Positions 1 through 64,000 of a DNA stretch of 64,000 bases are shown here, in pieces. Made by a program: the position numbers and the translations under genes. A model generated the notes under the pieces. That model was not told the DNA's origin, made no database searches, and was given only the letters and a program-made list of their open reading frames with translations. The stretch spans positions 248,001 through 312,000 of the forward strand of contig NZ_CP083761.1 of NCBI RefSeq assembly GCF_023558375.1, in the 5' to 3' direction. Source of the DNA: Chroococcidiopsis sp. CCMEE 29 (GTDB lineage: Bacteria > Cyanobacteriota > Cyanobacteriia > Cyanobacteriales > Chroococcidiopsidaceae). The first letter of the stretch is position 1. Each line of letters opens with the position of its first letter.

Positions 1-1737
1 GAGGATAATGTACCAGTCTGCAAACTAGTACAAGCCCTGCGGCGGGAACAGCGGCTGCAAACTATTGAGATATCATTATTGAATCAAGAGCAAGTTATTC
101 AGCTGGCTCACTCGATTAATACTGGCATTGATGGCACCCGAGTATTTATTGACAGTGGTGGTAATCCCTTCTTTGCCATAGAAATCACCCGCGCGATCGC
201 CGAGCGCGATCCGGCTTGCTCCGATAACTTAGAAGCCCTAATTCAAGACCGACTGAGGCAGCTTGATGAACCGGCTCGCGAACTTTTACCTTGGGCAGCG
301 GCATTGGGTCGCAGCTTCAGCCCAGCGATTGTGGCGCGAGTTGCAGACTGTCCGCCAATCAAATTACTCGCTGCTATGGAACAACTCGAACAGCAGGGGA
401 TCGTCTGTCCGGGAGCACCATCCAACGGCGAAATTGGTTATGACTTTGCCCATGATATTGTGCGTCAAGTTGCTTATCAGCAACTGTCGGCACCTCGTCG
501 CCGATTAGTGCATTTGCAAATCGCTCGTGTTTTGGAAAAACTCTCTGCTCCTGACAATGCTCTTGCCAGTGAGGTAGCGTATCATGCGACACTCGGTAGC
601 GACCATCTATTGGCAGCTTCGGCTTTCCTAGCTGCAGCTGAACGCTGTCTGCGCCTGTTTGCCTACGCCGAAGCCTCTGAACTGGCTCAGCGGGGAATTC
701 AGCACTGTCAAGATCTTGATAACGATTTACGGGTTCGTCTAAATATCCGGCTACTCAAAGTTTACGTCTTGGCTGGAGTGACAACAGAGCGAGTTTCTCA
801 GCTGGAAGATAACCTACACCAGCTAATTGCTGAAGCCAATGCTCGTGGTCTAAAGGATGAAGAAGCGATCAGCTTGGAGGCATTGATCGCACTCAACTAC
901 GATCGCGGCAACCTCACAAGTGTGCACAAACATTCTCTGCGCGTGGCGGAGCAAGGGCGAGCGGCAAGCCCAGCAATTACTGCACGCATGTTAGCTTATA
1001 GCGGTTGGTGCCTTGCTGAAATTGAACGTGAAATGCCGCGTGCTGAAGCACTTTTGCTCGAAGCGCAATCGCTTGCAGCGAGAGTAGGGCTGGAAATTAT
1101 CGATATTTCCTGTGGTTTGGGTTGTGTTCGTCGTCATGCGGCTGACTTCGCTGGAGCACGTCCACTCTTGGAAAAAGCATGGCGCATGGCTCAAGCAGAG
1201 CAGGATCACTGGCGAGAATGTGCTTGCTTAACTTACCTAGCGATGACTGAGTTAGAAGCTGGGAAACCAACTGCTGCGATCGCACACTGTCAGGAGCTGG
1301 CAACTGTAGCAGCTAAGATCAGTGGTGAAGGCAGTGAAGGTTCTTTTGCAGTTGTACTCAATTCCCTTGCTAATTATGTCATGGGACAAAGCGATGCGGC
1401 AGCAATAGAGCAAGCCTTATCAACCCTACGCCAGATCGACGCCAACCGCATGCTGGCATATAGTCTCACCTTTGCCGCAGAGATTGATTTGGATAATCAC
1501 CGGATTGAATTGGCGATCGCTCGTGCCCAAGAAGCACTCCAAGCTGCTCAAATTGTAGATTGCTCTAGTGAAATAGCTCTAGCTTGGGTAGCACTGATTC
1601 GGGGAATGCTGATTTTAGGTAAACCTCAGTGTGCACTAGAGTTGTTCCAAGATTTACAGCGTCAAATTGACCGTCGCACCCTGAGTACCCGCGCCCTTAC
1701 TGCTATCGATTGCCTAGCTCAGCACTTGCCAGCTTAG
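1..1737 (+). CDS. C-terminal part of large AAA ATPase/TPR regulator (5' partial)
   Basis: The frame is open from base 1, so the gene starts upstream of the window; an internal TTG at 79 is not the real start. About 578 residues are visible. The first ~160 resemble the end of the STAND/AAA ATPase module and the winged-helix region found in COG3899-type predicted ATPases, with the typical GNPFF and FAHDIVRQVAY segments. The rest is an Ala/Leu-rich all-helical array consistent with TPR repeats. Proteins of this kind are usually adenylate cyclase-like, BTAD-type or Ser/Thr kinase-linked regulators; the effector domain would lie in the missing N-terminus. The stop is followed after 21 bp by the DUF4242 gene, suggesting co-transcription. 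Family is recognised; specific function unknown. Confidence 0.75.
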   Translation, partial: EDNVPVCKLVQALRREQRLQTIEISLLNQEQVIQLAHSINTGIDGTRVFIDSGGNPFFAIEITRAIAERDPACSDNLEALIQDRLRQLDEPARELLPWAAALGRSFSPAIVARVADCPPIKLLAAMEQLEQQGIVCPGAPSNGEIGYDFAHDIVRQVAYQQLSAPRRRLVHLQIARVLEKLSAPDNALASEVAYHATLGSDHLLAASAFLAAAERCLRLFAYAEASELAQRGIQHCQDLDNDLRVRLNIRLLKVYVLAGVTTERVSQLEDNLHQLIAEANARGLKDEEAISLEALIALNYDRGNLTSVHKHSLRVAEQGRAASPAITARMLAYSGWCLAEIEREMPRAEALLLEAQSLAARVGLEIIDISCGLGCVRRHAADFAGARPLLEKAWRMAQAEQDHWRECACLTYLAMTELEAGKPTAAIAHCQELATVAAKISGEGSEGSFAVVLNSLANYVMGQSDAAAIEQALSTLRQIDANRMLAYSLTFAAEIDLDNHRIELAIARAQEALQAAQIVDCSSEIALAWVALIRGMLILGKPQCALELFQDLQRQIDRRTLSTRALTAIDCLAQHLPA

Positions 1738-1758
1738 ATCGCCCAACAGGAGTAGAAA

Positions 1759-2088
1759 ATGGTTCGCGTTCTCGTAGAAAAGATTTTCGATCCGCCGATT
1801 ACTGAAGAAAAATGGAATCAAGATGTCGAGCGAGGAATTCCCTGCCACCAAGCACACAATGTTCATTGGATTCGCTCAATGATGTCGCGCGATCGCTGTC
1901 GAGTCGTTTGTGAATTTGAAGCACCAGATGCTGAGACTGTACGCCGCTCTTTCCGTAAGGTTGGCTTACCATTTGCACGGATATGGACAGTTGACATCCT
2001 GGAGCCGCATGTTGCAGACGACAAAGGCACGATCCGGACCAAGGGCTGGTGTAATGTGTGTTCGCCTGTAGGCAGGCACTCCATTTGA
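1759..2088 (+). CDS. DUF4242-like small protein
   Basis: This 109-residue protein has the pattern of DUF4242 (ferredoxin-like fold, sometimes called nickel-binding): a first strand ending in ITEEKW, a central WIRSMMSRDR strand-turn, then CEFEAPDAETVR and a C-terminal strand-rich end. It starts with ATG 11 bp after an AGGAG site and lies 21 bp behind the AAA/TPR gene, so the two probably share a transcript. Members often sit beside ATPase/adenylate-cyclase-type regulators, which matches this context. Biochemical role is unknown; the family call is by pattern only. Confidence 0.65.
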   Translation: MVRVLVEKIFDPPITEEKWNQDVERGIPCHQAHNVHWIRSMMSRDRCRVVCEFEAPDAETVRRSFRKVGLPFARIWTVDILEPHVADDKGTIRTKGWCNVCSPVGRHSI

Positions 2089-2283
2089 CTCAGTTAAGTT
2101 GGTTACAATTCTTTGTACTACGCACGTTGAACGCCTGGAAGACCATCCTGGACAACTAATGAAGCTAGGGTATACAACAGGTGCGTCTGGGCGACTTACA
2201 GTAGTGACAATTATTCTTGCTCAAGTTTCGCACCGGAAACTAGTCTAAACTCTATTACAGCTAACTCTTCCCACTCCTCTGAG

Positions 2284-2958
2284 ATGCAAATCAATACTCC
2301 TTCAGAATTAAACCCAGACCTAGAGGCTGAACGCTTGAATCAGGAAGCGACATTATCTCTAACTGAGGAACAATATCAGCGCAAAATGCAGCGACGGAAA
2401 CAAGTCCAGGAGCAGCGAGTAGCTAAAGCAGCAAGGGAAAAAGGCTTAGTTATCGTCAACACTGGCAATGGCAAGGGTAAAACTACAGCGGCTTTGGGAA
2501 TGGTATTGCGATCGCTTGGTCACGGTTATCGCGTGGCGATCGTCCAATTCATCAAGGGAGCCTGGGAACCCGCTGAAAAAGCTGTCTTCAGTCGCTGGGC
2601 CGATCAGCTGGAATTTTACGCTATGGGCGAAGGCTTTACCTGGGAAACCCAAGACCGAGAGCGAGATATCCAAAAAGCATCCGAGGCTTGGCAGACGGCA
2701 TTAACCTTCATCCGCAACCCAGATTTTAGACTAGTGCTTTTAGATGAAGTTAATGTGGCATTGAAACTGGGCTACTTGAGTATTGAGGAAGTCTTGGCTG
2801 GGTTGAAACAAAAGCCAACTGATTCTCATGTGATTCTCACTGGTAGGGGCGCTCCACCTGCTCTAGTTGAGCGGGCTGACTTAGTGACCGAAATGACACT
2901 AATTAAGCATCCTTTCCGCGAGCAAGGCGTAAAGGCGCAACCGGGAATTGAGTATTAA
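2284..2958 (+). CDS. cobO: Cob(I)yrinic acid a,c-diamide adenosyltransferase
   Basis: A 224-residue CobO/BtuR/CobA-type corrinoid adenosyltransferase. It transfers the 5'-deoxyadenosyl group of ATP to cob(I)alamin precursors in coenzyme B12 synthesis or salvage, in the cytoplasm. The P-loop GNGKGKTT is at residues 61-68, followed by the family's LRSLGHG and QFIKGAWEPAE segments, the LLDEVN Walker-B-like strand, and the LTGRGAPP motif near the C-terminus. The N-terminal ~50 residues are charged and helical, as in cyanobacterial homologues. No cobalamin riboswitch was recognised upstream. Its stop codon directly abuts the stop of the convergent gene on the other strand. Confidence 0.95.
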   Translation: MQINTPSELNPDLEAERLNQEATLSLTEEQYQRKMQRRKQVQEQRVAKAAREKGLVIVNTGNGKGKTTAALGMVLRSLGHGYRVAIVQFIKGAWEPAEKAVFSRWADQLEFYAMGEGFTWETQDRERDIQKASEAWQTALTFIRNPDFRLVLLDEVNVALKLGYLSIEEVLAGLKQKPTDSHVILTGRGAPPALVERADLVTEMTLIKHPFREQGVKAQPGIEY

Positions 2959-3558
2959 TTACTGAATTTGGTTTTTACAAGCTGCTAAAATCCGCTGGTC
3001 GTTTGCGCTGACAGAGGGGAGTTGGTGATAATTTTGTAAAGCTACCGCGTAAGGAGATGCTATTTGCTCGTAGCTATCTCCAATATGAGAGCTATCACTT
3101 GCTGTAGCAACTTTTGGAGAGTTTAGATCGTCAGCAACCGGGTCAGAATAAGGAGCTGAGCCAGGATCGTCAGCAATCATCAGAGCCAACTTTCCTGATT
3201 CAAGGGTGCCGTGAAAACAATTAAACTCTGAGCGAGGCAGATAAAATGCGCCAACCACCTTACCGTGGTGCGCCTCAAACACCATATATTCTTGCCCAAG
3301 TTGTTCTGGCTCGGGTGATTGACCATATAAATAAATCCCGTCTACCTCTGGCAGCTTTTTTCTAGGGATAATTCGGCTATCTTTTCCAAAGGCTTCAGCC
3401 CGGAAAACCAGCTGGGGCGTAGCTGTTGTTTGTAACTCTTTGGTTGTTATTGGTTTAGCTTCACTAACACCAATGCTGAACATTACATATAAGCCAACCA
3501 GCGGGGCTTCTAGCCACCAACATCCCGATGAAAAGAATTTAGTTATAGAATTAGGCAT
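2959..3558 (-). CDS. Conserved secreted protein, unknown function
   Basis: A 199-residue protein with a hydrophobic segment at residues ~14-33 that looks like a signal peptide or membrane anchor (cleavage possible after SEA). The mature part has a mixed beta-rich region (residues ~48-135, with FEAHHGKVVGAFYLPRSEF) and a Ser/Asp-rich linker. The C-terminal end, around LAACKNQIQ, resembles short cyanobacterial secreted proteins of unknown function. I do not recognise a named domain. The stop codon immediately follows the cobO stop with no spacing, so transcription of the two genes collides here. The 5' side faces the ~420-bp gap before the sigma factor gene. Confidence 0.6.
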   Translation of the reverse strand: MPNSITKFFSSGCWWLEAPLVGLYVMFSIGVSEAKPITTKELQTTATPQLVFRAEAFGKDSRIIPRKKLPEVDGIYLYGQSPEPEQLGQEYMVFEAHHGKVVGAFYLPRSEFNCFHGTLESGKLALMIADDPGSAPYSDPVADDLNSPKVATASDSSHIGDSYEQIASPYAVALQNYHQLPSVSANDQRILAACKNQIQ

Positions 3559-3982
3559 TTTTGCTTACCTTTTTATAAATCAGTTATATCTGGATATATG
3601 TAATAGAGCACTAATTAAAATATACCCAAGTAGTTGGGGATAACTATTCATTCAAAGGTGATACTTTTCTTTCTGGCATAAAGTCCCTGTTGTAAGTGAG
3701 AGCGTAGAGTAGCTTAATATAAGCTTCACTGTGGTTTTCTATTTTTCCTAAATTTTCCTGTAAGTGTTACGGCTACTACTGCACAAATAACCTGTTTATG
3801 AATTTGCGCCTGAGCAAAAAAAATGCCTCCTGACTTGAGGAGGCATCTTTGCTATCAATGTGCAAGGGAGCACTAAATAATCAAACTCCTAAACGATAAT
3901 GCGGAATATACTGATGGCATTTCACAGGAGTCGTGATAAAATTAACACTCAAAAAAATGAGACACTTGGGAGCAGCAACAAC
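3559..3982. other. Intergenic: upstream region of secreted protein and terminator of sigma gene
   Basis: This 424-bp AT-rich stretch holds the upstream region of the leftward secreted-protein gene and, at its right end, the hairpin that ends the sigma factor transcript. No further open frame with protein-like composition was seen on either strand. Confidence 0.5.
3813..3846 (-). terminator. Rho-independent terminator of sigma factor gene
   Basis: A perfect 8-bp stem (3823-3830 with 3839-3846) closes an 8-nt loop. Read leftward it is followed by a run of eight T at 3815-3822. It lies ~140 bp beyond the sigma factor stop on the minus strand. Confidence 0.8.
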
Positions 3983-4966
3983 TTAGCTAGCTACATACTC
4001 CTGCATATTCGCACGACGGCGACGTAGGTGTGCCAGAGCTTGATGCTCTAGTTGGCGTACTCGCTCTCGGCTCAGGTTGAGTCGCTCACCTACTTTCGCT
4101 AAGGATAGTTCGTTTCCATCCTGCAGCCCGAAGCGCAAACTCAAGACTTCTCGCTGTTGAGGCGTTAGTTCTGCCATTAGATCTTCTAAGTCTTGCCTCA
4201 AGGACTCTTGGGTCATGTAATGCTCTGGTGATGGACCGTCGTCTTCCAGTAGATCTTGCAGTTCCGTGTCTTGGTTATCTCCAACACGGATATCTAGGGA
4301 AACTGGTTGACGGGCAAGATTCAGGTAGTCCCGGATTTGGGCGGGTTCTAGTTCCAACTCCTTGGCAATTTCACCTGATGTAGGGCTACGACCTAGCTGT
4401 TGAGCTAGTTCTCGTTGCACTTTCTTAATCTTGTTGAGCTTTTCTGTGATATGGATGGGCAATCGGATTGTGCGGGCTTGCTGCGCGATCGCACGTGTAA
4501 TCGCCTGCCGAATCCACCAATAAGCGTAAGTCGAGAACTTATAACCGCGTGTCGGATCGAATTTCTCCACACCGCGTTCTAATCCCATTGTTCCTTCTTG
4601 GATCAAATCCAAGAATTCCATGTTGCGCTTTTGGTACTTCTTAGCAATGGCAACTACCAAACGCAAGTTTGCCTCGATCATCTTTTGCTTAGCTCTTTGC
4701 CCCCGCCGCAAAGCCTCATTCAATTCAGTCTCCGGCATTTGAACGTGCGCAGCCCAATCTTCTAAAGTTGGTTCGCGGCGCAGTTTCTTTTCCAGAGCTT
4801 CCTTAGCTTCCAGCAGTGACATCATTTGCTGCACCTGCTTCCCATAAACAATCTCTTGTTCGCGAGTTAGCAGTGGCACACGACCAATCTCGCGCAGATA
4901 GGTGCGCACCATATCAGCCGTGAACTTGGTGTTAGTGTTTTCAGTCGGGGTGTTAACTGTGGGCAT
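3983..4966 (-). CDS. Group 2 (non-essential) sigma-70 family RNA polymerase sigma factor
   Basis: A sigma factor of 328 residues from the ATG at 4966. A longer frame to 5092 exists, but its extra 42 residues are unlike the family, whereas residues from MPTVN lead into the group 2 signature TADMVRTYLREIGRVPLLT. Regions 1.2, 2 (core and -10 binding, with KFSTYAYWWIRQAITRAI), 3 (LPIHITEKLNKI) and 4 (LSLRFGL, then the helix-turn-helix LSLAKVGERLNLSRERVRQ) are complete. The N-terminal region 1.1 of the principal factor is absent, as expected for SigB/C/D/E-type factors. These cyanobacterial factors adjust transcription to light, heat, nitrogen or osmotic stress; which letter this one is cannot be decided here. 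Confidence 0.93.
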   Translation of the reverse strand: MPTVNTPTENTNTKFTADMVRTYLREIGRVPLLTREQEIVYGKQVQQMMSLLEAKEALEKKLRREPTLEDWAAHVQMPETELNEALRRGQRAKQKMIEANLRLVVAIAKKYQKRNMEFLDLIQEGTMGLERGVEKFDPTRGYKFSTYAYWWIRQAITRAIAQQARTIRLPIHITEKLNKIKKVQRELAQQLGRSPTSGEIAKELELEPAQIRDYLNLARQPVSLDIRVGDNQDTELQDLLEDDGPSPEHYMTQESLRQDLEDLMAELTPQQREVLSLRFGLQDGNELSLAKVGERLNLSRERVRQLEHQALAHLRRRRANMQEYVAS

Positions 4967-5444
4967 TGGTGCGTCGTCAACTCCAATAAACAAATCGAAA
5001 GCTTGGTGGCTGGGGCGGGTAGAAACAGCAATAGTTTGGGGGTGATTGCTTAGCTCTAACAGGAGACTAACGAAGTAGCGGGGAAACAACATCCTACAGA
5101 AGTTGTAGAGACGCTGGTTCTATAGGAAGGGGTTCCCCGTCCGCCCGGAATACTTATATCTGTTTAAACCACGCTGTTTGCTGCCAGGGTGTAAAAACTA
5201 GCTTTTATAAGGTCAACCCTATGAAGCCGAAGTCAGTATGAGTTTAACTTTATTTATCTTATTACAGATCTGGAGACTAGTAAAGTCTTACCTAGGTTAG
5301 GACTTTCCCTGACTAAAAATAGCTTAATTGTCCGTTTTCACTGTTACAAAAATCAGCTCACCTTCTTATAATGACACTGGTTGCCCTTGAGCAGTTTCCG
5401 GTTAACCGAACTATTTAAATGGGGATGATGGAGTAGATCCCGAA
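4967..5444. other. Intergenic: sigma factor 5' region
   Basis: About 480 bp between two leftward genes. It should hold the sigma factor promoter and a long leader, which would suit a stress-regulated gene. No convincing -35/-10 pair, hairpin or small frame could be singled out by eye. Confidence 0.4.
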
Positions 5445-7178
5445 TTAAAAGCCGAGGTCGGCTTTTGCCAATTCAGCAGCGGCAAAAACTTCTGCATCTG
5501 GCTTTTCTTCCCAGGCAACATCACCAATTTCGGCGTAAAATTTTTCATCATAGGGTCGCGTCCGCACCACTACTGGCATGGGAACTGCGTGACCTAGGAT
5601 CAGGGCTTGTTGCTTAGAATCAAGCTTCGCTAACACAGATCGCAGACTTTGCCCGCCAGACACTCCAGTAAAGATCGCTTCAATATCTTTCTCATCATTA
5701 AGTAGGGCAGTGATGCGGGTACCGATTTGGGACATTACTTCATTGTCAATCCCGGAGGGGCGCTGGTCTACCACTAACAGGGTAACGAAGTATTTCCGCA
5801 TCTCGCGGGCAATGGTGCCAAAGATGGTTTGACGGACTGTAGCAGAGTCAAGGAAGCGGTGGGCTTCTTCAATTGTAATCACCAGTTGACGAGGGCGATC
5901 GCTTGGATTCTTAGTCTGTAAAAACTGCTCGGCTTTATGGACATAGTATTGGTGAATGCGACGGGAAATCAGATTCGTTGCCAACATATACGACAACATA
6001 TTGGACTGAGAGCCGAACTCAATCACTACATGCTTCCCGGCTTCTAGAGACTCTAAAATTTGGTTGATATAGTTGTGCGGGCAGGCAGTCCGCATATACT
6101 TTAGGTCATCTAAGCGATTGAGTTTGCGCTGCAATGCCATAATTGAAGACTTACTGCCCCGCTTCTCATCACAGAATTGCTGAATTTCTTCATTGCTCAT
6201 ACTCAGCAGTTGAGTAATCCAGGAGCGACCAAACTCATTACGGAGGATGATGGCATTTTCTAAGCTGGCTTCGGAAAGATTTAAATCGTTCCGTACTAGC
6301 ATAATGTCTTCAACTTCAATTTGGTCGTAGCTGAGGTAGAGTTCTTGAGCATCCCGCACACCGCGCCGCTTAGTGGAGGCAGGGTCAAGAGTGTATATTT
6401 GCACCTGGCCGGGAAACAGCTGCCGTAAACCTTTGACGGTACTGAATTGTTTACCCTCCGAGACTGCTTCCCAGCCATACTCCGAGTGCATGTCAAAAAT
6501 CAGATTCACCGCCGCCTGCTTGCGAATGATGCCAGATAATAGCAACCGAGTCAGAAACGATTTCCCCGTACCAGATTTACCAAACACTCCGTTGCTGCGT
6601 TCAACAAATCGGTCTAAATCGATACAAATTGGCACCTCCATATCAAGTGGTTGACCGATCGCAAAGTTACGGCGGTGGGGATCGTCTTCCCAGCCAAATA
6701 CTGCCCGGAAATCGCGTTCACTAGCTTCATAGACCTGACTAAAGTGGCTAGGAATCGTCTTGACTGGCAACAACTCCATGTTGCTGCTACTTTGCGGTTG
6801 AAACGAAGCTAATGGACTTTTCCCATTAAGAGGTGAGTGTTGTCCCTCGTCCTTCGCTCCTCGCCCCTCGCCCCTCAATTCTTCCGGAGTGAACATCAAC
6901 ATCGGGGTGAGATTGACAGTGCCAAAGGTTCCACTCCCAGCTAGAACTTCCCGCAAAAAATCGTCACTGGGACTGGGGGGATTGGCGACAATTCTGTTGC
7001 TAGAGGTTCCCAGTGCTACGTCAGTCAGCATACTGAAGAAGCGCGATCGCACTCCTTCCACTACCAAGAACTTTCCTACCCGCATATCTTCCACAGAGAC
7101 ATCTGGGTGTAATCGCACCTCTAATCCCTGACTAAGAGAACCTTGTGTGACCGACCCTAATGGCTGTCCCGAATTCAT
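5445..7178 (-). CDS. HerA-like (DUF87) P-loop ATPase
   Basis: A 577-residue FtsK/HerA-type ATPase. An N-terminal beta-barrel (HAS-like, residues ~10-95) precedes the motor. The P-loop GKSGTGKS is at 200-207, a DMHSEYG strand at 229-235, and the Walker B strand ITIEEAHRF at ~434-442. A sensor segment VVDQRPSGI follows at ~469-477. HerA proteins pump DNA during end resection with NurA nucleases in archaea; bacterial versions serve in DNA processing or defence. No NurA- or Sir2-like partner is next to it here, so its job is open. Residues 101-113 are an Arg/Gly/Glu-rich insert encoded by a low-complexity repeat also found between genes in this window. The gene stands alone, divergent from trpB. 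Confidence 0.85.
   Translation of the reverse strand: MNSGQPLGSVTQGSLSQGLEVRLHPDVSVEDMRVGKFLVVEGVRSRFFSMLTDVALGTSSNRIVANPPSPSDDFLREVLAGSGTFGTVNLTPMLMFTPEELRGEGRGAKDEGQHSPLNGKSPLASFQPQSSSNMELLPVKTIPSHFSQVYEASERDFRAVFGWEDDPHRRNFAIGQPLDMEVPICIDLDRFVERSNGVFGKSGTGKSFLTRLLLSGIIRKQAAVNLIFDMHSEYGWEAVSEGKQFSTVKGLRQLFPGQVQIYTLDPASTKRRGVRDAQELYLSYDQIEVEDIMLVRNDLNLSEASLENAIILRNEFGRSWITQLLSMSNEEIQQFCDEKRGSKSSIMALQRKLNRLDDLKYMRTACPHNYINQILESLEAGKHVVIEFGSQSNMLSYMLATNLISRRIHQYYVHKAEQFLQTKNPSDRPRQLVITIEEAHRFLDSATVRQTIFGTIAREMRKYFVTLLVVDQRPSGIDNEVMSQIGTRITALLNDEKDIEAIFTGVSGGQSLRSVLAKLDSKQQALILGHAVPMPVVVRTRPYDEKFYAEIGDVAWEEKPDAEVFAAAELAKADLGF
6841..6877. repeat. Low-complexity C/T-rich repeat inside a coding region
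   Basis: Repeats of a ctcgcccctcg type, in frame within the HerA-like ATPase gene. The same low-complexity motif is intergenic at ~21650, ~36135, ~40390 and ~46225. Confidence 0.75.
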
Positions 7179-7257
7179 GGTGTCAATTGCGAACTTTGGC
7201 TGATCTTAATGTCTAATTGTCTCCCAGCACTACAAAATTGACAAACCACTACCAATT

Positions 7258-7285
7258 TTGGATTTTAGATTTTAGATTTTGGATT
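7258..7285. repeat. Short tandem heptamer-like repeat (STRR type)
   Basis: Tandem variants of ttttgga/ttttaga between the HerA-like gene and trpB. Related stretches occur at about 25642, 30657, 36918, 40421, 40627 and 60609. They resemble the short tandemly repeated sequences known between genes of cyanobacteria. Confidence 0.7.
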
Positions 7286-7359
7286 GATAAACCCTGCCCA
7301 AAATACTCTGACTCTAAACCTTTATAATTAAGGTCTATCCCGTTATCTCATCAGGTCTC

Positions 7360-8613
7360 GTGACACGTACGCCTCTTTCTTCCAACTCCCAACCAGCAGC
7401 TAACCCGCCCTCTCAAAGACCAGATACTTTAGGACGATTCGGGCAATTTGGGGGTAAGTATGTGCCTGAAACGCTGATGCCTGCTTTGAGCCAGTTGGAA
7501 GCAGCATATCAGCAATACTGCAACGATCCAGGTTTTCAACAGGAACTCCAACAGCTGTTGCGAGACTATGTAGGACGGGCAACACCACTGTATTTTGCTG
7601 AACGCCTCACTGCACACTATGCCCGACCAGATGGCACAGGACCGCAGATTTACCTCAAGCGCGAGGACTTGAACCACACAGGCGCACATAAAATTAACAA
7701 CGCCTTGGCTCAGGTATTATTGGCAAAACGGATGGGTAAGCAGCGCATCATTGCAGAAACGGGTGCGGGACAACACGGCGTTGCAACAGCAACCGTGTGC
7801 GCTAGATTCGGTCTAGACTGCGTAATCTACATGGGCGTTCAAGACATGGAACGTCAGAGTTTGAACGTGTTTCGGATGCGGTTGATGGGTGCCCAAGTGC
7901 AGCCTGTAGCAGCGGGGACAGGCACACTCAAGGATGCCACATCAGAAGCGATTCGGGACTGGGTGACGAATGTTGAAACTACCCATTACATCTTAGGTTC
8001 AGTGGCGGGACCTCATCCTTATCCAATGATGGTACGCGACTTTCATGCAGTAATTGGAAAAGAAACTCGCGCTCAGGCGCTCGAAAAATGGAGAGGATTG
8101 CCTGATATCCTCCTTGCTTGTGTAGGCGGTGGTTCTAATGCAATGGGACTATTTCACGAATTTGTGAATGAGCCAACGGTGCGGTTAATTGGGGTTGAGG
8201 CAGCGGGAGAGGGAGTCAATACAGAGAAACACGCCGCCACACTAACACAAGGGCGAGTAGGCGTATTACATGGAGCAATGAGCTATCTGCTCCAAGATGA
8301 AGATGGGCAAGTGATTGAGGCACACTCAATTAGTGCAGGACTTGATTATCCTGGTGTTGGTCCTGAACATGCACATTTAAAAGATACTGGCAGAGCTGAA
8401 TATTACAGCGTGACGGATCGAGAGGCTGTGACAGCGTTGCAGCAACTTTCCCAACTAGAAGGTATTATTCCCGCCTTGGAAACGGCTCATGCGATCGCTT
8501 ACTTAGAAACCCTCTGTCCGCAATTAAGTGGCAGTCCCCGGATTGTAATTAATTGCTCGGGACGCGGTGATAAGGATGTGCAAACCGTTGCCAAGTTTTT
8601 AAATCCTGCATAA
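7360..8613 (+). CDS. trpB: Tryptophan synthase beta subunit
   Basis: A 417-residue TrpB that condenses indole with L-serine to give tryptophan, using pyridoxal phosphate. The PLP lysine is in [12 protein letters not shown] (K111), followed by the [12 protein letters not shown] loop. The phosphate-binding GGGSNAMG loop and a C-terminal NCSGRGDKD segment are also intact. The start is GTG at 7360; no ATG is available before the conserved [13 protein letters not shown]. The first ~22 residues are a variable Pro/Ser-rich extension common in cyanobacterial TrpB. No trpA is adjacent, so the alpha subunit is encoded elsewhere. It ends 5 bp before the convergent stop of the next gene. Confidence 0.97.
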
Positions 8614-8618
8614 CCCAT

Positions 8619-8957
8619 TTACCCAATCCAGAAATCATTTTCTTGACAAGCACTCAGCAATTTTTGCTTGGCAATATCCGAGCGCTTTGGCATCTCTTGC
8701 TGGATTGCTGAACGAGCCAATGGCTTTCTTGCAGTCGCCTCTCTTTCTGGAACAATTATCTTTTTCATTAAATATTCGATGGTTTGCTCTTTGATCCAAC
8801 CTCGGAGCACGAGGATATCACCAAAGCGCATCCCAGTTGCTGCTTGGTCAACCAAAGCTACATCAATATGTGCTTGAGTTAGAAGACCTGCTTCAACTAA
8901 ATAACTACCAATCGGTTTGATTTCAGTAGTGGTGGCGGAAGATGAGTTGCTCTGCAT
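8619..8957 (-). CDS. Small MshEN/GspE-N-like domain protein
   Basis: A 112-residue protein. Residues ~15-72 (IGSYLVEAGLLTQAHIDVAL, then GDILVLRGWIKEQTIEYLM) follow the pattern of the N-terminal domain of type II/IV secretion ATPases, which in MshE-type proteins binds c-di-GMP. No ATPase domain follows. Instead there is a short basic, helical tail. Stand-alone copies of this kind are common in cyanobacteria and of unknown role; ligand binding is an inference. The gene is convergent with trpB, and its start faces a 490-bp AT-rich gap. Confidence 0.6.
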   Translation of the reverse strand: MQSNSSSATTTEIKPIGSYLVEAGLLTQAHIDVALVDQAATGMRFGDILVLRGWIKEQTIEYLMKKIIVPEREATARKPLARSAIQQEMPKRSDIAKQKLLSACQENDFWIG

Positions 8958-9447
8958 AGCGTGCTATTCGTTCAAAGCTTTTATCTTTACTCCGTTCACA
9001 CATTTTAAAGCATTAGATGAACAATTTGTAAAGCTCTGAGTTAGTACGCAAGTATTTATTCGCTGTTAGTAGTAACTGCTTTTAACAGAAAGCTACTATT
9101 TTTAATACCGCATTTCTACCGAAATAATTTTCTTTTTATAAAAATATAATCGCAAATTAGGTTTGCAACTTTGCTGAGACAGAAATTAGTAAAAATTCGG
9201 TGGTTGCAGAGTTGAGAGCAAGTTAACTTGATTTTGTACCTTAATTATGTAACTCTATTTTTTTGAATTGTTCGCACGCCAGGCAACTTATTAGTTTGCC
9301 TCATATTTGTGCGTTCATAACAGCAATTCTAGAATTCTCCATTGCCTGAGAAAGGCATAGATGGCGACTACTTTGTTGTCATCAGTGATGCTGCTTGGCA
9401 TCAGCTGAAGTTCTGGAATTGCCTCAGAAGTGTTGTGAGGAATTAGG
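8958..9447. other. Intergenic, AT-rich, two divergent 5' regions
   Basis: Upstream regions of the MshEN-like gene (leftward) and the CAP protein gene (rightward). A-/T-rich runs are present near 9090-9145 and 9255-9270. No RNA gene or protein-like frame was found. Confidence 0.4.
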
Positions 9448-10044
9448 ATGATCTTGATGATGAAGCGGTCTTTTTTCAGCAGAATAGCGTTAGGTTCGCT
9501 TGTCTTAGCCACTGGAGTGCCGGAAATTTCAGTTAATGCTAAAACTTCTACCTCTAATGCTAAAATTCCGACCTCTACTGCCAAGATAGACCGCCAGTTT
9601 ATACCTACCGCATCTACTAACTTGCCGATTTATATTGCTCAGGCAAATACTTCACCAGCCTCTGTAGAACAAGCGGTTCATAACCAAGTGAACCAGTACC
9701 GCGCTCAGCGCGGCTTACCACCGCTCAGCTTAGATGAACGGATTAGTGGTCAGGCAAGAACCCATAGTCAAAACATGGCAAGTGGTGCAGTCCCATTTAG
9801 TCATAATGGCTTTGCTCAGAGAGTTCAAGCAATTGGTGGAATGATTCCCTACCGCGCTGCTGCTGAAAATGTGGCTTACAACCAAGGCTATAATGACCCA
9901 GCCACTCAAGCTGTTCAAGGTTGGCTCAGAAGTACAGGGCATCGTCAGAATATTGAGGGTAACTATACCTTGACTGGAGTTGGCGTTGCCAGGAATGCTA
10001 GGGGTGAATACTACTTCACGCAGATATTTATCCGTAGCCGCTAA
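9448..10044 (+). CDS. Secreted CAP-domain (SCP/PR-1, YkwD-like) protein
   Basis: A 198-residue protein with an N-terminal signal peptide (positive start, hydrophobic ~11-23). A Thr/Ser/Ala-rich spacer with three short NAKxxTST-like repeats lies at ~30-47. The CAP domain (~70-198) contains the family's QVNQYRAQRGLPPLSLDERI helix and HSQNMASG. It also has the SHNGFAQRV and AENVAYNQG segments, GWLRSTGHRQNIEG, then the closing TGVGVARNARGEYYFTQIF. Bacterial CAP proteins are extracytoplasmic and mostly uncharacterised. The start at 9448 has a GAGG site 7 bp upstream; 9457 and 9460 are alternative ATGs. Confidence 0.88.
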   Translation: MILMMKRSFFSRIALGSLVLATGVPEISVNAKTSTSNAKIPTSTAKIDRQFIPTASTNLPIYIAQANTSPASVEQAVHNQVNQYRAQRGLPPLSLDERISGQARTHSQNMASGAVPFSHNGFAQRVQAIGGMIPYRAAAENVAYNQGYNDPATQAVQGWLRSTGHRQNIEGNYTLTGVGVARNARGEYYFTQIFIRSR

Positions 10045-10146
10045 GACTCAGCGTGTCCCTTGAGTATTTAGCCGCTTAATGTTTGATAATAGGGTGATTC
10101 TGATGCTTATTGGCTGAAAGAACACCCTTTCTAATTAGGCGAGTTC

Positions 10147-10776
10147 ATGGAATTAGCAGATTTTCAGGTTTGCGATCGCGACCTTAGTGATGCCATCTTA
10201 TCTCAGTACCGTAGTGCGGAGGCGATCGCCGTGGATACGGAAACTATGGGTTTATTACCTCAACGTGATCGCTTGTGTCTTGTCCAACTTTGTGATGCAG
10301 AAGATCGAGTGACTGTCATTCGCATTGCCAAAGGTCAAACTGATGCGCCGAATTTAAAACAGTTGCTGGAAGCAGGCAATGTCATCAAGGTGTTTCATTT
10401 TGCTCGTTTTGACATTGCCACCTTGCGGCATCATCTCAGTATTCAGGTAACGCCAATTTTCTGCACAAAAATTGCCAGTAAATTAGCCCGAACCTATACT
10501 AACCGTCACGGTCTTAAAGATTTAGTACAAGAGTTAGAGCAGGTAGAACTTGACAAGAGTGCTCAAAGTTCTGACTGGGGTAACGCTGCCAACTTGTCAG
10601 AAGCGCAACTACGCTATGCTGCTAATGATGTCCGCTACCTGCTAAGTGCACGGCAAAAGCTGATTGAGATGCTGAAACGAGAAGAACGCTATCAACTGGC
10701 ACAGCAATGCTTTCAGTGTCTGCCAACGATAGTTTCCTTAGATTTGTTGCAATTCAAGGATTTGTTTGAGCATTAA
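10147..10776 (+). CDS. rnd: Short ribonuclease D (DEDDy 3'-5' exonuclease)
   Basis: A 209-residue protein consisting only of the DnaQ-like exonuclease domain. The three exo motifs are visible: AVDTETMGL (D, E; residues ~29-37), FHFARFDIATL (~84-94) and YAANDVRYLL (Y and D; ~157-166). The HRDC domains of classic RNase D are absent, as usual in cyanobacteria and alphaproteobacteria. It probably trims 3' ends of tRNA or other structured RNA. It starts at ATG 10147 and stands alone. Confidence 0.92.
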   Translation: MELADFQVCDRDLSDAILSQYRSAEAIAVDTETMGLLPQRDRLCLVQLCDAEDRVTVIRIAKGQTDAPNLKQLLEAGNVIKVFHFARFDIATLRHHLSIQVTPIFCTKIASKLARTYTNRHGLKDLVQELEQVELDKSAQSSDWGNAANLSEAQLRYAANDVRYLLSARQKLIEMLKREERYQLAQQCFQCLPTIVSLDLLQFKDLFEH

Positions 10777-10935
10777 ACGCTTTCAGTTTGTTGATTTGAG
10801 AGTAACAACCTGTATTTCTTGATTTAGGTAGATACTAATTTTATATCTCCGGGCTGATGTACAGTTCAACTAAAAATCCAAAACTTATAACGTAAGTAAC
10901 AGAAAGTTTTTCTGTGTTGAAATGGAGTTTTTTTT

Positions 10936-11331
10936 ATGAACCGATTAGTCTCATCACTGCGCCGGATAATAACTATTTTTCTAGTGGTTTTAGCATTTTT
11001 CGTCAGCACAGCTTTTGATCAACACGGTAATCAGTTGCAAGCGCAAGCAGAACCGGTCACACCTGAAGCTACTGGGTATCAAGTTGACAGCGATAATAAT
11101 CAAGCTCGCATTAAAGCTGAGAGAATCAAAGACAATGCTGAAAAGTCAGCTAAACTTTTAGAGGAAGAGGGTATAAAGGTGACCAACAGGGCGGCGGAAA
11201 GCGCTCAAGACCCTAATAAAAATATAATTGATAGTGTCCGTGAAAAGCTCAATCTTGACGAGCCAATTGATCCAGGTACAAAACAAGCTGCTCGGCAACT
11301 TAAAGACACAGTTACTGGAAATGGTGATTAA
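10936..11331 (+). CDS. Small secreted charged protein (DUF6658-like)
   Basis: A 131-residue protein with a clear signal peptide (residues ~1-38, basic start and a hydrophobic ILVVLAFFVSTA-type core). The mature part is hydrophilic and helical, rich in Lys, Asp, Asn and Ala. It resembles small cyanobacterial proteins annotated as DUF6658; this is from memory of pattern. No catalytic motif is visible; stress-related or envelope function is a guess from composition. A strong rho-independent terminator follows 45 bp after the stop, so this is a single-gene transcript. Confidence 0.6.
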   Translation: MNRLVSSLRRIITIFLVVLAFFVSTAFDQHGNQLQAQAEPVTPEATGYQVDSDNNQARIKAERIKDNAEKSAKLLEEEGIKVTNRAAESAQDPNKNIIDSVREKLNLDEPIDPGTKQAARQLKDTVTGNGD

Positions 11332-11375
11332 TATTACAGCAGGAGTACCTAGGAAATAGAATTCTTTGTGTGTGT

Positions 11376-11406
11376 AGCCCCAGACATTAATCTGAGGGCT
11401 TTTTTC
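11376..11406 (+). terminator. Rho-independent terminator
   Basis: Stem agccc/gggct (11376-11380 with 11396-11400), a one-base bulge region, then caga/tctg, closing a short loop and followed by a T run at 11400-11406. It ends the upstream secreted-protein transcript. Confidence 0.8.
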
Positions 11407-11425
11407 TTAAGATTAACTTAATGCT

Positions 11426-11812
11426 TTAGAATTCGTAGCCTCTGCTAACCCAATAGTTCCAGTCAGTGATCGCTTCTTGAGTTGCCTCATCCGCTGCAAC
11501 TGTCTCTAGATCAGATAAAGGCACGGAGAAAATATCTTTAGCTGTACCTTCTTTATAAAGCACTTCTACAAACATATCCTCTGAGCAATCCTCCTCTGAT
11601 GACATTCCTAAAACTTCAACTTCTGCGCCCTCAGTTGGAGAAGATCTGCGTCCTTCACTCTTCCACTTAGCCTTAAATGGAAAGTTAAGCTTGCTTTCGA
11701 GGTAGTAGTACCAGCCCATCGCTTGTTCTTCTTCGGTATAGGCATCAACAATCACCTCCATCGCAATCCGATGTTCTCGGCTTTCGTCTGCTTCAGAATT
11801 AGAGATAGACAT
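11426..11812 (-). CDS. ccbP: CcbP-family calcium-binding protein
   Basis: A 128-residue acidic protein matching the cyanobacterial calcium-binding protein CcbP: REHRIAMEVIVDAYTEEEQAMGWYYYLE near the start, KLNFPFKA, an acidic EEDCSEDMFVEV stretch, VPLSDLE, and the end ITDWNYWVSRGYEF. In heterocyst-forming Anabaena, CcbP binds calcium and restrains differentiation. The family also occurs in strains without heterocysts, so a general Ca2+-buffering role is all that can be inferred. It is convergent with the upstream gene and shares the terminator region with it. Confidence 0.88.
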   Translation of the reverse strand: MSISNSEADESREHRIAMEVIVDAYTEEEQAMGWYYYLESKLNFPFKAKWKSEGRRSSPTEGAEVEVLGMSSEEDCSEDMFVEVLYKEGTAKDIFSVPLSDLETVAADEATQEAITDWNYWVSRGYEF

Positions 11813-12082
11813 CTGTTAGATATGCTTGAATCCTGAAATATAGTAAATCACTTTCAGCGATCGCTTACTAGATTGCTAAAAGGATTCCATCTGTAAATTA
11901 TTCGTTAGACCTCCTGCACGAATCAAGAAGCATGTGCCAGTTCGTAGTTCAGCAACCCAGCAATCAAGTTTAAGCGTAAGCAAAATCGCCTTCTGCGATT
12001 GCGATAACGTCCTGAGAAGATGCGGAAATCGGCAAATCTTCAACCTCCGTCTCATGTTAGCCTCGGATTAAAAGAGGGTGTG

Positions 12083-12802
12083 ATGGTTCCGTTTCGACCT
12101 ACACGACGACGGTTTATTCAAGCGATAGGAGGGGCAAGCGTCCTGACGCTGTTGGGCTGTAATCGACGGCAACAAACAATGGTTACGCTGTATACTTTTG
12201 GCGACTCGATTCTAGATTGCGGACGATATAACGAGTTCGGTGTTCATCCAGGGCAACTGCTCGTTCAGAATGACGATTGCCTGTTTCCCGAATTTCAGGG
12301 TCAAGACCTCGCCTCACGTGGACCTGTCCGCCTCGAACATCGTGCCCGTGATGGTGCAACGGTTGATGGTCTGCCTTCTCAGGCTCACCGATTGCGGGTG
12401 GAAGGAAAAGCGATCGCATTAATCACCATCGGTGGCAACGATCTGCTACGCGGATTAATTCGCGATCCAGGTGCAGGAATAGCAACCTTTGCTAATGCCC
12501 TCGACACATTTGTGCAGCAGTTGCAAATCCGTGCTGTTCTGCTGGGTAATGTGTACGATCCTACGCTGGGAGATGACAATCGCAATTTTTTAGGAGTTGA
12601 CCCGGCGATCGCCCGCAAGAACCTCCAGCTTATGAACACTACGATTCAAGAAATTGCCAGTAGTTATGGGCAGTTCGTCGATCTCCATGCTCACTTTTTG
12701 ACGGGCGACCCATCGTGGTTTACAGCGACGATCGAGCCAAGCCTGCGGGGTGCGTCGGAAGTGCGTCGGGCTTTTCTCCCCTATGTCGTCAGCAAGATTT
12801 AA
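12083..12802 (+). CDS. SGNH/GDSL hydrolase, exported lipoprotein-like
   Basis: A 239-residue protein from ATG 12083; 12020 is an alternative that adds 21 residues. The N-terminus TRRRFIQAIGG with a following hydrophobic stretch and LLGC looks like a Tat-type signal with lipobox. The catalytic Ser is in TFGDSILDCGRY (block I), the oxyanion Asn in TIGGNDLL (block III), and the C-terminal end DPSWFTATIEPSLRGASEVR follows a cyanobacterial/proteobacterial SGNH subfamily. The classical block V Asp-His pair is not obvious; the His of DLHAHFL is a candidate. It would be an esterase or lipase acting outside the cytoplasm; substrate unknown. Confidence 0.8.
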   Translation: MVPFRPTRRRFIQAIGGASVLTLLGCNRRQQTMVTLYTFGDSILDCGRYNEFGVHPGQLLVQNDDCLFPEFQGQDLASRGPVRLEHRARDGATVDGLPSQAHRLRVEGKAIALITIGGNDLLRGLIRDPGAGIATFANALDTFVQQLQIRAVLLGNVYDPTLGDDNRNFLGVDPAIARKNLQLMNTTIQEIASSYGQFVDLHAHFLTGDPSWFTATIEPSLRGASEVRRAFLPYVVSKI

Positions 12803-12868
12803 CCTGCGGCAAGCTGTTGTCGAAGGACGTAGTGTGGGAATAAGGTCGTTAGTTCCCCTTGGGGTAGG

Positions 12869-13306
12869 ATGCTACGAAGGATATTCAGGCGAAATGTGAG
12901 TAACTGCGTGTATGTTGCTACCATTGGTGTGCCTGGTAATGATAGTGTTCCGCCACCAAATCATCATTATCACAGCACTGCTCATGAAGTACTGGGCATA
13001 TCTCGTGGCAAGGCTGCTGTTCGACTTGGAGGTGACGCTCGCGGACAAACATTTGAGGTTCGGGCTGGAGATGTCATCATTATTCCAGCAGGAGTAGCAC
13101 ACAAAAATCTAGATTCTAGTTCCGACTTCCTGGTTGTTGGAGCCTATCCCTTGGGATAGAAATGGGATATGAACTATGGAAAACTAGGGGAACGTCCCCA
13201 AGCCGACCGGAACGTTGCCCAAGTGCCTCTTCCTACAACCGATCCAGTGTATGGTAGAGATGGACAGCTAGCGAAATACTGGCATCCGTTTGAGTCAAAG
13301 GTGTAG
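12869..13306 (+). pseudogene. YjlB-like cupin, interrupted by an in-frame amber stop
   Basis: Residues 1-96 carry a cupin with the metal-binding motif HHYHSTAHEVL and a second motif DVIIIPAGVAHKNL, then AYPLG and TAG at 13157-13159. Reading on in the same frame gives another 48 codons (KWDMNYGKLGERPQAD..., PLPTTDPVYG) to a TAG at 13304. These are the usual C-terminal residues of YjlB-type cupins, where a Gln (CAG) is common at the stop position. The N-terminal ~60 residues of the family are missing or unrecognisable. So the gene looks decayed; a shortened 96-residue product or readthrough cannot be excluded. It lies 3 bp ahead of the following hydrolase gene. Confidence 0.75.
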
Positions 13307-13309
13307 CTG

Positions 13310-14239
13310 ATGAGCGAGACTTTTGTTATACCAAATACACAGTTCTACACCTGGAAGAACTATCGCTGCGCTTACAAACATTACGCCCCACCCACTTCAG
13401 AAGCAGAAGATAGTACTCCTTTAATGTTGATTCACCCGATTGGTGTTGGCTTATCAGGTCGATTTTGGCATCGCTTCTGTCATGCTTGGTATCAAAACGA
13501 TCGCACTAATCCCATTTACAACCCCGACCTCCTCGGTTGCGGTGAGAGCGATATGCCACATATTGCATACACTCCATCTGATTGGGCAAATCAATTGCAA
13601 CACTTTCTACAAACAGTCATACAAAAACCTGTCACCCTAGTCGTGCAGGGAGCGCTGCTACCAGTAGCACTTGAGTTAGCCCGGTTGCAAACTCAGCCAA
13701 ATCTAATTTACCACTTGGTACTGGCTAATCCCCCAGCTATGGCAGTAATGACTGAAGCAATCTCACTTAGGCAGCAGAAATTAACTTGGAATTTGCTAGA
13801 TTCGCCCCTTGGCACTGCCTTTTATTTTTATGCTCGAAGACCGCAGTTTTTGAGTTCTTTCTCCACTCGCCAACTTTTTGCTGATGCTGCTCGTGTTGAT
13901 CCTCAATGGTTGGATATGCTAGTCAAAGGTGCTGCAAATCCCGCCAGCCGTTATGCAGTCTTTTCTTTCTTAGCTGGTTTCTGGCGACAGAATTATACAG
14001 AAGCGATTGCAGCGATTACTCAACCAACATTGGTTGTTGTCGGTGAAAAAGCATCGAGTATTAGTAGAGCAGGCAAGCAGGATACATCAGACCAACGATT
14101 AGCTGATTACCTCAAGTGCTTGTCTGGAGGCGAAGGTGTTAAGATTGCTGGTCGTAATGTCTTGCCCTACGAGTCTACGACTGAATTTACTGCTACATTA
14201 GCAGCGTTTGAAGACATGGACTTAACAGGGGAGCAGTAG
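13310..14239 (+). CDS. Alpha/beta-hydrolase-fold protein lacking the usual nucleophile
   Basis: A 309-residue protein with alpha/beta-hydrolase features: oxyanion region LIHPIGVGLSGRFWHRF (~40-56), a strand with NPDLLGCGESDMP (~71-83), and an acid strand TLVVVGEK (~243-250). At the nucleophile elbow, where G-x-S-x-G is expected, it reads VVQGALLPVAL with no Ser, Cys or Asp at the elbow position. Cyanobacterial homologues of this group are common and unassigned. It may be a non-catalytic or differently catalytic member. It starts at ATG 13310, 3 bp after the cupin pseudogene. Confidence 0.75.
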   Translation: MSETFVIPNTQFYTWKNYRCAYKHYAPPTSEAEDSTPLMLIHPIGVGLSGRFWHRFCHAWYQNDRTNPIYNPDLLGCGESDMPHIAYTPSDWANQLQHFLQTVIQKPVTLVVQGALLPVALELARLQTQPNLIYHLVLANPPAMAVMTEAISLRQQKLTWNLLDSPLGTAFYFYARRPQFLSSFSTRQLFADAARVDPQWLDMLVKGAANPASRYAVFSFLAGFWRQNYTEAIAAITQPTLVVVGEKASSISRAGKQDTSDQRLADYLKCLSGGEGVKIAGRNVLPYESTTEFTATLAAFEDMDLTGEQ

Positions 14240-14528
14240 TTATAAATTTGTCAAGTACTATCCGACTTGTGAGAGCGACTTTGGCACAAAGCAGGATGAA
14301 ACCCTAGACTTTTAACATTCATAATCGGCTTGACTTCTAGAGCAGGGGTGATCGCTATGCTGTTGAAAGGCTGTTGCCACTGTGAGGAAGTGAGCGCCAG
14401 CTTCATTGAATAATTTCAAATGTTGCAGCAATAAAACAAAATGGTATAACTTCAGACGGTTACTAAAACTTCGCTTGTCCTTTAAGCTCAACTCATTTGA
14501 TATTCTGTCCTGGAGATCTGAGTGTGCC

Positions 14529-15644
14529 ATGCTCATGCCCCTCGATTTTCTCTTGCGTTGGCTGTCAAGTCTGCTGACAATCGCCTTTGTGGGGAGTGGA
14601 GGCTATATTCTCTATCAGTGGTATGAAGGCGAGCTGATTAGCGATCGTTGGTTAATCCTAGGTTCACTTATGCTGCTGTGGTCATTCTTGGGGTTTGTGC
14701 CGATTTTGTTACTCCATCGTCCCGGTAAGGATGAACCGAAACCGATCCGCAGCAGTCAAGTTCAGCGCCTCATCCAACCTGATGGCAGCGAAATCCATGT
14801 TGAGTTTTACGGTTCAGAACACGCCCCAACAATCATCCTGACTCATGGCTGGGGACCCGATAGCACCGTTTGGTATTACGCCAAAAAGCAACTCACCGAG
14901 CAGTTTCGCGTAATCGTGTGGGATCTACCCGGTTTAGGCAAGTCCAAAAAGCCGCACAATCGAGACTACTCCTTAGAGAAATATGCCCGCGACTTAGAAG
15001 CCGTTTTGAGTCTGGCGGGAGATCAACCTGTTATGTTGTTAGGACACAGCATGGGCGGCATGATTTTACTAACATTCTGCCGCTTGTTTCCAGAACACTT
15101 GGGGCAACAGGTAGCTGGCTTAATTGTCGTGGATGCAACCTATACAAATCCACTCAAAACTACCATTTTCAGCAAGCTACTGCTGGCATTACAGAAGCCC
15201 TTACTGGAACCCTTGCTTCACCTAGCGATCGCGCTCTCTCCCCTTTTATGGTTCACGAGTTGGCTTAGTTATTTGAATGGTTTGACGCTATTAACTACTG
15301 AAATCTCTGGATTTACAGGTAGAGAAACACGGGGGCAGCTTAATTTTTCAACGCTAATTGGGTTGAAGGCATCACCTGGTGTGCTGGCACAGGGAACCCT
15401 AGCAATGCTTAGATGCAATGAAACGGAAATATTACCCAAAATTTCTGTTCCGACACTGGTTGTGTTTGGCAAGTCTGATATTGCCACCCGACCTTTTGCC
15501 AACAAACGAATTAGTAGGGAAGTACCCCAAGCAGATCTTGCTGTGTTGGCTCCCGCCGGACACATGGGTCTGATGGAGCGCAATCAACAATTTGCACAAG
15601 TCGTTCGGGTATTTAGTGCGACTTGTCTGGGCTTAAAGCAGTGA
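14529..15644 (+). CDS. Membrane-anchored alpha/beta hydrolase
   Basis: A 371-residue protein from ATG 14529; the frame is open further upstream to 14406, but those residues are unlike a protein start. Two hydrophobic helices (~8-27 and ~41-62) anchor it. The hydrolase domain follows: LTHGWGPDSTVW, WDLPGLGKSKKP, nucleophile Ser in LLGHSMGGMIL, acid strand LVVFGKSDIATRP and His in APAGHMGLMERN, giving a complete Ser-Asp-His triad. Substrate unknown; lipid or ester hydrolysis at the membrane is likely. The last bases overlap the region of a decayed transposase on the other strand. Confidence 0.87.
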   Translation: MLMPLDFLLRWLSSLLTIAFVGSGGYILYQWYEGELISDRWLILGSLMLLWSFLGFVPILLLHRPGKDEPKPIRSSQVQRLIQPDGSEIHVEFYGSEHAPTIILTHGWGPDSTVWYYAKKQLTEQFRVIVWDLPGLGKSKKPHNRDYSLEKYARDLEAVLSLAGDQPVMLLGHSMGGMILLTFCRLFPEHLGQQVAGLIVVDATYTNPLKTTIFSKLLLALQKPLLEPLLHLAIALSPLLWFTSWLSYLNGLTLLTTEISGFTGRETRGQLNFSTLIGLKASPGVLAQGTLAMLRCNETEILPKISVPTLVVFGKSDIATRPFANKRISREVPQADLAVLAPAGHMGLMERNQQFAQVVRVFSATCLGLKQ

Positions 15645-15654
15645 GTTCTTTTGC

Positions 15655-16170
15655 AAGCCATTAACAAAAAGTGATACCAATCCAAAATCAAGACAACGGT
15701 GCTACCAAAAATTGAGAATAGCCGATGACGAATAGTTCTAGCTCCATCAGTAATTGCTAATAAATTTAATGGTTCAGTCTCGCTGCCATCCTCTTGTAAT
15801 ACAGCAGTTTGCACTACACTAGCTAAACTTATTAAGTCTTTGCCAGTAGCCTTTATCGGTGCAGCAACATATTCAAATCCGACTGGAGCTTTTTGTAGTG
15901 GCACAATATCTGTAGTAATGCTGAATTTTTAGCTGATACGAAATCTAGGTTTTTCTTTATCTTTTCTAGTTTTGGTTTTGGCTGAGGTTCGGCTTTTTGA
16001 CTTTTAACTTGAATGCCATCATCAAATAGGAGAATTTCTTTTATCTGTGGGTTGTAAATATCTATTTTAGGATTTACCCTCACCAGTTGCTGCTCAACTT
16101 TTTCTAAAGTTGCTACTGAGAATATTTCTGGCTTCCAGAGCGAATTACCACTTCCACTGTTGCTCTCCTA
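15655..16170 (-). pseudogene. Decayed transposase fragment (ISKra4-like)
   Basis: Two adjoining minus-strand frames spell parts of one transposase. The upstream frame (from ~16170) gives LWKPEIF, then KVEQQL and ILLFDDGIQVKSQK. After a frameshift near 15910 the second frame gives VGFEYVAAPIKA, then LLAITDGARTIRHRLFSIFG and LDWYH, where similarity stops at ~15660. The DGA-R and LDWYH segments are those of a transposase type I associate with ISKra4 in cyanobacteria; the family name is from memory. The C-terminal half, terminal repeats and target duplications are missing, so it is a dead remnant. Confidence 0.7.
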
Positions 16171-16268
16171 CTTAAGACTCCTGTTATCTTTCTCTCCCAC
16201 CCTTTTTGGGTTGTTCTCACAGTTATCGACACTAATGAATAATTTACAGATGGAATGAATTTGCAGGT

Positions 16269-19103
16269 TTAATCTGTTGATTTTGGATTGAGAACACTGG
16301 ATAAAGCTTGCAATAACTCCCTAGCTGTGTAAGGCTTGGACAAAAATGTGTTAATACCAACCTGTTGCGCCAGTTTACTGTTGGTTATGAGTCCGCTAAC
16401 AGCAATTATCTTGACTTGAGGATTAATTTTTTGCAGCGTGCGGATAGTTGTTGCTCCATCCATAGATGGCATCATCATATCCACCACCACCCCACAAATT
16501 TCATGTTTATGCTGAGCGTACAGCGCGATCGCCTCAATTCCGTCGCTTGCCAAGATCACTTTGTAGTTGTAACTTTCCAGGGAAATTTTAGTAATCTCTC
16601 GAATTGGGGCTTCGTCATCTACAACTAAAATCAATTCTCCATTGCCTATAGGCAGTTCTGTGTCTTCTACTCGCGGCGCTGCTGTGGCTTCCACTGCTGG
16701 CAAGAACACCTTAAATTGAGTTCCTTTGCCAACTTGGCTAGACACATTGATAAAACCACCGTGGCTTTTGATGATGCCAATCACCGTTGCTAGTCCTAAT
16801 CCCGTACCTTTACCCAGCTCTTTAGTGGTGAAAAATGGCTCGAAAATTCTATCAATGATTTCTGGTGGAATGCCAACTCCACTATCCTCAACAGTAATTG
16901 CAACGTAAGGTCCAACTTTTGCCTCAAGATGCATCCGGGCATAGTTTTGATCGATGAAAAAGTTTTCGGCAGAAATACTCAGACTACCGCCATCGGTCAT
17001 GGCATCACGGGCGTTGACACAAAGGTTCATTAGCACTTGGTGCAATTGGGTGGCATCTCCAGAGACAGCCCAAAGTTCTGGCGATACGTCTATGCAGAAT
17101 TCAATCCATTTAGGAAATGTCTGTTTCACAATCTGCTTTATTTCTGCAATTAGATGCCTGACTTGCAAAATTGTGTGCTGTCCTTCAACTCCGCGCGCAA
17201 ACGACAGCACTTGCTTGACTAAAGCTGCCCCGCGTTTAGTGTTGGTTTCCAGTGTCTTGAGCATCCGCTGAGTCCGCTCATCCGTATCGGGAAGTTTTAT
17301 CTGTAGCAGTTGAGACGCGGCTAGAATTGGCGTCAATATATTGTTTAGATCGTGGGCAATGCCGCCAGCGAGTGTGCCAATGCTCTCTAGTCGTTGTGTT
17401 CGGAGAAACTGCCTTTCAAGTTGTTTTTTTTCTGTGATATCGGTATTGACAACCAAGATTGATTTAGGTACTTCCGCCTGATCTCGTACTAGTGTCCAGC
17501 GGCTTTCGACAATAATTTCCTTGCCATCTTTGGTGACTTGTTGTAGCTCACCATGCCATTCCCCTGCTGCAATTACTGTCTGATGTGCATCTTTGAATTG
17601 AGCTGGCTCTGCGTCAAACAGGAGCTCGCCGGCACGATGAGTGATCGCTTCACTAGCCGTCCAACCAAATAACCGTTTGGCGTGATCGTTCCAGAAGAGA
17701 ATATGGTCTTCTAAGTCCAGAACAAAAATAGCATCTTGGGCTTTGTCAAGCAGTGTTGCTTGTTCTCGAATTTGCTCCTCTGCCTGCTTGCGCTCGGTAA
17801 TATCTGTCTGAATACCCACGAAGTAGAGTAAATTACCTCCGTCCGAGAACACGGGAGAGATTTTTAACTCATTCCAAAAAGGCTGACCATCTTGGCGATA
17901 ATTTATTAACGTGGCTTGAACTTCTCGTCTTTCGGCAATGGCTTGGCGAATGCGAGCAACTGTTTGAGGATCTGTGCCAGATCCTTGCAAAAAGCGGCAA
18001 TTGCGACCAATAATCTCATCTTGTCGATATCCAGTCAGCCGAGAGAAAGCAGAGTTCGAGTAGATGATGGGGTTATCTGGTTGGTTCGGGTCAGTAATTA
18101 GCACTCCATTAGAGACTGATGCCACAGCTTGTGCAAGTCGTAAGTTCTCTTCGGCTGCTTTCTTCAGTGCATCAAAGTTCCGCTTACGCTCGGCTAGCAT
18201 AGCCAGTTGTTCCGCTCGGCTCTGACGTTCATGCCTGACTCTCTCACGGTAGTTGCGAAAGAAGTCAGCTAAGCCAGGCTCTTGCTCAAGAAAAGCACTG
18301 AGATTTTCCTGTACTCGCTTGTCTGCTTCATAAGCAACTTCTGGGTGGGCCTCCATCCAGACGTGACAAGTCTTCACGTAAGCGATAAACGTGACTAAAT
18401 GTTGATAGTTCACAGTGCCTAGAAGACGGCACAGTTCACTGCGACAATACTCAGTCTCGTCTCGTTCCAGAGCAATAAATATTGAACAGTAGAGTAAACT
18501 TTCTTCAAGTGTCGAATTTGGCTCTGGCCAGACCCCTAACTCATCAGAGTGTGCCGCCAGCAACTTCAGGTGTTCACTGATGTCCGTTTCTATTGGCGGA
18601 GGCGATTCTAGCAGTTCTAATACCTCCCGTGCCTTCATCCCTAATGGGCGTAAGCTACAACTATGGCAGATCATGCAGTAGGGAACAGCGCAGTAGCGCG
18701 AGAGGTACGCCGAAAGCTTTTCTTTAAACAGAGGCGGCAAGGGATTATTGACATAGGCGAACAGCGTTTGTTGCCATAGGTTTTCCAATACTTGAGGATT
18801 CTGTTGGGCTGGAGTAAAGAAGGGCGGGATAAAGCCAAATTTATCCTTGATTTCTGCTTTAATTTGCTCAGTTGTTCGTACTGAAAAAGTCTCCCCACCC
18901 TCAGCTTTAGTGGCAGCAAGTGCAAGTTGCCGGTTCTTGCTGGCATGCCGTAGCGTCTCTGCAGCCTGTTGGCGAGCATTAGTACCCTTTTTGTACCTAG
19001 CTAAGTTACGCCGTAGCTGCACTTGCTTGACTACCTGACGGCTCAAAGCCTGGAGCGCCTCTACCTGTTCAGCAGAAAGTGAGCGGTATAGTGAAATTTT
19101 CAT
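16269..19103 (-). CDS. AhpD-like / LOV / PAS hybrid histidine kinase with receiver
   Basis: A 944-residue soluble protein. The N-terminus is a coiled region (1-65), then ~86-165 with an AhpD/carboxymuconolactone-decarboxylase-like pattern and a Cys cluster CMICHSC (C143, C146, C149), and a helical region to ~325. A LOV domain follows (~325-436): GRNCRFLQG places the flavin-adduct Cys at 369, and [13 protein letters not shown] and [10 protein letters not shown] are typical. A second PAS (~450-558), HisKA with H584 in [10 protein letters not shown], HATPase (NARDAM, DSGVGI, GTGLGL) and a receiver with D875 complete it. It should phosphorylate in response to blue light through an FMN adduct; redox input from the Cys cluster is speculative. 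Confidence 0.9.
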
Positions 19104-19467
19104 TAATCAGATTTTTAAAAAATGTTTTTACTATCTAAGGCTTCAAATGTATTTTTTTGTTTCTTTTGTTGAGCTAAATTCCCAAAATTATGTTTTTTTT
19201 AAGTGATTCTACTCAACCAAACAAGAAGTTTCAGTTGATGATTGGTAGTATTTACCTGATGTTATTATCCTCCCTTAAGAAATTTTAGCAGTTAAGATTT
19301 ATGCATTTAGGCAGATGTACAAGAGCAGCTATCCTGCAAGTTGTCCTTCGGATAACGCCTATTACCTATTTGCGCTCTCATCAGAGGAAAAACCCTTGCT
19401 CTGAACATTTTCTGGGTGGTAACGTCTAGAAGCCAGCTAGACGTAGGAGCTAAATAGAACCCAAATT
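19104..19467. other. Intergenic, divergent 5' regions
   Basis: 364 bp between the divergent LOV kinase and FAD oxidoreductase genes, with several T runs near 19150 and 19194. It should contain both promoters. No RNA or protein gene was seen. Confidence 0.4.
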
Positions 19468-21507
19468 ATGAAGCGTAGACGCATAGTAGCTTTTAGCCTC
19501 ACTCTTTGCTCGACTTTCCTCTCATCATCCACACTTTCTGCTCTTGCTGCACCACCGAGAACCCCAGACCAAACTGTAGATTGTGAAATTTTAGTCGTGG
19601 GGGGTGGACTCTCCGGCGTTGCCACAGCCTACGAAGGATTACTGGCTGGACGAACCGTATGCTTGACTGAAATTACCGATTGGGTTGGAGGACAAATTTC
19701 TGCTCAGGGAACTTCGGCACTCGACGAACGACCAACCCAGCGATTGCAGTTGTTCTACTCGCGCGGTTACTTAGAATTGCGAGACCGCATTAGGCGCAAG
19801 TATCGGGAGTTAAATCCGGGTGACTGCTGGGTCAGTGATTCCTGCTTTCTGCCCCGCGATGGTCACAGAATCCTGTCTGACATGTTGAACAACGCCGCCC
19901 GAAAAGGCAGAGGTCAGCTAAAATGGTTTCCCTCCACGGCGATCAAGGAATTGGCAATCACTCCATCTGGCGGAGGGCAGATCATTCAAAGTGCGATCGC
20001 CATTCAACATCGACCAGCAAAAGGTGCACCCCCGCTCAATACTGAACCTCTGTCTCAAACCATTGAAGATGCGTATCGGTACGAAAACTCTCCTCGATTT
20101 GAAAAAAACATTCTGCGTTTCGTGCCTGCGAAGGTGAAGGGCGAGAAGAAAGATTCTCTCTCACCTACCTGGTATGTGATAGACGCAACTGAAACCGGAG
20201 AATTAATTGCCCTTGCTGATGTTCCCTACCAACTTGGGATTGATGCGCGCTCTTACTTAGAGCCATCTGCTTCTAGTGCCACTAACGATCCTTATTGCAC
20301 ACAGGGCTTTACTTATACTTTTGCCATGGAGGCAACGAGGGAACCCCAAACCCATAGAATGCCACCATTTTATCCTCAGTATTCTGGTTATTACAGTTAT
20401 GAATTATCGCGATTAGCCAGCTTTCCCTTGGTTTTCACTTACCGCCGGATTTGGAGTCCTGATGAAGGCGAACCAATGGAATTCGGTGGAGTCAAATTTA
20501 CCGCTCCAGCACCACGCGACATCTCGATGCAAAATTGGACTTGGGGCAACGACTTTCGTCCAGGCACTGCCGCAGACAACTTGATCTACACTCGCAACCA
20601 GCTGCAAGCTACTGGACAGCTAAAACCAGGTGGCTGGATGGGTGGACTACGGACAGAGAGCTTACGTAAGGCGGAAGAAATTGCTCAGGGTTACTTCTAC
20701 TGGCTCGTAGCTGGAATTACAGATTCCCAGCTGGGGGATGGTGTCAAGCAGCCACAACCGAATAACCGATATTTGGCTGGACTAGATTCCCCGATGGGGA
20801 CAGTGCATGGACTATCCAAGTATCCCTATATGCGGGAAGCACGCCGGATCGTTGGACGACCTAGCTGGGGCCATCCTCAAGGCTTTGCCTTGTGGGAAAT
20901 TGATATTTCTCGGCGCGACTACAAAGACGACTACTACCGCCAAACTCTATCAGCAGATACGTATCGCCGTTTAAAAGCGGCACTGGCAGGGCTGGAAACA
21001 ACAGCAGTAATTGCAGGAACTCAGTCTCCAGAGCAAACAATGCGGCGCACGCGCTCCACCATCTTCCCCGATTCTGTAGGTATTGGCCACTATGCGATTG
21101 ACTTCCATCCCTGTATGGTTTTCAGTCCACCAGAACGGCCTGGTAATATTGAGCGTCCCGGTGAACGGCGCGGCGCGGGTCAAGCCTATCCCTTCCAAAT
21201 TCCCCTGCGGGCGATGATTCCCCAGAAAATCGATAACATGTTAGTAGCTGGTAAAAGTATTGCTACCAGCCATATTGCAGCAGCAGCCTATCGGGTACAT
21301 TCATTTGAATGGTCAGCAGGGGCAGCCGCTGGAACTACAGCGGCTTTTGCTTTAGAACAGGCGATCGCACCTTACCAGCTAGTGGCTCAATTACCGCTAC
21401 GAGAACCACAATTGGAAGCCTTGCAACGCCGCCTAGAGGAAAATGGCAATCCCACCGCCTTTCCCGATACCTCAATTTTCAATGAAAACTGGGAAAGCTG
21501 GCGGTAG
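19468..21507 (+). CDS. Exported FAD-dependent oxidoreductase
   Basis: A 679-residue flavoprotein of the FAD_oxidored (PF12831) kind. Residues 1-28 are a signal peptide (MKRRR, hydrophobic core, ALAA). The dinucleotide-binding motif EILVVGGGLSGVATA is at ~41-55, followed by TEITDWVGGQISAQG. A C-terminal FAD-contact segment is present (NMLVAGKSIATSHIA, then YRVHSFEWSAGAAAGTTAAFAL). Such proteins are exported and act on unknown substrates. It starts at ATG 19468 and has no obvious operon partner; a repeat-rich gap separates it from clpS. Confidence 0.85.
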   Translation: MKRRRIVAFSLTLCSTFLSSSTLSALAAPPRTPDQTVDCEILVVGGGLSGVATAYEGLLAGRTVCLTEITDWVGGQISAQGTSALDERPTQRLQLFYSRGYLELRDRIRRKYRELNPGDCWVSDSCFLPRDGHRILSDMLNNAARKGRGQLKWFPSTAIKELAITPSGGGQIIQSAIAIQHRPAKGAPPLNTEPLSQTIEDAYRYENSPRFEKNILRFVPAKVKGEKKDSLSPTWYVIDATETGELIALADVPYQLGIDARSYLEPSASSATNDPYCTQGFTYTFAMEATREPQTHRMPPFYPQYSGYYSYELSRLASFPLVFTYRRIWSPDEGEPMEFGGVKFTAPAPRDISMQNWTWGNDFRPGTAADNLIYTRNQLQATGQLKPGGWMGGLRTESLRKAEEIAQGYFYWLVAGITDSQLGDGVKQPQPNNRYLAGLDSPMGTVHGLSKYPYMREARRIVGRPSWGHPQGFALWEIDISRRDYKDDYYRQTLSADTYRRLKAALAGLETTAVIAGTQSPEQTMRRTRSTIFPDSVGIGHYAIDFHPCMVFSPPERPGNIERPGERRGAGQAYPFQIPLRAMIPQKIDNMLVAGKSIATSHIAAAAYRVHSFEWSAGAAAGTTAAFALEQAIAPYQLVAQLPLREPQLEALQRRLEENGNPTAFPDTSIFNENWESWR

Positions 21508-21525
21508 ATAGAAAGGGTCAGGGGT

Positions 21526-21672
21526 CAGGGATTAGAGAGCAGGGGGAGCAGGCTTCGACCTGAGACTTCGGCGTGAGCGCTCAGTCGAACGCTCAGCCGA
21601 AGGGGAAGCAGGGGAAAATTGAAGAGGACACGGGGACGGGGAGACGTGTCCTCTTCCTCGCCCCTCACCCCT
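21526..21672. repeat. Low-complexity purine/pyrimidine repeat cluster
   Basis: G-rich units (gggagcagg, ggggaagcagggg, acggggacgggg) pass into ctcgcccctcacccct. The 69-bp composite repeat at 21547-21615 lies inside it. Confidence 0.7.
21547..21615. repeat. 69-bp composite repeat, copy A
   Basis: The outer arms match copy B (60507-60575) in inverted orientation, base for base. The inner 23 bp (21573-21595), bounded by 7-bp inverted repeats cttcggc/gccgaag, has the same orientation in both copies. Confidence 0.85.
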
Positions 21673-21721
21673 AGTGGTATCGTGGAATGTAATTCGTTAA
21701 GCTCTGTTCGGCAACTGCCTT

Positions 21722-22030
21722 ATGACTATTTACGCAATGACAGCTTCACCGACGGTAGCTCCTGAACGATCCAGTCAAGTTACCACCCAAAAGTATCCCA
21801 ATTACAAGGTGATTGTGTTGAATGATGACTTCAACACATTTGAACATGTAGCTGCGTGCTTGATGAAGTATATTCCTGATGTAACAAGCGATCGCGCTTG
21901 GGAACTCACTAACCAAGTACACTATGAAGGTCAAGCTATTGTCTGGATCGGACCTCAAGAGCAAGCGGAACTGTATCACCAGCAATTGAGGCGTGCAGGT
22001 CTAACAATGGCTCCTCTAGAGGCAGCTTGA
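21722..22030 (+). CDS. clpS: ATP-dependent Clp protease adaptor
   Basis: A 102-residue ClpS. This adaptor hands N-degron substrates to the ClpC/ClpA unfoldase. The core is intact: YKVIVLNDDFNTFEHV (residues ~25-40) with the NDD-x-x-T/F gate, the MKYIPDVTSDRAWELTNQVHYEGQAIV helix region in part, and the C-terminal EQAELYHQQLRRAGLTMAPLE. The N-terminal ~20 residues are flexible, as usual. The start at ATG 21722 fits the family length; M7 is an alternative. It is followed after 7 bp by the DUF2103 gene. Confidence 0.95.
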   Translation: MTIYAMTASPTVAPERSSQVTTQKYPNYKVIVLNDDFNTFEHVAACLMKYIPDVTSDRAWELTNQVHYEGQAIVWIGPQEQAELYHQQLRRAGLTMAPLEAA

Positions 22031-22037
22031 ATTCATC

Positions 22038-22334
22038 ATGGCAAATCCCGCCAGCGGTAGACTCGTTCTGAATCACTCCACTCACCTTCCCAAACTCATC
22101 CAAGTTTTAGAGCGCCTTACTAAGCTGGATGGGATTCAAACTATTACGCCTGGGGTGATTGGGCGGGTTAAAGGTCATGCCCCTCGAATGCAGTTACGAA
22201 TTTCTGTACCGATTCGGGGGGGATTTAAAGTGATCGCCCGGCAGGGTAAGACCGTTCAAGAAGTATTTATCCTGACTACTTTGAGCCAGGATAAACTGGA
22301 GGACGCGATCGCGATCGCTTTAAAACATCAATAA
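22038..22334 (+). CDS. DUF2103 family protein
   Basis: A 98-residue basic protein matching the DUF2103 pattern: GRLVLNHSTHLPKLI at the start, GIQTITPGVIGRVKGHAP, then LRISVPIRGGFKVIARQGKTVQEVFI. The family occurs in cyanobacteria and archaea and has no proven role; some annotations call it metal-binding. It lies 7 bp behind clpS, so both are probably made from one mRNA, hinting at a link to proteolysis or translation. The HIP1 octamer near its end is doubled (gcgatcgcgatcgc). Confidence 0.75.
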   Translation: MANPASGRLVLNHSTHLPKLIQVLERLTKLDGIQTITPGVIGRVKGHAPRMQLRISVPIRGGFKVIARQGKTVQEVFILTTLSQDKLEDAIAIALKHQ

Positions 22335-22370
22335 TTTTCTGGTTGCCAAACCACGCTCTACTCCTGTACG

Positions 22371-22434
22371 GGCGGGTTGATCGGACATACTTCTGTAATC
22401 AAACAGAAAATTCCGCTTAAACCCGCTCCTACTA
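22371..22434. repeat. Imperfect inverted repeat (gtacgggcgggtt / aacccgctcctac)
   Basis: Arms at ~22375-22388 and ~22420-22434 between convergent genes. This motif type (gtaggggcgggtt...) is frequent between cyanobacterial genes. It could act as a bidirectional terminator or be a miniature element remnant. Confidence 0.5.
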
Positions 22435-22438
22435 GTGC

Positions 22439-22762
22439 CTATTCTTCTACCTGACGCACTGCAAGTCGGTGCAGGGGCAGACAGAGGACGCACGCAAAAG
22501 TCAAAAAGTAAGATAGCGTACTAGTTAGCTTCAAACTCAGCAACAGAATCTCCCAATCGGGTAGAGCAATTTTTTGAATTCCAAACGAAACGCAGTAAAC
22601 CAGCCAGTAAGCAAAGCTCATTCTAAATAGAATTTGCTCTGTTTCTTCTAATTCATTTACTTGGGTCTGTTTAGCATCAGACAGAAGGAAAAGTCCAGTA
22701 ATACAAGCAGCAAAGGAAAGAAAGACGATAAAATCCTGCCAAATTAGATTTAGCGTCTGCAT
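22439..22762 (-). CDS. Small integral membrane protein, unknown
   Basis: A 107-residue protein with three likely membrane helices (~10-28, ~48-65 and ~75-98), separated by an acidic segment QTQVNELEETEQ. Similar small cyanobacterial membrane proteins are unassigned. No motif or neighbour suggests a role. The frame is convergent with DUF2103. The composition is protein-like, but the call rests on the hydrophobic pattern alone. Confidence 0.5.
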   Translation of the reverse strand: MQTLNLIWQDFIVFLSFAACITGLFLLSDAKQTQVNELEETEQILFRMSFAYWLVYCVSFGIQKIALPDWEILLLSLKLTSTLSYFLTFACVLCLPLHRLAVRQVEE

Positions 22763-23139
22763 ATGACTATATATTCCAAAGTTTTCAATCCAAATCAGTC
22801 TAAAGGATTAGTGTTTTGGTATACAGAAATAGTTACAAACTGCAATAGAATCAGGCAAACGGCTTAAAAAATTGAAATAAATAACTGGAGTTTTGACTAA
22901 TCAACTGCAAGGCTAATCTGCATCAAGACAGGCGAAAGTGTTGGATACCGAGGTCGCAGGGTCGGGGTTTTCCCCTCAACCACAACGGCTGAAACTTGCG
23001 TTTACGCCCCACGGGTTGAAGCACCTCAACGTGTCATAGTTGTTAATGTCCATCCAGGCAGATTGCCACGCCACGAGCCGCAGGCAGACTTCCATTTTTC
23101 CTCCGCCTAGAGTGACAAAAGAGCGATAATTAGCTCTCT
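22763..23139. other. Intergenic with bulged hairpin
   Basis: 377 bp without a convincing gene. At ~23012-23033 a hairpin cacg-gg-ttga / tcaa-cgtg (8 bp with a 2-base bulge) is visible. The segment ~22930-23095 is richer in G+C than its surroundings and might be the end of a lost insertion element, but no transposase could be read. Confidence 0.35.
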
Positions 23140-23622
23140 CTAAAAGTTGGCTTGTGCTTCCGCAATGTAATTGTGCACATCTGGCACTTTCTGGCTTTGA
23201 GTGATTTGCACGATGTATAATCCAGGCGACAACGTGATGGAGCGAGTTTGGAAGGATTCTATGTCCAACATCCGTGCCTCATCTAGGTTATCCGCTGCGT
23301 CGGTAATGCGACCATCCTCGTTACGATCGGTCCATACACGCAGGCGAGTTTGAGAATTAGCGGAGGTGCTATTAGTCTTCTTAACCACAAAGGAAACATT
23401 ACCGCCTCCTTTGATTAAGAGGGAATATAAATCGGAGCGATCGCTGCCACTGATTCTTCCTTGAAACTCAACCCGATTGCCTGTAGAGAGATCTCCGGCA
23501 GAGCGCGTTCGTGTATCATTATTTTCTTGATCGCTAACAACCTGAGTTGCTGCCATGACCGGGAGCGCGAGGGCGCTCAGGGCAGAAATAACCGCTAGAC
23601 AAAGACTCATTTTGGATTTCAT
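23140..23622 (-). CDS. Secreted protein with EF-hand-like loop (PPC-like)
   Basis: A 160-residue protein from ATG 23622, chosen because an AAGGAG site lies ~10 bp upstream and a clean signal peptide (MKSKMSLCLAVISALSALAL, cleavage after VMA) follows. The mature part looks like a beta-sandwich of the bacterial pre-peptidase C-terminal type: RVEFQGRISGSDRSDLYSL, a central region, then SITLSPGLYIVQI. It contains DRNEDGRITDAAD, which has the D-x-N-x-D-G spacing of an EF-hand or dockerin-like calcium loop. It probably functions outside the cytoplasm; the partner is unknown. Confidence 0.7.
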   Translation of the reverse strand: MKSKMSLCLAVISALSALALPVMAATQVVSDQENNDTRTRSAGDLSTGNRVEFQGRISGSDRSDLYSLLIKGGGNVSFVVKKTNSTSANSQTRLRVWTDRNEDGRITDAADNLDEARMLDIESFQTRSITLSPGLYIVQITQSQKVPDVHNYIAEAQANF

Positions 23623-23889
23623 TGTTCGTAATCTCCTTAAATTGGATAACTTGCAGAATTCATATGTGTGGCACTGAGCCAATCAAGTTGCAGTAAAGTC
23701 TTGGTAACGCTTGTTTGATTGCGGGTGCTGGGTCGAAGTATTCTCAGTCAACGGCTTCCCTTCAGCAGCGACTGAAAATTGACTGAGATTAAAGACAAGC
23801 GAATCCTGACGAACGCGGGGATACCGTGCCGCGATCGCGCATAATTTGCACATGATATTTTTCCTCTGGTTAGACTTGGGAGAGAACAG

Positions 23890-24960
23890 TTATTTACGCG
23901 CGATGTAGTAGTCGTTCTGGAAATCGTGCGCCAATTGCTTGATTTCAACCTGGGTGAATCCGGCTTCGCTTAGCATTTCCAGCGCTTTTTCCTGCCCCCA
24001 CATTGCTCCCAATCCCATGCCGCCGTATGCCAGAGAAACAGTCATACAATGCAGACAGGAAATGGTGTAGAGGAACGGTGCAATCGGATGTTCCAGGTTG
24101 CCACTCACATCGGTTGCAGCGCGGATGTCTTGCATCAAATAAACGCCATCCGGGCGCAGTGCGTTGTAGATGTTTTGCAACACCACGTCGGGTTTCGCCT
24201 GGTCGTGAATCGCATCAAATGTGGTGATGAAATGGTAGCGATCGCGTTCATCCAACGTTGCCGCATCCTTGACCTGAAATTGGATATTACTCAGTTTTCG
24301 CGATTGGGCTTCGGCGTTGGCATTGGCGATCGCCTCTCCCGAAAAGTCATAGCCAGTGAATTGACTATTGGGAAAGGCTTGCGCCAGTTTATTCATTGCC
24401 CGTCCGCTGCCACAACCCACATCCAGCACGGTAATTCCTTGTTGCAAAGCTTCGGTCAGTCCGGGAATCAGCGGCAGCACATGATCAAATAGCGCTGATA
24501 CTGTCGTTTGACCGCTATCTTCTGCCATCACCGCATGGAATCGTTTGAACTCGGAATAGGGAACCCCGCCCCCTTTGTAGAAGCAATCGATAATTTGTTC
24601 TTCCACCGCTCCCAACACGGGAAAGTATTGAGCAAAAGGGGCAATGTTGTCAGAAGCTGCCGCTCTGGTTAAGAATGCGGCATGTTCCGCAGGCAAGGAG
24701 TAGGTTTTGTGGTTCGGGTCATAGTCCACAAACCGACCTGTCACCATTGCGCCGAGCCATTCTCGCACGTAGCGTTCGTTGAGTCCGGCGGCATCGGCAA
24801 TTTGCCGACTGGTAGAAGGCGGCAATTCTGCCATTGTGTCAAACAATTCGGTGCGGTGCCCGATTGAGGTCATCAGGGAGATCGCGCTGCTATTCAGGAT
24901 ATCCAGCATTCGTGCTGCAAATGCGTCTGCTTTGGCTGGGTCGAATGTTTGAGTTGTCAT
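23890..24960 (-). CDS. SAM-dependent methyltransferase with N-terminal winged helix
   Basis: A 356-residue protein. The N-terminal ~100 residues form a dimerisation/winged-helix region (TSRQIADAAGLNERYVREWL) as in small-molecule O-methyltransferases. The Rossmann domain has the SAM motif VLDVGCGSGRAMN (~177-189). FTGYDFSGEAI follows, then the motif IV region TTFDAIHDQAKPDVVL and LRPDGVYLMQDI. The C-terminus ends in NDYYIARK. Homologues occur widely in cyanobacteria and actinobacteria as 'class I SAM-dependent methyltransferase' with unknown substrates. It stands alone, with ~700 bp of repeat-rich DNA upstream. Confidence 0.88.
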   Translation of the reverse strand: MTTQTFDPAKADAFAARMLDILNSSAISLMTSIGHRTELFDTMAELPPSTSRQIADAAGLNERYVREWLGAMVTGRFVDYDPNHKTYSLPAEHAAFLTRAAASDNIAPFAQYFPVLGAVEEQIIDCFYKGGGVPYSEFKRFHAVMAEDSGQTTVSALFDHVLPLIPGLTEALQQGITVLDVGCGSGRAMNKLAQAFPNSQFTGYDFSGEAIANANAEAQSRKLSNIQFQVKDAATLDERDRYHFITTFDAIHDQAKPDVVLQNIYNALRPDGVYLMQDIRAATDVSGNLEHPIAPFLYTISCLHCMTVSLAYGGMGLGAMWGQEKALEMLSEAGFTQVEIKQLAHDFQNDYYIARK

Positions 24961-25035
24961 AACGGGTGCCTAAACTTACTCAGTTCTGATGCAGCGTTCA
25001 TTGATTGCATCTGAACTTAAGTTAGCTGGGCGATC

Positions 25036-25068
25036 GTTCCCCAAGCGTTCCCCAAGCGTTCTCCAAGC
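25036..25068. repeat. 11-bp tandem repeat, three units
   Basis: Units gttccccaagc, gttccccaagc and gttctccaagc in direct succession. The last unit plus following bases forms tccaa-gcg-ttgga. Confidence 0.85.
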
Positions 25069-25148
25069 GTTGGAGCACGATCCTGGCTGACACATCTTTT
25101 TGGTAGGTTAGGTTGACCAGCGTGAACTCCAGCTCCAATGCTCACTTT

Positions 25149-25175
25149 GTTGGGTTAGCGCCAGCGTAACCCAAC
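25149..25175. repeat. Hairpin element, 9-bp perfect stem
   Basis: gttgggtta and taacccaac flank a 9-nt loop. A partial outer copy (ggtaggttaggtt near 25100, with aacctacg at the right) suggests a miniature inverted-repeat element. Confidence 0.6.
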
Positions 25176-25641
25176 CTACGGCTAGAGCCGGATTCAAGAG
25201 CTTAGAACTTTGACAGACCAGACGTGAGCGAAGGGAATACCTAATTTGTGCTGCGCTTCCTGAATCGCCTTATATCAGGTGCGTTCAGTTTATAAATAAC
25301 TTTTGTGCGATCAAGCGACATATAGGATTGCAGCTATTCAATGTCACATTCTGCACAATAATGCAAGATTTTGCGGCTGATTTCATTTAATTCTAAAACA
25401 CCCTGAATTAACATCGTCCAAGATAGGACAATTTCGCTGAGATGACTCATAATCGGTTAATAAATAGCCCAATTACCAAGCCGTGTATAGCAGTCTTTTT
25501 AGAAAAACAAATCGTTTTCCGGGCTAAAAGTTTAATACGTGGTTCTAACAAAAATTAGCTCATCAACGGGTTGACAACACCTCCTAAGGTTGCTTAAGTT
25601 GGCTCGAAGAAAGACTTGCAGCCCACACAGAACTCTATAAT

Positions 25642-25672
25642 CCAAAATCCAAAATCTAAAATCTAAAATTGG
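25642..25672. repeat. STRR-type heptamer repeat
   Basis: Tandem tccaaaa/tctaaaa units just beyond the moaE stop codon; same family as 7258-7285. Confidence 0.75.
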
Positions 25673-25677
25673 TTGAC

Positions 25678-26178
25678 TTAACATTCTGTTCCCTGGGTTT
25701 CACAAGCGCCGATACTAACCCAGTTGCTAGAACCATCTTCCCACCACTCTTTCTTCCAAATTGGGGCATTGTGTTTCAGCGTATCAATAGCATAGCGGCA
25801 AGCTTCAAATGCTTCTGAACGATGGGGACACCCCACTGCTACCAGAACGCTGATTGTCCCAATCCGCAACTGCCCAATCCGATGATGAATCACGACCCGA
25901 TTCACATCATCCCAGGTGTGGCGAATATCAACGGCAATTTGACGGAACACCTGGATTGCCATTGGTTCATAGGCTTGATATTCCAGTGCCACGACAGGTT
26001 TACCATCAGTTTGATTGCGAACCGTCCCACTCATAACCACTACAGCCCCATTACCAGGGTCATCTGCCAGCGTGTAAACTTCCTCCAGAGACAAAGGAGC
26101 AAGAGTAATCGCAAAGCTATCTTCTGCTTTTGCTTTAATCGGGGAGGCTAGGGAAGTGGTAAATTCAGAATTGATCAC
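25678..26178 (-). CDS. moaE: Molybdopterin synthase catalytic (large) subunit
   Basis: A 166-residue MoaE, which with thiocarboxylated MoaD converts precursor Z (cPMP) into molybdopterin. Family segments are intact: GAVVVMSGTVRNQTDGKPV, LEYQAYEPMA, HHRIGQLRIG, VAVGCPHRSEAFEACRYAID and the active-site LKHNAPIWKKEWWEDG with its lysines. The first ~25 residues are a variable extension. No moaD or other cofactor gene is adjacent. Molybdopterin would be needed by nitrate reductase, consistent with a nitrate-using cyanobacterium. Confidence 0.95.
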   Translation of the reverse strand: MINSEFTTSLASPIKAKAEDSFAITLAPLSLEEVYTLADDPGNGAVVVMSGTVRNQTDGKPVVALEYQAYEPMAIQVFRQIAVDIRHTWDDVNRVVIHHRIGQLRIGTISVLVAVGCPHRSEAFEACRYAIDTLKHNAPIWKKEWWEDGSSNWVSIGACETQGTEC

Positions 26179-26323
26179 GTTTTCGTATCAGTGTTTAGCA
26201 GTGCTGAATTTATTGTGCCTGAAGGAGAGCATAACTGCCGCTCTGCTCAATTAATAAGTTTTAGCAGCTATAAATCCAACATTCAACAAAGTATCTTTCT
26301 TTGCCTGGATTGGGACTTAGTTT

Positions 26324-28327
26324 TCAGGGTCGATGACCTAGCAGTTTATCTCGCAGATGTTTGATGCGATCGCGGTACTTAGCCGCCTCCTCAAACTCCA
26401 AGTTTTTCGCTGCTTCCTTCATCTGTCCTTCCAACTGAATAATCACTTCCGGAATCTGCTCTAGTGGCAGTTCTTCTACCTGTTCATAGACTGTTTCCAA
26501 CTCGGTCGCATTCAACCGCCGGGAGACTTCCAAAAAAGACAAAATTGCATTGCTGGATTTCTTGACAATTGGCTGGGGTGTAATTCCGTGCTTCTCGTTA
26601 TATTCCAGCTGAATTGCTCGCCGCCGATCGGTTTCCTCAATCGCTTTCGCCATACTATCAGTCAGGTTATCTGCATAGAGGATCGCTTGCCCCCGAACGT
26701 GACGCGCTGCTCGACCGATAGTTTGAATGAGCGATCGCTCCGCTCGCAAAAACCCTTCTTTATCTGCATCCAAAATCGCCACCAAAGAAACTTCTGGCAA
26801 ATCCAACCCTTCCCGGAGCAGGTTCACCCCAATCAACACATCAAAGTCGCCCTCACGCAAATCCTGTAAAATCTCGATCCTTTGAATCGAGTTAATTTCC
26901 GAGTGCAGATAACGTACCCGAATTCCTTGATCTTGCAGATACTCCGTCAGATCTTCCGCCATTCGCTTAGTTAGGGTTGTTATCAGCACCCGTTCCCGCC
27001 GATCGAGGCGCTCCTTGATTTCCCCTAGCAAATCGTCAATTTGACCCCCTGTGGGACGGACAAAGATTTCTGGATCGACTACCCCAGTCGGGCGAATCAC
27101 TTGTTCCACAACCCGATCCTCTGAGATTTCTAACTCCCAATTTCCGGGCGTAGCGGAAACAAAAATACACTGGCTTACCTTTTCCCAAAACTCTTCTGCC
27201 TTGAGAGGTCGGTTATCAGCAGCACTCGGTAGGCGAAATCCATGCTCAATCAACACCTTTTTCCGGGCTTGGTCGCCGTTATACATGCCGCGAATTTGTG
27301 GCACTGTCACATGAGATTCATCTATCACCAGCAGCCAATCTTTGGGGAAATAGTCAATCAAACATTCTGGCGGTTCGCCAGCTTTGCGCCCAGCTAAGTG
27401 ACGGGAATAATTCTCCACACCGTTGCAATAACCAACTTCGCGCAGCATTTCCAAGTCATACCGAGTCCGCTGATCGATCCGTTGTGCCTCCAATAACTTC
27501 CCAGCTTGCTCTAATTGAGAGCGCCGCTGTTGTAATTCCTGCTCAATTGCATTACAAGCTTCCTCTAGTCGTTCCTCGGGTGTGACAAAGTGACGAGCTG
27601 GATAAATATTGACAGCTTCTACACTCTTGATAATTTCCCCAGTTACCGGGTCAACGTAACGAATGGCATCAATTTCATCGCCAAAGAATTCCACCCGAAT
27701 AATGCGATCTTCGTAAGCCGGACCAATCTCTAATACGTCACCCCGAACTCGGAACCGTCCCCGACCCATTTCTAGATCGTTGCGACTGTACTGCACCGAT
27801 GCCAAATCCCGGAGGATCTGGCGTTGATTGACTTCCATGCCCATTTGCAGGGGAATAGCGGCTTTCAGGTACTCAGATGGAATGCCAAGTCCATAGATGC
27901 AGCTGATGGAAGCAACGACAATCACATCACGACGTTCAAACAGCGATCGCGTCGCCGAGTGCCGTAGCATATCAATCTCATCGTTGATTGAGGCGCTCTT
28001 CTCTATATATGTATCCGTGACGGGGAGATAAGCTTCTGGTTGATAGTAATCGTAGTAACTGACAAAATATTCCACCGCGTTACTCGGAAAGAATTCCCGT
28101 AACTCATTACACAGTTGGGCAGCTAGGGTTTTATTGTGAGCTAAAACCAGGGTTGGTTTGCCAATTTTTTCAATCACTGCGGCAACTGAGAAGGTTTTGC
28201 CAGTTCCCGTGGCTCCCAATAGGGTTTGGTAGCGGTGACTAGATTGGATGCTGCTAGCAAGTTTGGCGATCGCCTGAGGTTGATCGCCTGTTGGCTGAAA
28301 GGGAGCTTGGAGATTAAACTGCGTCAT
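26324..28327 (-). CDS. uvrB: Excinuclease ABC subunit B
   Basis: A complete 667-residue UvrB, the helicase-like damage-verification subunit of nucleotide excision repair. The P-loop GATGTGKT is at 38-45. The beta-hairpin region [12 protein letters not shown], the DESHVTVPQ box and the SATPGNWEL motif follow. The late helicase motifs [17 protein letters not shown] and QTIGRAARH are present, and the C-terminal UVR domain ([19 protein letters not shown]) binds UvrC. Length and motifs are as expected. It is monocistronic, with ~285 bp upstream. Confidence 0.98.
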
Positions 28328-28612
28328 AAAGTTTTATATAAAGTTGGTGCATTCACGGATTGGTAGGTCAGCCTTAAACACCTCTACTTCCTTTTATCGT
28401 ACCTGGAAGCTAAGGCTGACATCTGTTTGATGCTTTACCTAATTAGACGTGTGCGGGAGGCAATCTATCTTTTACTAATCTTTACAATTGAGTTTTTTCT
28501 ATACTTACCTAGTGAATAAATTGATACTTGTGTAAGCTTTTTTAAAGTTAAACTCAATACATATTTCCTAGCCATTTGGCAAGTCATTTAGAAATCCAAA
28601 GGTTTTTAGAGT

Positions 28613-29062
28613 ATGAGTATTAGCAACACTCTCAAACAGAATAATACTGTCACAACAAACCTTAATCAGGACAACGAGGCACCAGCCAGTTCTATACCAG
28701 TCCGCGTGGAATTGCCGAAATCTCCCACGCAACTATCAAGTCAAGAGGAAAAGTCAAGCCTTCCACACAGTCAAAGCCTGAACGCTACGAACGAGCTTAA
28801 AATTCGAGATACACTCAACCTGGCTGGAATTCGTCCAATTGCTGCAAGTGACCTTGAGATTTGTGAGACAGTTAACTTAGCTGGAGTGCGTCCAATTGCC
28901 TCTAGCGAGCTGCAAGTTTCTCAGATCATGTCCCTGATGGGGAACCGTCCTATCGCCTCAAGCAATCTGCAATTCTCCACAACCATTTTAACATCTGGAA
29001 TTCGCCCTATTGCCTCAAATGAGATTGAGGACAGTGGATATCTTATGGGATATCTAGATTAA
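28613..29062 (+). CDS. Protein built from four 19-residue repeats
   Basis: A 149-residue protein. Residues ~1-62 are Ser/Thr/Gln-rich and probably disordered. Residues ~63-138 are four direct repeats of exactly 19 residues, each with the core L-x-G-x-R-P-I-A-x-S/N; the third starts LQVSQIMSL and contains GNRPIASSN. No signal peptide or membrane segment is visible. I do not recognise a named family, though repeats with RPIA cores occur in hypothetical cyanobacterial proteins. A strong terminator follows, and a ~280-bp AT-rich upstream region implies its own promoter. Function unknown. Confidence 0.75.
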   Translation: MSISNTLKQNNTVTTNLNQDNEAPASSIPVRVELPKSPTQLSSQEEKSSLPHSQSLNATNELKIRDTLNLAGIRPIAASDLEICETVNLAGVRPIASSELQVSQIMSLMGNRPIASSNLQFSTTILTSGIRPIASNEIEDSGYLMGYLD

Positions 29063-29089
29063 ACAAACACTAATATCTCTGCCTTTAGC

Positions 29090-29119
29090 AACCCGGTTTC
29101 TTGAAGAAACCGGGTTTTT
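29090..29119 (+). terminator. Rho-independent terminator
   Basis: aacccggtttctt pairs with aagaaaccgggtt (29090-29102 with 29104-29116) followed by a T run. It lies 28 bp after the repeat-protein stop. Its near-perfect symmetry also suits termination from the other side. Confidence 0.85.
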
Positions 29120-29235
29120 AGTGTTAGAACTATTTCTTAATTTTCAGTCTTTTAGTAGAGAAAGCTAATATGTCTTGGGGCAGAAGGCTAGAACGAAAAA
29201 AATTCGATACAGTGTAAACACGATTACAAGAGAAC

Positions 29236-29260
29236 TTCAAAGTTATGAATTAACTTTGAA
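29236..29260. promoter_or_regulatory. Perfect 10-bp inverted repeat upstream of csbD-like gene
   Basis: ttcaaagtta (29236-29245) and taactttgaa (29251-29260) flank a 5-nt loop, 31 bp before the CsbD start. It is either an operator or a 5'-UTR hairpin. Confidence 0.6.
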
Positions 29261-29291
29261 ATAAACTTTGTAAAAGCTACGGAGAAATAAC

Positions 29292-29474
29292 ATGAGCACA
29301 GAAGATAGAGCCGAAGCAACAGGCAAAAATATTGAAGGTAAAGCCCAAGAAGCTTGGGGAAATATCACAGGTGATCCTGAAGATAAAGCAGAAGGGAAAG
29401 CTAAGCAAGCTGAAAGTGAAGTACGTCATGGTGTAGAAGACGTAAAAGATAAAGTAAAAGAAAAGCTTGATTGA
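29292..29474 (+). CDS. CsbD-family stress protein
   Basis: A 60-residue, very hydrophilic helical protein with the CsbD pattern: EATGKNIEGKAQEAWGNITGD, then DKAEGKAKQAESE and a Lys/Asp-rich tail. CsbD proteins are general-stress proteins (sigma-B regulon in Bacillus) of unknown mechanism. It has an ACGGAG ribosome site 6 bp upstream of ATG 29292. It heads a run of three same-direction small genes. The preceding 10-bp inverted repeat and the following hairpin suggest it has its own regulated message. Confidence 0.88.
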   Translation: MSTEDRAEATGKNIEGKAQEAWGNITGDPEDKAEGKAKQAESEVRHGVEDVKDKVKEKLD

Positions 29475-29499
29475 TAACTAAGGCTAGGACGTGAGTAAT

Positions 29500-29537
29500 A
29501 GGAAGGTAAGGTGAAGTACTGACTACCATACCTTCCT
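29500..29537 (+). other. Hairpin after csbD-like gene
   Basis: A perfect 9-bp stem, aggaaggta with taccttcct, around a 20-nt loop. No T run follows, so it may stabilise the mRNA end rather than terminate. Confidence 0.5.
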
Positions 29538-29601
29538 GATTTATGAAGCTAAACCGAACTGAAGTCTGATTTTAATAAATAGTAGTTTTAAGGAGGAAAA
29601 A

Positions 29602-30036
29602 GTGAGTTTACTGCGGCGATTTCGCAAAATATTGACAGCCTTTGTCTTGATTTTAGTCCTCACAACAACTGCCGCTTGTAGCGGGGCAACTCAAGCTAAG
29701 CAACCAACCAATCTACCAGCAATTAATCGCAGTGCTGAGTATAGCCAACTAGAACGGGGCAATACTCGAGTTGGACAAGATTTTGGCACCTGGGTTGTTC
29801 AAACTGGTAAGGGGATGGTTCAAGATGCGTATGTGCGTGACAACAATAAGTTGGGTGTTGTCGTTACACGTCAAGTCCGTCCTAATGAAGTGAAGCCATT
29901 GGCAAGGTCATTAGCCCAAGGCTTTCATAAGAATTTCCCAAATCAAGACTTAACTGTTTTGATGTACGCCCCTGACAAAAAATTGATTTTGACTGCTCGG
30001 TACGATGTTCAATCAAATCAAGTTGAATACAAATAA
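29602..30036 (+). CDS. Conserved cyanobacterial lipoprotein
   Basis: A 144-residue protein starting with GTG 29602 behind a strong AAGGAGG site (29590-29596). The signal peptide ends with the lipobox LTTTAAC (Cys ~26), so the product is likely lipid-anchored. The mature domain (TWVVQTGKGMVQDAYVRDNNKLGVV in part, RQVRPNEVKPLARSLAQGF, and MYAPDKKLILTARYD) has an alternating alpha/beta pattern. I know no assigned function. Its place between CsbD and another small protein suggests a stress-related envelope role, which is inference. Confidence 0.75.
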   Translation: MSLLRRFRKILTAFVLILVLTTTAACSGATQAKQPTNLPAINRSAEYSQLERGNTRVGQDFGTWVVQTGKGMVQDAYVRDNNKLGVVVTRQVRPNEVKPLARSLAQGFHKNFPNQDLTVLMYAPDKKLILTARYDVQSNQVEYK

Positions 30037-30127
30037 CGCAGTAATCAAACTGATTGAACGAAAAATAACTGAGTACAAATTGAATGCAAACAGCGTTTCA
30101 ATGTGAGCATAAAAGGAGATTAGTGTA

Positions 30128-30643
30128 GTGAATAGTAGCGATCAATATAGACGTCAAATCATGAATGATTTGGCTCAAGGTAATGTCGAAAATCTAGATG
30201 AGGCACCAGCACAGGAATACGAAAACTTTGACGATTTTGCTCAGCGGTCTTCGCAGGATGAACGTCGTCAGTTGTTCGGGCGGTCCCTACATCCAGATCG
30301 CATTCCTCCCAGCCAAATGGAGCCAGAACTGCAAAAGGCGATCTCTCAAATTAAGCCCAATGAGCGAGATGACGTAGCTAAGGCATTTTTCAAGCACTTA
30401 AGCAAGCGAGGACTAAACGATCGCCAGCTTGAGCAACAACTGGGTCTTTCTACCCATAATCCAAATCGCATGAGCGCTGATGATGTCAGCAAACTTGCCG
30501 CCTTCGCATATCACAATCACCCTGACATCTTCCAAGAGGTGATGGCGGAGCAACCAGGGATTATTAAGTTTCTGAGCAATCCCTTAGTGGCAGCAGTTTT
30601 AGGAATTGCAGCAGCAAAGTGGTTAGGTAGTCAGCGCAAATAG
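30128..30643 (+). CDS. Small acidic protein with C-terminal hydrophobic helix
   Basis: A 171-residue protein with a GTG start at 30128 (AAAGGAG site ~8 bp upstream). Residues 1-50 are acidic. Residues ~60-140 are helical with SQIKPNERDDVAKAFFKHLSK in part and LSTHNPNRMSADDVSKLAAFAYHNHPDIF. Residues ~150-166 (LVAAVLGIAAAKWLG) form one hydrophobic helix at the C-terminus. It is reminiscent of bacterial YidB-like or CsbD-associated small proteins, but I cannot name a family. It follows the lipoprotein gene by 91 bp in the same direction. Confidence 0.65.
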   Translation: MNSSDQYRRQIMNDLAQGNVENLDEAPAQEYENFDDFAQRSSQDERRQLFGRSLHPDRIPPSQMEPELQKAISQIKPNERDDVAKAFFKHLSKRGLNDRQLEQQLGLSTHNPNRMSADDVSKLAAFAYHNHPDIFQEVMAEQPGIIKFLSNPLVAAVLGIAAAKWLGSQRK

Positions 30644-30656
30644 GTAGAAAGTTAAT

Positions 30657-30718
30657 TTTTGGATTTTAGCTTGTTAGATTTTAGGCTTGGGATTCCCAAG
30701 TCTAAAATTTTGGTTTAG
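30657..30718. repeat. STRR-type repeat enclosing a 14-bp-arm hairpin
   Basis: ttttggattttagc-type units; inside, 30679-30692 pairs with 30694-30707 (one G-T pair). It may double as the terminator of the preceding gene. Confidence 0.65.
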
Positions 30719-30892
30719 AGGTCTTAAGCAATCTAATATATCTTCGTAGTGCTTGCAGGGTAGGAGGAAATTATTATTTATTCACGAAAAAGTGCTATCA
30801 AAACATTTTTTCAACTTTTTAACCAGTTATCTCCAGATCAATTTTAAAGCCTGTATTATGTGTTCATGACCGGGCAGTAGAGAGCTTAGACA

Positions 30893-33595
30893 ATGACCGA
30901 TACAGGCATAATGACAGCAAATCATAATGTAAACCTTGTTGTCCTTTCGGTTCTGATTGCTGTAATAGCCTCCTACACCGCCCTAGATCTGTCGGGTCGG
31001 GTAACAGTAGCCCAAGGGCATGTTCGTAGGCTATGGCTGACTGGAGGTGCGATCGCTATGGGAATTGGCATCTGGTCTATGCACTTTGTCGCCATGCTGG
31101 CCTATAACCTGCCAATCCCGATGGGATACGACTTCAACATCGTCTTAGCCTCGATGGCAGTGGCAGTTTTAGCTTCCGCAGTCGCTCTATTTGTAGTCAG
31201 CCGTCAGCAGATGGGAATATTGGCGCTGCTAGCTGGAAGTTCTGTAATGGGACTTGGGATTGCAGCAATGCACTACACAGGCATGGCAGCGATGCAATTA
31301 GAAGCAATCGCCCGGTATGAACCAAAGCTGGTGGCTCTCTCGATCACGATCGCGATTGGTGCATCCCTAATTGCCCTGCGGCTGGGGTTTCATCTACGGA
31401 CAGAGACAACTGCGCGGGGCAGCGTGCGTAAGCTCGGCAGTGCGATTGTGATGGGGATGGCGATCGCTGGCATGCACTATACTGCGATGGCAGCAGTCAG
31501 CTTCCAGCAGACTAATCAATTAGTAGAGCAGTTGCCCCATGATATGGACAATTCTTTACTAGGAGTTGGAATTGGGATTGCCACATTAGTTCTTCTAGCT
31601 CTAGCACTGCTGACTTCCCTGTTTGATCGGCGCATCAGTATTGAGACTGCAAGAGCAGAAGCACTGCGCCAAAGCGAAGAGCGCTTCCGTTCCCTGGTAC
31701 AAAATTCATCAGATATTATTGCGGTTGTCTCAGCCGATGCCACTGTCGGCTATAAAAGTCCGTCCATCAAACGGATTTTAGGTTATGAATCTGAGAAGTG
31801 GAAAAAGGCTTTTGAATTCGTACATCCTGACGATCTTGCTAAGGCAGAGAGCCTGTTAACGAATGCTCGTAGTTACCCATCTGTCAACATCACAGATGAA
31901 TTTCGTTTACTACACGCAGACGGTCAGGTGCGAGATTTTGAGGTTGTTGTCAATAATCTGCTAACTGAGCCGAGTGTGGCTGGTATTGTTACAACTTACC
32001 ACGACACTACCGAACGCAAACAGGCAGAGCAGGCACTGCAAAAGGCTTATGACGAACTAGAAATCAAAGTAGAGCAGCGTACAGTTGAATTAAAGAATGC
32101 CAACAAGCAATTGCAAGCAGAGATCGCCGAGCGCCAGCGAGCGGAAGAAGCGCTGCAAAAAGCTTATGATGAATTAGAAATTAGAGTAGCAGAACGAACA
32201 GCTGAATTAAGCGCTGCTAACGAACGATTGCAAACAGAGATTATTGAGCGCCAGCGGGCGGAGGAAGAAGTCCGGCTGTTGCAAACCATGACGCAAGCAA
32301 TTAGTGAAGCCCAGGATTTTCACTCGGCGCTGGGTGTGGCTCTGCATCAGGTGTGTAAAGCAACCGGCTGGGATTTTGGAGAAGCGTGGATTCCGCAACC
32401 CGATAACACAGCTCTCATGTGTAGTCCAGCCCGATATAGCAGTGACAAACGGCTAGAGGAATACAGAAAATTAAGTGAAGGTTTGACATTTTTACCAGGT
32501 ATGGGTCTGCCGGGACGCGTTTGGTTATCTCAGCAGCCTGAATGGGTTAAGGAAGTTTCACTCAAGTCAAACAATATTTCTTTTCGCCCCGAGATAGCGA
32601 CTGAATGCGGACTAAGATGCGGTTTAGGAATTCCCATTGTTGCTAACGATCAGGTGTTGGCTGTACTCGTATTTTTCATGTCTGAAACTTGTATAGAGGA
32701 TCAACGACTGGTTGAACTCGTTTCAGCGGTAGCAACTCAATTGGGATGGGTGATTCAGCGCAAGCGAGCGGAAGAAGAAATCAAACAACTGAATCAAGAC
32801 TTGCAGCGGCAGACTGTTGAGCTGGAAGCTGCGAATAAAGAACTCGAGGCATTTTCCTATTCTGTTTCCCATGACTTACGAGCGCCGTTGCGTGCTATGA
32901 GCGGGTTCTCACGGATTTTGCTCAATGATTACGCCCCATACCTTGCTCCAGAAGCCAGACGCTACTTGCAAATGTTACGGGACAACGCTCAGCAAATGGG
33001 CCAATTGATCGACGATCTGCTCAGATTCTCGCGGCTGAGCCGTTCGCAGCTGAAGAAACAGTCAGTCGCGCCTACTGCGATCGTCTGTCAAGCGCTTACA
33101 GAGCTACGGCATGAGCAAGAAAACCGGCAGGTCGAAATTTCAATCAGCGATTTGCCCGTCTGTCAGGCTGACCCGGCACTGCTGAAGCAGGTCTGGGTGA
33201 ACTTGCTGGGCAACGCCCTCAAATTTACTCGCCAACGAGCGATCGCCCAGATTGAAGTTAGCTACCAAGAAACAAGCGACGAAGTTGTCTATTTCATCAA
33301 AGACAATGGTGTGGGCTTTGATATGCAGTATGCCCATAAACTCTTTGGCGTATTTCAACGGCTGCATCGGGCGGAGGACTACGATGGCACAGGTGTAGGT
33401 CTGGCTATTGTGTGGCGTATCATTCACCGCCACGGTGGTCGCGTTTGGGCAGAAGCAGAACTCAACAAAGGTGCAAATTTCTACTTTACTCTGGGAGGTA
33501 ACATTTATAATGACACAGACGACGATAGAAATTTTGTTAGTGGAAGACAATCCCAGCGACGTGGAATTGACACTCCACTCCTTAAGAAGCAGTAA
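30893..33595 (+). CDS. MHYT-PAS-GAF sensor histidine kinase
   Basis: A 900-residue membrane kinase. Residues ~10-245 form the seven-helix MHYT sensor with motifs MHFV (63), MHYT (126) and MHYT (194), thought to bind copper and sense O2, CO or NO. A PAS domain (~262-378) follows, then two nearly identical 39-residue coiled-coil repeats (381-419, 420-458). A GAF domain (~470-625) has no bilin-type Cys motif. HisKA ([16 protein letters not shown]) and HATPase ([21 protein letters not shown]) close it, as in Cph1/phytochrome-type kinases. The last 86 bp overlap the start of the response regulator gene, which implies translational coupling. Confidence 0.93.
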
Positions 33596-33953
33596 AGTGA
33601 CTAATCACATTGAGGTTGTGCGTGACGGTGCTGAAGCGCTGGACTTTATTTTCTGCACTGGACCTTATACACACCGCGATTTTCAGAACAGTCCTAAATT
33701 GATTCTGCTTGACCTGAAGCTGCCGAAAGTAGACGGTATAGAAGTGCTAAAGCGTGTCAAGGCCGACTCCCACACCTGCAGGATTCCCGTGGTAGTGCTC
33801 ACCTCGTCTCGCGAGGATTGCGACATCATTGAGAGTTATCAACTCGGCGTCAACAGTTACATTGTCAAGCCGGTGGACTTTGAACAGTTGGCGGAGGCTG
33901 TACGGCAGTTGGGATTTTATTGGCTGCTGCTTAACCAATCTCCGTTGCAGTAG
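33510..33953 (+). CDS. Rcp1-type response regulator
   Basis: A 147-residue single receiver domain of the phytochrome-partner (Rcp1) group: [18 protein letters not shown], phospho-acceptor D68 in [13 protein letters not shown], a TSS motif near residue 98, and K120 in [22 protein letters not shown] loop precedes the phospho-site strand, as is usual in this group. The start at ATG 33510 has a GGGAGG site upstream and gives the normal N-terminus; an earlier in-frame codon at 33408 is inside the kinase gene. It probably receives phosphate from the MHYT kinase. No output domain is present. Confidence 0.92.
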
Positions 33954-33986
33954 AGAAGTTAGCTCTAGAGACTATTAATATTGCTT

Positions 33987-36026
33987 ATGCGTATTTTGAT
34001 TGTTGAGAACTCGCTGTGTGATACTGAATTGATGCTATATGAACTGCGTCGGGAGCGGCTTCAAGTAGACTGGAAGCGTGTGGAAACTGAGTCAGATTAT
34101 CTTGCCTGTTTGGATGCAGGCTTTGATGTGATTCTCTCCGATTTCAATATGCCTCAGTTTGAAGCGATGCGGGCGCTGCAACTTTTGCAGGAGCGCGGTT
34201 TGGATATTCCTTTCATCATTGTCACAGGTAGCATCAGCGAAGAAGTAGCGGTGGAGTGTATGAAGCTGGGTGCCGCTGACTACCTACTCAAAGATCGACT
34301 GGTACGGCTAGGGCAGGCAGTACTCCAAGCTGTGCAACAAAAACAACTGCGCGATGCGAAGCGGCAGGCTGAAGCTGCCTTGCAAACAAGTGAAGCGCGC
34401 TTCCGAAGACTAGCCGATAACGCTCAAGACATCATTTACCAGTATCGGATTGCCCCCACTCGAGGCTTTGAATATGTTAGTCCTGCAGTTACAAAGATTA
34501 CTGGCTATACACCAGAAGAGCATTATTCCGATCCCGAACTGTGGTTGAAGCTGGTCCATGAAGATGATAGGAGAATATTACAGCAATGGTTCACTGGAGC
34601 GGGACTGACCCAGCATGCAGTTCTGCGTTGGCTGTGCAAAGACGGTGCAACGATCTGGACAGAACATAGCAAAGTTAATATCTACAATGATTTTGGGAAC
34701 CTGATTGCCATTGAGGGAATTGCCCGCGATATTACTGAGCGCAAGCAGGCAGAAGAGGTATTGCTACAACAAGCCGAGCGGGAACGACTGGTAGCAGAGA
34801 TTGCCCAGCGAATTCGTCAGTCATTGAACCTAGAGGATATTCTTAATACCACAGTACAGGAAGTGCGGCAATTTCTCCAAGCCGACCGCGCCATCATCTA
34901 CCGCTTTCAGCCCGATTGGAGCGGAGTTGTGGCGATGGAGTCTGTAGCGGCAGGTTGGAAACCTATTCTGAACACGATAGTTGACGACTCCTGCTTTAAG
35001 GATTCCTATGTCCAGCACTACCAGCAGGGTCGCATCAGTGCTATAGAGGATATCTACACGGCAGGTTTAAGCCAGTGTTATATCGATTTACTAGCTCAAT
35101 TTCAAATTAGAGCCAATTTGGTAGTACCAATTCTGCAAGGAGAACAATTGTGGGGACTGTTGATTACCCATCAATGTAGTGGACCACGAACCTGGAAACC
35201 CCTAGAAATTAGCTTGCTAAATCAACTAGCAACCCAGGCAGCGATCGCCCTTTATAATGCCCAAAGCTACGAACGCCTAGAGCAGTTAGTGAAACAGCGC
35301 ACCCAAGAATTAGAGCAGGAGAAACTGATTTCAGAAACGGCTAATCGTGCCAAAAGTGAATTTCTCACCTACATGAGCCACGAACTACGCACACCTCTTA
35401 ACAGCATCTTAGGGTTGTCTAACCTACTACTAGAACAAATTTTTGGTCCATTGAACGAAAAACAGCAACAGTATATTGCCGGTATTTCTTCCTCTGGACA
35501 GCACCTGTTGAACTTGATTAATGACCTACTAGATTTATCGAAGATTGAAGCTGGCAAAGAAGAATTAACCTTGGAAACACTTCAGGTTGAGGAAGTTTGT
35601 CAAACATGTCTATCCCTAATTCAGGAGCAGGCGCGAAACCAAGGTCTGCAACTCTCATTGGTTACGGCTGCCGAGGTAACAACCTGTATTGCCGACCAGC
35701 GGCGATTACAGCAAATTTTATTCAACCTGCTTTCAAACGCTGTTAAGTTTACAGAGACTGGCTCAGTCACACTCAAAGTTGAGCAAACTGAAGACACCAT
35801 TAATTTCTCAGTGATTGATACTGGAATTGGCATTTTAGCAGCAAATCAAGCGTCTTTGTTTCAACCGTTCCGGCAACTGGATAGCGATCTTACCCGCAAG
35901 CCTGAGGGTACAGGTCTTGGCTTAGCATTATCTCGCAAGCTAGCACGCCTGCATGGAGGAGACATTACAGTCACTTCAGAACTAGGACGCGGTAGTTGCT
36001 TTACTCTGCATTTACCCAGAGAGTGA
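33987..36026 (+). CDS. REC-PAS-GAF histidine kinase with DXCF cyanobacteriochrome-type GAF
   Basis: A 679-residue protein from ATG 33987 (a TTG lies two codons earlier). The receiver (1-118) has D52 in LSDFNMPQ. A PAS domain (~135-252) follows, then a GAF (~270-425) of the bilin-binding type: the second-Cys motif DSCF (C336) and the canonical-Cys segment GLSQCYIDLLAQFQIRANLVVPIL (C364). Both cysteines of DXCF cyanobacteriochromes are therefore present; the residue after the canonical Cys is Tyr rather than His. HisKA (H465 in MSHELRTPLNSI) and HATPase complete a kinase. It is probably a blue/green-range photoreceptor acting with the upstream kinase and regulator; chromophore binding is inferred. 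Confidence 0.9.
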   Translation: MRILIVENSLCDTELMLYELRRERLQVDWKRVETESDYLACLDAGFDVILSDFNMPQFEAMRALQLLQERGLDIPFIIVTGSISEEVAVECMKLGAADYLLKDRLVRLGQAVLQAVQQKQLRDAKRQAEAALQTSEARFRRLADNAQDIIYQYRIAPTRGFEYVSPAVTKITGYTPEEHYSDPELWLKLVHEDDRRILQQWFTGAGLTQHAVLRWLCKDGATIWTEHSKVNIYNDFGNLIAIEGIARDITERKQAEEVLLQQAERERLVAEIAQRIRQSLNLEDILNTTVQEVRQFLQADRAIIYRFQPDWSGVVAMESVAAGWKPILNTIVDDSCFKDSYVQHYQQGRISAIEDIYTAGLSQCYIDLLAQFQIRANLVVPILQGEQLWGLLITHQCSGPRTWKPLEISLLNQLATQAAIALYNAQSYERLEQLVKQRTQELEQEKLISETANRAKSEFLTYMSHELRTPLNSILGLSNLLLEQIFGPLNEKQQQYIAGISSSGQHLLNLINDLLDLSKIEAGKEELTLETLQVEEVCQTCLSLIQEQARNQGLQLSLVTAAEVTTCIADQRRLQQILFNLLSNAVKFTETGSVTLKVEQTEDTINFSVIDTGIGILAANQASLFQPFRQLDSDLTRKPEGTGLGLALSRKLARLHGGDITVTSELGRGSCFTLHLPRE

Positions 36027-36157
36027 GAGCAGGGGAAGCAGGGGAAGCAGGGGAGAGGAAAGAAGGTGGGGAGGCTGTCCGACTCATGAGTCACCCCATC
36101 ACCCCATCACCCCATCACAGCAATCCCCCTCGCAAGAGCGCCCCTCGCCTCTCGCCC
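36026..36157. repeat. Low-complexity repeats: aggggaagc x3 and accccatc x3
   Basis: Between convergent kinase and rpe genes: three 9-bp G-rich units (36031-36058), three 8-bp accccatc units (~36093-36116), then cgcccctcgcctctcgcccc. The end of this block touches the rpe stop. Confidence 0.8.
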
Positions 36158-36865
36158 CTAGACTGTTACCAATTCCGGTGTTGGACGCTTACTGTTGCGA
36201 ATACCTTCAATCGCCTCTGCATAGTCCTTTGCCTTAAACACTGCTGAACCAGCGACAATAGCATTCGCTCCAGCTTCCAATACTTGCCAGGTATTGTTGC
36301 CTTTTAGACCGCCATCCACTTCAATCCAGGGAGCGAGACCGCGCTGATCGCACATCTGACGCAGTTTGCGGATTTTGGGCAGTACAGCTGGGATAAAGCT
36401 CTGACCGCCAAAGCCTGGGTTAACACTCATAATCAGTATCAGGTCACACACCTCCAGCACATACTCAATTAATTCCAACGGTGAGGAAGGATTGAGTACA
36501 ACACCAGCTTTTTTCCCCAGTTCTCTAATCTGGCAGAGAGTGCGGTGCAGGTGAGGTGAGGCGTTGTGTTCCGCATGAACGGAAATAATATCGGCACCCG
36601 CTTTCGCAAAGTCCTCTACATACTTTTCTGGCTCCACAATCATCAAGTGAACATCCAGCGGTTTTTGGGTAATTGGGCGAATGGCTTCAACAATCAGTGG
36701 GCCAATCGTAATATTGGGGACAAATCTACCGTCCATGACATCAACATGAATCCAGTCTGCTCCAGCCGCATCTACAGCCCGGATTTCTTCTCCCAGACGG
36801 CTAAAATCCGCTGATAAGATAGAGGGGGCAATCACAATGGGCTTTTGGGATGGCGTTTGGGTCAT
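36158..36865 (-). CDS. rpe: Ribulose-phosphate 3-epimerase
   Basis: A 235-residue TIM-barrel enzyme interconverting ribulose 5-phosphate and xylulose 5-phosphate in the Calvin cycle and pentose phosphate pathway. Metal and active-site signatures are intact: [15 protein letters not shown], the [10 protein letters not shown] motif, [28 protein letters not shown], and [10 protein letters not shown]. The phosphate site near the C-terminus contains AIVAGSAVF. It starts at ATG 36865 with an AGGAG site upstream. It is monocistronic. Confidence 0.98.
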
Positions 36866-36917
36866 GGCTAGTATTTCTCCTATCCTGGATTGAATAAAAG
36901 TTATCAGTCAACCGATT

Positions 36918-36956
36918 TTGGATAATAAACTTGAGATCTAAAATCTAAAATTCAGT
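36918..36956. repeat. STRR-type repeat
   Basis: tctaaaa units between rpe and the subtilase-like gene; same family as 7258-7285. Confidence 0.65.
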
Positions 36957-37036
36957 TAACTGGTGAATGCTGAGGGTTTGTAATTAGTTTAACAAAATCT
37001 TTAGGTTTGACTCTAATTACCTCAACAGTGGGGCAG

Positions 37037-38650
37037 ATGGTTAATAAGCGGGCATGGACAATTGGGGGGTTAAGTGCGATAGGGCTAGCTAGTCCTGGAC
37101 TAGCACTTGAGATCGTATCAGTAGGAGAGGCAGGAATTGATGCTCTACGGCTGCACAACCCTCCCTATAACTTAATTGGGCGCAAGATTGGGATTGGTCA
37201 GGTGGAAATTGGACGTCCCGGACAGTTCGGGTTGGATAAGGCTGTTTCCAAGAATCGCGCGATCGCACTAGCGGGAGTGTTTTTACGCAATCAGCCTGCC
37301 AAGGCAAATACCAATGTTGACCGCCACGCCCAGAATGTCGCCAGCCTGATGATTAGTGCTGACAAAGGCTCAGGCGGTGTTGCCCCAGGAGCGCGGCTGT
37401 ATTCAACTGCTGTGGGTTCGCTCAAAACCGGCGGTCAGCCAGAAGAATGCTTATCGGCTCAGCACGTAGCACTGCAAAACAGCGGTGATGTGCGGGCGAT
37501 TAACTTTAGCTTTGGTGAAACTCTCCAACGCGACCCGCGCCCGAACGCGCTTTTAGATGGAAACGCCTTGCTAACACAATGTATTGACTGGTCTTCCCGT
37601 GTCCACAATGTCCTTTACGTAATCGCTGGGAACCAAGGTAAAGGAGGCATTCCCATTCCCACTGACAATTTTAATGGGATGAATGTCGCTTTTACCACCC
37701 GGCGGCAAGGAATCTTTAACAAGATCGATGTTTCTAATTTGAGCGATGCAACTGGAGGTGGGGGAGGTAGACTGAATGGACGCGAGATTAATTTGGGTTC
37801 CCGTCGCGCCATCAGTTTAGTTGCTCCTGGCAGTAACATCTCTTTACTCAACCCAGACGGTAGAGCGAATAAGGTTACAGGTACGAGTTTTGCTGCGCCT
37901 CACGTTACAGCTACTGTTGCCCTGCTCCAGGAATTTGGCGATCGCCAGCTAACAAGGATCGCAGGCAAAAAGCCTGTCCCGCAACAACCTAACTGGAGTT
38001 TGGATTCTCGCCGTCAGCAAGTCATGAAAGCGGTGATGCTCAACTCGGCTGATAAAGTTCAGGATGTTGGCGATCGCTTGCGGCTAGGAATGAGCCGGAC
38101 GATTATTGATAAACAAAACCAAGACTGGCTAGCCTCTGATGCCTACCGCGATCCGAAGATTCCGCTACATGCTCAAATGGGTACAGGTCAGCTGAATGCA
38201 TTCCGGGCTTACCAGCAGTTTAGTGCCGGTCAGTGGAAACCATCTGCTAGGGTGGCAGCAATCGGTTGGGACTATCATCAAGTCAAGGCTACCTCGGTTC
38301 AGGATTATGTGTTAGCACCACGATTGCAGCAGGGAAGCTTTGTGGCAATCACAATGGTTTGGAATCGCTTAGTGGAGCTGAATGATACCAATAAGAATCA
38401 GCAATATGACGTGGGAGAGAGGTTTCGCGATCGCGGCTTGAATAACCTTGACCTCTACCTTGTCAGTGCTGAATCTAACAAAGCAGCGGCTAGTATCTGT
38501 AGCTCAATCAGTGATGTTGATAGTGTAGAACATATTTTCTGCCCCGTTCCCACTACGGGCAACTATAAAATCCGCGTTCAGTTTCGCCAGCAAGTGAATG
38601 AGGCAACTCAGCCTTATGCGATCGCCTGGTGGACAGTACCTGCTCAGTAG
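37037..38650 (+). CDS. Exported subtilase-family (S8) peptidase, atypical catalytic acid
   Basis: A 537-residue protein from ATG 37037; a TTG 10 codons earlier is less likely. It has a signal peptide (residues ~1-24, ending LALE). The subtilase fold is read from GTSFAAPH (Ser 284), the oxyanion Asn in VIAGNQG (N199) and the His in DRHAQNVASL (H97). Where S8 enzymes have the catalytic Asp (VIDTG-like), the text is IGIGQVEIGRPG, that is, Glu 57. The HGTH signature is reduced to RHAQ. A C-terminal beta-rich region with DTNKNQQYDVGERF, possibly Ca2+-binding, is P-domain-like. It may be an active protease of a divergent cyanobacterial clade or a degenerate one. Confidence 0.85.
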   Translation: MVNKRAWTIGGLSAIGLASPGLALEIVSVGEAGIDALRLHNPPYNLIGRKIGIGQVEIGRPGQFGLDKAVSKNRAIALAGVFLRNQPAKANTNVDRHAQNVASLMISADKGSGGVAPGARLYSTAVGSLKTGGQPEECLSAQHVALQNSGDVRAINFSFGETLQRDPRPNALLDGNALLTQCIDWSSRVHNVLYVIAGNQGKGGIPIPTDNFNGMNVAFTTRRQGIFNKIDVSNLSDATGGGGGRLNGREINLGSRRAISLVAPGSNISLLNPDGRANKVTGTSFAAPHVTATVALLQEFGDRQLTRIAGKKPVPQQPNWSLDSRRQQVMKAVMLNSADKVQDVGDRLRLGMSRTIIDKQNQDWLASDAYRDPKIPLHAQMGTGQLNAFRAYQQFSAGQWKPSARVAAIGWDYHQVKATSVQDYVLAPRLQQGSFVAITMVWNRLVELNDTNKNQQYDVGERFRDRGLNNLDLYLVSAESNKAAASICSSISDVDSVEHIFCPVPTTGNYKIRVQFRQQVNEATQPYAIAWWTVPAQ

Positions 38651-38826
38651 AAACCCAAAACAAAATTCTGCACTTACTTGGCAGATACTGTTGCTAAAAC
38701 CGTAACCACCCAGCAGTTTTGTTGTCCCAAATGTCATAGTAAAGAATTAATACAATTAACCAACTAATTTTTATCTACCTCTATCGACGGCAGCTCAAAG
38801 AAGTCTTTGGTAATTAAGGTAAACTA

Positions 38827-39027
38827 ATGAACCATCTGGAATTAAGTAGGATGAAGGCGAGTTTCCTGCATAGACGTTATGCAATTCGCCTTGGCAGACG
38901 TTATGTAAGTGCAGCAGCAGGTGTGATTCTATTGGGATTAGTCGGATGCTCAAAAGTCAACGGTATCGACTCATCTGTTGCCCAGTTTCTACCCAATGAG
39001 CGGCAAGAATTTCCTACTAATGGGTAG
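38827..39027 (+). CDS. Small putative lipoprotein
   Basis: A 66-residue frame with a basic N-terminal region (RRYAIRLGRR), a hydrophobic segment and a lipobox-like LLGLVGC (Cys ~41), then 25 polar residues. If real, the mature peptide is tiny and lipid-anchored. The GTAA-type context lacks a clear ribosome site. No family is recognised. The frame is alone between a repeat-poor gap and a convergent transporter gene. Confidence 0.45.
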   Translation: MNHLELSRMKASFLHRRYAIRLGRRYVSAAAGVILLGLVGCSKVNGIDSSVAQFLPNERQEFPTNG

Positions 39028-39110
39028 CTTCTGGTGCCGATGTCTGCCAGACACGGCTTGGCGTGGCGCTTTTTGGTTAAACGATCTGGGCTATCTACTG
39101 AGATATAACT

Positions 39111-40283
39111 TTACTTTGAACCCAGCTCAGCCGGTAATTCTTTTTCTGACACATTAGCAGCAGATTCTCCTTCGCCTTCGGGTAATGCTGAACCTCTAGA
39201 ACTCGCTGCCGCTTCGCTAACACCTCCATTACGCGATCGCACAGCGCTCAAAGCTGTCTTGATCACAACAGCACTAGGAACTGCCACGATTACACCGAGC
39301 AATCCACCGATCCTAGCTCCTGTCAAAACTGAAATCAGTATCCAAACCGGATTTAAACCTGTAACAGTCCCCAAAATTCGGGGAGCAACTAAGTTATCTA
39401 GGATTTGCTGGACAATTACAGCCGCGATTAACACCCGAAAGCCTAACCAGAAATATTGCAGTGCCACCAGCAGCGTAGTCAATATGATGCCCACCGTGCC
39501 ACCGAAAGGTACCAGGGCCATAATTCCAATGGTGATGCCAAATAGTAATCCAAACGGTACTTTCAGCCACAAGAAAATGGCGGTGAGGGCAGAACCCATG
39601 CAGATAGCAAAAATCAACTGTCCGATGAAGTAATTTTGAAAGCTGAGGCGTAGTGTCTGAGAAAAAGGCTGTCGGAGGTTAACAGGTAGCCATTCTATTA
39701 AACTCTGCCAGAGTTGATCGCCGTGTTGTAAGAGATAGAACGCTAAAACCATCGTTAACACAAAGTCCAGTAGGCTAGTGACGGTAATCACAGCCAAGTT
39801 CAGGACTTGTCCGGCGATCGCCTGTAACTGCCCCTTTAATCGATCGTTGATTTGTACCAACAGAGCATCAAGGTTAAGCGGTAAGCCTTGGTTTTCAGCC
39901 CACTCATTTAACAACATCAACTGATAGCGTCCAGAGTCAATCCACTCTGGCAAGCGCACCACCAATTGCTGGGCTTGAGTGATCACAAGCGGAACGAGTG
40001 TTACACCCAATGCCAACAAAATGGATAGTGCTATTAAAAATACCAGAACAGCAACTTGCTCTCTTCTAGCACCTTGTTGTTGCATCCAGCTAACTGGGTA
40101 GTTTAACAGAAACGCTAGCAGAGATGCCGCCACTAAAATCACAATCAGCGAGTGGAAGTAATCGAAAATTGAAGAAAATGCCCAAGCATTAAGCACTAAC
40201 AGGGGAGCTACCAGCGCGATCGCTAAAAATCGCGCTAAGGGTGTCATTGCTTGCCACCAATCAAGGAGTATGCGTTTCTGCAT
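39111..40283 (-). CDS. AI-2E family (PerM) membrane transporter
   Basis: A 390-residue integral membrane protein with ~7-8 hydrophobic helices and the UPF0118/AI-2E exporter layout. An N-terminal helix pair comes first. An amphipathic middle domain (~105-165) follows. Then come QNYFIGQLIFAICMG, the GIMALVPFGGTVG segment and IVQQILDNLVAPRILG. Substrates of cyanobacterial members are unknown; some act in Na+/H+ exchange or autoinducer export. The last ~40 residues (SEAAASSRGSALPEGEGESAAN in part) are low-complexity and look added by repeat-like DNA. Confidence 0.9.
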   Translation of the reverse strand: MQKRILLDWWQAMTPLARFLAIALVAPLLVLNAWAFSSIFDYFHSLIVILVAASLLAFLLNYPVSWMQQQGARREQVAVLVFLIALSILLALGVTLVPLVITQAQQLVVRLPEWIDSGRYQLMLLNEWAENQGLPLNLDALLVQINDRLKGQLQAIAGQVLNLAVITVTSLLDFVLTMVLAFYLLQHGDQLWQSLIEWLPVNLRQPFSQTLRLSFQNYFIGQLIFAICMGSALTAIFLWLKVPFGLLFGITIGIMALVPFGGTVGIILTTLLVALQYFWLGFRVLIAAVIVQQILDNLVAPRILGTVTGLNPVWILISVLTGARIGGLLGVIVAVPSAVVIKTALSAVRSRNGGVSEAAASSRGSALPEGEGESAANVSEKELPAELGSK

Positions 40284-40385
40284 TTGCCAACTGTGGAGTA
40301 GAACTAACTCAAGTTTTCCTTGCGCCTATTATCTCTAACCTATCGCTCTAACTCATCCCTCTAGTTCAGGATTCAAGCAAAAAGA

Positions 40386-40816
40386 TGAGAGGCGAGGGGT
40401 GAGGGACGAGGGGGAGAAATCCAAAATCTAAAATCAAACGCTTATCTGTTGCCTTGGCAGGTTGTTGGTTGTTGAGTTATCTTTTGTTGAATATTGGGAT
40501 GGAAACGTCCAATTCGGCTAATTAGGCTACAAATGGCTAGTCTAAAAGTGCCTAGCAGCAAGGGGTGCTCAATCCAAAATCACGCCACTTTGCAAGGGCA
40601 GGGGGAACCCCCGCACGCAAGTGGCTTCAAAATCTAAAATCCAAAATTGGTAGCATTTTCCGAATTTGGCAGCAGATGGTAGGAGAACCTGCTATAAGTG
40701 TCGTAGCTAAAACACTTGAGCACAGCCGCTATATTCAAGGCTAGCTCTGTATCATCTTTGTGGTGTTGTTCTAGAAATTAATTGCTGCCGCTTTTGTCAG
40801 TGTGAGGAGTAAGTCT
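40386..40816. other. Intergenic with several repeats
   Basis: The gap upstream of the LCP gene holds a G-rich block (40386-40415), two STRR stretches (40421-40438 and 40627-40648) and a long hairpin between them (40584-40625). No gene was seen; the LCP promoter is presumably at ~40650-40790. Confidence 0.55.
40584..40625. repeat. Nested hairpin (gccacttt-gc / gcaagtggc with ggggg-aa-ccccc core)
   Basis: The outer arms pair with one bulged T; the inner core is a perfect ggggg/ccccc. It is flanked on both sides by STRR units and is of a type dispersed in cyanobacterial genomes. Confidence 0.7.
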
Positions 40817-42226
40817 GTGTCAGGTCCAAAAATTTCAACTCAAAATTCCCTTTCTTCAAGTGCCTCCAAAGCCTTTATGAAAAAGCCTGCTCAAGTAAAG
40901 CCCGGACGTTGGCTCTGGTTTGGAGTTGGCATGATCGGCGTGGCTCTGCTGTCAGCAACGGCAGGGGCATTTTTAGCCGTTTCTTTGTCCAGTACGCCAC
41001 TGATGCAAAGCAGGCTTTCTCCAGAGGAGAAAGAAATATTTGGTGGGGAAGGCGATCGCATTTCACGTACAGGTCTACGGCTGTCAGAGCTAACCCGCCC
41101 AGTTAATATCTTAGTTTTGGGAGTCAAGGTTCTCACTTCAGACGTTAATGACCCTTCTCCAGAAACCAAAGATCTGGGATACCACGCCTTGGTAAATTCC
41201 TTCGAGGGTCTCACAGATACGATGCTCCTGCTGCGGTTTGACCCAGAAGATAAAAAGTTAACTGCTCTTTCAATTCCCAGGGATACCCGCACCCATATTG
41301 AAGGGCATGGGATCACCAAGATTAATGCTGCCAATGCTGAAGGAGGTCCAGCACTGAGTGCTCAAGCAACCAGTGAACTCTTAAACGGGGTGGCAATTGA
41401 TCGCTATATTCGCATCAATGTTCAAGGCGTGGAAAAGCTGGTTGATGCTTTAGGTGGCGTTACGATCTATGTCCCTAAAGACATGAAGTACCAGGACGAT
41501 AGCCAGCACCTGTACATCAATTTGAAGGCAGGGAAGCATCATCTAAATGGCAATCAAGCGTTGCAATTTCTTCGCTTTCGCTACGACGAGAATGGGGATA
41601 TTGGTCGAATTCAGCGGCAGCAACTTTTAATGCGGGCGCTAATGGAACAGGCGCTGAACCCAGCTACTTTGGCTCGAATGCCCCAAATTCTCTCAGTAAT
41701 TCAGTCCCACATTGACACTAACTTATCGGTAGAGGAACTAATGGCGCTGGTAGGTTTTGGGGTGCAAACGAATCGCTCCAATGTGCAAATGCTGATGGTG
41801 CCAGGTCAGTTTAGTCAATCAGGTCAATACAAAACGAGTTATTGGCTGCCAAATAGCGATCGCATTGCAACCATGATGGCTCAACACTTTAACGTCCCCT
41901 CACCAGATTTAAACACAGCAGTTGACCCAGCTTATCTGAGAGTAGCAATTAAAGACAGTACTGGTAGCGATCAGGCTGTTCGCTCACTAGTTAGATCTCT
42001 CAAAGAAGCAGGCTATCGCAACGTTTATGTCACTCAACCCTGGAGTGAACCATTAGAAGTAACTCATGTTGTTGCCCAGCAAGGTGACACTAACAGCGCC
42101 GAATTAATTCGTAGCACCCTGAATGTGGGAGAAGTCCGGGTTGAAAGCACCGGCAATCTCGACTCTGATGTCACAATTCAGCTAGGTAAGGACTGGCTGC
42201 AAAAGCAAACCCAGTTTATTCAATGA
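40817..42226 (+). CDS. LytR-CpsA-Psr (LCP) family glycopolymer transferase
   Basis: A 469-residue protein; GTG 40817 is chosen because GAGGAG lies 7-8 bp before it (GTG 40802 is the longer option). A short cytoplasmic tail and one membrane helix (~30-55) lead to the LCP domain: VNILVLGVKV, DTMLLLRFDPEDKKLTALSIPRDTR in part, ITKINAANAEGG, LVDALGGVTIYVP, and LRFRYDENGDIGRIQRQ. A C-terminal LytR_C domain (VAIKDSTGSDQAVRSLVRSL, then LLY-type strand order) follows. LCP enzymes attach polysaccharides or teichoic-type polymers to peptidoglycan; in cyanobacteria the acceptor is unproven. The stop overlaps the convergent gene by 7 bp. Confidence 0.92.
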   Translation: MSGPKISTQNSLSSSASKAFMKKPAQVKPGRWLWFGVGMIGVALLSATAGAFLAVSLSSTPLMQSRLSPEEKEIFGGEGDRISRTGLRLSELTRPVNILVLGVKVLTSDVNDPSPETKDLGYHALVNSFEGLTDTMLLLRFDPEDKKLTALSIPRDTRTHIEGHGITKINAANAEGGPALSAQATSELLNGVAIDRYIRINVQGVEKLVDALGGVTIYVPKDMKYQDDSQHLYINLKAGKHHLNGNQALQFLRFRYDENGDIGRIQRQQLLMRALMEQALNPATLARMPQILSVIQSHIDTNLSVEELMALVGFGVQTNRSNVQMLMVPGQFSQSGQYKTSYWLPNSDRIATMMAQHFNVPSPDLNTAVDPAYLRVAIKDSTGSDQAVRSLVRSLKEAGYRNVYVTQPWSEPLEVTHVVAQQGDTNSAELIRSTLNVGEVRVESTGNLDSDVTIQLGKDWLQKQTQFIQ

Positions 42227-43149
42227 GGCAGTTGCAAAATCCAATCCTGCAAAATTGGATTCACTACCTCAGGCGCTTCATCCTGGGGACAATGACCCAC
42301 GCCTTCCAGAGGTATAAACTTTTGCACTTGAGGGAAGTTAGCTAACTCTCGTCCCAATGCTACTGGTTCCCAAGGATCAGCTGTTCCCCACAAGATGATG
42401 GCGGGGCAAGGTAGAACAGCCAGGAGGTCTTCAGGTAAGGGACCTTGAGAATAAGCAGTAAAGGCAACAAACACAGCTAAAGCACCCGGATCGCGCGCCG
42501 GAGCCATCAGGATATCTACCAACTCATCTGTTACCGCTTCAGGATGAGCATAGGCTTGCATGAGAATTTTCCGCACCGTTTTGGGCTGGGCGAGTTGACT
42601 GAAGAAGAACTGGCTAATCGGCTTCACTGATAGCAGACGTTGGATCAGGGGCGCTCCAAGACGGCGATACCAGGGTAAACCACCGCGTTTGCGATCGTGC
42701 AGTAACCGCAGAGAACAGTTAAGCAAGGCAACGCTTAAAGCGATATCTGGTGCCAATACTGCTGCCTGCATTACTGCTAGACAACCAACTGAGTTACCGA
42801 CTAAGAAAGCCGGACCTCCAACAACTTCGCGGCAAAAATCAACAATTTGCTGTCCCCAAGTTTCAAATGAGTATTGAATCTGTTCGCCAGCTTTAAATGG
42901 ACCAGGAATGGGTTTGGCAGAGCTACCAAAGCCAATTAAGTCAATGGCATACACGCGACAAGTTTTCTCCAGTACCGGGATGTTTTTGCGCCAATGCCAC
43001 CAAGAAGCTCCAAAGCCATGCACGAGGACAACTGCTGGTCCCTCGTTTCCTTGAGTTTGATAGCAGATAGGGAATCCTTGCCAAATCCAAGTTTGTGTTG
43101 GGTTAAGGGCGTTAGATATGGTTGTAGAAGAGAGGGTCATAGATGCCAA
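42220..43149 (-). CDS. Alpha/beta hydrolase
   Basis: A 309-residue hydrolase with an intact triad: oxyanion LVHGFGASWWHWR (~42-54), IDLIGFGSSAKP, nucleophile Ser in LVGNSVGCLAV, acid in ILWGTADPWEP and His in GVGHCPQDEAP. This sequence type, common in cyanobacteria and plant plastids (epoxide-hydrolase/pheophytinase-like), lacks firm function. A chlorophyll-related or lipid ester substrate is a guess. It is convergent with the LCP gene and divergent from the toxin-antitoxin pair, whose operator lies in the shared 105-bp gap. Confidence 0.88.
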   Translation of the reverse strand: MASMTLSSTTISNALNPTQTWIWQGFPICYQTQGNEGPAVVLVHGFGASWWHWRKNIPVLEKTCRVYAIDLIGFGSSAKPIPGPFKAGEQIQYSFETWGQQIVDFCREVVGGPAFLVGNSVGCLAVMQAAVLAPDIALSVALLNCSLRLLHDRKRGGLPWYRRLGAPLIQRLLSVKPISQFFFSQLAQPKTVRKILMQAYAHPEAVTDELVDILMAPARDPGALAVFVAFTAYSQGPLPEDLLAVLPCPAIILWGTADPWEPVALGRELANFPQVQKFIPLEGVGHCPQDEAPEVVNPILQDWILQLPH

Positions 43150-43197
43150 AGACAGTTATCGACAGGATGCGATCGCATATATCAACTTTTTTAGGCT

Positions 43198-43224
43198 TAT
43201 AGGGTATAGTTTATACCTTATAAT
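43198..43224 (+). promoter_or_regulatory. Palindromic operator overlapping a -10 box
   Basis: Arms tatagggtata (43198-43208) and tataccttata (43212-43222) pair at 10 of 11 positions around a 3-bp spacer. The right arm runs into a perfect TATAAT at 43219-43224, 31 bp before the antitoxin start. This is the layout of a self-repressing XRE promoter. Confidence 0.7.
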
Positions 43225-43254
43225 ATAGAAAGTGATTCCGTTGGGGAGGTAGCA

Positions 43255-43641
43255 ATGAAGCTCAAGGTTAAGCCTCGACTAGCGCTACTTCGGACCGTGC
43301 ATGGAAGGATTAGCCAATCTGAATTATCTCGACAAACTGGCATCACACAAAAACAATTAAGCGCCCTAGAAGCAGGAAAAACAAAGGGAATCACCTTTGA
43401 TACGCTAGCTAAGCTTTGTATGTTCTTCTGTTGTACTCCCAACGAGCTGCTGGAACTGGAACCGGAAACAGAAGCAACTCCTCCTCCAACGTTAGAGGAA
43501 CTCGCTAATGCTGATGAAATCATCTCTCGTGGATTAAAGCGGGCTATGGAAGCACCCAAGCGTCCGGCTGATGAAATTTGGGCAGAGTTCGATGCTGTTC
43601 GGACAAGAATAGCAACTCATGCCTCGGTTCAAGCCGATTGA
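43255..43641 (+). CDS. XRE-family antitoxin
   Basis: A 128-residue protein. Residues ~5-65 form a Cro/C1 helix-turn-helix (ISQSELSRQTGITQKQLSALEAG, then TFDTLAKLCMFF and PNELLELEPE). Residues ~75-128 are an acidic/helical tail (TLEELANADEIISRGLKRAM) that probably neutralises the toxin. It starts at ATG 43255 with a GGGGAGG site. It lies 16 bp before a PIN-domain gene, and the palindrome in front overlaps its -10 box, so autorepression is likely. Confidence 0.85.
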   Translation: MKLKVKPRLALLRTVHGRISQSELSRQTGITQKQLSALEAGKTKGITFDTLAKLCMFFCCTPNELLELEPETEATPPPTLEELANADEIISRGLKRAMEAPKRPADEIWAEFDAVRTRIATHASVQAD

Positions 43642-43657
43642 GAGACTACGGTAGTAC

Positions 43658-44092
43658 GTGATTAAAGTTGTCTTAGATACGTCCGTTTTTATTGCCGCTC
43701 TTCTAAGTAAAAGCCAGACTAGCACCCCTGTCCTTGTTCTAAATAGTTGGCGCGGACAGTGTTTTACATTGGTTATGGCACCGCAGCTACTACGGGAATT
43801 GGTAGTTAAACTGATGCGAAAACAGGTTCCTCAAGCAGATATAGAAGATCTAGTTACGCTGATTGCAGAGGCTGCACTCCATATCTCGGGGACTTACGAG
43901 GCAACTCGTTTAGATGATATCGATCCAGACGACAATATTTTTCTGGCAGCTGCTTATGAAGCGAAAGCTGATTATCTAGTTAGCCTTGATCGGCAGCACT
44001 TACTGCCACTCAAACACTATCACGGTACACAGATTCTAACCCCAGCCCTATTTATTCGCGTAATCAAGGCAGCAGCTAGTGATCAAATTTGA
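43658..44092 (+). CDS. PIN-domain toxin (putative RNase)
   Basis: A 144-residue PIN domain of the 'putative toxin-antitoxin system toxin component' (COG1569) kind. The acidic catalytic residues are visible: D7 in VVLDTSVF, E46 in LLRELV, then D91/D92 in DPDDNIFLAAA and D110 in YLVSLD. It should cleave RNA. It starts with GTG 43658, 16 bp after the antitoxin stop, so both are co-translated from one message. The pair is flanked by unrelated housekeeping genes, as expected of a small mobile module. Confidence 0.87.
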   Translation: MIKVVLDTSVFIAALLSKSQTSTPVLVLNSWRGQCFTLVMAPQLLRELVVKLMRKQVPQADIEDLVTLIAEAALHISGTYEATRLDDIDPDDNIFLAAAYEAKADYLVSLDRQHLLPLKHYHGTQILTPALFIRVIKAAASDQI

Positions 44093-44279
44093 GTCAACGC
44101 GATCGCTATTCTACTTCATCTCAGGGTGATCGCTTTTTACTGGCGCTAATTTCCTACTTCTAATGCGATCGCTCCCAATCAAACTGTAACGGTGGGGCGA
44201 TCAACTAGTCGAGTGAAGTTCGCGCGATCACTTATTTCATTGTGACAATTCTTTACATCCATCCAAAGTTAATATTATT
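44093..44279. other. Intergenic, rich in gcgatcgc-like sites
   Basis: Four partial or full HIP1-like cores (gcgatcgc, gatcgc, gcgatca) within 140 bp between the toxin gene and the ArsR/Clp-N gene. No gene was seen. Confidence 0.4.
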
Positions 44280-44301
44280 TATTTCTATTATTCTAGAAAT
44301 A
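44280..44301 (+). promoter_or_regulatory. Palindromic operator abutting the start codon
   Basis: tatttcta and tagaaata flank ttattc; the last base of the right arm is the A of the ATG at 44301. A transcription regulator bound here would directly block the gene's own start, which encodes an ArsR-type helix-turn-helix. Confidence 0.6.
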
Positions 44302-45158
44302 TGATTAACGAGAATACAGCACGTTATGCAGACATATTTGCTGCCCTTAGTTCTGAGCCTCGGCTTGAGATTATGCGCATGCTGTTTGCAGCTTACCCAC
44401 AAGCGATGACAGTGGGTGATATTCAAGCGCAGCTTCAAATACCCAACTCAACGCTTTCACACCACTTGGAAAAGCTGCGGGTAGAGGGTTTGGTTAACTT
44501 CAGAAGGGATAAGCAATACCTTTGGTATTCTGCCAAAGCTGAAACCTTCGAGGATTTGCTGACCTTCCTCTACAACGGTTGCTCCATCAGCGATCGCGCT
44601 TTGCATACTGACGCAGCTGAGCCAGCCCAGAATGCATCCACGGAGTCAAAATTTATGTTTGAAGGATTCTTAAGATCAATTGAAAGCATATTCGGCAAGA
44701 TGTTTGAAAAAATAACCCTGCCCAGAGGGTTTGAAAGATTCACCCAAAAGGCGATTATTGCCATTCAGCTGGCTCAGGGAGAATCTCGCCGCTTAGGACA
44801 TGCATATGTTGGAACCGAGCAAATCTTACTGGGACTGATTGGCGAAGGCAGTGGTTTGGCATCGCAGTTTCTCACGTCTGTGGGGGTGAACTTTGAAAAT
44901 GCTCAGATTGAGGTAGAAAAAATTATCGGTCGTGGCAGGGGACATACACCTGACCCTATTCCCTTTACACCCAGGGCAAAGCAAGTTTTGGAACTAGCGC
45001 TAGAACAGTCTCGGCAGCTCGGTCATAACTACATTGGCACAGAGCATCTGTTACTAGGCATTCTTCGCGAAGCTGATGGCCTAGGAGCAAGGGTTCTGCA
45101 AAATCTTGGGGTAGACCTACCAAATTTGGAACAACGACTATACAGAGCTTTAAGTTAA
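44301..45158 (+). CDS. ArsR-type HTH fused to a double Clp-N (ClpC repeat) domain
   Basis: A 285-residue fusion. Residues ~8-92 are an ArsR/SmtB winged helix ([17 protein letters not shown], then [19 protein letters not shown] and [11 protein letters not shown]); the metal-binding ELCVCDL box is absent. After a linker (~95-140), residues ~144-212 and ~219-285 are the two Clp-N repeats of ClpC. They read [55 protein letters not shown] and [15 protein letters not shown]. No AAA+ domain follows. In ClpC these repeats bind adaptors such as ClpS or MecA and substrates. A regulator controlled by Clp adaptors or aggregated protein is an inference. Both parts are full length. Confidence 0.9.
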
Positions 45159-45251
45159 GGTCATCCGAGCATTTGATTAGCGAATCCAGTATGTGCAATC
45201 AAAGTCGGGAGTATGCCAGGATGATTTGTGTTGTAACTCCCTAATTTTGTC

Positions 45252-46169
45252 ATGTTGACCCAATCTTCTACTTCAGTAATCCCATTCCTGGGGTCTGAGG
45301 TAGCAGCGACTTACGATGCTGCGCGAGTGGTAATTTTACCCATCCCCTACGAGGCAACGACTACCTATCGTCGTGGCTGTAAAAATGGTCCAGATGCGAT
45401 TTTAGAAGCTTCGCACCAAGTCGAATACTACGACGAAGAACTAGACTGGGAGACTGGACGCGATATTGGAATTTATACTCACCCAGCAATTGCAGACACC
45501 AGGAATGGGAAGTTTTCCGCTCAGGAGATGCTGCAAGTTACCCAAGAAACAGTGTCCAAGCTAATTCAAGATGGCAAGTTCGTGATTGCGCTAGGGGGTG
45601 AACACAGCATTACCACGGGTGTTGTAGCAGCTTACCGTCAAGCATATCCAGATGAACCATTTACAGTCGTGCAAATTGATGCTCATGGCGATTTACGCCA
45701 TGAATATGAAGGCTCAATTCATAATCATGCCTGTGTGATGCGTCGGATTGTGGATATGGGTTTGCCAACAGTGCAAATTGGAATTCGGGCAATTTGTAAA
45801 GAAGAAGCAGACTTGATGAAGGAAAAAAATCTAGTAGTATTTCGGGCGCGAGAGATTGCCACCCAACCGGATTGGATAGAAAGAGCGATCGCTGCTATTC
45901 CGACGCAGAAAGTCTTTCTCACCATTGATTTAGACGGCATTGACCCGACGCTGATTCCTGGCGTTGGCACCCCAGAACCCGGTGGCTTAAACTGGTATGC
46001 GCTTACCGAATTTTTAAGAAGGGTAACTGAAACTTATCAGGTAATTGGCTGTGATGTAATGGAGTTGGCACCAATAGTAGATTCAGTAGTTTCCCAATTC
46101 ACAGCAGCAAAATTGGTCTATAAACTAATCGGTTATCAAGGCTTGGATAATAAGCTGTTGTGTATTTAA
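45252..46169 (+). CDS. speB: Agmatinase/ureohydrolase
   Basis: A 305-residue ureohydrolase. It hydrolyses agmatine to putrescine and urea, or a related guanidino compound, with two Mn2+ ions. Metal ligands are in GGEHSIT, QIDAHGDLRHEYEG and TIDLDGIDPTLIPGVG. It also has the ILPIPYEATTTYRRGCKNGP entry and the C-terminal GCDVMELAPIVDS segment. Arginine-derived polyamine and cyanophycin turnover genes lie in the same 10 kb (cphB, cphA). Some cyanobacterial 'agmatinases' act on guanidine-type substrates, so specificity is not certain. Confidence 0.93.
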   Translation: MLTQSSTSVIPFLGSEVAATYDAARVVILPIPYEATTTYRRGCKNGPDAILEASHQVEYYDEELDWETGRDIGIYTHPAIADTRNGKFSAQEMLQVTQETVSKLIQDGKFVIALGGEHSITTGVVAAYRQAYPDEPFTVVQIDAHGDLRHEYEGSIHNHACVMRRIVDMGLPTVQIGIRAICKEEADLMKEKNLVVFRAREIATQPDWIERAIAAIPTQKVFLTIDLDGIDPTLIPGVGTPEPGGLNWYALTEFLRRVTETYQVIGCDVMELAPIVDSVVSQFTAAKLVYKLIGYQGLDNKLLCI

Positions 46170-46205
46170 CTTGCATAGTTATTGAACCGGAGCAATTAAT
46201 TCTTC

Positions 46206-46245
46206 TCCCCCTGCCTCCCCTGCTCCCTCGCCCCTCGCCCCTCTA
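46206..46245. repeat. Low-complexity C-rich repeat
   Basis: ccccctgcctcccctgctcc followed by ctcgcccctcgcccctc, 80 bp before pyrH. Same families as in the 21.6-kb and 36.1-kb blocks. Confidence 0.8.
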
Positions 46246-46325
46246 TAAAATTAGAGACAGAGAACCGCTCTCCTGTTATCTTAAATTGGAGGCAATTACA
46301 ACCCAAATTAATTAATCATAACTGC

Positions 46326-47054
46326 ATGGCAAAACCTTACAAGCGGGTTTTACTGAAACTGAGCGGTGAAGCTTTGATGGGCAACCTGGGCTATGGAATT
46401 GATCCAGGAATCGTTCAAGAAATTGCGGCTGAAGTGGCAGAGGTCGTAGCAATTGGTGCTCAAGTCGCTATTGTGGTGGGTGGTGGCAATATTTTTCGCG
46501 GCATCAAAGCTTCCGCAGCTGGCATGGATCGCGCAACTGCTGACTACATTGGTATGATTGCGACTGTAATGAATGCCCTAACGCTTCAGGATTGCCTGGA
46601 ACGAATTGAGGTACAAACACGAGTGCAAACAGCGATCGCTATGCAAGAAGTCGCGGAACCTTATATCCGGCGTCGTGCCATCCGCCATTTAGAAAAAGGG
46701 CGGGTGGTAATTTTTGGTGCTGGATCTGGAAATCCTTTCTTCACCACCGATACGACTGCCGCCCTTAGAGCTGCTGAAATTGATGCTGAGATTATTTTTA
46801 AAGCTACCAAAGTAGACGGGGTTTACGACGCTGACCCTCATCTCAATCCTGGAGCCAAACGCTATCAAAGCTTGACATACGGGCATGTTCTGGCTCAAGA
46901 CTTGCGAGTGATGGATAGTACAGCGATCGCCTTGTGTAAAGAGAACAATATCCCTATTCTGGTATTTGATCTTTCGGGGCGGGGTAACATCCGCCGAGCG
47001 GTGATGGGAGAATCCATCGGCACCCTTGTGGGAGGTTTTTGTGAAATTAGCTGA
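46326..47054 (+). CDS. pyrH: Uridylate kinase
   Basis: A 242-residue UMP kinase of the amino-acid-kinase fold that makes UDP for nucleic acid and cell-wall synthesis. Family segments are intact: [74 protein letters not shown] and [16 protein letters not shown]. It starts at ATG 46326. The stop lies 14 bp inside the frr gene, the usual pyrH-frr operon. Confidence 0.98.
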
Positions 47055-47589
47055 AGCTGAGAGTTCAATGCAAAAGACCGTTGAGGCAACTCAACGCTCT
47101 TTTAATACGATTCGTACTGGTCGCGCTAACGCGGCTCTACTTGACCGGGTAATGGTGGAGTACTACGGTACGCCCACACCCCTTAAATCCTTGGCAAACA
47201 TCAGTACCCCTGATTCCACGACAATTACGATTCAACCGTACGATCGTAGTACGTTAAACCTGATTGAAAAAGCGATTTCCCTGTCAGATGTAGGCTTAAC
47301 TCCCAATAACGACGGTTCCATGATCCGGTTGAACATTCCGCAACTGACGAGCGATCGTCGTAAGGAATTCGTCAAACTGGCTGCCAAGTACGCCGAGGAG
47401 GGACGTGTTGCTATTCGCAACATCCGCCGCGATGCTCTTGACACCATCCGCAAGCAGGAGAAGAATAGCGAAATTTCTGAAGACGAAGCGCAGGATCAGC
47501 AGGACAAACTGCAAAAACTGACGAATAAGTACACTACGAGAATTGATGAATTACTGGCAGAGAAGGAAAAAGATATTACAACCGTCTAA
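47041..47589 (+). CDS. frr: Ribosome recycling factor
   Basis: A 182-residue RRF that, with EF-G, splits the post-termination ribosome. The start is GTG 47041, 6 bp after GGAGG and inside the last 14 bp of pyrH; the TTG at 47026 would add five unlikely residues. Signature segments are intact: [26 protein letters not shown] in part, [39 protein letters not shown] in part, and [17 protein letters not shown]. Translation is coupled to pyrH. Confidence 0.97.
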
Positions 47590-47846
47590 ATTAGGATTGT
47601 CCTGTACTAGAACTTAGCCAGCAAAACGAGACGGTCGTTCTGCTAATATTGCACATTTAACTTGCATATTCTTGAACTGGAGGTATCAATTTCGCTCCCC
47701 CTGCCTCCCCTGCTTGCCCTAATATCATGTTCGGTTGAATAGCCATAGTTAAGGCAGACGCGGTGACGCGGAGATACTTTTGTTATAGGCAATTCGGCGG
47801 ACTTGATATAACAGGCGAACTAGATGTTTAACGGCTTATTAAGTCT
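47590..47846. other. Intergenic with C-rich repeat
   Basis: A ctccccctgcctcccctgctt block (47695-47715) is preceded by a ttaacttgcatatt(c)ttgaac(t/c)gg(a) segment. The same segment occurs after speB at 46169-46190, so a ~45-bp unit is duplicated in the two gaps. No gene was seen. Confidence 0.5.
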
Positions 47847-48623
47847 ATGAATCCTCAACAGCAGGCGATTATTGAGCTAGGTCCCTGGTTTCACAACCTC
47901 CATCTTCCTGATGGTACCCAGACTGCCCCAGATCACATTCTGGGGGATTTTCCAGCTTTCAAGTGGCAATCCCTGGCATCCTATCTTCCCAAAAACCTCA
48001 AAGGTTGGCGGGCGCTGGATATTGGCTGTAATGCTGGTTTCTATAGCTTTGAGCTGGCTCTTCGAGGGGCTGATGTAACGGGAATTGACATGGACCGCCG
48101 CTATCTAGCTCAGGCGCAGTGGGCAGTGCGGCAGTACGGGTTGGAGGACCGGGTTCGGTTCAAACAGATGCAAGTTTACGATCTAGCGCACCTTGATGTC
48201 ACCTTTGATCTGGTGCTGTTTATGGGTGTGTTTTACCACCTGCGCTATCCCCTGTTAGGGCTGGATCTGGTGGCGCAGAAAGTAGAACGCCTGCTAGTAT
48301 TTCAAACTTTGACGATACCGGGGGAAGAAGTCTACGAGCAGACTGATAATCTAGACATCAACGATCGTGAGCCCTTAACTGAACCGGGCTGGCCCAAAGT
48401 CGCCTTTCTGGAACATCGCTTTGCCGGAGATCCGACAAATTGGTGGGCTCCCAATCATGCTGGAGTGGCGGCGATGCTGCGCTCTAGCGGTCTGCGAGTC
48501 ATTGAGTGTCCTAGTCATGAGATGTATTTATGTGAACCAGACCCAACTAATCCGGCTTGTGTCAGCACCTGGAATGCAGCTGAACTACACTCAGCCACCG
48601 GGCGATCGCGTCACCAGAACTGA
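47847..48623 (+). CDS. TIGR04290-type SAM-dependent methyltransferase (CmoB-like)
   Basis: A 258-residue methyltransferase. LGPWFHNLHLPDG at the start is followed by the SAM site ALDIGCNAGFYSFELALRGA in part (residues ~56-72) and TGIDMDRRYLAQA. MGVFYHLRYPLLGLD and the characteristic NWWAPNHAGVAAMLRSSG also occur, all typical of TIGR04290 and the CmoB fold. These enzymes often accompany glycosyl or natural-product genes; here the neighbours are housekeeping genes, so the substrate is unknown. It starts at ATG 47847. Confidence 0.87.
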   Translation: MNPQQQAIIELGPWFHNLHLPDGTQTAPDHILGDFPAFKWQSLASYLPKNLKGWRALDIGCNAGFYSFELALRGADVTGIDMDRRYLAQAQWAVRQYGLEDRVRFKQMQVYDLAHLDVTFDLVLFMGVFYHLRYPLLGLDLVAQKVERLLVFQTLTIPGEEVYEQTDNLDINDREPLTEPGWPKVAFLEHRFAGDPTNWWAPNHAGVAAMLRSSGLRVIECPSHEMYLCEPDPTNPACVSTWNAAELHSATGRSRHQN

Positions 48624-48659
48624 GTTTGAGCTAGGTGCTGTTAAGAAACAACTTTACAA

Positions 48660-49139
48660 CTAAGGCTGATGCAGTAGGGCTACGGCATAAGCTGCAATTC
48701 CTTCTTCTCGCCCAACTGGACCTAATTTTTCATTTGTAGTGGCTTTGATGCCGATTTGGTCTGGTTGTACTTGTAAGACAGTGGAAAGGCGATCGCGCAT
48801 TGTGGCAATATGCGGTTTCAACTTCGGACGCTCTGCCACTACCACCGAATCAATATTCCCCACCTGCCAGCCTCGCTCCTGCACCAGCTGATTTACCTTA
48901 CTCAGTAGCACCAAACTATCAGCTCCAGCCCATTTTGGCTCTGTTGGGGGAAAGTAAAGTCCAATGTCTCCTAAAGAAAGCGCCCCCAGCATTGCATCCA
49001 TAATTGCATGGGTTAATACATCGGCATCACTATGCCCTAGTAAACCCAACTCGTGAGGAATCTCTGCCCCGCCCAAAATCAAGCGGCGACCGGTAGCCAA
49101 TTGGTGGATATCGTAGCCATTACCAATGCGAATATTCAT
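48660..49139 (-). CDS. ispF: 2-C-methyl-D-erythritol 2,4-cyclodiphosphate synthase
   Basis: A 159-residue IspF of the MEP isoprenoid pathway, supplying carotenoid and phytol precursors. Metal ligands D10 and H12 (GNGYDIHQL) and H44 ([19 protein letters not shown]) are present, as are the [11 protein letters not shown] loop, the hinge [11 protein letters not shown] and the C-terminal [25 protein letters not shown] in part. Length is normal. It ends 37 bp from the convergent methyltransferase stop; trmD lies upstream in the same direction, 63 bp away. Confidence 0.98.
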
Positions 49140-49202
49140 TTTTCAGTGTTTCCAAACATAAACTTCGTCAGAATCAGGTTTGGTCTGCTATCAACTTAAT
49201 AA

Positions 49203-49910
49203 TTAATTATTCTTCGTTTCCCCTGCTTCCCCTACTCCCTCTGCTAACAAATCGGGACGGCGATCGCGTGTTCTTTGTATTTGTTGCTCATACCGCCAGC
49301 GAGCAATTTCTGCATGGTTTCCTGACAGCAATACATCAGGTACCTTCCACTCCCGAAATTTAGTGGGACGGGTATATTGAGGGTAATCCAGCAAAGAAGT
49401 CTCGAAACTCTCTGCTTTTAAGGACTCAACTTTACCCACAGTTCCCGGTAATAGCCGCACTACCCCATTAATTAGTGCCAGCGCCGGTATTTCTCCACCC
49501 GTGAGGACAAAATCTCCTAAAGAAACTTCGCGGGTTACTAAATGCAGCACTCTTTCATCCACCCCCTCATAGTGGCCACAAATCACTACCAGTTGGTCAT
49601 AATTCCTTGCTAATTCCCGCAACAACGGCTGATTCATTGTTTGACCCTGTGGTGTCATTAGGATAACTTCTCGCCGGGGTAAAACTGACAGTGACTCAAC
49701 AGCGGCAAAAATCGGTTCTGGTTTCATTAGCATCCCTACGCCACCACCATAAGGTTCATCGTCTACCCGTCGATGCTTGTCGGTGGTAAAGTCGCGTGGA
49801 TTAACTAGATGCACCTCAGCAATTTGTTTGGTTAAGGCTTTACCAAGTAAACCTGAACTGAGTGGGGAGGAAAAAAAGTCGGGAAACAGCGTAACTATAT
49901 CAAATCGCAC
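49203..49910 (-). CDS. trmD: tRNA (guanine-N1-)-methyltransferase
   Basis: A 235-residue TrmD that makes m1G37 in tRNA. The SPOUT knot is intact: MRFDIVTLFPDFF, DEPYGGGVGMLMKPEP, ICGHYEGVDERV, and FVLTGGEIPALALINGVVRLLPG in part. The C-terminal domain has YPQYTRPTKFREWKVPDVLLSGNH in part. The last 12 residues (EGVGEAGETKNN) are encoded by a low-complexity C-rich repeat of the kind found between genes nearby, so the tail appears to be a recent addition. It probably shares a transcript with ispF. Confidence 0.97.
   Translation of the reverse strand: MRFDIVTLFPDFFSSPLSSGLLGKALTKQIAEVHLVNPRDFTTDKHRRVDDEPYGGGVGMLMKPEPIFAAVESLSVLPRREVILMTPQGQTMNQPLLRELARNYDQLVVICGHYEGVDERVLHLVTREVSLGDFVLTGGEIPALALINGVVRLLPGTVGKVESLKAESFETSLLDYPQYTRPTKFREWKVPDVLLSGNHAEIARWRYEQQIQRTRDRRPDLLAEGVGEAGETKNN
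49205..49245. repeat. Low-complexity repeat forming the trmD 3' end
   Basis: tttcccctgcttcccctactccctctgct matches the cccctgcttccc repeats at ~21605, ~36035 and ~60510. It lies in frame in trmD and supplies its stop. Confidence 0.75.
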
Positions 49911-50298
49911 AGTAGCTAGCGGGTGGTAATACTAAACTTCACAGAAGGCTTGCAGCAATAAGAGAGTAGAGAAGCATAGAGTGCAGATCTTTTACCCCGT
50001 TACCCCTGCTTTCTTTAGTTCACATCAGTTCAAAAGTGTATCTTATTGTTTAAATTATGTTTAAATATTTTGACATCTTGCGAATTACTTATGCTCCAGG
50101 GTTAAAAACTTATCGACGATTGAGCAAGCCTCAGCAGATCTGCTTATCAGACCAGCTCTTTCCATACCTCTGGTGCGGCAAAGCCCAAGTCATGGAAAAT
50201 TCTGATGAGCAGGAAATCAGATCAACCCAAACGAGATCTGGATCAATCAGGCTACGGTCGCGTTCACTTTCCCTGAGGCTTAGGAGAGGAAGGAAACT
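49911..50298. other. Intergenic, divergent 5' regions of trmD and cphB
   Basis: 388 bp. An 84-codon rightward frame (50057-50311) overlaps the cphB start and reads as Arg/Ser-rich text without family features, so it is not called. The cphB promoter should lie here. Confidence 0.4.
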
Positions 50299-51162
50299 AT
50301 GCTGCAACTAAAAGCTAAATCGCTGAAAATGACGACTCCCCAAGCCACTAAAACCGCTGTTCTGGTCATAGGTGGAGCAGAAGATAAAGTTCATGGACGG
50401 GAGATCTTGCACACTTTTTTTTCTCGTGCTGGGTCTACAGACGCCCACATAGCGATTATTCCCTCTGCCTCCCGTGAACCAACTATCATTGGCGCTCGAT
50501 ATCTTAGCATCTTTGAAGAAATGGGTGCCAAGAAGGTTGAGGTTTTGGATATTCGAGAACGGCAACAGTGCGACGACATCTACATTCAGGGACGTATAGA
50601 AGCTTGTACAGGGGTGTTTTTAACAGGTGGCGACCAACTGCGGCTGTGTGCTGTGCTGGCTGATACTCCAGTGATGGAGACGATTCGGCAGCGAGTACAA
50701 AAGGGTCAGATAACATTGGCAGGCACCAGTGCTGGGGCAGCGGTGATGGGTCATCATATGATCGCTGGCGGTGGTAGTGGCGAGTCTCCTAATCGTTCCT
50801 TGGTAGATATGGCGATGGGTTTAGGTATTCTGCCCAAGGTAATTGTGGATCAACACTTTCACAATCGCAATCGGATGGGGCGGTTAATTAGTGCGATTGC
50901 CTCTCATCCAGATCGCCTAGGGATTGGGATTGATGAAGATACCTGTGCTTTAGTCGAAAGGGATGGGATGTTGCAAGTTATGGGTAAAGGCACGGTCACA
51001 ATTGTTGACCCTGGAGCAATTTCCTACACTAACTATCCTCAGGTGGGAGCAGCTGAGCCTCTTAGTCTCCATAACCTCCGGGTACATATCCTCAGCTATG
51101 GCGATCGCTACCACTTACAGCAGCGAACTGTCATGGCTCCTGTACATCAGCTACCCAGCTAA
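50299..51162 (+). CDS. cphB: Cyanophycinase
   Basis: A 287-residue peptidase E-like serine exopeptidase (S51) that cuts cyanophycin into beta-Asp-Arg dipeptides. The nucleophile Ser 144 lies in LAGTSAGAAVM. Family segments VIGGAEDK, IAIIPSASREP, VFLTGGDQLRLC and VIVDQHFHNRNRMGRL are intact. The start at ATG 50299 has AGGAGAGGAAGG just upstream; M11 is an internal alternative. cphA follows after 170 bp in the same direction, the classical cphBA order. Confidence 0.97.
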   Translation: MLQLKAKSLKMTTPQATKTAVLVIGGAEDKVHGREILHTFFSRAGSTDAHIAIIPSASREPTIIGARYLSIFEEMGAKKVEVLDIRERQQCDDIYIQGRIEACTGVFLTGGDQLRLCAVLADTPVMETIRQRVQKGQITLAGTSAGAAVMGHHMIAGGGSGESPNRSLVDMAMGLGILPKVIVDQHFHNRNRMGRLISAIASHPDRLGIGIDEDTCALVERDGMLQVMGKGTVTIVDPGAISYTNYPQVGAAEPLSLHNLRVHILSYGDRYHLQQRTVMAPVHQLPS

Positions 51163-51332
51163 CGCGATAGACTAAGGGTCATATCTAGCTTGCTGACTTA
51201 CATTCCCTCCTTAGATAGCTGTCAATTGTAATCTGGTCAAGTTATCCAGAAAACTGTTCTTGGTGAACAGTTTAGCGATCAATCCCTGCTGGAAACTAGG
51301 TAACTGGTTCGAAAACTCCATCGCACATTCCC

Positions 51333-54029
51333 ATGAAAATCCTCAAGATCCAGACATTACGCGGCCCCAACTATTGGAGCATTCGACGCCAAAAGCTGAT
51401 CGTCATGCGGCTCGATTTAGAAGACCTGGCCCAGAAGCCATCAAATGAAATCTCAGGCTTCTACGAGGGATTAGTTGAGGCGTTACCAAGTTTGGAAGAA
51501 CACTTATGTTCCCCAGGCTGTCGCGGTGGATTCTTGATGCGGGTGCGCGAAGGCACGATGATGGGTCATATCGTGGAACATGTAGCCCTAGAACTCCAAG
51601 AACTAGCTGGGATGCCAGTGGGTTTTGGTCGTACCCGTGAAACCTCAACACCTGGAGTTTACCAGGTAGTGTTCGAGTACCTAGAAGAGCAAGCCGGCCG
51701 CTACGCGGGACGAGCGGCAGTACGACTGTGCCAAAGTATTGTTGAGCAGGGCTTTTATCCCCAGCGAGAGTTAGAACAAGATTTGCAAGACCTAAAAGAC
51801 CTCTACCGCGATGCAGCTTTAGGACCCAGCACCGAAGCAATTGTGAAAGAAGCTGAAGCCAAAGGCATTCCTTGGATGTCGCTGGGCGCTCGCTTTTTGA
51901 TCCAGCTGGGCTATGGGGTGTACCAAAAGCGGATGCAGGCAACAATGAGCGCGCATACCAGCATCCTGGGTGTAGAACTGGCTTGTGATAAAGAAGGAAC
52001 CAAACGCATCCTCGCCAATGCTGGGGTACCAGTGCCTAGGGGTACAGTCATCAGTTACTTGGACGAGTTGGAAGAAGCGATTCAATTAGTCGGCGGCTAT
52101 CCGATCGTGATCAAACCCCTTGATGGTAATCATGGCAGGGGCATCACTATTGATATCCAATCCTGGGAAGAAGCGGAGTCTGCCTATGATGCCGCCAGAG
52201 ATATCTCTCGCTCAGTAATTGTTGAGCGCTATTATGCCGGTCGCGACCATCGAGTGCTGGTCGTAAGTGGCAAAGTAGTAGCGGTAGCTGAGCGAGTACC
52301 AGCCCACGTAGTTGGCGATGGTATATCTACGATTGAGCAATTAATTGAGCTAACCAATCAAGATCCGAATCGTGGCGAGGGACACGATAACATCCTGACA
52401 CGCATTCAATTAGACCGTACCAGTTACCATCTGTTGGAACGACAAGGTTATACTCTGGAAACCGTGTTGGCAATGAGTGAAATCTGCTACCTGCGGGCAA
52501 CCGCTAACTTGAGTACTGGCGGAATTGCGGTGGATCGAACCGATGATATCCATCCGGAAAATGTCTGGCTGGCTCAACGGGTCGCTAAAATTATCGGTCT
52601 AGATATCGCGGGAATTGATATTGTTACGCCAGATATTAGCCGCTCTTTGCGAGAAGTGGATGGTGTGGTTATTGAAGTAAACGCGGCTCCCGGATTTAGG
52701 ATGCACGTTTGCCCCAGCCAAGGCATTCCTCGCAATGTAGCGGGAGCGGTACTGAATATGCTGTTCCCCCATGACAAGCCGAGTCGCATTCCAATCGTGG
52801 CTGTAACAGGTACCAACGGCAAAACCACTACCACGCGATTAATTGCCCATATCTTCAAGCAAACAGGTCGTACTGTCGGCTATACCACGACTGATGGCAC
52901 TTATATTGGCGATTACCTAGTGGAACCAGGGGATAATACCGGTCCTCAAAGTGCCCAGTTAATTTTGCAAGATCCAACTGTGGAAGTGGCGGTGCTAGAA
53001 TCTGCCCGTGGTGGCATTCTCCGCTCTGGACTTGCCTTTGATGCCAGTAATGTAGGAGTAGTTTTGAACGTCGCGGCAGACCACCTGGGAATTGGCGACA
53101 TTGACACGGTCGAACAGATGGCTCATCTCAAGAGTGTGGTAGCGGAAGCAGTCTTGCCCAACGGCTATGCGATCCTCAATGCTGACGATCCTCTCGTTGC
53201 CGCGATGCGAGAGCGGGTGAAATCTCAGGTTGCTTACTTCACAATGAACCCAGAAAATCAACTGGTGCGAAACCATACCCAGCAGGGTGGTCTGGCAGCA
53301 GTTTATGAGAATGGCTACCTGTCAATTTTGAAAGGAGATTGGACGCACCGGATTGAGCGAGCTGAAAGTGTACCGCTGACACTTGGTGGAAGAGCACCGT
53401 TTATGATTGCCAATGCCTTGGCAGCAAGTTTGGCAGCATTTGCCCAAGATGTGCCAATTGATAAGATTCGCGCCGGGTTGAATACGTTCCGAGCCTCAGT
53501 CAGTCAGACCCCAGGGCGAATGAATTTCTTTAATCTTGGCAGCTATTCTGCCCTGGTTGACTATGCACACAACCCCCATAGTTATGAAGCGTTGGGCGGT
53601 TTTGTCCGCAACTGGACTTCTGGAGAACGGATTGGTGTGGTAGGGGGACCAGGCGATCGCCGCGATCAAGACTTCATCACCTTGGGCAAACTTTCGGCTG
53701 AAATCTTTGACTACATCATTATCAAAGAAGACGACGATACGCGAGGTCGTTCCCGCGGTGATGCAGCCCAGTTGATTGGTAAAGGCATCATGCAAGTTAA
53801 ACCAGATTACAACTATCAAACCATCCTGGATGAAACAGAAGCAATTACCACGGCTCTAAACAGTGCGCCCAATGGCAGTCTAGTAGTGATTTTGCCTGAA
53901 AGCATCAGCCGCGCTATTAAACTGATTGAAGCACGCCATCCAATCAAGGAGGCACACCAGCCGCCTGAATTCACTGCTGCTCTAAACTCCCAAATCAGCG
54001 TCCCGTCTTCTGTCGCCAACCAGGTATAA
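51333..54029 (+). CDS. cphA: Cyanophycin synthetase
   Basis: An 898-residue CphA that makes the arginine/aspartate storage polymer without ribosomes. An N-terminal domain (1-~160, LRGPNYWSIRR...) and an ATP-grasp domain (~220-470, with YPIVIKPLDGNHGRGI and VIEVNAAPGFRMH) add Asp. A Mur-ligase-like domain (P-loop VTGTNGKTTT at ~489-498, then AVLESARGGILRSGL and VDYAHNPHSYEAL) adds Arg. All are complete and of normal length. Together with cphB and the agmatinase gene it marks nitrogen storage. It starts at ATG 51333. Confidence 0.98.
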   Translation: MKILKIQTLRGPNYWSIRRQKLIVMRLDLEDLAQKPSNEISGFYEGLVEALPSLEEHLCSPGCRGGFLMRVREGTMMGHIVEHVALELQELAGMPVGFGRTRETSTPGVYQVVFEYLEEQAGRYAGRAAVRLCQSIVEQGFYPQRELEQDLQDLKDLYRDAALGPSTEAIVKEAEAKGIPWMSLGARFLIQLGYGVYQKRMQATMSAHTSILGVELACDKEGTKRILANAGVPVPRGTVISYLDELEEAIQLVGGYPIVIKPLDGNHGRGITIDIQSWEEAESAYDAARDISRSVIVERYYAGRDHRVLVVSGKVVAVAERVPAHVVGDGISTIEQLIELTNQDPNRGEGHDNILTRIQLDRTSYHLLERQGYTLETVLAMSEICYLRATANLSTGGIAVDRTDDIHPENVWLAQRVAKIIGLDIAGIDIVTPDISRSLREVDGVVIEVNAAPGFRMHVCPSQGIPRNVAGAVLNMLFPHDKPSRIPIVAVTGTNGKTTTTRLIAHIFKQTGRTVGYTTTDGTYIGDYLVEPGDNTGPQSAQLILQDPTVEVAVLESARGGILRSGLAFDASNVGVVLNVAADHLGIGDIDTVEQMAHLKSVVAEAVLPNGYAILNADDPLVAAMRERVKSQVAYFTMNPENQLVRNHTQQGGLAAVYENGYLSILKGDWTHRIERAESVPLTLGGRAPFMIANALAASLAAFAQDVPIDKIRAGLNTFRASVSQTPGRMNFFNLGSYSALVDYAHNPHSYEALGGFVRNWTSGERIGVVGGPGDRRDQDFITLGKLSAEIFDYIIIKEDDDTRGRSRGDAAQLIGKGIMQVKPDYNYQTILDETEAITTALNSAPNGSLVVILPESISRAIKLIEARHPIKEAHQPPEFTAALNSQISVPSSVANQV

Positions 54030-54081
54030 GAAGAAGCTTTACGAGGAATTGCCCGCCCCCTAAGTCAAAGCTTTATAATAA

Positions 54082-54261
54082 TTACTCGCGATTGTCTTGC
54101 TCTAAGCTGGCAGTGTCATCATCCTGATTTTTCAGTTCCTCCTTAAAGCCCCGCAAGGTTTTACCCAATGCACTTCCCAATTCAGGAATTTTCTTAGGAC
54201 CGAAAATCAAAACTGCCACTAGAGCAATCACACCTACTTCAAGCCATCCTAAACCAAACAT
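54082..54261 (-). CDS. tatA: Twin-arginine translocase subunit TatA/E
   Basis: A 59-residue TatA/E. The N-terminal membrane helix [20 protein letters not shown] is followed by the hallmark [21 protein letters not shown] amphipathic helix (given in part) and an acidic tail. TatA assembles the pore that exports folded proteins across the thylakoid or plasma membrane; Tat-like signals occur in this window (SGNH hydrolase, NrtA-like protein). The start at ATG 54261 has a GAGGAG site 6 bp upstream. It is convergent with cphA. At 59 codons it is easily missed by length cut-offs. Confidence 0.95.
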
Positions 54262-54383
54262 ACTGATCTCCTCTCAACTAGCCTATAGATTAACTATAGA
54301 CAGGAGGCGATCGCTTCTGAAAAACTAATACCAGTTTAAATAATGTTGGCGGCAGATAGGGCTGCCAAGATGATGTTTAACGC

Positions 54384-56402
54384 TTACCGGGATCGGAGGT
54401 CAGCGATCGCCCCCTTAGTTAATCCGGCGATCGCCTGGTCTGTAGCCTTCGGCAAGTGATAATACTTTCCACCTGCCTGTTGTGCCAGTTCCTTGGCAAA
54501 TCCAGTGGAAATAAACTTATTTTCTGTGTCAATCACTAATAGCTGCATTCCTAGCGCCCGCAGCCTGGCAGCAATTTCCAACAGTTCCCCTTTGATATCC
54601 GGCTTCTCTCCTTCCTGCAACGGTTCACCCAGCGATCGCGCTAGGGGGATATTCCCCCGCCCGTCAGTGATAGCAACAATCACCACCTGACCAATATCGC
54701 CAGACATCTGAGCATTCATCCCTACCCTCACCGCCTGAGTCAGACCATGAGCGAGAGGCGAACCACCACCGCAGGGCAACAACTCCAAACGCCGCCGCGC
54801 TAAGGCAATGGAACGAGTTGGGGGCAGAAGTACCTCCGCCTGTTCTCCCCGGAAGGGAATCAGTGCCACAGAGTCGCGGTTTTCATAGGCTTCCGTCAGT
54901 AGTCGCAACACAGCACCTTTAGCAGACTGCATGCGATTTAGTGCCATTGAGCCAGAGGCATCCACAACAAAAACAATCAGCGCCCCAGCTTTGCGGGCTA
55001 ATCGCTTTGACCGAATATCCCCCTGTTCCACAATCACCCGTCGCCCAGGTTGTCGCTCACGACGAGCTTTCTGGTAAGGGGCAGCTGCCCTGAGTGTGGC
55101 ATCAACTGCAATCCGGCGCACGGGACCTTTGGGCAACATCGGCTTGACGTAGCGCCCTCTATCTTCCGAAAAAATCAAACTGCGACTGCCAGACTTGCCT
55201 CGCTGCTTAGCCATCTGGGCAAAGTAAAGCACGCTAGGGTCGAGAATCACACCCTCTGAATCAAAGACAAACTCCTCTGGTACGCTGGGCGGCTCTTGTT
55301 CTGGTTCCTCTGGTTCCTCCTGCTCCTGCTCTTCCTGCTCTTGTTGAGATTCATCCTGGCTTGGAGGTGGTGGCGGTGGCGGTGGCGGCGCTTCTGGTGG
55401 AGTCTGCACAAGTGTTGCTCTTGGCACGATCGCCAATTCCACAGCACGACGTAAATCTTCCGCACTCACTGCTGTCCGTCCATCTAGGGCAGCTGCTGCC
55501 TTGGCAACCCGCATTGCAAACAACTCAGCTCTGTGTCCCTGCACTCCGGCGCGAATTGCTTCGTCAACTAAATAGGCGATTTGCTCATGGGTGATGTGGA
55601 CATCCTTTAACCATTCCCGCGCTAAGATAACTTGCGTTTTGAGGCTGTCGATGTCTTCGCTGTACTGACTCAAAAACTGCTGGGCTGAAGTGGCATATTC
55701 GATTGCTTGCTCTACTGCCTGGACTCGTTGATCTAATCCGAGTACAGCATCCGCTGAAAGGGCGATCGCAATTCTGTCCAACAAGTGTTCCCGCAGCGCT
55801 CCTTCTTCTGGGTTGTAGGTAGCAATGAACAGCGGCTGACAGGGATGTTGAAAACTAATGCCTTCCCGCTCAATCGAGTTGCGTCCCTCAGTTAATACCG
55901 TTAACAGGTGGTTGCTGATATTGTCATCAAGTAAATTAATTTCATCTACATACAAAACGCCTCGGTGTGCTTGTGCCAGCAATCCCGGTTGAAACATAGA
56001 TTCTCCCTGTTTTACCGATTGCTCTACATCTATAGAACCTAGGAGTCGGTCTTCTGTTACTCCGAGCGGAATTTGCACAAACGGTGCAGGAATTACTTCG
56101 GTGGGAAGTGGCGATTGACTCTCTGCCTGTGCCAATAGCTGATCGTCCCACTCCTGAGGACAGCTAGGATCGCAGTTGTAGAGGGAACCTTTAACAATTT
56201 CAATTGGTGGCAGTAGAGCGTGCAGGGCGCGAGCCATGACAGATTTAGCGGTACCGCGACGACCAGCGATCGCCACTCCCCCTAACCCTGGATCAACCGC
56301 TGCCAATAGCAGAGCAAACTTGATCGCTTCTTGACCAACTACCGCTGTCAAGGGAAATGCTGTTACTGCCGGGATATTATTAAGCACAGGCATTATTTTC
56401 AC
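54384..56402 (-). CDS. chlD: Magnesium chelatase subunit D
   Basis: A 672-residue ChlD, part of the ChlIDH complex that inserts Mg2+ into protoporphyrin IX for chlorophyll. The AAA+ half has the P-loop-like [16 protein letters not shown] and [14 protein letters not shown] Pro-run and Glu/Gln-rich acidic linker is at ~342-375. The C-terminal integrin-I domain has the MIDAS motif [11 protein letters not shown] (~476-486) and [14 protein letters not shown] 56402 is taken as start since AGGGGAG is 4-5 bp upstream; ATG 56393 is the alternative. The start overlaps the end of the upstream kinase gene by 23 bp. Confidence 0.96.
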
Positions 56403-57591
56403 TCAACTCCCCTTTCACTGCCAAAGGTAAGATTACCGTGAAGGTGGAGCCAACTCCAACTTGTGATACTAAATCTATTTTGCCTTGCAGTAGTTTTACC
56501 AGCCGACAGACGATTGCCAATCCCAGACCAGTGCTATCCGGTAAGTACGGCTGCTTGGAATCTGCTCGCACATAGGGTTCAAAGATATGGGCTTGGAATT
56601 CAGGAGCAATTCCGATTCCGGTATCGCAGACAGTGATCGCCCACTGGTCGTCGGCTAGCGTCTGGCAGGCTACTTGGATAGTTCCTGACTGAGTGTAGCG
56701 AATTGCGTTGCTGACAAGATTTGTGACAATCTGCTGTAAGCGCAAGGGGTCTGTTATCACTTCCTCAGGAGCGCGATCGCCATCAACCACTATTTGTAGC
56801 TCTTTTGGGCGCGCTAACGGTTCCAACATTTCTACAACGTTCTTGATTAATTCGCGCACATCTGTTCGTGTTGGCTGGAGTTTCATCTTCCCTGCCTCGT
56901 ACCGGGAGATTTCCAGTACATCGTTAATCAGGCGCAGTGTCTGTCTGCCACTGCGTAACACGCGCTCAATATGTTCCAGGTTGGCAGAGTTGTCCTTCAC
57001 CTGATTTTTCTGTTGTTGCCGCAAAAACAGCTCTGAGTAGCCAATGATCGAATTGAGAGGGTTTTTCAGTTCGTGGGCTAAATGAGAGAGGTTGTCTTGA
57101 TTCGCGCGCACTAAGCGAGTTAACTCCTGATTGGTAAGCGTCAACTGACTTTGCAGCTGCTCTAGTTCCTGCAACCGCTCATTTACATAACTTTTAAAGC
57201 ACTGGGCAATGACTTCATCAAGCGCAGTATCAATCAGACGGCAAGCTCGAAGTACTTCTGCCACTGAACCTTTTAGCATATCTTGCTCTAAAGTAGAAAA
57301 AATTACCCAGCGGATTAAACGGTACTCCCGCCCAATTTCTTCTGCCTCATAGCCTTGTTTAGCCCTGAGAACGCCATGTTCTAAACTCTTCTGTACCAAC
57401 GTTTTAATATCACTGTCTTCGGATTCGGATAGCATGGTTGCGATCGCCCTAAGCACAATGGGAAGGCTATCGCGCACACCCTCATACGTTAGCTGATTAG
57501 CAGCCTCGATCTGCCCATCCTGGTCAACGGCTTCAACCCAGTTCTTTACAATCGTGTCAATTTTATCGAGCAGTACTTGACTAAAATCCAT
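56380..57591 (-). CDS. RsbRD-type sensor histidine kinase (copy 1)
   Basis: A 403-residue soluble kinase. Residues ~1-145 follow the RsbRD/RsbRA N-terminal pattern (all-helical, possibly a degenerate globin-like sensor): [43 protein letters not shown] in part. A short coil leads to HisKA (H in [21 protein letters not shown]) and HATPase ([28 protein letters not shown]). No receiver or partner regulator is adjacent. Its 3' end overlaps chlD by 23 bp, so it may be co-translated with it. It is a tandem paralogue of the next gene and shares a 142-bp near-identical patch with it. Confidence 0.92.
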
Positions 57592-57728
57592 TGTGGCTCA
57601 GGCGCTAGATGAGTTAGGTGAATGAATCTCCTAGATTATTTTAGGTGAGCGATCGCAGCGTCGCATAACTCAAAGATCTCTCCGCGTCCCCGCGTCTGCT
57701 CAACTACGGCTATTCGACCGGACATATA

Positions 57729-58955
57729 TCAGGCTCCTACCTGAGTTGTTATTGCTGTTACTGCTTCTTCAGTTGTCTTGACTGCCAATGGTAAGATGAC
57801 TGTGAAAGTGGAGCCAACTCCAACTTGTGATACTAGCTCTATTTTGCCTTGCAGTAGTTTGACTAACCGAGAGACGATCGCTAACCCAAGACCATTGCTA
57901 CCGGAATTAGTGCTGCTGGAGGTAATTTGAAAGTAAGGGTCAAAGATATGAGCTTGATATTCAGGCTCAATTCCTATTCCGGTATCAGAGACAGCGATCG
58001 CCCATTGATTATCTGCTAGAAGCTGGCACGCTACTTGGATAGTTCCCGATTGGGTGTAACGAATTGCATTGCTGAGAAGATTCGTGACGATCTGCTGTAA
58101 TCGCAATGAGTCTGTTATTACTTCCGCAGGAGCGCGATCACACTCAACCAGCATTTGCAGCTGTTTCTGCTCTGCCAAAGGCGCCAACATTTCTATCACA
58201 TCTTTGATTGAAGAGCGCGGATCTAGGAGTTTTGGCTGCAATTGCATTTTCCCTGCCTCATAGCGCGAGATTTCTAGAGTATCGTTAAGCAGACGGAGTA
58301 AATGTCTGCCATTACGGCACACGCGCTCAATATGCTCCAAATTAACAAGTGTGTCCTTCAAATCGGTGTTTTCTCGGTTTTGGCGCAAAAACAGCTCTGA
58401 GTAGCCAATGATCGAATTGAGAGGATTTTTCAGTTCGTGGGCTAAATGAGAGAGGTTGTCTTGATTCGCGCGCACTAAGCGAGTTAACTCCTGATTGGTA
58501 AGCGTCAACTGACTTTGCAGCTGCTTGAATTCCCGCAATCGTTCTTCACTATAGCTTTGGAAGCAGCAGGCGATCGCTTCATCGATCACAGCATCAATCC
58601 GCCGGAAGACTCGAATCACTTGTGCAGATGGTGCTTGTAATAGCTCCGCGTCTAAAGCAGCAAAGATTACACCGCGTAGTAGACGATACTCTCGAGCAAT
58701 TTCTGCTGGATCGTAGCCTTGCTCAGCTCTGTGAATGCCATGATCTAAACTCGCCTGCACGAGCGACTTAACATCATCGTCCTGTGTCTGGGAAAGCACA
58801 GTTGCCATTGCCTTAAGCACATGCGGCATCTGATTACGCACAGCCGTGTATGACAACTCAGAAGCACTCTCGATCTGTCGGTCTTGGCGAACGGCTTCAA
58901 CCCAAGTTTCTGCGATCATCTCAGTTTTAGCAAGCAGCAATTGACTAAAATCCAT
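57729..58955 (-). CDS. RsbRD-type sensor histidine kinase (copy 2)
   Basis: A 408-residue paralogue of copy 1 with the same order: RsbRD-like helical sensor (1-~148), coil, HisKA (identical [21 protein letters not shown]) and HATPase. Start at ATG 58955 aligns with MDFSQ of copy 1; a GTG two codons earlier is possible. It differs in the sensor part and the ATP lid (TSSSTNSGSNGLGLAIV). The two genes are 137 bp apart, so they could be one transcript running into chlD. What they sense is unknown; RsbR-type domains feed general-stress pathways in other bacteria. Confidence 0.92.
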   Translation of the reverse strand: MDFSQLLLAKTEMIAETWVEAVRQDRQIESASELSYTAVRNQMPHVLKAMATVLSQTQDDDVKSLVQASLDHGIHRAEQGYDPAEIAREYRLLRGVIFAALDAELLQAPSAQVIRVFRRIDAVIDEAIACCFQSYSEERLREFKQLQSQLTLTNQELTRLVRANQDNLSHLAHELKNPLNSIIGYSELFLRQNRENTDLKDTLVNLEHIERVCRNGRHLLRLLNDTLEISRYEAGKMQLQPKLLDPRSSIKDVIEMLAPLAEQKQLQMLVECDRAPAEVITDSLRLQQIVTNLLSNAIRYTQSGTIQVACQLLADNQWAIAVSDTGIGIEPEYQAHIFDPYFQITSSSTNSGSNGLGLAIVSRLVKLLQGKIELVSQVGVGSTFTVILPLAVKTTEEAVTAITTQVGA

Positions 58956-59121
58956 CTTCACTCAGGCGCGGATAGGACGAGGTAAGGGAATCCGTTGCCT
59001 TAGGCTAGTCTAACGACTACGCATCTCCTTATAGGTATATTACGTGTAGAAACTTGTCTTCATCTAGCTGCACCACTTAGCAAATATAGCTTTTCCTGCT
59101 TAATTGAATTTAAAAAACATC

Positions 59122-59133
59122 TATCCTAGGATA
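59122..59133. promoter_or_regulatory. 12-bp perfect palindrome tatcctaggata
   Basis: It lies between the divergent kinase and the riboswitch-led operon, followed by a half-repeat (ggata). A possible regulator site; no known consensus is recognised. Confidence 0.35.
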
Positions 59134-59280
59134 GGATAACTGCTTTTGCCTACTCCGCTTCTACTCTAAATCGAAAGTTTGAGACGCAACTTTAGTCCTA
59201 GCTCTTGGGTAGGATTGACGAAAGTAAAGTTTAGCAAGTAATATATGTTAAAAGTTATTGAGTAAGTCAGCCTAATCTAG

Positions 59281-59457
59281 GCGTTCACCTTGAAAGCAGT
59301 TTGAGTACATCAAGTACAAGGTGAACCTGGAACGGAGGAACCAATATTTGGGGCATATCTTTACTTTTGTCTCTTAGGTTTAAGAGATGAAGAAAGAGGG
59401 ACATCTCTCAGTCCTAGCCCGTCAGCTAACTTCGTAGGCATTGGGAGGAGACTGAAG
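59281..59457 (+). ncRNA. c-di-AMP riboswitch (ydaO-yuaA class)
   Basis: A leader RNA upstream of the transporter operon. Conserved core segments of the ydaO-yuaA class are present in order: a first hairpin (gttcaccttg...caaggtgaac), cggaggaaccaa...ttggggca, gagggacatctctca, and the signature cccgtcagctaacttcgtag followed by gcattgggaggaga. In known members c-di-AMP binding turns transcription or translation off. The ~75-nt stretch between the switch and the permease start (59551) would hold the expression platform; no clear terminator hairpin was found, so control may be at translation. Confidence 0.85.
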
Positions 59458-59550
59458 AGACAGCATTTTTACAATGTTTTGCTCTCGTCAGTGTTCCTGG
59501 CTGGTACTGCTCGGTTTTTTGTACCTGCTCTCGACTCTGAGGAGTATAGA

Positions 59551-60399
59551 ATGACATTTCACCTAAATCTTGCCGCGATTGCGGTAGCCGGACAGACTGC
59601 GTGGAGACGTGCTAAACCTATTGTCATTCGGGATGTAGTTTTACTGCCTGCTGCTGGTTTTGTAGGGATTATTTTACTTTGGTGGGTTGTTGCCCTTGCC
59701 AACCATGAATTGATGCCTACTCCACCTGAAGCCCTGGTTGCTAATTTAGACTACATCCTCAACCCATTCTATCGGCGAGGACCGGGTGATTTAGGGCTTG
59801 GTTGGTTGCTACTGGCGAGCCTGCGACGGGTATTAATAGGCTTTTTTTTAGGGGCGATCGTGGCAATTCCCCTGGGTTTTCTGATCGGCATGTCCAAACA
59901 AGCAATGATGGCACTCAATCCCGTCATTCAGATTTTCAAGCCCGTATCACCGCTAGCTTGGCTACCCATTGCCCTAGCTATCTTCAATTTGGCTGATCCA
60001 TCTGCCATTTTTGTTATCTTCATTACTTCTTTGTGGCCCACAATTATCAATACAGCCCTCGGTGTTTCTAGTGTTTCCCAAGACTATATTGATGTATCAC
60101 GAGTGCTGGAAATGCCCAAGTGGAGAAGGATTACAAAGATTATTTGGCCAGCCAGTTTGCCCTATATTTTTACAGGCTTGCGGATCAGTTTGGGGATTGC
60201 TTGGCTTGTGATCGTCGCTGTGGAAATGCTCACCGGTGGGATTGGCATCGGCTTTTTTGTTTGGGATGAATGGAACCGCTTAAACCTGAGTTCCGTATTC
60301 CTAGCAGTGCTGGTGATTGGCGTCACAGGATTACTGCTTGACTACGCCGTTGCCCAAATTGAGTCCTGGGCGACTCACCGCCGGCGTGCTAAAGCTTAA
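59551..60399 (+). CDS. nrtB: ABC transporter permease, NrtB/CmpB family
   Basis: A 282-residue permease from ATG 59551 (GAGGAG site 7 bp upstream; an open stretch to 59479 is not family-like). Six membrane helices are visible. The EAA loop with its conserved Gly is in DVSRVLEMPKWRRITKIIWPASLPYI in part. SLRRVLIGFFLGAIVAIPLGFLIG (in part) and the final VEMLTGGIGIGFFVW are typical of nitrate/bicarbonate/cyanate-type systems. The substrate cannot be told from the permease. It is the first gene behind the c-di-AMP riboswitch. Confidence 0.9.
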   Translation: MTFHLNLAAIAVAGQTAWRRAKPIVIRDVVLLPAAGFVGIILLWWVVALANHELMPTPPEALVANLDYILNPFYRRGPGDLGLGWLLLASLRRVLIGFFLGAIVAIPLGFLIGMSKQAMMALNPVIQIFKPVSPLAWLPIALAIFNLADPSAIFVIFITSLWPTIINTALGVSSVSQDYIDVSRVLEMPKWRRITKIIWPASLPYIFTGLRISLGIAWLVIVAVEMLTGGIGIGFFVWDEWNRLNLSSVFLAVLVIGVTGLLLDYAVAQIESWATHRRRAKA

Positions 60400-60506
60400 G
60401 TAAAAGCATAGGTCTTGAGAAGTAGAAGCCCAGGGTATGGGTGCGGTGAGTGGGACTCATTTTAGTCTTAATAACTATGACTTGTTTACTCCCTACTCCC
60501 CCTGCC

Positions 60507-60575
60507 TCCCCTGCTTCCCCTTCGGCGTGAGCGCTCAGTCGAACGCTCAGCCGAAGTCTCAGGTCGAAGCCTGCT
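60507..60575. repeat. 69-bp composite repeat, copy B
   Basis: Inverse of copy A (21547-21615) except for the inner 23 bp (60527-60549), which is not inverted. It lies between the permease and binding-protein genes of one operon, next to C-rich and STRR repeats. Confidence 0.85.
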
Positions 60576-60653
60576 GCCTCCATCAGGTAACCTTTGGCTG
60601 GAAAAGGGTAAATTTTAGATTTTGGATTAGGGTTTATCTGGTTGAATCCTCCT

Positions 60654-62060
60654 ATGAGTAATAGCACTAACTGGACGCGAAGAAGATTTCTTGAGGGTAT
60701 GGGTGCCACGGCGGCTGGGATGGCACTTTCTTCCTGTGCAATTAGCGGTGATCGCAGCGCTACAGGACTCACTGCTGAAGCCGCAGCCGTAGAACAGGTG
60801 GTAGACCCCAGCACGTTGGAAAAACCTAATTTGACCGTGGGATATGTTCCAGTCAATGACTGTGCACCGTTTGCGATCGCCTGGAAAAAAGGATTTTTCC
60901 GCAAGTACGGTCTAAACGTCAGACTCAATCGGGAGGCTAGCTGGGCAACTTCTCGCGACGGGATTATCTTTGGGCGGACTGATGCCGCACCCGTTGTATC
61001 TGGGGCAGTAACCAATGCCAGAATTGGAGCCGAAGGCGCACGCCATGCACCGTTGTGTGCTGCTATGACGATTCACCGCCACGGCAACGCTATGACGATG
61101 AACCGGGCAATGTGGGAGGCGGGGCTGCGCCCTTGGCGGGAGTACAACGGCGATTTGGAAGCGTTTGGGCGTGATTTTAGACGCTACTTTGACAACCTGC
61201 CAGCGGAGCAGCGTGTTTGGGCAGTGGTGCTGAGTTCAGCCATCTATGAATACTTTATCCGCTACTTATCTGCCGCTGCTGGTGTCGATCCACTGAAGGA
61301 GTTTCGGGTTATTATCATTCCGCCACCTCAAATGGTGACTAACGTGCGAATTGGGGCGATGCAGGCTTACATGGTGGCAGAACCCTGGAATACACGCGCC
61401 ATCGCTGGGAATGAAGGTGTTGGCTTTACCTTTGCTCAAGGCAAAGAAATCTGGTTGGGACACCCAGACCGGCTGCTTGGGGTGCTGGAAAGCTTTATTG
61501 AAAACTACCCCAAAACCTATCGTTCGCTGGTTAAGGCAATGATTGAAGCCTGCCAGTATTGCAGCAAACCTGAAAACCGTGAAGAGGTTGCTAAACTAAT
61601 TTCTGAGCGTTCGTTTACCGCTGCTAAGCCCCAATTTACCCGACCGGGGATCGTGGGCGAATACAACTATGGTGGGTTTGATGGTCAAAAACGAATTGCC
61701 GAATCCCTAGACACGACAATTTTCTTCAACATACCTAAAAACATTCCTCAACCGCCGGGAGCACACTCTACGTTTCTTTGGCGTTCTCATAGTATCTGGT
61801 TGATGACTCAAGCAGCTCGTTGGGGACAAATCAAAGCATTCCCAAAAAATGCCGAACAAATTGCTGAACGAGGCTGGAAAACCGATCTCTATCGTGAGAT
61901 TGCCGCGGAACTGGGGATCGAGTCTCCGAAGGAGGATTATAAAGTGGAACCGCCAGAAGTATTCATAGACAACAAAGGCTTTGACCCTAGCGATCCAGTC
62001 GGCTATCTCAATAGTTTTGAGATCAAGGCTAATCGTCCTACTCGCTTCTTCATGTCATAA
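60654..62060 (+). CDS. nrtA: ABC transporter substrate-binding protein, NrtA/CmpA family
   Basis: A 468-residue lipoprotein from ATG 60654. Twin-arginine-type start TRRRFLEGMGATAAGMALSSC with the lipobox Cys, then a spacer and the NrtA/CmpA fold: LTVGYVPVNDCAPFAIAWKKGFF in part, ASWATSRDGIIFGRTDAA, YMVAEPWNTRAI, and GHPDRLLGVLESFIENYPKTYRSLVKAMIEA in part. Nitrate, bicarbonate and cyanate binders all share this fold; the ligand residues were not resolved, so the nrtA symbol indicates family only. It has no clear ribosome site and is separated from the permease by a 254-bp repeat-filled gap. Confidence 0.87.
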   Translation: MSNSTNWTRRRFLEGMGATAAGMALSSCAISGDRSATGLTAEAAAVEQVVDPSTLEKPNLTVGYVPVNDCAPFAIAWKKGFFRKYGLNVRLNREASWATSRDGIIFGRTDAAPVVSGAVTNARIGAEGARHAPLCAAMTIHRHGNAMTMNRAMWEAGLRPWREYNGDLEAFGRDFRRYFDNLPAEQRVWAVVLSSAIYEYFIRYLSAAAGVDPLKEFRVIIIPPPQMVTNVRIGAMQAYMVAEPWNTRAIAGNEGVGFTFAQGKEIWLGHPDRLLGVLESFIENYPKTYRSLVKAMIEACQYCSKPENREEVAKLISERSFTAAKPQFTRPGIVGEYNYGGFDGQKRIAESLDTTIFFNIPKNIPQPPGAHSTFLWRSHSIWLMTQAARWGQIKAFPKNAEQIAERGWKTDLYREIAAELGIESPKEDYKVEPPEVFIDNKGFDPSDPVGYLNSFEIKANRPTRFFMS

Positions 62061-62091
62061 CCAGCATTAAAAACTACTCTAGGAGCCTTTT

Positions 62092-62931
62092 ATGACTAAA
62101 TCTACTTCTTTTCTTACTAATGCTAATGAGATAGACGCTAGCCGCACGGGATTTCTAGAAATCGAAAATCTAGTCAAGTCCTATCCAACACCTACTGGAG
62201 ATGAGTTTGTCGTTCTTAATGGCATCAATCTTACCGTCAGTGAAGATGAATATATTTCTGTAATTGGGCATTCTGGTTGCGGCAAATCGACACTGCTGAA
62301 GATTGTAGCTGGTTTAGAAAAAGCAACTTCTGGCTCAGTGCGACTAGATGGGAAAGAAATTCGGAAGCCTGGCGCTGAGCGGATGATGGTGTTTCAACAC
62401 TATTCACTGCTGCCTTGGCTGACGGTGCGAGAAAATATTCGGCTGGCTGTGGATGAAGTGCTGAAAAAAGCCACTCGTGCTGAAAAAATTAGCATTGTGA
62501 ATGAACACTTGGCAATGGTGAACTTGACAGCGGCAGCTGACAAATATCCAGATGAGATTTCTGGGGGGATGAAACAACGGGTCGGTATTGCTAGAGCTTT
62601 GGCAATTCGCCCTAAAATGTTGCTGATGGATGAACCGTTTGGAGCACTGGATGCACTAACTCGTGGTAAATTGCAGCGGCAGGTGCTGAATATTTGGGAA
62701 AACCATCGCCAGGCAGTGATGATGATTACCCATGATGTGGATGAAGCGATTTATATGTCTGATCGCATTGTCTTAATGACGAATGGTCCAGCTGCCACGA
62801 TTGGGGAAATTTTGGAAGTGCCTTTTCCGCATCCACGCGATCGCCAAGCAATGCGGACCTCCAAGGATTATATGGAACTGCGCAACCACGCACTGAATTT
62901 CCTAGATCGCTATTTCACTCAAGACGAGTAG
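62092..62931 (+). CDS. nrtD: ABC transporter ATPase, NrtD-like
   Basis: A 279-residue ATPase of the NrtD/SsuB group that powers the upstream permease. It has the Walker A GHSGCGKST (~63-71), Q-loop VFQHYSLLPW, signature ISGGMKQRVGIARAL (~162-176), Walker B MLLMDEPFGALDAL and switch His in MITHDVDEAI. Unlike NrtC it has no fused solute-binding domain. It is 31 bp after the binding-protein gene with an AGGAG site before the ATG. A single ATPase would form a homodimer. Confidence 0.93.
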   Translation: MTKSTSFLTNANEIDASRTGFLEIENLVKSYPTPTGDEFVVLNGINLTVSEDEYISVIGHSGCGKSTLLKIVAGLEKATSGSVRLDGKEIRKPGAERMMVFQHYSLLPWLTVRENIRLAVDEVLKKATRAEKISIVNEHLAMVNLTAAADKYPDEISGGMKQRVGIARALAIRPKMLLMDEPFGALDALTRGKLQRQVLNIWENHRQAVMMITHDVDEAIYMSDRIVLMTNGPAATIGEILEVPFPHPRDRQAMRTSKDYMELRNHALNFLDRYFTQDE

Positions 62932-62969
62932 ATTACATCATCTAATTCATTTACAAAGAGGTTAAAGCT

Positions 62970-63656
62970 GTGAATATCAAGCCGATGTTAATGCGTCTGC
63001 AAAGCGCCATAGGCAGTCAAGACTTAATTGAACAAATGGTGTTACTGCCAGAACCGGTTTCACAACCTTATGGTGGGGCTAAATCTACAAAAGCAGTTAA
63101 CTTAGTCGTCGGCTATAACAGCTCCCCCAAAAGTCAAACCGCTTTAGATATTACCTTGTGTATTGCTCATCAAACACGCTTAGCGACTCAGAAGCAAGTC
63201 ACAGTGCATGTTGTCTACGTCGTAGATGACCATCAAAACATCAATTGTCCAGATTTCTTTAACATGACTGATGCCAACAGTGGCTCAATTGCTTGGAATC
63301 AATTAAAATCTCCAGCAGTTGCATTAAGGTGTGCCACACCCGTGTTGCCTCAACTAAGAGCTAAGGCGCTAGCAGCGCAGCCATGCATAACGCCCGTAGA
63401 TTTATTCGATCAAGCAGACAAAATTTTATGGCAAGCACGTTGTCTAGCTGAGGAATGGGGAGGTGCCTTTATTGCTCATCTGCGGTTTGGTTGCATTGCT
63501 GCTCAATTGAGAAAAGTTGTTGAATCAGAAGCTGCCGATGTACTCTTGCTAGGCTGTAACTCGAGCAATCATCCAATTGTTCAGAAACTAGATTGTAACT
63601 TCCCCTGCACGGTGCTAGGTATGCCCACGATGCTGAGAGAAGCAAAACAAGTATAA
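62970..63656 (+). CDS. UspA-like (universal stress) protein
   Basis: A 228-residue protein starting with GTG 62970 (GAGG site upstream), 38 bp after the ATPase gene. The Usp fold is read from NLVVGYNSSPKSQTALDITLCIA (in part; strand and first helix), VTVHVVYVVDD, and the late VVESEAADVLLLGCNSSNHPIVQKL in part, where the G-2x-G-9x-G ATP motif is degenerate. Operon position suggests a regulator or accessory of the transporter. Similar Usp genes follow transporter operons in other cyanobacteria. Confidence 0.75.
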   Translation: MNIKPMLMRLQSAIGSQDLIEQMVLLPEPVSQPYGGAKSTKAVNLVVGYNSSPKSQTALDITLCIAHQTRLATQKQVTVHVVYVVDDHQNINCPDFFNMTDANSGSIAWNQLKSPAVALRCATPVLPQLRAKALAAQPCITPVDLFDQADKILWQARCLAEEWGGAFIAHLRFGCIAAQLRKVVESEAADVLLLGCNSSNHPIVQKLDCNFPCTVLGMPTMLREAKQV

Positions 63657-63657
63657 A

Positions 63658-64000
63658 TTACCAACTGCCGCCTGCACCACCGCCACCACTACTGCCACCG
63701 CCAAAGCCTCCACCGCCACCGCTAAAGCCACCGCCACCGCCAAAGCCGCCACCGCCAAAGTCGCCACCGCTACTACTAGGAGGGGGAGGTGGAGGAGGCA
63801 GGCGCGGAATCCATTCCTCAGTCTGTTTGTGATAATCACAGCAGTGGCACGTGTAACTAGTCAAGCGTCTACCTTCGCTGTACTGGGTAGCGTTGCTCAG
63901 AACGCTAAACGTCTTTGTGACTGTCCATTCTTGACACTTGGGACATCTGCTAAATTGAGATGATTTAGATACATAGGCGTGTATGTGCATTCCTAAGCCA
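63658..64000 (-). CDS. C-terminal part of a Gly-rich zinc-ribbon protein (TPM-type), 5' partial
   Basis: The frame is open to the window edge; about 113 residues are seen and ATG 63990 is not necessarily the start. A zinc ribbon is visible (SRCPKCQEWT ... YTCHCCDYH). It is followed by [13 protein letters not shown] and a tail of GGG(F/S) repeats ending GGGGAGGSW. This tail with final Gly-Ser-Trp is typical of TPM-domain (YgcG/Psb32-like) membrane proteins, whose N-terminal TPM domain would be beyond the window. The stop lies 2 bp from the convergent UspA-like stop. Confidence 0.65.
   Translation of the reverse strand, partial: GLGMHIHAYVSKSSQFSRCPKCQEWTVTKTFSVLSNATQYSEGRRLTSYTCHCCDYHKQTEEWIPRLPPPPPPPSSSGGDFGGGGFGGGGGFSGGGGGFGGGSSGGGGAGGSW

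Follow-up and report, generated by a model that had tools for sequence, protein, structure and literature searches.

A c-di-AMP riboswitch precedes an orphan nitrate-family ABC transporter operon across the cyanobacteria

In many bacteria, c-di-AMP serves as an osmotic and potassium messenger, and to our knowledge, few of its gene targets have been characterised in cyanobacteria. The characterised members of the ABC transporter family that includes NrtABCD bind nitrate, bicarbonate or cyanate. The window analysed here, i.e., the whole stretch of 64,000 nucleotides from the genome of Chroococcidiopsis sp. CCMEE 29, joins the two subjects in a single locus and raises the question of which solute such a transporter would import under the control of a c-di-AMP riboswitch. 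The preliminary description of this DNA had read the leader as carrying a ydaO-yuaA core and as preceding nrtB-, nrtA-, nrtD-like and Usp genes; the gene models, their order and their shared strand agree with that account. The features of the locus are as follows.

57729-58961, minus strand: divergent RsbRD_N histidine kinase gene (PF14361, HisKA, HATPase_c).
59215-59244, plus strand: promoter-like pair TTGACG-18 nt-TAATAT, from a consensus scan, ending upstream of the aptamer.
59262-59455, plus strand: c-di-AMP (ydaO/yuaA, RF00379) riboswitch aptamer, from the Rfam match with the 5' end corrected by alignment.
59270-59274, plus strand: 5' strand of P1, GCCTA, with its partner TAGGC at 59435-59439, from the sequence and the alignment with relatives.
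59447-59497, plus strand: conserved leader hairpin A, to which the aptamer contributes its 3' tail, between the aptamer and nrtB.
59503-59525, plus strand: conserved leader hairpin B, GGTAC/GTACC.
59551-60399, plus strand: nrtB-like permease gene (TIGR01183, 244 bits, cut-off 209), its ATG preceded by GAGGAG.
60654-62060, plus strand: gene of an nrtA-like substrate-binding lipoprotein (NMT1_2, PF13379, 210 bits), ATG at 60654 with the frame open from TTG at 60642.
62092-62931, plus strand: nrtD-like gene of an NrtC/D-type ATPase of 279 aa (TIGR01184, 364 bits, cut-off 292).
62970-63656, plus strand: usp-like gene with a GTG start (Pfam Usp, 22.5 bits, cut-off 24; USP fold in the predicted model).

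When the 64 kb window was searched with cmscan for all Rfam families, which includes the check with RF00379 that had been set beforehand, RF00379 (c-di-AMP riboswitch) was the sole match above the gathering score, at 59309-59455 on the plus strand (63.6 bits, E 2e-12; gathering score, 38 bits). The stretch cccgtcagctaacttcgtag, on which the earlier assignment had drawn, is the 3' core of the aptamer (59418-59437). The start assigned to the element at that stage, 59281, falls a few bases inside the aptamer: in an alignment of 30 copies (the window copy and 29 others from the host genome and its family), the homologous aptamers start at AGCCTAAT, window positions 59269-59276, and the relatives place the 5' end near 59262. 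Judged from this alignment, the real extent is about 59262-59455, a long hairpin arm at about 59276-59328 having displaced the 5' end of the Rfam alignment. Every position that is invariant among the 30 homologues, in the conserved core (GGAGGAACC, GGGG and CCCGUCAGCUAAC) and in the closing P1, is intact in the window. The aptamer lies in the sense orientation relative to the operon, about 96 nt 5' of the ATG at 59551, with a similar spacing in relatives. By these sequence features, the leader is an ordinary member of RF00379, predicted to bind c-di-AMP; a diadenylate cyclase is encoded in the host genome. The whole genome contains two RF00379 copies, including the window element, and the genome scan found none at the genome's own nrt and cmp clusters.

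The combination of riboswitch and operon recurs with great regularity. RF00379 is present in all 19 genomes of the host's family, and in 15 of the family loci fetched, it lies directly before nrtB of this operon. With the binding protein as the query, 80 loci were fetched from named cyanobacteria, including Aliterella, Fischerella, Nostoc, Microcoleus, Oscillatoria, Phormidesmis and others; among the 78 with enough upstream sequence, the riboswitch is located just before nrtB in 77, of which 75 were identified by motif within 350 nt of nrtB and two (L084 and L087) by Rfam. The single exception is L059, a metagenome-assembled genome. The motif calls were confirmed by Rfam in the loci scanned, and the loci that appeared riboswitch-free in the first motif search (L057, L070-L072, L084, L087, L103 and L126) all turned out to possess the element when Rfam or a longer motif gap was applied. 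In a second set, consisting of 34 genomes chosen for encoding cyanase, the riboswitch precedes nrtB in 12 of 12 complete operon copies (G025, G056 and G087, which end at a contig edge, were left out). The association between the riboswitch and the operon is thus near-universal and phylum-wide. A second riboswitch belonging to usp itself was found in 57 of the 69 loci that have usp after nrtD (Rfam-confirmed where scanned), and in L028 and L029, a lone usp is preceded by a riboswitch. The gap between nrtD and usp in the window is 38 bases, so that usp here would depend on the first riboswitch. That almost all of the loci examined have this target, and that their clusters often hold two riboswitches, points to a core function. 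Degraded copies were seen as well: L043 has an internal nrtB-nrtA deletion, L045 a permease-nrtD fusion after the riboswitch, and G146:C7:1961235-1962240 an nrtA fragment between two riboswitch-like elements. In the draft genome of L039, nrtB (2521-3351) is spread over three frames, due to either a pseudogene or assembly errors.

The four genes are arranged in the order nrtB-nrtA-nrtD-usp downstream of the aptamer. The NrtB-like permease is about 78-87% identical in most relatives. The NrtA-like protein begins with a twin-arginine motif followed by a lipobox (RRRFLEGMGATAAGMALSSC; RRRFL ... LSSC), i.e., a Tat-type signal that makes its export as a lipoprotein likely. The NrtC-type C-terminal regulatory domain is absent from the operon, whose only ATPase is the 279-aa protein. 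The Usp-like protein scores slightly below the Pfam cut-off in the window, and two of its relatives reach 32-36 bits, above the cut-off; its predicted model (mean pLDDT 72) yields Foldseek matches to universal stress proteins with E values down to 5e-7, and resembles both TeaD, which belongs to the ectoine transporter TeaABC, and the USP domain of KdpD in its c-di-AMP-bound form. This model, of moderate confidence and poorly predicted in mid-chain, supports the fold and no function. The alignment of the C-terminal part of the protein shows no ATP-binding USP motif G-2x-G-9x-G(S/T).

The explanation that we favour and consider probable is that the RF00379 switch controls nrtB-nrtA-nrtD-usp as a unit encoding an orphan nitrate-family importer of an osmotic anion, which is off at high c-di-AMP. 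Transcription would proceed from the promoter near 59215-59244 through the riboswitch and the four genes; the transporter would add a third importer from the nitrate/bicarbonate ABC family to the NrtABCD and CmpABCD of this genome; and the cargo would be a small anion of osmotic use, e.g., the counter-ion of potassium. When c-di-AMP is high, the aptamer would close and expression would be lowered, and when it falls, the importer and Usp would be made, with Usp probably tuning the transporter. Given that the riboswitch stands before the same transporter across the phylum, an osmotic signal probably controls the uptake of a small anion via this operon. According to surveys, the targets of the ydaO-yuaA class are transporters of many kinds that probably have osmotic roles (PMC3766115), and a counter-ion importer seems to be a reasonable guess because, in Lactococcus, c-di-AMP governs counter-ion osmolytes besides potassium (PMC8092236). 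The preliminary description had tied the uptake of nitrate, bicarbonate or an unrecognised osmolyte to c-di-AMP; the tie itself is supported by the phylum-wide link, nitrate and bicarbonate have become less likely, and the unrecognised osmolyte is the better option. The ligand of this importer would reveal which solute is managed through c-di-AMP in cyanobacteria, and would put right the label of nitrate transporter that sequence models give to these genes.

Among the alternatives, the one that fares best, although we consider it rather unlikely, is the import of an organic anion or osmolyte, such as a sulfonate or a similar compound, in place of an inorganic ion. The NMT1-like superfamily takes in SsuA and TauA, both of which appear lower in the Foldseek list of the binding protein, and a connection of c-di-AMP riboswitches to osmoprotectant genes is given in a passage of PMC5986932, both in general (Nelson 2013 as cited there) and for those of cyanobacteria. 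However, the closest proteins by sequence and by fold are all NrtA, CmpA or NrtC-type domains, and the Foldseek list is headed by the regulatory domain of CmpC, from a crystal obtained with nitrate, and by NrtA. On this protein, the sulfonate-binding model reaches 27 bits against a cut-off of 163, and beyond it only the general NMT1_2 model matched. An anion is still the likeliest ligand class, with neither nitrate nor bicarbonate favoured.

The direction of control could also be opposite to the one proposed, with the riboswitch acting as an on switch at high c-di-AMP, which we consider unlikely. Four promoter-like pairs were found by the consensus scan versus 1.9 expected in the region; the pair at 59215-59244 ends upstream of the aptamer, in disagreement with a transcription start downstream of the element, the finding that the preliminary description had named as speaking against its reading, and a TTGAC element occupies the same position in most family relatives. 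The pair and the recurrence of TTGAC together imply that the transcript should contain the whole riboswitch. Downstream of the aptamer, hairpin A has 98% of the cells of its outer helix paired across 21 loci, with double-sided changes in 5 cells of the structure tested, and is kept through G-U pairs in L032 and L036; in the same number of loci, hairpin B has 94% of cells paired, with one-sided changes only. The region following the aptamer yielded no terminator, the sole terminator-like site falling inside nrtB, so that control would be exerted at translation initiation or through an unrecognised transcriptional mechanism. Two other pairings were considered and rejected: hairpin C (CAGTG..CC with GG..TACTG), as a terminator-type platform, shows 0 double-sided changes and no covariation, and the alternative pairing of the aptamer segment CTCTCAGTC with the tail GACTGAAGAG, which looks good in the window by inspection, is undone by the divergence of the tail in L032 and L036. 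With no recognisable terminator-type platform, and with conserved hairpins that alone give no direction, the leader would accommodate an on switch. Against this stands the general rule that the validated c-di-AMP riboswitches of importers are off switches. In particular, kimA and ktrAB of B. subtilis, which belong to the same class, are repressed (PMC7288161), and by analogy, the element described here is probably an off switch through which c-di-AMP represses the operon.

Distinctly unlikely, in our assessment, is that the operon encodes a third nitrate/nitrite importer, with c-di-AMP coupling nitrogen uptake to the ionic state. The NrtB and NrtD models do score above their curated cut-offs, and the best fold matches listed above point the same way; as the nearest solved relative by fold, the regulatory domain of CmpC, comes from a crystal obtained with nitrate present, nitrate stays in play. 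However, the genome has a clear, separate NrtA orthologue (642 bits to 2g29), just as it has one of CmpA (650 bits to 2i48), and NrtC and CmpC accompany these orthologues, whereas the operon is devoid of an NrtC subunit. The binding protein of the operon is 28-32% identical to the NrtA and CmpA of the genome and is nearer in sequence to the regulatory domains at the C-terminal ends of NrtC and CmpC. In the maximum-likelihood tree, its 17 members form a single clade with support of 100/100, separate from both NrtA/CmpA and the proteins adjoining cyanase; this clade joins the NrtC/CmpC domains with support of 91/83, over long branches such that the join may be false. The pocket, as read from the sequence alignment, differs from that of NrtA: in all 17 aligned members, H196 is replaced by Tyr and K269 by Arg, the latter still basic, the pocket Trp is kept, and Q155, which we take to be a nitrate contact in NrtA, is Asn in the aligned members. 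In NrtA, the balancing of the nitrate charge is attributed to these two basic residues, K269 and H196 (PMC8786288). The cyanase-adjacent binding proteins, which form another clade, have Cys at the K269 position, and there is no cyanase beside the operon, the cynS of the genome being located far away, at C1:3929695. On the tree and the pocket residues, we rejected an assignment of the binding protein to NrtA, CmpA or CynA; the separate NrtA and CmpA orthologues, the distinct clade and the altered pocket make nitrate and bicarbonate less likely as cargoes.

Even less probable is the import of bicarbonate, which would tie c-di-AMP to the carbon-concentrating mechanism. The operon belongs to the same ABC family as CmpABCD, and the carbon regulator SbtB binds c-di-AMP (PMC12313861; reviewed in PMC10117731), but the genome already has its CmpA orthologue, and where CmpA has Glu, at the K269 position, all members have Arg, CmpA requiring a calcium ion for bicarbonate (PMC8786288). 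That the riboswitch is decayed or bypassed by transcription starting downstream is hardly credible: the window copy has 63.6 bits compared to up to 86 in the family, a lower score for which the long insertion in the 5' hairpin accounts, but the invariant positions are intact and promoter-like elements lie upstream of the aptamer.

The importer of an osmotic anion that we propose shares traits with several known systems. With kimA and ktrAB, the locus has in common the aptamer core, the sense orientation and the position in the 5' leader of a transporter operon; there the target is a potassium transporter, however, whereas here it is a nitrate-family ABC importer without a recognisable terminator, and many relatives have two or more riboswitch copies per cluster. 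The permease, ATPase and binding-protein families are those of NrtABCD and CmpABCD, from which the operon differs in the order B-A-D, the lack of an NrtC/CmpC subunit, the separate binding-protein clade and the changed pocket. CynABDS also consists of A, B and D transporter genes without a C subunit, and the three-gene composition is thus the same as in this operon, but the binding proteins beside cynS belong to the other clade and no cyanase adjoins the operon. In Halomonas elongata, the ectoine TRAP transporter TeaABC is encoded together with the USP TeaD, as is the case here, and TeaD is among the best fold matches; TeaABC represents another transporter class than this ABC operon, and regulation by the Usp of the operon is putative.

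Genes surrounding the operon in relatives suggest a broader interpretation. A CitMHS/ArsB-type permease, which we suspect to be the counterpart of Synechocystis Slr0753, is found after usp or before nrtB in relatives, in several cases behind a riboswitch of its own, and is absent from the host genome. As cited in PMC10117731 from Mantovani 2022, slr0753 of Synechocystis, encoding a putative chloride efflux protein, has a c-di-AMP riboswitch; the riboswitch class is the same and the organism also a cyanobacterium, whereas the riboswitch in the window drives an ABC operon instead. Of the 80 named loci, 57 encode a related RsbRD_N-type N-terminal domain close to the operon. Tentatively, and as a serious candidate, these genes may form a phylum-wide anion-homeostasis module under up to three c-di-AMP riboswitches, in which the orphan importer, Usp replacing the NrtC-type domain, an anion exporter of the CitMHS/ArsB type and the divergent kinase would handle an osmotic anion. 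If this is true, the cargo would be an osmotic anion so far assigned to no transporter of the nitrate/bicarbonate family. Usp is an attractive candidate for a substitute of the NrtC-type regulatory domain. What seems to be new here is that the association is near-universal, that a second copy frequently precedes usp, that a wider module can be proposed, and that the binding protein forms an orphan clade, which is not NrtA/CmpA; the operon itself may already stand in the target tables of earlier riboswitch surveys. In the window, two adjoining, similar RsbRD_N histidine kinase genes occupy 56380-58961 on the minus strand, and one counterpart is conserved beside the operon in many relatives.

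Several c-di-AMP riboswitches were observed in front of other genes. The other copy of the host (G000:C1:1171160-1171341; L001) precedes the gene of a 69-aa protein (MLRVGDVVLHQ...) that has no Pfam or NCBIfam match and a homologue of which also follows a riboswitch in L004. In L008, L009, L015, L022, L024 and L025, the riboswitch precedes the gene of a conserved 66-74-aa protein, M(K)NYYKQWILLAKQELNG..., for which the copy searched, that of L008, gave no family match. In L006 and L059 (2488-4115), the riboswitch is located before the gene of a family 4 glycosyltransferase that scores 281 bits as MshA-like, below the cut-off of the model, and is more weakly similar to sucrose-phosphate synthase. 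Finally, in L158, a cobalamin riboswitch (7192-7389) lies at a distance of a few hundred bases from the c-di-AMP riboswitch, on the other strand.
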